The position numbers and the translations under genes were made by a program. Positions 1-17,555 of a DNA stretch of 17,555 nucleotides are shown here, in pieces. The DNA comes from Clostridium sp. CAG:413 (GTDB lineage: Bacteria; Bacillota; Clostridia; Oscillospirales; Acutalibacteraceae). The notes beneath the pieces are model-generated. The model searched no databases. It worked only from the letters and a program-made list of their open reading frames with translations, and was not told the origin of the DNA. Positions within the stretch are counted from its first letter, which is position 1. Each line of letters begins with the position of its first letter. Where the stretch lies: positions 1 through 17,555 of the forward strand of contig FR888216.1 of the NCBI GenBank assembly GCA_000431775.1, given 5' to 3'.

Positions 1-2
1 AC

Positions 3-1517
3 CCTATCGACTACCGCAGCATGGTTATTTCGCTCCGCCCCGGAATGGAAAAGAGCCGCGATGAAGTTATAAACAAGCTCGTTGAAATACAGTATGAGCG
101 CAATGATATAAATTTCATCAGAAACAAGTTCCGCGTTCGCGGAGATGTGCTTGAGATATTCCCGGCGCAGTCAAGCGAAAACGCAATCAGAGTTGAATTT
201 TTCGGCGACGAAGTTGACCGCATATCCGAGATAAACGCCCTGACAGGCGAGGTCAAGGGCGTGCTGTCCCATGTCGCAATATATCCCGCATCCCACTATG
301 TCGTTTCGCAGGAAAAGATGGAGCGCTCAATCAAAGAGATATATGATGAGATGACCGAGCGCGTCGCTCAGTTTGAGAGTCAGGGCAAGCTGCTCGAAGC
401 TCAGCGCATAAAGCAACGCACGGAATATGATATCGAGATGCTTCGCGAAACGGGATTTTGCAAGGGAATCGAGAACTATTCGAGAGTCATGTCAGGGCGT
501 GAACCGGGCTCTCCGCCTTTTACGCTGCTCGACTATTTTCCGAAAGATTTTCTGCTGTTTGTCGACGAATCCCATGTAACGCTCCCGCAGGTACGCGGAA
601 TGTACGGCGGCGACCGTTCAAGAAAAGATACGCTTGTTGAATTCGGCTTCCGCCTGCCGTCCGCATATGACAACAGACCGCTGACTTTCGACGAGTTCTA
701 TGAAAGGGTCGGTCAAAAAATATTTGTCAGCGCAACGCCGGGCGAATTTGAGCGCGAGACGAGCGCGAGAGTTGCCGAACAGCTTATCCGTCCTACCGGT
801 CTTGTCGATCCCTCGATTTCAGTCAGACCTACCGAGGGTCAGATAGACGATATTATATCCGAGATAAATATAAGAGTCGAGCGCAAAGAGCGCGTTCTTC
901 TGACTACGCTCACAAAGAAGATGGCAGAGGATCTGACGGATTATCTCGAAGACCTTGGCATAAAAGTGCGCTATATGCACCACGATGTTGATACGATAGA
1001 ACGAATGGAAATTATCCGCGATCTGCGCCTCGGCGAGTTTGATGTGCTCGTAGGCATAAACCTGCTGCGCGAGGGATTGGATATTCCCGAGGTTTCGCTC
1101 GTTATAATTCTTGACGCCGACAAGGAGGGCTTCCTGCGCTCCGAAACATCGCTGATACAGACGATAGGACGCGCGGCGCGAAACGCGAACGGCGAGGTTA
1201 TCATGTATGCCGACTCCGTCACTCCGTCGATGGAGCGCGCAATAGTTGAGACCGAACGCAGACGCCAGAAGCAGATGGCGTATAACGAAGAGCACGGAAT
1301 TGTGCCCAAGACAATAATCAAGGGCGTCCGCGATGTCATCGAAATAACCAGCAAGAAGGACAAGGGCGAAAAGCCGATAAAGAAGATGAGCCGCAAGGAG
1401 CGCGAAGAGATGATAGCTCGCCTGACTGCGGAAATGAAGGCGGCGGCGAAAATTCTCGAATTCGAGCACGCGGCATATCTTCGCGATAAGATAAACAAAC
1501 TAAGAGAAGGAAAGTAA
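3..1517 (+). CDS. uvrB: UvrABC system protein B, 3' part (5' end outside window)
   Basis: UvrB is the DNA helicase-like subunit of nucleotide excision repair. UvrA loads it onto damaged DNA, and it then recruits UvrC for incision. About 504 codons are present; the family is usually about 650-680 residues, so the Walker A and beta-hairpin region lies upstream. The frame is open from base 3, and the first ATG (21) is internal, inside the conserved stretch read as [13 protein letters not shown]. Visible family landmarks are the DESH box (motif II), [27 protein letters not shown], and QTIGRAARN (motif VI, arginine finger region). A C-terminal UVR domain of about 35 residues ([17 protein letters not shown]) binds UvrA and UvrC. 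The stop lies 15 nt before the uvrA start, so the two form an operon in the order uvrB-uvrA, as in many Bacillota. Identification is secure. Confidence 0.97.
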
Positions 1518-1532
1518 TCGGAGGCGATATTC

Positions 1533-4370
1533 TTGCCGCAGAAAAATATAATTGTAAAAGGCGCAAGAGAGCACAACTTGAAAAATGTCGATGTTGAGAT
1601 CCCGCGCGACAAGCTCGTGGTGTTCACGGGACTTTCGGGTTCGGGAAAATCATCGCTGGCATTTGATACTATATATGCAGAGGGACAGAGAAGATATGTT
1701 GAGTCCCTATCGTCATACGCAAGACAGTTCCTCGGTCAGATGGAGAAGCCTCAGGTGGACTACATCGAGGGGCTTTCTCCCGCTATATCAATAGATCAGA
1801 AAACGACGTCAAAGAACCCGCGTTCGACCGTCGGAACGGTGACGGAAATATATGATTATCTGCGCCTGCTCTATGCACGCATAGGCATTCCGCACTGTCC
1901 CGTCTGCGGCAGAGAGATATCGAGGCAGACTGTTGACGATATAGTTGACAGCGTGCTCGAGTTGCCCGAGGGCACCAGAATTCAGGTCATGGCACCTATT
2001 GCACGCGGTAAAAAGGGTCAATTCGTCAAGGAACTCGAAAGCGCGAAAAAGGACGGATATGTCCGCGTGCGCGTTGACGGAATAATATATGACCTCAGTG
2101 AAAAAATCGAGCTGGACAAGAACAAAAAGCACAATATAGAAATTGTGGTCGACAGACTCGTTGTAAAAGAGAGCATTCGAAGCAGGCTTGCCGATTCCAT
2201 TGAAACAGCAACAGGTCTTTCAAACGGCATTCTGCTTGTTGATGTAATAGACGGCGAAGAGAAGCTTTATTCTCTCGACTATGCCTGTCCGGAGCACGGA
2301 GTCAGCATTGAAGAGCTCGAACCGCGTATGTTCTCGTTCAACAACCCATTCGGCGCCTGCCCGACCTGCTCCGGACTCAGCGTATTCATGAAGCCCGATC
2401 CCGATCTTATCGTGCCTGATAAAAATCTTTCGCTCAGGCAGGGTGCGATAAAGGCGAGCGGCTGGAACAATGCCGACGGCGGCACGATAGCGCAGATGTA
2501 CATGGAGGGTATTGCGAATAAATACAGCTTTACTCTCGACACTCCGTTTAAAGATATCCCTGCGGACGGCGTTGACGCTATAATGTACGGCACAAAGGGC
2601 GAAAAGCTCAAGCTCACGCGCAGAAACGAATATGGCACAGGCTCGTATATGACCGCATTCGAGGGCATCTGCAACAATATTGAGCGCAGATATAAAGAGA
2701 CCACAAGCGACTGGTCCCGTGCCGAGCTTGAACAGTGCATGTCAACGGTAAAATGTCCCGAATGCCACGGAGCAAGGCTCAGAAAAGAGTCGCTGTGCGT
2801 CACCGTCGGCGGAATAAACATCGATGAATTTGCAAATAAATCTATTGTCAAAGCTATAGAATTTCTTGATTCGCTCACCCTGACCGACCGCGAGCAGATG
2901 ATAGCGAAGCTTATAGTCAAGGAGATAAAGGACAGACTGACATTTTTGCGCAGCGTCGGCCTCGGTTATCTGACGCTTGCCCGCTCGTCTGCAAGCCTCT
3001 CTGGCGGCGAAAGCCAGAGAATACGCCTTGCAACTCAGATCGGCTCATCGCTTGTCGGAGTTCTGTATATTCTCGACGAGCCGAGTATAGGTCTGCATCA
3101 GCGCGACAACGAGAAGCTTCTGAATACTCTCCGCAACCTCAGGGACATAGGCAACACGCTTATAGTTGTCGAGCACGACGAGGACACGATGCGCGCGGCG
3201 GACTACATTGTCGATGTCGGTCCGGGTGCGGGTATCCACGGCGGAAATATAGTCTGTACAGGCACGGCGGAAGATATAATGAACTGCAAGGAGTCGATAA
3301 CCGGGCAGTATCTCAGCGGTCGCAAGAAGATTCCAGTTCCCGCAAAGCGCAGAAAAGGCAACGGAAAAAGCCTGAAAATAATCGGCGCACGCGAAAACAA
3401 TCTCAAAAATATAGATGCCGAAATCCCGCTCGGCGAGTTTGTGTGTATAACCGGCGTATCCGGTTCGGGCAAATCGTCGCTTATAAACGAGATACTGTAT
3501 AAACGCCTTGTGACCGAACTCAACGGAGCGAAAAAAGTTGCGGGCGCGCATACGGATATCCTCGGAATTGACAATCTCGACAAGGTTATCGCAATAGACC
3601 AGTCCCCGATAGGGCGTACTCCGCGCTCTAATCCGGCGACATATACAGGCGTGTTCAATGATATCCGCGACCTGTTCGCATCAACTGCCGAGGCAAAAGC
3701 GAGGGGATACAAAGCAAACAGATTCTCGTTCAATGTCAAAGGCGGACGCTGCGAGGCGTGCCAGGGCGACGGAATAGTAAAGATAGAGATGCACTTCCTT
3801 GCTGATATTTATGTGCCCTGCGATGTCTGCAAAGGCGCGAGATACAACCGCGAAACGCTCGAAGTCAAATACAAGGGCAAAAATATCTATGATGTGCTTG
3901 AAATGACTGTTGAAGAGGGGCTTGAGTTCTTCTCGAGCATACCGAAGATAAAGCGCAAATTGCAAACCCTCTACGATGTCGGTCTCGGCTATGTCAAAAT
4001 CGGTCAGCCTGCAACGACGCTTTCCGGCGGCGAGGCACAGCGCGTCAAGCTTTCAACCGAGCTTTCACGCCGCTCTACAGGAAAGACTGTTTATATTCTT
4101 GATGAGCCTACCACGGGTCTGCACACGGCCGATGTACACAAGCTCATCGAAGTGCTACACAGGCTTGTTGACAACGGAAATTCAGTCATTGTTATCGAAC
4201 ACAACCTTGATGTCATAAAGACCGCCGACTGGATACTCGACCTCGGTCCCGAGGGCGGCGACGAGGGCGGCGAGATAATCGCACAGGGCACTCCCGAGCA
4301 GGTTGCTGCAACCGAAGGCTCATACACCGGGCAATATCTCAAAAAGCTTCTGAACGATACGGAGGAATAA
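1533..4370 (+). CDS. uvrA: UvrABC system protein A (excinuclease ATPase)
   Basis: UvrA is the damage-sensing ABC-type ATPase of nucleotide excision repair; a dimer scans DNA and delivers UvrB. The 945-residue length is full size. Two ABC modules are visible. The first has Walker A GLSGSGKS at residues 33-40 and signature LSGGESQR near 489, followed by [11 protein letters not shown]. The second has GVSGSGKS near 641 and LSGGEAQR near 830, followed by [11 protein letters not shown]. Zinc-binding Cys clusters are CPVC (about 122), CPTC (about 275), CPEC (about 407), and CEAC with CDVC (from about 740). One ligand position of the first canonical zinc module reads CPEH, i.e. His for Cys. The start is TTG, supported by GGAGG at 1520-1524 with 8 nt spacing and by homology from the first residues. 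The next gene begins 4 nt after the stop. Confidence 0.98.
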
Positions 4371-4374
4371 CAGA

Positions 4375-5994
4375 ATGATAACTTCACGAACCGTCAGTTC
4401 TCTTGAAAAGATTTTTCACGATTCCGAGCCAACCTGCGCGTCGCTCTCGGAGATGTCTATGCTCGGCAACGAGCGCGCATCATTCCAGCTTGCGTATTTC
4501 TCCGACGAGGACACACAGTGCGGGATATCCGTATCCGGCTGGAGGCCCGAAAATATAAAAATATACAAAGTCGTTGAGATAAATTCAGATCTTCCGGCTT
4601 TTGAGGACTCGGATTTCTATTTTCTCAGGAAAACTCCCGGGCTCTATCCCGATATGCTTGAGCCTGTTGAAGACAATTCATTCTTTGCGGAGAGCGGACA
4701 TTACGGAAGCTTATGGATTGAACTCGATGCGTCCGGCGAATCGGCGGGCAGACATGATATTTTTATCACGGTTTCAAAAGGCAAAGAGACCGTCACGAAT
4801 GTTATCACAGTCGATGTTATCGCCGCAAAGCTTCCCGAACAGGCGCTCATGTGCACCATGTGGTTCCACTGTGACTGCCTTGCGACATATTATAAAGTCG
4901 ATGTTTTCAGCGAAGAGCACTGGAATATAATCGAAAACTATGTCAGAAATGCCGCGAATCACGGAATCAATTTTATTCTAACTCCGCTTTTCACTCCGCC
5001 GCTTGATACCGAAGTCGGGGGAGAGAGACCGACCGTTCAGCTTGTCGATGTCAAAAAGACAAAGGACGGCTACGAGTTCGGCTTCGACAAACTCGACCGA
5101 TGGATAGATATGTGCAGACGCTGCGGAATTAAATATTTCGAGATGTCGCATCTGTTCACCCAGTGGGGTGCGGAGCACGCGCCGAAGATAGTCGCCGAAG
5201 TTGACGGAGAAAAAAAGCGTATCTTTGGCTGGGAGACCGATGCTGACAGCGAAGAATACCGCGACTTTCTGCACCGTTTTGCCGCGGCTCTGACCGCTTT
5301 TATTGACAGAAAGGGTATAAGAAACTTCTGCCGCTTCCATGTGTCGGATGAGCCGTCATTGGAGCAGTATGAAGTATATAAAAAGCGCGCCGATCTGATA
5401 GCGGAGATATTCCCGGGCTTCAAAGTCATAGACGCGCTTTCGGATATTGAATTTTTTGACAAGGGCGCTGTAAAATATCCTATTCCGTCCGAAGATCATG
5501 TTGAAGATTTTGTCGGCAAAGTCGATGAATTCTGGACATATTACTGCTGCGGTCAGCACAACAAGAATGTTCCGAACAGATTCTTCGCAATGCCGTCGGC
5601 GCGAAACCGCATTCTCGGCACTCTGCTTTATAAATACAATGCAGCCGGCTTCCTCCAGTGGGGCTATAACTACTGGTATTCGCAGTTTTCAAAGCATGAG
5701 ATAGACCCGTTCACCGTGACCGATGCAGGCAAGGCGTTCCCGTCCGGCGATGCGTTTGTTGTTTATCCCGGCGAAGACGGGCAGCCGATTAACTCGCTCA
5801 GGTTCAAAGTATTCTATGACGGGCTCCAGGATCTTGCCGCGATGCGTCTGCTCGAAAGCCTTGTCGGGCGCGAAAAGGCGCTTGAAATCGCGATTCAGGA
5901 TGACGAACTCACTTTCCAGAAATATCCGCACGGCAGCAGCTATCTCCTGGCTCTCAGAGGGCGCGTGAACAAAGCTATAAAAGAGAATATATGA
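4375..5994 (+). CDS. DUF4091-type glycoside-hydrolase-like protein
   Basis: The 539-residue protein has no signal peptide or membrane segment, so it is probably cytosolic. An N-terminal beta-rich part is followed by a barrel-like part (MWFHCDCLATYY at about 162, GINFILTPLFTPPL at about 197, KYFEMSHLFTQWG). FHVSDEP (His322-Pro327) carries an Asp-Glu pair that could be catalytic. The C-terminal third resembles the DUF4091 domain of putative glycoside hydrolases: an FWTYYCCG strand, then an Arg-rich step, GFLQWGYNYWYSQ, and a final LRFKVFYDGLQDLAAMRLLE. Substrate and activity are unknown. The ATG lies 4 nt after the uvrA stop, and its GGAGGA (4361-4366) overlaps the end of uvrA, implying co-transcription and coupled translation. 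This is an odd partner for DNA repair genes. A terminator follows directly. Family assignment is fairly sure; function is not. Confidence 0.8.
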   Translation: MITSRTVSSLEKIFHDSEPTCASLSEMSMLGNERASFQLAYFSDEDTQCGISVSGWRPENIKIYKVVEINSDLPAFEDSDFYFLRKTPGLYPDMLEPVEDNSFFAESGHYGSLWIELDASGESAGRHDIFITVSKGKETVTNVITVDVIAAKLPEQALMCTMWFHCDCLATYYKVDVFSEEHWNIIENYVRNAANHGINFILTPLFTPPLDTEVGGERPTVQLVDVKKTKDGYEFGFDKLDRWIDMCRRCGIKYFEMSHLFTQWGAEHAPKIVAEVDGEKKRIFGWETDADSEEYRDFLHRFAAALTAFIDRKGIRNFCRFHVSDEPSLEQYEVYKKRADLIAEIFPGFKVIDALSDIEFFDKGAVKYPIPSEDHVEDFVGKVDEFWTYYCCGQHNKNVPNRFFAMPSARNRILGTLLYKYNAAGFLQWGYNYWYSQFSKHEIDPFTVTDAGKAFPSGDAFVVYPGEDGQPINSLRFKVFYDGLQDLAAMRLLESLVGREKALEIAIQDDELTFQKYPHGSSYLLALRGRVNKAIKENI

Positions 5995-5997
5995 AAA

Positions 5998-6037
5998 ATC
6001 ACCGCGACCAGTAACAAGGCCGCGGTGATATATTTTT
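5998..6037. terminator. Bidirectional intrinsic terminator between convergent genes
   Basis: The arms ATCACCGCG (5998-6006) and CGCGGTGAT (6021-6029) are perfect complements of 9 bp, extended by two more pairs after a mismatch. On the plus strand the stem is followed by TATTTTTGTCTCTT, and on the minus strand by TTTTTCAT. It therefore suits both the DUF4091 gene (ends 5994) and the symporter gene coming the other way (ends 6043). Confidence 0.85.
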
Positions 6038-6042
6038 GTCTC

Positions 6043-7467
6043 TTATTCTTCTTCGGATTTTGCTTTTCTGTTCATAATGAACTCGTTTACTTTGTCGGAC
6101 AGCTCGCCGTGAAGCTTATACTTCTTTGTGAAAATGATGAGCGAAAGTACAACAAAAATCGGCGGGATAATAAACATCATTGTGGAAATGGTGTTCTTTG
6201 TGAGCTCTGTCTGAACGGGGAGAGTCGCATCATAGTGGGAGAACTGAAGTCCGAGGGCTATGACTATCGACTGTATGGTATATGCGAGCTTCTGAAGGAA
6301 TCCTTTCATCGAGAAAACGATGGACTCCGAGCGGTAGCCAAGGCTGTATTCGCCGTAATCAACGATATCGGCGAGCATAACGGTCTGCGAAACGAAGATG
6401 CATCCGATACCCATGCAGCCTATAAGCGCAAAAACAGCAAACGGGATGAACATCTTGGCGTTCGACGCGAGAAGCACGGGACCGAACAGGAACATTCCGA
6501 GATAGCCTATAACGGTCATGCACATCGCGCCCTGAATAACCTTGCGGCGTGTGAACTTCTTCGAAAGCACTGGGAGCAGGAACAGTCCGAGAGCCTGACC
6601 TACGCCGCCGATTGCCGCGAAATAAGAGAGCAGCGATTTGTTGCCCATGACGTTATCGAAGAAGTAGATGCCCATTGCGTTGGTTATGTACCAGCCGGTG
6701 TTAAAGAGCAAGGCGGTGAGCATGAAAATGAGCAGCTGATCGTTCGATTTGACGGTTTTGAAAGCCTTTGCGAGCGTGAACTTCTCTTTCGGAGGCACCG
6801 AGCCGCGCTCTTTGGTGGTGGTGACGGTGATAAACGCACCGATAATAAGTACGATACCGGCTATCATCGCCCAGCGGCTGTAGCCGACGGAATCGTTGCC
6901 CTTGCCGAGCATCGCAACCATCTGGACGGTGAACACACTGACTATTATCTGACCGAAGCCCGAGAAGAATCTCGGAATGGCTGAGACGACATTTCTCTTT
7001 TGAGGGTCGCTCGTCAGCGCGGGAACCATCGACCAGTAGGGAATATCTATCATCGTGTTTGTCATGCCCCAGAGAACATACATAACAGCGGCATAGATAT
7101 AGAGCTTTATGTTTATGAAATCTCTGCTGACCTCAAATCCGGGATTGGTGAAGAGGAAAGTCAGCGCAACTGCATTTAGTACGGCGCCGCACATTATCCA
7201 CGGGCGGAACTTGCCGAACTTTGACTTCGTGTTGTCAACGATCGTGCCCATCATCGGGTCGTTGATGCCGTCCCATATACGCGCGAGAGTCGGCACGATA
7301 AGCAGGAAAGTTGCATTGAGCAGAAGAACATCGGTTAAATACTTTGTAAGGAACGAGTTGAACAGACCGTAGCTCAGATCCATTCCGATAGCGCCTACGC
7401 CGAAACCGAGATATCCGAATATCCATGATATCCCGCCGGAGCTGCGCTTGGCTTTTTTCTCTTTCAT
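6043..7467 (-). CDS. GPH/MelB-family sugar:cation symporter (MFS fold)
   Basis: This 474-residue integral membrane protein has about 12 predicted transmembrane helices. It belongs to the glycoside-pentoside-hexuronide:cation symporter family, which imports sugars or glycosides with H+ or Na+. The diagnostic helix-II motif reads ARIWDGINDPMMG, with Asp66 and Asp70 matching the MelB cation-site residues Asp55 and Asp59. The loop GKFRPW (85-90) follows, as in the family. A charged tail (NRKAKSEEE) ends the protein. The ATG has GAGGA at 7481-7477 with about 9 nt spacing. A well-formed promoter (7527-7499) lies just upstream, giving a leader of only about 25 nt, and a terminator follows the stop, so this looks like a single-gene transcript. 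The sugar cannot be named; the nearby kinases and phosphatases suggest a role in carbohydrate use. Confidence 0.9.
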   Translation of the reverse strand: MKEKKAKRSSGGISWIFGYLGFGVGAIGMDLSYGLFNSFLTKYLTDVLLLNATFLLIVPTLARIWDGINDPMMGTIVDNTKSKFGKFRPWIMCGAVLNAVALTFLFTNPGFEVSRDFINIKLYIYAAVMYVLWGMTNTMIDIPYWSMVPALTSDPQKRNVVSAIPRFFSGFGQIIVSVFTVQMVAMLGKGNDSVGYSRWAMIAGIVLIIGAFITVTTTKERGSVPPKEKFTLAKAFKTVKSNDQLLIFMLTALLFNTGWYITNAMGIYFFDNVMGNKSLLSYFAAIGGVGQALGLFLLPVLSKKFTRRKVIQGAMCMTVIGYLGMFLFGPVLLASNAKMFIPFAVFALIGCMGIGCIFVSQTVMLADIVDYGEYSLGYRSESIVFSMKGFLQKLAYTIQSIVIALGLQFSHYDATLPVQTELTKNTISTMMFIIPPIFVVLSLIIFTKKYKLHGELSDKVNEFIMNRKAKSEEE

Positions 7468-7498
7468 TGATTCACATCCTCATAAAAGTTATAAGATA

Positions 7499-7527
7499 AT
7501 ATTAATTCAAACTAAAGCTTCCGTCAA
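7499..7527 (-). promoter_or_regulatory. Sigma-A-type promoter of the GPH symporter gene
   Basis: Reading the minus strand, the -35 is TTGACG (7527-7522), the spacer is 17 nt and the -10 is TAATAT (7504-7499). The predicted transcription start near 7492 is about 25 nt before the ATG. It is divergent from the plus-strand promoter at 7548-7576, with only about 20 nt between the two -35 elements. Confidence 0.7.
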
Positions 7528-7547
7528 GCCGAAAAAGACAAAATGAA

Positions 7548-7576
7548 TTGAAAAATCGCGGTTTTGATGGTAATAT
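7548..7576 (+). promoter_or_regulatory. Sigma-A-type promoter with a dyad in its spacer
   Basis: The -35 is TTGAAA (7548-7553) and the -10 is TAATAT (7571-7576), with an ideal 17-nt spacer. The spacer holds a dyad centred on CGCG, AAAATCGCGGTTTT (7552-7565, with one T-G pair). It overlaps the -35 and would suit a repressor operator. The promoter precedes the gene relic and the metallophosphatase gene. Confidence 0.6.
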
Positions 7577-7603
7577 ATAGTCAGAGCCTAAAGGAGACAC
7601 GGT

Positions 7604-7716
7604 ATGCAAGCTATAGACGAAAGGCTTCAAGAATATGTAGCTGATATAATAATTCCGCAAATGCTTTAAATGAGTTTTTCAACAAATACTATGAAAACGA
7701 AAGGGGAACGGAATAA
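7604..7716 (+). pseudogene. Relic of a deleted small gene, possibly an HD-domain phosphohydrolase
   Basis: A good ribosome binding site (AAGGAGA, 7591-7597) precedes ATG 7604. The frame reads MQAIDERLQEYVADIIIPQ and then stops at 7667-7669. Shifted by one base from about 7660, a second open stretch reads NALNEFFNKYYENERGTE and ends with TAA at 7714-7716. That TAA overlaps the metallophosphatase ATG as TAATG. The pieces look like the first 19 and last 18 codons of one gene whose middle is gone. Helical N-terminal stretches ending in a IIPQ/ILPRY-type motif are typical of small HD-domain phosphohydrolases, from memory of the family, but the HD residues are not present, so the identity is tentative. 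A translated 21-residue leader peptide is the main alternative. Confidence 0.5.
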
Positions 7717-8840
7717 TGCTCAGATTCAACTCCGACCATAAATTCAAGATAATGCAGATAGCCGATACTCAGGAGATTCCCGCCGTGTCGCCCGATACGC
7801 TGAGTCTCATGAACAATGCGCTTGACCGCGAAAAGCCCGACCTTGTTATCTTCACTGGCGATCAGATAAAGGGCTATTCAAAGAAGTTCAAAAAAGATCC
7901 CGCGATAATCGAAGGCACTATAGATACTCTCGTTGAGCCGATCGCAAAGAGAAATATTCCGTTTATGGTGACCTACGGCAACCACGACGCGCAGTGCGGT
8001 GTTGATAATCTTGGTCAGTACAAGTTTTACGCGAAGTACGACAATTTTATAAGCGGTGATCTCAGAAATGCCGATGATGTCGGAACGGCGGATATTCAGA
8101 TTTATTCAAGCACCGAAGACAAGCCTGTGTTTGAGTTATATATAATCGACTCCCACGGCAAAGCAAAAGACGGCGCAGGATACGCGCCCGTCGACAAAAA
8201 GCAAATAGAATGGTATGTCTCGCGCCGCGAACAGCTCAAAGCCGAAAACGGAGACTATCTGCCGTCGCTCGTGTTTCAGCATATCCCCGTGCCGGAGTTT
8301 TTCGATGTTATAAAGAAAGTGCCCAAGGGCACTAAGGGCGCAGTCCCGGCATACGGAGCGCATGAAAATGAGTATTTTGTGCTCAATGATGAAACTATCG
8401 CCGAAGGCGGATTCATGCTCGAATCGCCCGCTTCTCCCGATGTAAACACCGGCGAGTTTGAGGCGATGGGCGAAAAGGGCGATGTCCTCGGCATATATGT
8501 CGGTCACGACCACAACAACAGCTTTGTCGTAAAATACAAAGGCGTTGATCTCGGATATACTCAGGGCGCGGGATTCAATGTGTACGGTCCAGGCGAAAAC
8601 AGGGGAGTGCGAATCTTTGAGCTCGACGAGACTGCACCTCGCGAATACAAAACCTATACCGCGACATTCAAAGAACTTTGCGGAACAAAGATAAAGACCC
8701 CTGTCAAGGAGTTTATCTATAAGCACGCGCCGACCAGCCCACGCGCTGTCAAGCCGATACTAATAAAGGTCGGTATCGGCATTGCCGCAATTGCAGCTGT
8801 TTACGCCGCATATAAGTTCTTTACAGGGTTCAATATATAA
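7716..8840 (+). CDS. Calcineurin-like metallophosphoesterase with C-terminal membrane helix
   Basis: The 374-residue protein has the ordered metal-ligand motifs of the metallophosphatase fold: IADTQ (Asp17, Gln19), FTGDQ (Asp49), YGNHD (Asn89, His90, Asp91), FQHIP (His189) and GHDH (His264, His266). It most resembles the Dcr2/purple-acid-phosphatase-like branch of the family. The usual first motif DxH is DxQ here. Residues of about 346-370 form one hydrophobic helix (GIGIAAIAAVYAAYKFF), and there is no N-terminal signal peptide. This implies a tail anchor, probably with the catalytic part facing the cytosol. The substrate is unknown. AGGGGA (7702-7707) supports the ATG, which overlaps the stop of the upstream relic by TAATG. 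A strong terminator follows. Transcription probably comes from 7548-7576. Confidence 0.85.
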   Translation: MLRFNSDHKFKIMQIADTQEIPAVSPDTLSLMNNALDREKPDLVIFTGDQIKGYSKKFKKDPAIIEGTIDTLVEPIAKRNIPFMVTYGNHDAQCGVDNLGQYKFYAKYDNFISGDLRNADDVGTADIQIYSSTEDKPVFELYIIDSHGKAKDGAGYAPVDKKQIEWYVSRREQLKAENGDYLPSLVFQHIPVPEFFDVIKKVPKGTKGAVPAYGAHENEYFVLNDETIAEGGFMLESPASPDVNTGEFEAMGEKGDVLGIYVGHDHNNSFVVKYKGVDLGYTQGAGFNVYGPGENRGVRIFELDETAPREYKTYTATFKELCGTKIKTPVKEFIYKHAPTSPRAVKPILIKVGIGIAAIAAVYAAYKFFTGFNI

Positions 8841-8850
8841 ACAAAAAACA

Positions 8851-8886
8851 CAGCACCGCATTGAAAAATCATGCGGTGCTGATTAT
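8851..8886. terminator. Bidirectional intrinsic terminator
   Basis: An 11-bp perfect stem, CAGCACCGCAT (8851-8861) with ATGCGGTGCTG (8871-8881), encloses a 9-nt loop. The minus strand continues with TGTTTTTTGT, a strong U-tract for the phosphatase operon. The plus strand continues with ATTATTTATTTT for the metallophosphatase gene. The two genes converge here. Confidence 0.9.
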
Positions 8887-9690
8887 TTATTTTATAAACG
8901 AGAACATATGAATTATATTCATGTCTTCCTGCATATCAAGTCCGTGGCTTCCCACGCCTCCGTCTATCTCATGGCAGCCGTGATCAGGACAGAAGCCCAG
9001 CAGAGTTTTATGCCCGCTCCACTTCGCTTTTATAGCGTCGTGTATCTCTGAAAATACGGCTATATTAGCTTTGAGTGCATCTATCGACTCTTTACCCTCC
9101 GGCGCCCAGCGGTGCATTGTGCCGTCATAGTTGCCGTTATAGAGCGTAATGAAGTCGTATTCATCTGAATCTATCAGCTCAAGTGCCTTTGAGTTGCACT
9201 CTTCAACGGATGGATATATGTAGTAATCAATGTTACGCTCAAGGAAGATTTTTGAAATACTGTCGCCCTCGGTCGAGACTATTGCGCAGCGTTTGCCTGC
9301 TGCGGCGAGAGCATCAAAAGCTGTCGCTATTTTTAAAACCGGCTTTTCGTATTTCATTATGCCGTGAATTTCCGGCATAACACCCGAATACATCGAAGCA
9401 AAGCAGACCGGCGTCACGCTCGGCATAACCGAGAGTACGGGTAGCTGAATCTGCGTTCTGAGTATCGCATCTTTGAACAATTCAGTATATTTCTGAAACA
9501 GCCACAGTGCAATAGCGTCGGGGTTATATATAAACACCCTGTCCGCTCCGTTTTCGCCGAAGTCGGCAAAGAGCTTGTCGAGCACTATGTCGCACGGGGC
9601 ATCCGCACCATCGGGAGCATCGACGCCTAAAGCGCGCGTAAATGTGGCGGCGGAGCAGGTCAGCCTTATTGAATCATAGAGTTCACTCAT
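8887..9690 (-). CDS. Alkaline-phosphatase-superfamily protein (small phosphodiesterase/pyrophosphatase-like)
   Basis: The protein is 267 residues from the chosen start. It has the pattern of type I phosphodiesterase/nucleotide pyrophosphatase enzymes: a first metal Asp58 (FIYNPDAIALW), a nucleophile candidate Thr93 in MPSVTPVCFASMYSG followed by PEIHGI, Asp189 and His193 in YDGTMHRW, Asp236-His237 in CPDHG, and His249 in GSHGLDM. All six expected metal or nucleophile positions are present, although it is shorter than typical family members of about 400 residues. No signal peptide is seen. The substrate is unknown. It is the last gene of the minus-strand operon. An in-frame ATG at 9699 overlaps the pfkB stop (ATGA) but lies only 1-2 nt from the AAGGAG. 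The ATG at 9690 (MSELYDS) has about 10 nt spacing and is preferred. Confidence 0.8.
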   Translation of the reverse strand: MSELYDSIRLTCSAATFTRALGVDAPDGADAPCDIVLDKLFADFGENGADRVFIYNPDAIALWLFQKYTELFKDAILRTQIQLPVLSVMPSVTPVCFASMYSGVMPEIHGIMKYEKPVLKIATAFDALAAAGKRCAIVSTEGDSISKIFLERNIDYYIYPSVEECNSKALELIDSDEYDFITLYNGNYDGTMHRWAPEGKESIDALKANIAVFSEIHDAIKAKWSGHKTLLGFCPDHGCHEIDGGVGSHGLDMQEDMNIIHMFSFIK

Positions 9691-9695
9691 TGCTT

Positions 9696-10661
9696 TCATT
9701 CTCCTTGATCCTTGATTAGATTATTTATATCCGATATCTCCGGCATCGAAAGCAGCGCTCCTTTTTTACAGGTCACAAGGGATGCGGCGGCGTTTGCGAA
9801 AACAAGCATATTCTTGAGCTCAGCCTCTTCGATCTCTTTGCCGCCGTTATTCAAAAACCAGTCTATACAGCAGGCGCAGAAAGTATCGCCCGCTCCGGTT
9901 GTGTCTATAGTTTTCACATTAAGAAAAGTCTGGGCTTCGGCATAAATATTTTTGTAATATGCGCGGCTTCCGTTACGCCCCGCAGTCACAGTCAGCAATG
10001 CAACATTCGGGTAGCGCGTTTTGAACATCTCAACCGCTTTATCTGTATCATCGCAGCCGGTCAGAAACCTCAATTCGTCCATCTCGATTTTTACAATATC
10101 GCTCACCGAACAGCCGTAATCTATTTTTTGTTTCGCTCGGTTCATACTATCCCAAAGAGGAGGACGGAGATTTGGATCAAACGACAGCAGTAAACCTGAA
10201 TCTTCTGCTGTTTTGATTGCTTTTACTGTTGCCTTTTCAACGCCGTCATGTGTCATTGAAAGCGTTCCGAAATGCAAAACGCGGCTCTGTTTTATAATAT
10301 CGGTATTGACTTCATCTTCGCGCAGCATCATATCCGCACCGGGAGCGCGGTAAAAAGAAAAGTTTCTGTCGCCGTATTCGTCCGTCTCAACAAAAGCGAG
10401 CGTTGTGCGGACATTCTCGCCGAACACGAGCCCGCCGATATCCGTGCCGCTGCTCTCGACAATATTTTTGAGCTTCTTGCCGAAGATATCGTCTCCGACC
10501 TTGCCGATAAACGCAGTGCTCCTGCCGAGCTTGTTGAGCATTGCCAGAACATTGCACGGCGCGCCGCCGGGATTCGCCTCAAAAATGGGCGAACCGATAT
10601 CAGACATCCCCGACTGCGCCATATCGATGAGCAGTTCGCCTATTGCGGTGATATCAAACAT
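9696..10661 (-). CDS. PfkB-family sugar kinase, fructokinase-like
   Basis: This 321-residue ribokinase/PfkB-fold kinase transfers phosphate from ATP to a sugar hydroxyl. Diagnostic features are the N-terminal GELLIDM, substrate signature PGGAPCNV (31-38), GKVGDDIFG (53-61), FDPNLRPPLW (161-170) typical of fructokinases, and the C-terminal anion-hole motif DTTGAGDTF (253-261) with catalytic Asp259. Length matches bacterial fructokinase, but 2-keto-3-deoxygluconate kinase and similar members cannot be excluded. The ATG comes 1 nt after the upstream acyltransferase stop (TAG), and its binding site is weak, so translation probably depends on coupling. The stop is followed within a few bases by the phosphatase start. 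These contacts define a three-gene operon. Confidence 0.9.
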   Translation of the reverse strand: MFDITAIGELLIDMAQSGMSDIGSPIFEANPGGAPCNVLAMLNKLGRSTAFIGKVGDDIFGKKLKNIVESSGTDIGGLVFGENVRTTLAFVETDEYGDRNFSFYRAPGADMMLREDEVNTDIIKQSRVLHFGTLSMTHDGVEKATVKAIKTAEDSGLLLSFDPNLRPPLWDSMNRAKQKIDYGCSVSDIVKIEMDELRFLTGCDDTDKAVEMFKTRYPNVALLTVTAGRNGSRAYYKNIYAEAQTFLNVKTIDTTGAGDTFCACCIDWFLNNGGKEIEEAELKNMLVFANAAASLVTCKKGALLSMPEISDINNLIKDQGE

Positions 10662-10662
10662 T

Positions 10663-11682
10663 CTACACTGTCTTCTTTCGTGTTTTGTATTTGCTTATAA
10701 TATCTCTGATACCCTTTATAGCCATTCCGAGCAGTGGAGCCACAATGAGCGTAATGATTAAAGCCAACTTTTGATTTTTATATCCAATATATTTAGATAC
10801 GATTGATTGTAAGCGCTGATGCAGCAGATAAAGCTCAAGGCTGTACTTGCCAAAAAATTCAAACGGAGAAACAATAACTTTTTCAAGTTTAGGCAGTTTT
10901 TTGCCGAGTGCCGAAAGCACGAGAGAGACGAGCAAGCAAAACGACGGCATCATCAGCAATGCCGGATAACAGTTTAGTCCGCTTTGAACATAGCTTGGCT
11001 CTTTCACGCATTTGTTTATATAATAAGCGAGAAAAGTTCCAACTATAAATGCCGCAATATTGAGTATCAGTGAGGTTTTGGTAACTTTTTTATTTTGTGC
11101 AACAAGACTTCCGGTATGTATACCGAGCAGAAAAACGGAAAGTCTTACAGCTGTTCCCCAAAGATAGATCAAATCAGTATAATACATTATGATACAAAGC
11201 GGAACGGAAAGAGACATACATATTGCGGTATATATTATTTGCTTTTTGCCGCCAAGCTTTTTATAAAAGAACAGGAACAGGGGAGTTATCAGGTAAAAGG
11301 CAAGCTGAGTCGGAATATACCAATCGAATCGTGTGTGCCGTGTCCAATAGCCAATGCCGGATATGTAATAGAAAAAATCAAGTGCGCTCGCCTTATCAAG
11401 TCTTAGGAGGCAATATGAGACACAGGCAACTATAACATAGGCCGGCAAAATGCGGACAAGACGCGCTTTATAGAATCGGAGCACATTCGGGCGCTTCATC
11501 AGCGAAAAATATACGCCGAGTCCGGAGAGAAAAAGAAAAATGTCAACTCCGTAAAAACCGATTCTGTGAGTGAACCAGCCAATTTCTGTGGCGAATTTCA
11601 GCGGTATGTGGAAATACATTACCCACAGTATGGCAAAGCCCATCAAAAAGCCGCGATATTTGCTAAGTGCTTTGTAAGTCAA
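10663..11682 (-). CDS. Acyltransferase-3 family membrane protein
   Basis: This polytopic protein of about 339 residues belongs to the acyltransferase-3 (OafA/NodX-like) family, which O-acylates sugars, peptidoglycan or cell-surface glycans. The N-terminal signature is present: helix 1 with the catalytic His in WVMYFHI, then FYGVDIFLFLSGLGVYF, and RFYKARLVRILPAYV with the conserved Arg residues. About ten hydrophobic helices follow, and the tail is Lys/Arg-rich. The longest open frame begins at a GTG (11691), but that codon shares bases with the AAGGAG. The TTG at 11682 lies 8 nt downstream of AAGGAG and is the better start. It is the first gene of the operon with the PfkB kinase and phosphatase. 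The acceptor is unknown. Confidence 0.85.
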   Translation of the reverse strand: MTYKALSKYRGFLMGFAILWVMYFHIPLKFATEIGWFTHRIGFYGVDIFLFLSGLGVYFSLMKRPNVLRFYKARLVRILPAYVIVACVSYCLLRLDKASALDFFYYISGIGYWTRHTRFDWYIPTQLAFYLITPLFLFFYKKLGGKKQIIYTAICMSLSVPLCIIMYYTDLIYLWGTAVRLSVFLLGIHTGSLVAQNKKVTKTSLILNIAAFIVGTFLAYYINKCVKEPSYVQSGLNCYPALLMMPSFCLLVSLVLSALGKKLPKLEKVIVSPFEFFGKYSLELYLLHQRLQSIVSKYIGYKNQKLALIITLIVAPLLGMAIKGIRDIISKYKTRKKTV

Positions 11683-11711
11683 ATTATCCACTCCTTGTAT
11701 ATTTTTTCAAC

Positions 11712-11740
11712 ATGGTAACATAAATCGACAATAATTTCAA
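11712..11740 (-). promoter_or_regulatory. Sigma-A-type promoter of the acyltransferase operon
   Basis: On the minus strand the -35 is TTGAAA (11740-11735), the spacer is 17 nt and the -10 is TACCAT (11717-11712, four of six consensus bases). Transcription would start near 11705, just upstream of the AAGGAG that serves TTG 11682. Confidence 0.5.
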
Positions 11741-11779
11741 TATAAAATAAATTTAGTTTCGCTTTTCTCTTTCATTTTT

Positions 11780-11810
11780 TTGTTTAATGTGATAAAATTT
11801 TGTTGTTTAA
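11780..11810 (+). promoter_or_regulatory. Weak -10-like element and direct repeat upstream of the FGGY kinase
   Basis: TAAAAT (11793-11798, five of six -10 bases) is present, but no convincing -35 lies 16-18 nt upstream. It is flanked by two exact copies of TTGTTTAA at 11780-11787 and 11803-11810, whose starts are 23 nt apart, near two helical turns. This could mark an activator or repressor site, but the region is AT-rich, so chance is a real possibility. Confidence 0.3.
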
Positions 11811-11831
11811 AAAGACAAGAAGGAGTGCTGT

Positions 11832-13433
11832 ATGAAAACTGAAAAAATAAAAGAGTCGATACTCGGCTGCAAGACATCGCTCGGTATTGAACTCGGTTCA
11901 ACAAGAATCAAGGGTATACTTGTTGACGAAAACAACGAAGTCATCGCGTCGGGCGGTTATTCATGGGAAAATAAGCTCGAAAACGGCATCTGGACATATC
12001 ATCTCAACGATGTTTGGACGGGTATGCGCGAATGTTACAGAACCCTTGCCGAGGATGTCAGAGGCAAATATGATATTGAATTGACTTCTGTCGGCGCAAT
12101 GGGCATTTCCGGCATGATGCACGGATATCTTGTGTTCGACAAAGAGGGCAGACAGTTAGCTGATTTCAGAACATGGCGAAACACCGTCACCGAGCGCTCG
12201 GCGGCTGAGCTTTTCGAGCTTTTCGGGTTCAATATTCCTCAGCGCTGGAGCATAGCTCACCTTGACCGCGCCATACTCAACGGCGAGGAGCATATCAAAA
12301 ACATCGACTTTATGACAACGCTCGCGGGCTATGTACACTGGATGCTGACGGGAGAGAAGGCAATCGGTATCGGCGAAGCATCCGGTATGTTCCCGATAAA
12401 CAGCGAAACTCACGATTTCGATGAAACGATGATAAAGAAGTTTGATTCGAGAGTCGCAGACAAAAATCTTCCTTGGAAGCTGCGCGGCATATTGCCGACA
12501 GTACACAGCGCAGGAGATTTTGCCGGCAAGCTTACGGAAGAGGGCGCAAAGCTCCTTGATCCGACAGGAAAGCTCAAACCCGGTATTCCGTTCTGCCCGC
12601 CGGAGGGCGACGCAGGCACCGGCATGGTGGCAACGAACAGCGTTGCTCAGAGAACGGGCAATGTATCTGCTGGAACATCGATATTTGCAATGATAGTCCT
12701 CGAGAAGCCGCTTTCAAAGGTGTATCCCGAGATAGATATGGTAACAACGCCGGACGGCAGTCCCGTTGCGATGGTGCACTGCAACAACTGCACGACCGAT
12801 CTCGATTCGTGGATAGGTCTGCTCAAAGAGACCGTTGAGCTGATGAGCGGGAGCGTCGATGTGCCGAAGCTCTACGACACATTCTATAACAAAGCTCTCG
12901 AGGGCGCTCCGGACTGCGGCGGGCTGCTCTCCTATAACTACTATTCCGGCGAGCACACAACAGGATTTGAAGCCGGCAGACCGCTTTTCACAAAACTTCC
13001 GGACAGCAAGATGAATCTTGCAAACTTTGCCCGTGCAATACTCTTCTCATCCATGGCAACTTTAAAATTCGGCATGAACATACTGACCGAAAAAGAGTTT
13101 GTCCGCGTTGACAGGCTTCTCGGTCATGGCGGACTGTTCAAAACTCCCGGAGTCGGTCAGAAGCTCATGGCTGCCGTGCTCGAAACTCCCGTTGCCGTTA
13201 TGTCAACGGCAGGCGAGGGCGGCGCGTGGGGAATTGCTCTGCTTGCATCATATATGAAGAACCGTGCGGACGGCGAATCACTTGACAGCTTCCTCGATTC
13301 AAAAGTATTCGGCGATATGCTCGGAGACAGCGTAGCTCCCGACGCTGAAGACGCCGAAGGATTCAAAAAATATATGGAGCGTTACAGAGCGGGTCTCGCT
13401 ATAGAACGCGCGGCAGTTGACAATCTGAACTGA
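11832..13433 (+). CDS. FGGY-family carbohydrate kinase (xylulokinase-like)
   Basis: This 533-residue ATP-dependent sugar kinase has an actin-like two-domain fold. The N-terminal phosphate-1 loop reads [16 protein letters not shown] (from about residue 17). [13 protein letters not shown] and [13 protein letters not shown] are equivalents of substrate-site segments. PEGDAGTGM places the catalytic base at Asp260. [10 protein letters not shown] and [12 protein letters not shown] are ATP-site segments, and [15 protein letters not shown] is the adenosine motif of FGGY kinases. It resembles xylulo- and ribulokinase-like proteins of Clostridia, but the sugar is not readable from sequence. AGGAG (11821-11825) with 6 nt spacing supports the ATG. 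A separate terminator follows, so it is transcribed alone, divergently from the acyltransferase operon. Together with the PfkB kinase and the symporter it points to sugar catabolism. Confidence 0.88.
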
Positions 13434-13443
13434 ATATTTTTTC

Positions 13444-13482
13444 AGCCCTGTGCTTTCAAAAGCGCGGGGCTTTTTATTTTTT
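13444..13482 (+). terminator. Intrinsic terminator after the FGGY kinase gene
   Basis: AGCCCTGTGCTT (13444-13455) pairs with AAGCGCGGGGCT (13460-13471) over 12 bp with two G-U pairs and a 4-nt loop. The run TTTTTATTTTTT follows. It insulates the spoIIG promoter, which starts about 11 nt downstream. Confidence 0.9.
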
Positions 13483-13492
13483 CACCCTTTGA

Positions 13493-13526
13493 TTTGACAA
13501 AAAAGACCTCGGCGGCGGCTTATAAT
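13493..13526 (+). promoter_or_regulatory. spoIIG-type promoter: wide spacer plus Spo0A box
   Basis: Perfect consensus hexamers TTGACA (13494-13499) and TATAAT (13521-13526) are separated by 21 nt, too far for ordinary sigma-A use. The Bacillus subtilis spoIIG promoter is known for a 22-bp spacer that needs Spo0A~P for activation. TTTGACAAA (13493-13501), read on the minus strand as TTTGTCAAA, matches the Spo0A box consensus TTTGTCRAA exactly and overlaps the -35, as does a Spo0A site in B. subtilis. The start of spoIIGA lies 28 nt downstream of the -10. No second clear box was found upstream. Confidence 0.8.
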
Positions 13527-13554
13527 TGAGTCATACAGTTCCGGGAGGTGCACG

Positions 13555-14562
13555 ATGAGCAATGTTATATATGTCGATATACTGCTGATGATAAATCTGC
13601 TCGTCAACTTTCTGATGCTGTCGGCGGCGGGTCTTTTGGTGAAAACTCCGACGCGCAGTTGGCGTATTTTGCTCTCCGCCGCAATAGGGGCAGCTTATTC
13701 GCTGATAATATTTCTGCCCGATATGAATCTGTTCTTTTCGATAGCTCTTCGCGTTATCTGTTTTGCGGCGATGCTTTTTACTGCGTTCTCTATACGCTCG
13801 GTTAAAGAATTTCTCAGAGCGGGCGGCGGCTTTCTGATGGCAAACTTCGCCTTTGCGGGAATCACGCTCGCCATATGGCTGATATTCAAGCCTGACGGAC
13901 TTACATACAAAAACGGTGCGGTGTATTTTGATATCAGCGCAGTGACACTGTTATTGACCTCCGCCGCCTGCTATGTTGTTATACGGCTCATATCTTATTT
14001 TATGCGCCGCAATGCGCCAGACAGCCACACGGCAACAGTCAGAATAGATTATCGCGGAAAAGAAGCCGAATGCGCCGCTCTCATAGATACGGGTAGCTCG
14101 CTGAAAGAGCCGTTTTCTTCATATCCCGCGATAGTGTTTGAATACGGCGCGATAGCCTCTGTTCTGCCGGATGAAATAAAAGAACTCGTGCGCAGGGAGA
14201 TAAAAGAAGACGAGGCATATGCATGCCGCGGTGTCAGGTTTATAAGCTTCAGGTCGGTCGGCGGGAGCGGGCTTCTTCCGGCAATAAAAATTGATAAAGT
14301 AACAGTAAAAAATGCCAAGGGTATTTTTGTATGCAGCGAGACTTATGCCGCGATATACAATGGCTCACTGTCCGGCGGCGAGTATTCGGCACTCATAGGA
14401 AACAATTTCTTTGACAGAGCGGAAAGGGGAGGCTCAAAAAATGAAAAAGCTGAAAGCGGTAATACAAAAACTGATAAACCGTTTTCTCAACCGCAGAGAC
14501 CGGGGCGAGGTACACTACATAAACGGCTACGAGATACTGCCCGCCCCGCTGAAAAAAGATGA
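13555..14562 (+). CDS. spoIIGA: Sporulation sigma-E processing peptidase SpoIIGA
   Basis: SpoIIGA is the membrane aspartic protease that removes the pro-peptide of sigma-E in the mother cell after septum formation. The N-terminal half has five or so hydrophobic helices (about residues 4-28, 36-55, 59-78, 90-112 and 122-148). The C-terminal soluble domain carries [12 protein letters not shown] with catalytic Asp178, and ends its recognisable part at SALIGNNFF (about 286). The ATG has GGGAGG (13543-13548) with 6 nt spacing. Oddly, the frame does not stop near the sigE start. It runs about 49 more codons, overlapping sigE by 122 nt with a basic, low-complexity tail. B. subtilis SpoIIGA has about 309 residues, against 335 here. 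The tail may be real, or may reflect loss of the original stop or a sequence error. Promoter and neighbour make the identity firm. Confidence 0.93.
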
Positions 14563-15151
14563 GGAGCGTGAGATATTCGAGCGTATCGAGGCGGGCGACG
14601 AATCCGCGCGCGAGCCGCTAATAGTACACAATCTCAGGCTCGTGGTCTATATAGCGAGGAAGTTTGAAAACTCCGGAGTAGGAATAGAAGATCTGATATC
14701 AATAGGCACTATCGGACTGATAAAGGCGGTCAACACATTCAGACCGTCAAAGAACATAAAGCTCGCGACATATGCCTCGCGGTGCATCGAAAACGAGATA
14801 CTCATGTTCCTGCGAAAGACAAATAATATAAGAAACGAGATTTCGCTCGATGAGCCGCTGAACGTGGATTGGGACGGGAACGAACTGCTTCTGTCCGATA
14901 TTCTCGGCAGTGAACCGGATACGGTAAATCGCGGCATAGAGGCGGAGGACGAAAAAAGTCTGCTCCTGCGCACCGTTGATGCCCTTGCCGACCGCGACAA
15001 GCTTATAATGCGGATGCGGTTCGGACTCGGCGGCGGAAAGGAATATACGCAAAAGGAAGTTGCAGATATGCTAGGCATATCGCAGAGCTACATATCAAGG
15101 CTTGAAAAAAGGATTATAGAACGCCTGAAAAGAGAAATGAATGTCGTGTGA
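14441..15151 (+). CDS. sigE: RNA polymerase sporulation sigma factor E precursor
   Basis: Sigma-E directs early mother-cell transcription during sporulation and is made as an inactive precursor. The 236-residue product starts [15 protein letters not shown], an amphipathic basic pro-sequence, and reaches [15 protein letters not shown], aligned with the SpoIIGA cleavage region (about residues 24-28). Region 2 is highly conserved ([49 protein letters not shown]). Region 4 ends in the helix-turn-helix [28 protein letters not shown] (14425-14432) with 8 nt spacing selects ATG 14441, and homology agrees. An in-frame TTG at 14411 adds ten non-homologous residues and is rejected. It shares the spoIIG promoter with spoIIGA and overlaps that gene. 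A terminator-like hairpin begins 8 nt after the stop. Confidence 0.96.
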
Positions 15152-15158
15152 TTCGACG

Positions 15159-15199
15159 CACCCTCAGCGGCATATAATGCCGTTGGGGGTGATTTTTTT
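15159..15199 (+). terminator. Terminator-like hairpin that contains the ylmC ribosome binding site
   Basis: CACCCTCAGCGGCAT (15159-15173) pairs with ATGCCGTTGGGGGTG (15177-15191) over all 15 positions with two G-U pairs and a 3-nt loop. Seven T residues follow (15193-15199). This fits an intrinsic terminator for spoIIGA-sigE. The right arm also contains GGGGGTGA, the only plausible ribosome binding site for the TTG start at 15198, and the T-run overlaps that start codon. The same element could therefore end transcription and mask translation of the next gene. Confidence 0.8.
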
Positions 15200-15497
15200 G
15201 AACTGCTGCGTGACGGATCTGAGAAACAAGCAGGTTATAAATCAAAGGGACGGGAATATACTCGGCCCTGTGTCGGATATTGAAGTTGACACTTGCTCGG
15301 GAAAAGTAGTTGCAATTATCGTATTCGGCAGACCGAAATGTATGGGGCTGCTCGGACGATGCGACGATATAAGAATATGTTGGGAAGACATAAAGGTTAT
15401 AGGCGAGGATGCCGTGCTCGTGTGCTACAATCAGCAGGCGTGCTGTGCGCCGCCGAGAAAAGGAGGTAGATTTTGCGACATATTCAATTCTTTTTGA
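15198..15497 (+). CDS. YlmC/YmxH-family protein (PRC-barrel)
   Basis: This small protein of 99 residues belongs to the YlmC/YmxH family found near sporulation and cell-division genes in Bacillota. Its molecular role is not established. The PRC-barrel-like pattern is visible: TDLRNKQVINQRDG, then ILGPVSDIEVD, GKVVAIIVFG, a GLLGR step, IRICWEDIKVIGEDAVLV. The start is TTG with GGGGGTGAT upstream (8-nt spacing); the longer frame from 15141 reads through the hairpin and has no family match. It contains ten cysteines, including two CC pairs, unusually many. In B. subtilis ylmC also lies downstream of spoIIGA-sigE, but sigG comes between them, and it does not here. An AAGGAGG near the 3' end (15460-15466) leads to no sizeable gene. 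Confidence 0.8.
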   Translation: MNCCVTDLRNKQVINQRDGNILGPVSDIEVDTCSGKVVAIIVFGRPKCMGLLGRCDDIRICWEDIKVIGEDAVLVCYNQQACCAPPRKGGRFCDIFNSF

Positions 15498-15503
15498 AAT
15501 AAC

Positions 15504-15532
15504 TTGACAAATACTGCTTTTTATTGTATTAT
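15504..15532 (+). promoter_or_regulatory. Sigma-A-type promoter of the sodium:solute symporter gene
   Basis: A consensus -35 TTGACA (15504-15509), a 17-nt spacer and -10 TATTAT (15527-15532, five of six) make a strong promoter. It begins 6 nt after the ylmC stop. The leader to ATG 15598 is about 60 nt, purine-rich and without a clear structured element. Confidence 0.75.
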
Positions 15533-15597
15533 ATTGCTGCACTTTATCGAATAAAAGCTTTAAAGCGCAAAACAAAGAAAAAGCAGAGGAAGAAAAA

Positions 15598-17118
15598 ATG
15601 GAGAACACCACCGTCTGGATAACTATCGCGGTATATGTTGCGGTTATGATAATAATCGGCATTGTATCGGGACGAAAATCAAAGAGCATAGCCGATTTGA
15701 CGGTCGGCGGACGAAACGCCGGAGCGTGGCTTTCGGCGCTTTCTTACGGTACGGCATATTTTTCGGCAGTTATGTTTGTCGGCTACGCCGGCGGCACGGG
15801 ACTCAACTACGGTCTTTGGGGTATCGCCGCAGGAATAGGCAACGCCGTGTTCGGCTCGTGGCTCGCCTGGCGTGTGCTCGCCAGAAGAACACGCGATGTT
15901 TCAGACAGGCTCAAAATAAAAACTATGCCTCAGTTCTTTGAATTGAGATACAACAGCCGCGCCATGAAAATATTTGCCTGCATGGTTATATTTATTTTCA
16001 TGATCCCGTATTCGGCGTCGGTCTATAAAGGTCTCGCGTCGGTTGCCGATGTTCTGCTCGGAATAGACGACAAAATATGCATGATAATTATCGCAGTTCT
16101 TGCCGCAGTACTTCTTCTGCTCGGCGGATATCTCGTTCAGGCTCGCGCGGATTTTGTTCAGGGAATTGTCATGATGTTCGGCATAACTCTTCTTATAATT
16201 TTTGTCATCCGCTGCGACAGAGTCGGCGGAATCGAGGGGCTCAGAGAATACGCTCACTCGGCAGAGGGCCTTCCGAAACTCGAACTCAAATCCGCAACTT
16301 CGCTCATCGCAACGGTGCTTATGACCAGCTTCGGCACATGGGGACTGCCGCAGATGATACAGAAATATTTTGGCATAAAGGACGACAAGCAGGCGAAGCG
16401 CGGCATTATAATATCCACATTTTTCGCTCTTCTTGTCGCGGGCGGCGGATATTTCATAGGCTCGCTCTGCCACAGATTCTTCACTGCCGACGAGATAGCA
16501 TCATTCAAAAAGCCGGTGCAGGACTATGTTGTTCCGAATATGCTCAAGGTCGCGAATCTTCCGAATATACTGCTCGGAATTGTCCTTGTCCTGCTCATAG
16601 CAGCGTCGGTTTCGACTCTTTGCTCCATAACGCTCACTGCGAGCTCGACATTCTCCATGGACTTTGTTAAGAGTGTGCTCAAGCCCGGAATGAAAGAAAA
16701 GAAAGTAACTGTTCTCACAAAAATTCTCTGCGTTGTGTTTATTCTCTGCTCCTATGTTGTCGCAAATACAGATACGCCCATTCTCGATATGATGAGCTAC
16801 TCCTGGGGTATAATTTCCGGCTCGTTCCTTGCGCCTTATGTCGTTGCGCTGTTCTGGAAGCGCATGAACAAACACGGCGCCTGGGCTGCGATGATAGGAG
16901 GCTTCTCGGTTGCAATAGTTCCCGCGATATGCAAGTTGCTTGTTGAATTTGGACTCAACAACAGTACAGCATCAACGCTTGCGGGATTCGGACCGCTTTT
17001 TGCCTGCATAGCGATGCTCCTTTCGCTCGCGCTCTGCTTAATCGTCAGCGCAATAACAGCGAAAGATGACAAGAATGTTACTGAATTATTTTATAACGGT
17101 ATTGTCGAAAAAGAGTAA
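15598..17118 (+). CDS. Sodium:solute symporter (SSS family)
   Basis: This 506-residue membrane protein has about 13 hydrophobic helices, the normal size for the SSS family (PutP/PanF/SglT relatives), which couples Na+ entry to uptake of sugars, amino acids or organic acids. Family features include the first helix followed by SIADLTVGGRNAGAWLSALSYG, the unwound-helix region SAVMFVGYAGG, KTMPQFFELRY, LGGYLVQARADFVQG, a helix with GTWGLPQMIQKYFG, and SVSTLCSITLTASSTFSMDF, whose Ser/Thr residues match the Na+ site of SSS proteins. The ATG has AGAGGAA (15585-15591) with about 7 nt spacing. The substrate cannot be inferred; no dedicated catabolic gene adjoins except the CoA-ligase-like gene downstream, which has its own promoter inside the end of this gene. 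Confidence 0.9.
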   Translation: MENTTVWITIAVYVAVMIIIGIVSGRKSKSIADLTVGGRNAGAWLSALSYGTAYFSAVMFVGYAGGTGLNYGLWGIAAGIGNAVFGSWLAWRVLARRTRDVSDRLKIKTMPQFFELRYNSRAMKIFACMVIFIFMIPYSASVYKGLASVADVLLGIDDKICMIIIAVLAAVLLLLGGYLVQARADFVQGIVMMFGITLLIIFVIRCDRVGGIEGLREYAHSAEGLPKLELKSATSLIATVLMTSFGTWGLPQMIQKYFGIKDDKQAKRGIIISTFFALLVAGGGYFIGSLCHRFFTADEIASFKKPVQDYVVPNMLKVANLPNILLGIVLVLLIAASVSTLCSITLTASSTFSMDFVKSVLKPGMKEKKVTVLTKILCVVFILCSYVVANTDTPILDMMSYSWGIISGSFLAPYVVALFWKRMNKHGAWAAMIGGFSVAIVPAICKLLVEFGLNNSTASTLAGFGPLFACIAMLLSLALCLIVSAITAKDDKNVTELFYNGIVEKE

Positions 17119-17130
17119 CAGTGGTATAAT
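17102..17130 (+). promoter_or_regulatory. Extended -10 promoter of the CoA-ligase gene
   Basis: TGGTATAAT (17122-17130) is a perfect extended -10. A TTGTCG (17102-17107) lies 17 nt upstream of the TATAAT, inside the last codons of the symporter gene. The leader to ATG 17184 is about 45 nt. GAAGT and ACTTC flank the GGGAG ribosome binding site in a weak 5-bp stem. Confidence 0.6.
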
Positions 17131-17183
17131 TTATAGGTAATTTCCGAATACCCTGTCGAAGTATAAAAGAGGGAGACTTCAAG

Positions 17184-17555
17184 ATGTTTTTTCAAAAGGA
17201 AATTGAAACAATGAAGCGCAGCGAGCTGGAAGCGCTGCAGCTCGAAAGACTGAAATGGACGGTTGATTACTGCTACAAAAATGTGCCGTTCTACACAAAG
17301 AAGCTTGACGAGGCGGGTATCTCCGCCGACAAGATCAAGAGCCTGAGCGATATAAAATACATACCGCCGACTACAAAAGCCGATTTGCGCGACAACTATC
17401 CGTTCGGTCTGTTCGCAAGACCGATGAAAGAGATGGTGCGTATTCACGCTTCGTCCGGCACAACAGGTAAGCCCACAGTCGTTGGATATACGAAGCACGA
17501 CCTTGATCTGTGGTCGGACTGCGTTGCCCGTATTGCCGCCGCAGCAGGCGCTAGC
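17184..17555 (+). CDS. Phenylacetate-CoA ligase-type AMP-forming enzyme, 5' part (runs off window)
   Basis: The first 124 codons of an adenylate-forming CoA ligase like PaaK are present. The start [20 protein letters not shown] is typical of this family, followed by [21 protein letters not shown] and the ATP-binding P-loop SSGTTGKPT (about residues 92-100). Full members have about 430 residues. PaaK activates aryl acids such as phenylacetate to CoA thioesters through an acyl-adenylate; in anaerobic clostridia related enzymes may act on indoleacetate or other aryl acids, and the substrate here is open. GGGAG (17171-17175) with 8 nt spacing supports the ATG. Without the 3' end neither completeness nor operon partners can be judged. 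Confidence 0.88.

Follow-up and report, generated by a model that had tools for sequence, protein, structure and literature searches.

A predicted Spo0A-activated sigma-A promoter with a wide −35/−10 gap upstream of spoIIGA and sigE in Clostridium sp. CAG:413

The spoIIGA–sigE locus and its promoter elements

The stretch of DNA analysed here (17,555 nucleotides from Clostridium sp. CAG:413, referred to in its full length as the window) carries spoIIGA and, directly downstream of it, sigE (Table 1). In a profile search the SpoIIGA protein reached 224.8 bits with PF03419, for which the cut-off is 28.4. With the stricter NCBIfam equivalog model TIGR02854 it scored 160.8 bits, under the cut-off of 209.55, and it is therefore regarded as a diverged member. 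The longest sigE open reading frame begins at a TTG at 14411. This frame scored 366.4 bits with NF006158 (cut-off 339) and also exceeds the cut-off of TIGR02835, so that two SigE models are passed. The attribution of the promoter to spoIIG, made in the original prediction, agrees with this gene order.

The spoIIGA frame stays open for about 120 nt beyond the likely sigE start codon (14441–14562) and its profile match stops near 14404. Either the genes really overlap or the frame changes near the end of SpoIIGA. On the 3′ side of sigE, a YlmC/YmxH-type sporulation protein (TIGR02888) is encoded at 15141–15497. A second sigma gene follows sigE within 600 nt in 25 of 81 loci, mostly from Bacilli, in a count that includes the window and some short contigs; the window is not one of the 25.

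Upstream of the promoter, the terminator hairpin is located 3′ of an open reading frame for an FGGY kinase (11832–13433) and ends 22 nt before TTGACA. It closes the kinase gene and sets spoIIG apart from this upstream neighbour.

The promoter stretch itself, read directly from the window sequence, is ...GATTTGACAAAAAAGACCTCGGCGGCGGCTTATAATTGAG... Both hexamers are perfect and lie 21 nt apart, exactly as had been predicted, and 28 nt separate the −10 element from the spoIIGA ATG at 13555. No sigma-70-like promoter with a gap of 16–18 nt was found in 13380–13600. Reading the −10 as an extended element was rejected, since direct reading finds no TGn 5′ of TATAAT.

Table 1. Features of the spoIIG region, with positions in the window and the basis of each assignment
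Feature	Position	Strand	Basis
Intrinsic terminator hairpin, 12 pairs, T-rich tail	13444–13471	+	1 found vs 0.2 expected
Spo0A-box-like TTTGTCAAA over the −35 position	13493–13501	−	Direct reading; relatives keep GACA there
TTGACA, hexamer at the −35 position	13494–13499	+	Direct reading and pair count in the window
21-nt spacer, A run then GC-rich stretch	13500–13520	+	Direct reading; most frequent gap length in relatives
TATAAT, perfect sigma-A −10 element	13521–13526	+	Direct reading and pair count in the window
Expected transcript start zone (A at 13533 or 13535)	13531–13535	+	Predicted from the −10 position
Ribosome-binding site GGGAGGTG	13543–13550	+	Direct reading
spoIIGA, protease activating pro-sigma-E, contains DTGSS	13555–14562	+	PF03419 and translation
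sigE, likely ATG at 14441	14441–15151	+	GGGGAGG (14426–14432) precedes the ATG

The gap between the two promoter elements in relatives

The gap was surveyed in 166 spoIIGA upstream regions, of which 78 are linked to SigE (the window included) and 88 come from a class-wide sample. The SigE-linked set derives from the best 80 of at least 592 loci found with the SigE protein, which belong to Oscillospiraceae, other Clostridia and Bacilli. Three of the 80 had no SpoIIGA ORF match and were dropped; the other 77 and the window make up the 78 regions. The second set samples the class of locus L001 (Clostridia), in which SpoIIGA was present in 90 of 118 genomes; L001's own genome and the upstream region of L177, which runs into a contig end, were then removed. 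Gaps of 12–27 nt were scanned with one fixed score, the weights of which were chosen by the analyst, and 200 nt were covered in the class-wide set.

The most frequent best gap in the SigE-linked set is 21 nt (44/78), followed by 22 nt (14/78). Identical scoring of 474 upstream regions of other genes in those loci gave a peak at 17 nt (53 cases), versus 22 cases at 21 nt. The class-wide set behaves alike, with 21 nt best in 51/88 regions and 22 nt in 9/88. The prediction that the arrangement is conserved far outside Bacillus is thus borne out in both sets.

A count that is tied to the −10 element alone leads to the same picture. A perfect TATAAT or TATACT occurs in 130 of the 166 regions, and 13 of these have more than one. 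Relative to these hexamers, GACA is found 75 times at a gap of 21 nt, 16 times at 22 nt and at most seven times at any other gap between 5 and 47 nt, which makes GACA at these first two gaps the strongest signal by far. Among dereplicated regions with exactly one perfect −10, GACA lies at 21 nt in 62/101 and at 22 nt in 11/101; for control upstreams with one perfect −10 the values are 1/76 at 21 nt and 7/76 at 17 nt. Perfect TTGACA/TATAAT pairs with a gap of 15–26 nt number 27 in total, 24 at 21 nt and three at 22 nt. The related genomes in these counts are not independent and the Fisher tests, which treat them as such, serve as a guide only. The exact pattern, in which a gap of 21 or 22 nt separates GACA and a perfect −10, is present in 91/166 regions and missing in 75/166, some of which hold near-variants (GGCA, TACA) or an imperfect −10.

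Upstream of spoIIGA a wide gap is the normal state, with 21 nt as its commonest value, and the layout of the window is not an oddity. We found no published survey of this gap across Clostridia in a literature search that lacked most subscription journals.

The distribution of the two gap lengths was examined on a SigE tree that comprises 66 promoters. On this tree, about ten switches between 21 and 22 nt are counted (bootstrap 9–10, shuffled mean 15.3), and at least five of them are forced by well-supported branches. The label is still clustered, as none of 500 shuffles was as low. A division into 21 nt as a trait of Clostridia and 22 nt as a trait of Bacillus was rejected, given the about ten changes and the gap of 21 nt in 10 of the 19 Bacilli in the tree. 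The 21 nt of the window are the common state and no departure from Bacillus. The original prediction had called the window gap one base pair shorter than in B. subtilis; this difference marks no peculiarity.

The B. subtilis spoIIG promoter has a 22-bp gap and several Spo0A boxes, one of them over the −35 position. The window resembles it in the operon served, the sigma-A-like −10 element, the over-long gap and the Spo0A box over the −35 position. It differs by its gap of 21 nt, by one box in place of several, and by the perfect TTGACA and TATAAT. Among the relatives, B. safensis (L032) shows TTGACA-22-TATACT upstream of spoIIGA. The B. subtilis spoIIE promoter, which also depends on sigma-A and Spo0A, has the same gap of 21 as the window in front of a different gene.

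For C. difficile spoIIGA, GTGACA and TATAAT boxes have been mapped upstream by RNA-seq, and sigE expression is reported to need Spo0A (PMC3789822, PMC3485338). The Spo0A DNA-binding domain of this species is described as binding the spoIIGA upstream DNA weakly, above 200 nM (PMC3485338). TATAAT is shared with the window, whereas the upstream hexamer differs in its first base (GTGACA versus TTGACA).

Upstream regions of spoIIE-like genes were analysed for the same geometry. Here 17 of 30 loci were used; 13 were dropped because their profile match started past position 7. The best gap is 21 nt in 8/17 and 22 nt in 5/17, and 11 of these 13 regions have the GACA core, the two without it (L115 and L123) being among the five cases with 22 nt. 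As only 3/17 of the spoIIE-like proteins passed the curated SpoIIE cut-off, the shared geometry is taken as support, not as proof. The Spo0A_C domain was present in all 12 relative genomes searched (12/12).

The element at the −35 position

The original prediction described an exact Spo0A box on the −35. The overlap with the −35 stands, and TTTGTCAAA fits TTTGTCRAA, the looser form of the box, but its match to the core TGTCGAA is not exact and has one mismatch, at G5. According to PMC3485338, which gives this core, G5 is among three specifically contacted bases, and C. difficile Spo0A has an about 10-fold lower affinity for the abrB promoter after a G5A change. Matches to TTTGTCAAA with at most one mismatch occur 12 times in the window versus 5.2 expected. 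Furthermore, any consensus −35 resembles a box because TTGACA reverse-complemented is TGTCAA. The window box, taken alone, is not independent evidence, and it therefore has to be judged from relatives.

In the relatives, the unselected hexamer at gap 21 has the composition T.56 T.44 G.69 A.74 C.82 A.82. The control hexamers at gap 17, which are also unselected and include TATAATs that are no promoters, give T.43 T.54 G.51 A.45 C.22 A.42. The 3′ half of the hexamer is stronger at gap 21 and weaker in the controls. At gap 21, C occupies the second position in 43/117 cases, versus about 4/76 in the controls, the latter number being back-calculated from a rounded frequency; this agrees with what the R of TGTCRAA predicts. 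The seven-base counts speak against a pure box reading, as the full core TTCGACA is rare (3/85) and TTTGACA is the commonest 7-mer (26/85). Judged from these compositions, the element at the −35 position behaves as a Spo0A box which is sometimes, as in the window, also a perfect −35.

These data bear on the question of whether a plain sigma-A promoter could account for the locus. TTGACA would then be the true −35 in spite of the 21-nt gap, by means of a bent or twisted spacer, Spo0A would be uninvolved and the likeness to a box incidental. Such a promoter would fit the perfect −35 hexamer of the window, where the box reading has no independent standing, and the rank of TTGACA as the commonest hexamer among GACA promoters (27/85). 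However, the relatives keep GACA and vary in the two bases before it (GTGACA, ATGACA, CCGACA, ACGACA, TCGACA), which is the opposite of the gap-17 controls. The wide gap is also retained where an ordinary promoter would revert to 17 nt, and it is common to spoIIE-like genes. We consider a plain sigma-A promoter very improbable.

Downstream of the GACA core, an A/T tract (about ANTTT) is conserved at positions +7 to +12 of the element, with T at +9 in 90/117 cases. It possibly marks the seat of a displaced sigma region 4. The window has an A run in place of the conserved T-tract after the box. A similar A/T tract after GACA is also visible in several spoIIE-like upstream regions.

The end of the window box coincides with the motif CAAAAA (13498–13503). 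In C. difficile spoIIE, a CamA methylation site of this sequence adjoins a predicted Spo0A box close to the −35 and is reported to raise expression, and CamA is described as specific to C. difficile (PMC13395437). Because of this specificity, CAAAAA at the window box may be a coincidence. Among GACA promoters of spoIIGA upstream regions, 9/91 have it in the equivalent place.

A second Spo0A box is weakly seen in the promoters of relatives. Averaged over 70 dereplicated promoters, a generic box score is elevated at two upstream offsets, 10 bp (z 5.7) and 13 bp (z 3.7), with values from −3.0 to 2.6 at other offsets. Individual loci display either spacing: L042, L173, L188 and others have a TTCGACA box 13 bp upstream, and L002 and L004 follow the 10-bp spacing. 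In the window, no clear second box was found at offsets of 7–27 upstream, where the top score is 3.5 (offsets 13 and 15; −2.2 at offset 10) against 8.6 for the box itself. The earlier remark on only one clear box is accurate for the window.

Could Spo0A, or another activator, act on a real −10 from other sites, so that the hexamer at the −35 position adds little here? The window box is solitary and without G5, and the additional boxes that some relatives have at 10 or 13 bp upstream would suit such an arrangement. Nevertheless, besides the −10 used for anchoring, few columns are as strongly conserved as the GACA core, and the window retains it. Activation from elsewhere is in our view very improbable. 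A chance pairing of the two hexamers, with spoIIG transcribed by read-through or from a more distant upstream start, is extremely improbable, since TTGACA-N15..24-TATAAT occurs once in the window and 0.01 pairs are expected there for the ten gap lengths together (dinucleotide shuffles, 3/200 of which had one), and since this pair stands 28 nt before a start codon, behind a terminator and in the geometry of the relatives.

A putative Spo0A-dependent switch and its generality

We regard it as highly probable that 13493–13526 is the sigma-A promoter of the spoIIGA–sigE operon and belongs, like the spoIIG and spoIIE promoters of B. subtilis, to the Spo0A-activated type. The window promoter is a typical, well-conserved member of this promoter class.

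At such promoters in B. subtilis, Spo0A contacts sigma region 4. In the window, RNA polymerase with sigma-A would recognise the perfect −10. With 21 nt in place of about 17 between the two elements, the −35 position would lie beyond the normal contact of sigma region 4 and would serve mainly as a binding site for Spo0A. Bound Spo0A~P may then contact sigma region 4 and aid the formation of the open complex, and the spoIIG operon would fire only at high Spo0A~P. We infer Spo0A binding, Spo0A dependence and the sigma contact for the window promoter, and its wide gap probably makes it depend on Spo0A. As the original prediction supposed, a gap of 21 nt may leave the promoter silent unless it is helped. 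In B. subtilis, the spoIIG promoter is reported to be activated by Spo0A~P (PMC3084206, PMC12090719), which acts after the closed complex according to earlier work cited in PMC12090719.

A broader proposal is put forward tentatively, as a possibility to which we do not commit. Spo0A–sigma-A promoters may have followed one fixed rule since Bacilli and Clostridia split: in spoIIGA and spoIIE, a Spo0A box replaces the −35, with 21 or 22 nt between its GACA core and the −10, and a conserved A/T tract 7–12 nt into the element lies at the place that sigma region 4 would occupy in a promoter of normal spacing. If this were true, the ‘−35’ would be no −35 at all, and the choice between TTGACA and TCGACA would be a means of tuning affinity for sigma against affinity for Spo0A.

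The data indicate that a geometry established in a single model species is old and general among endospore formers, among them many that are represented only by metagenome-assembled genomes from animal guts. It also offers a simple rule (GACA, 21 or 22 nt, TATAAT or TATACT) for likely direct targets of Spo0A and sigma-A where the weak box motif is too unspecific. For the Clostridia-related bacterium studied here, the promoter is most likely the switch for an early operon of spore formation.
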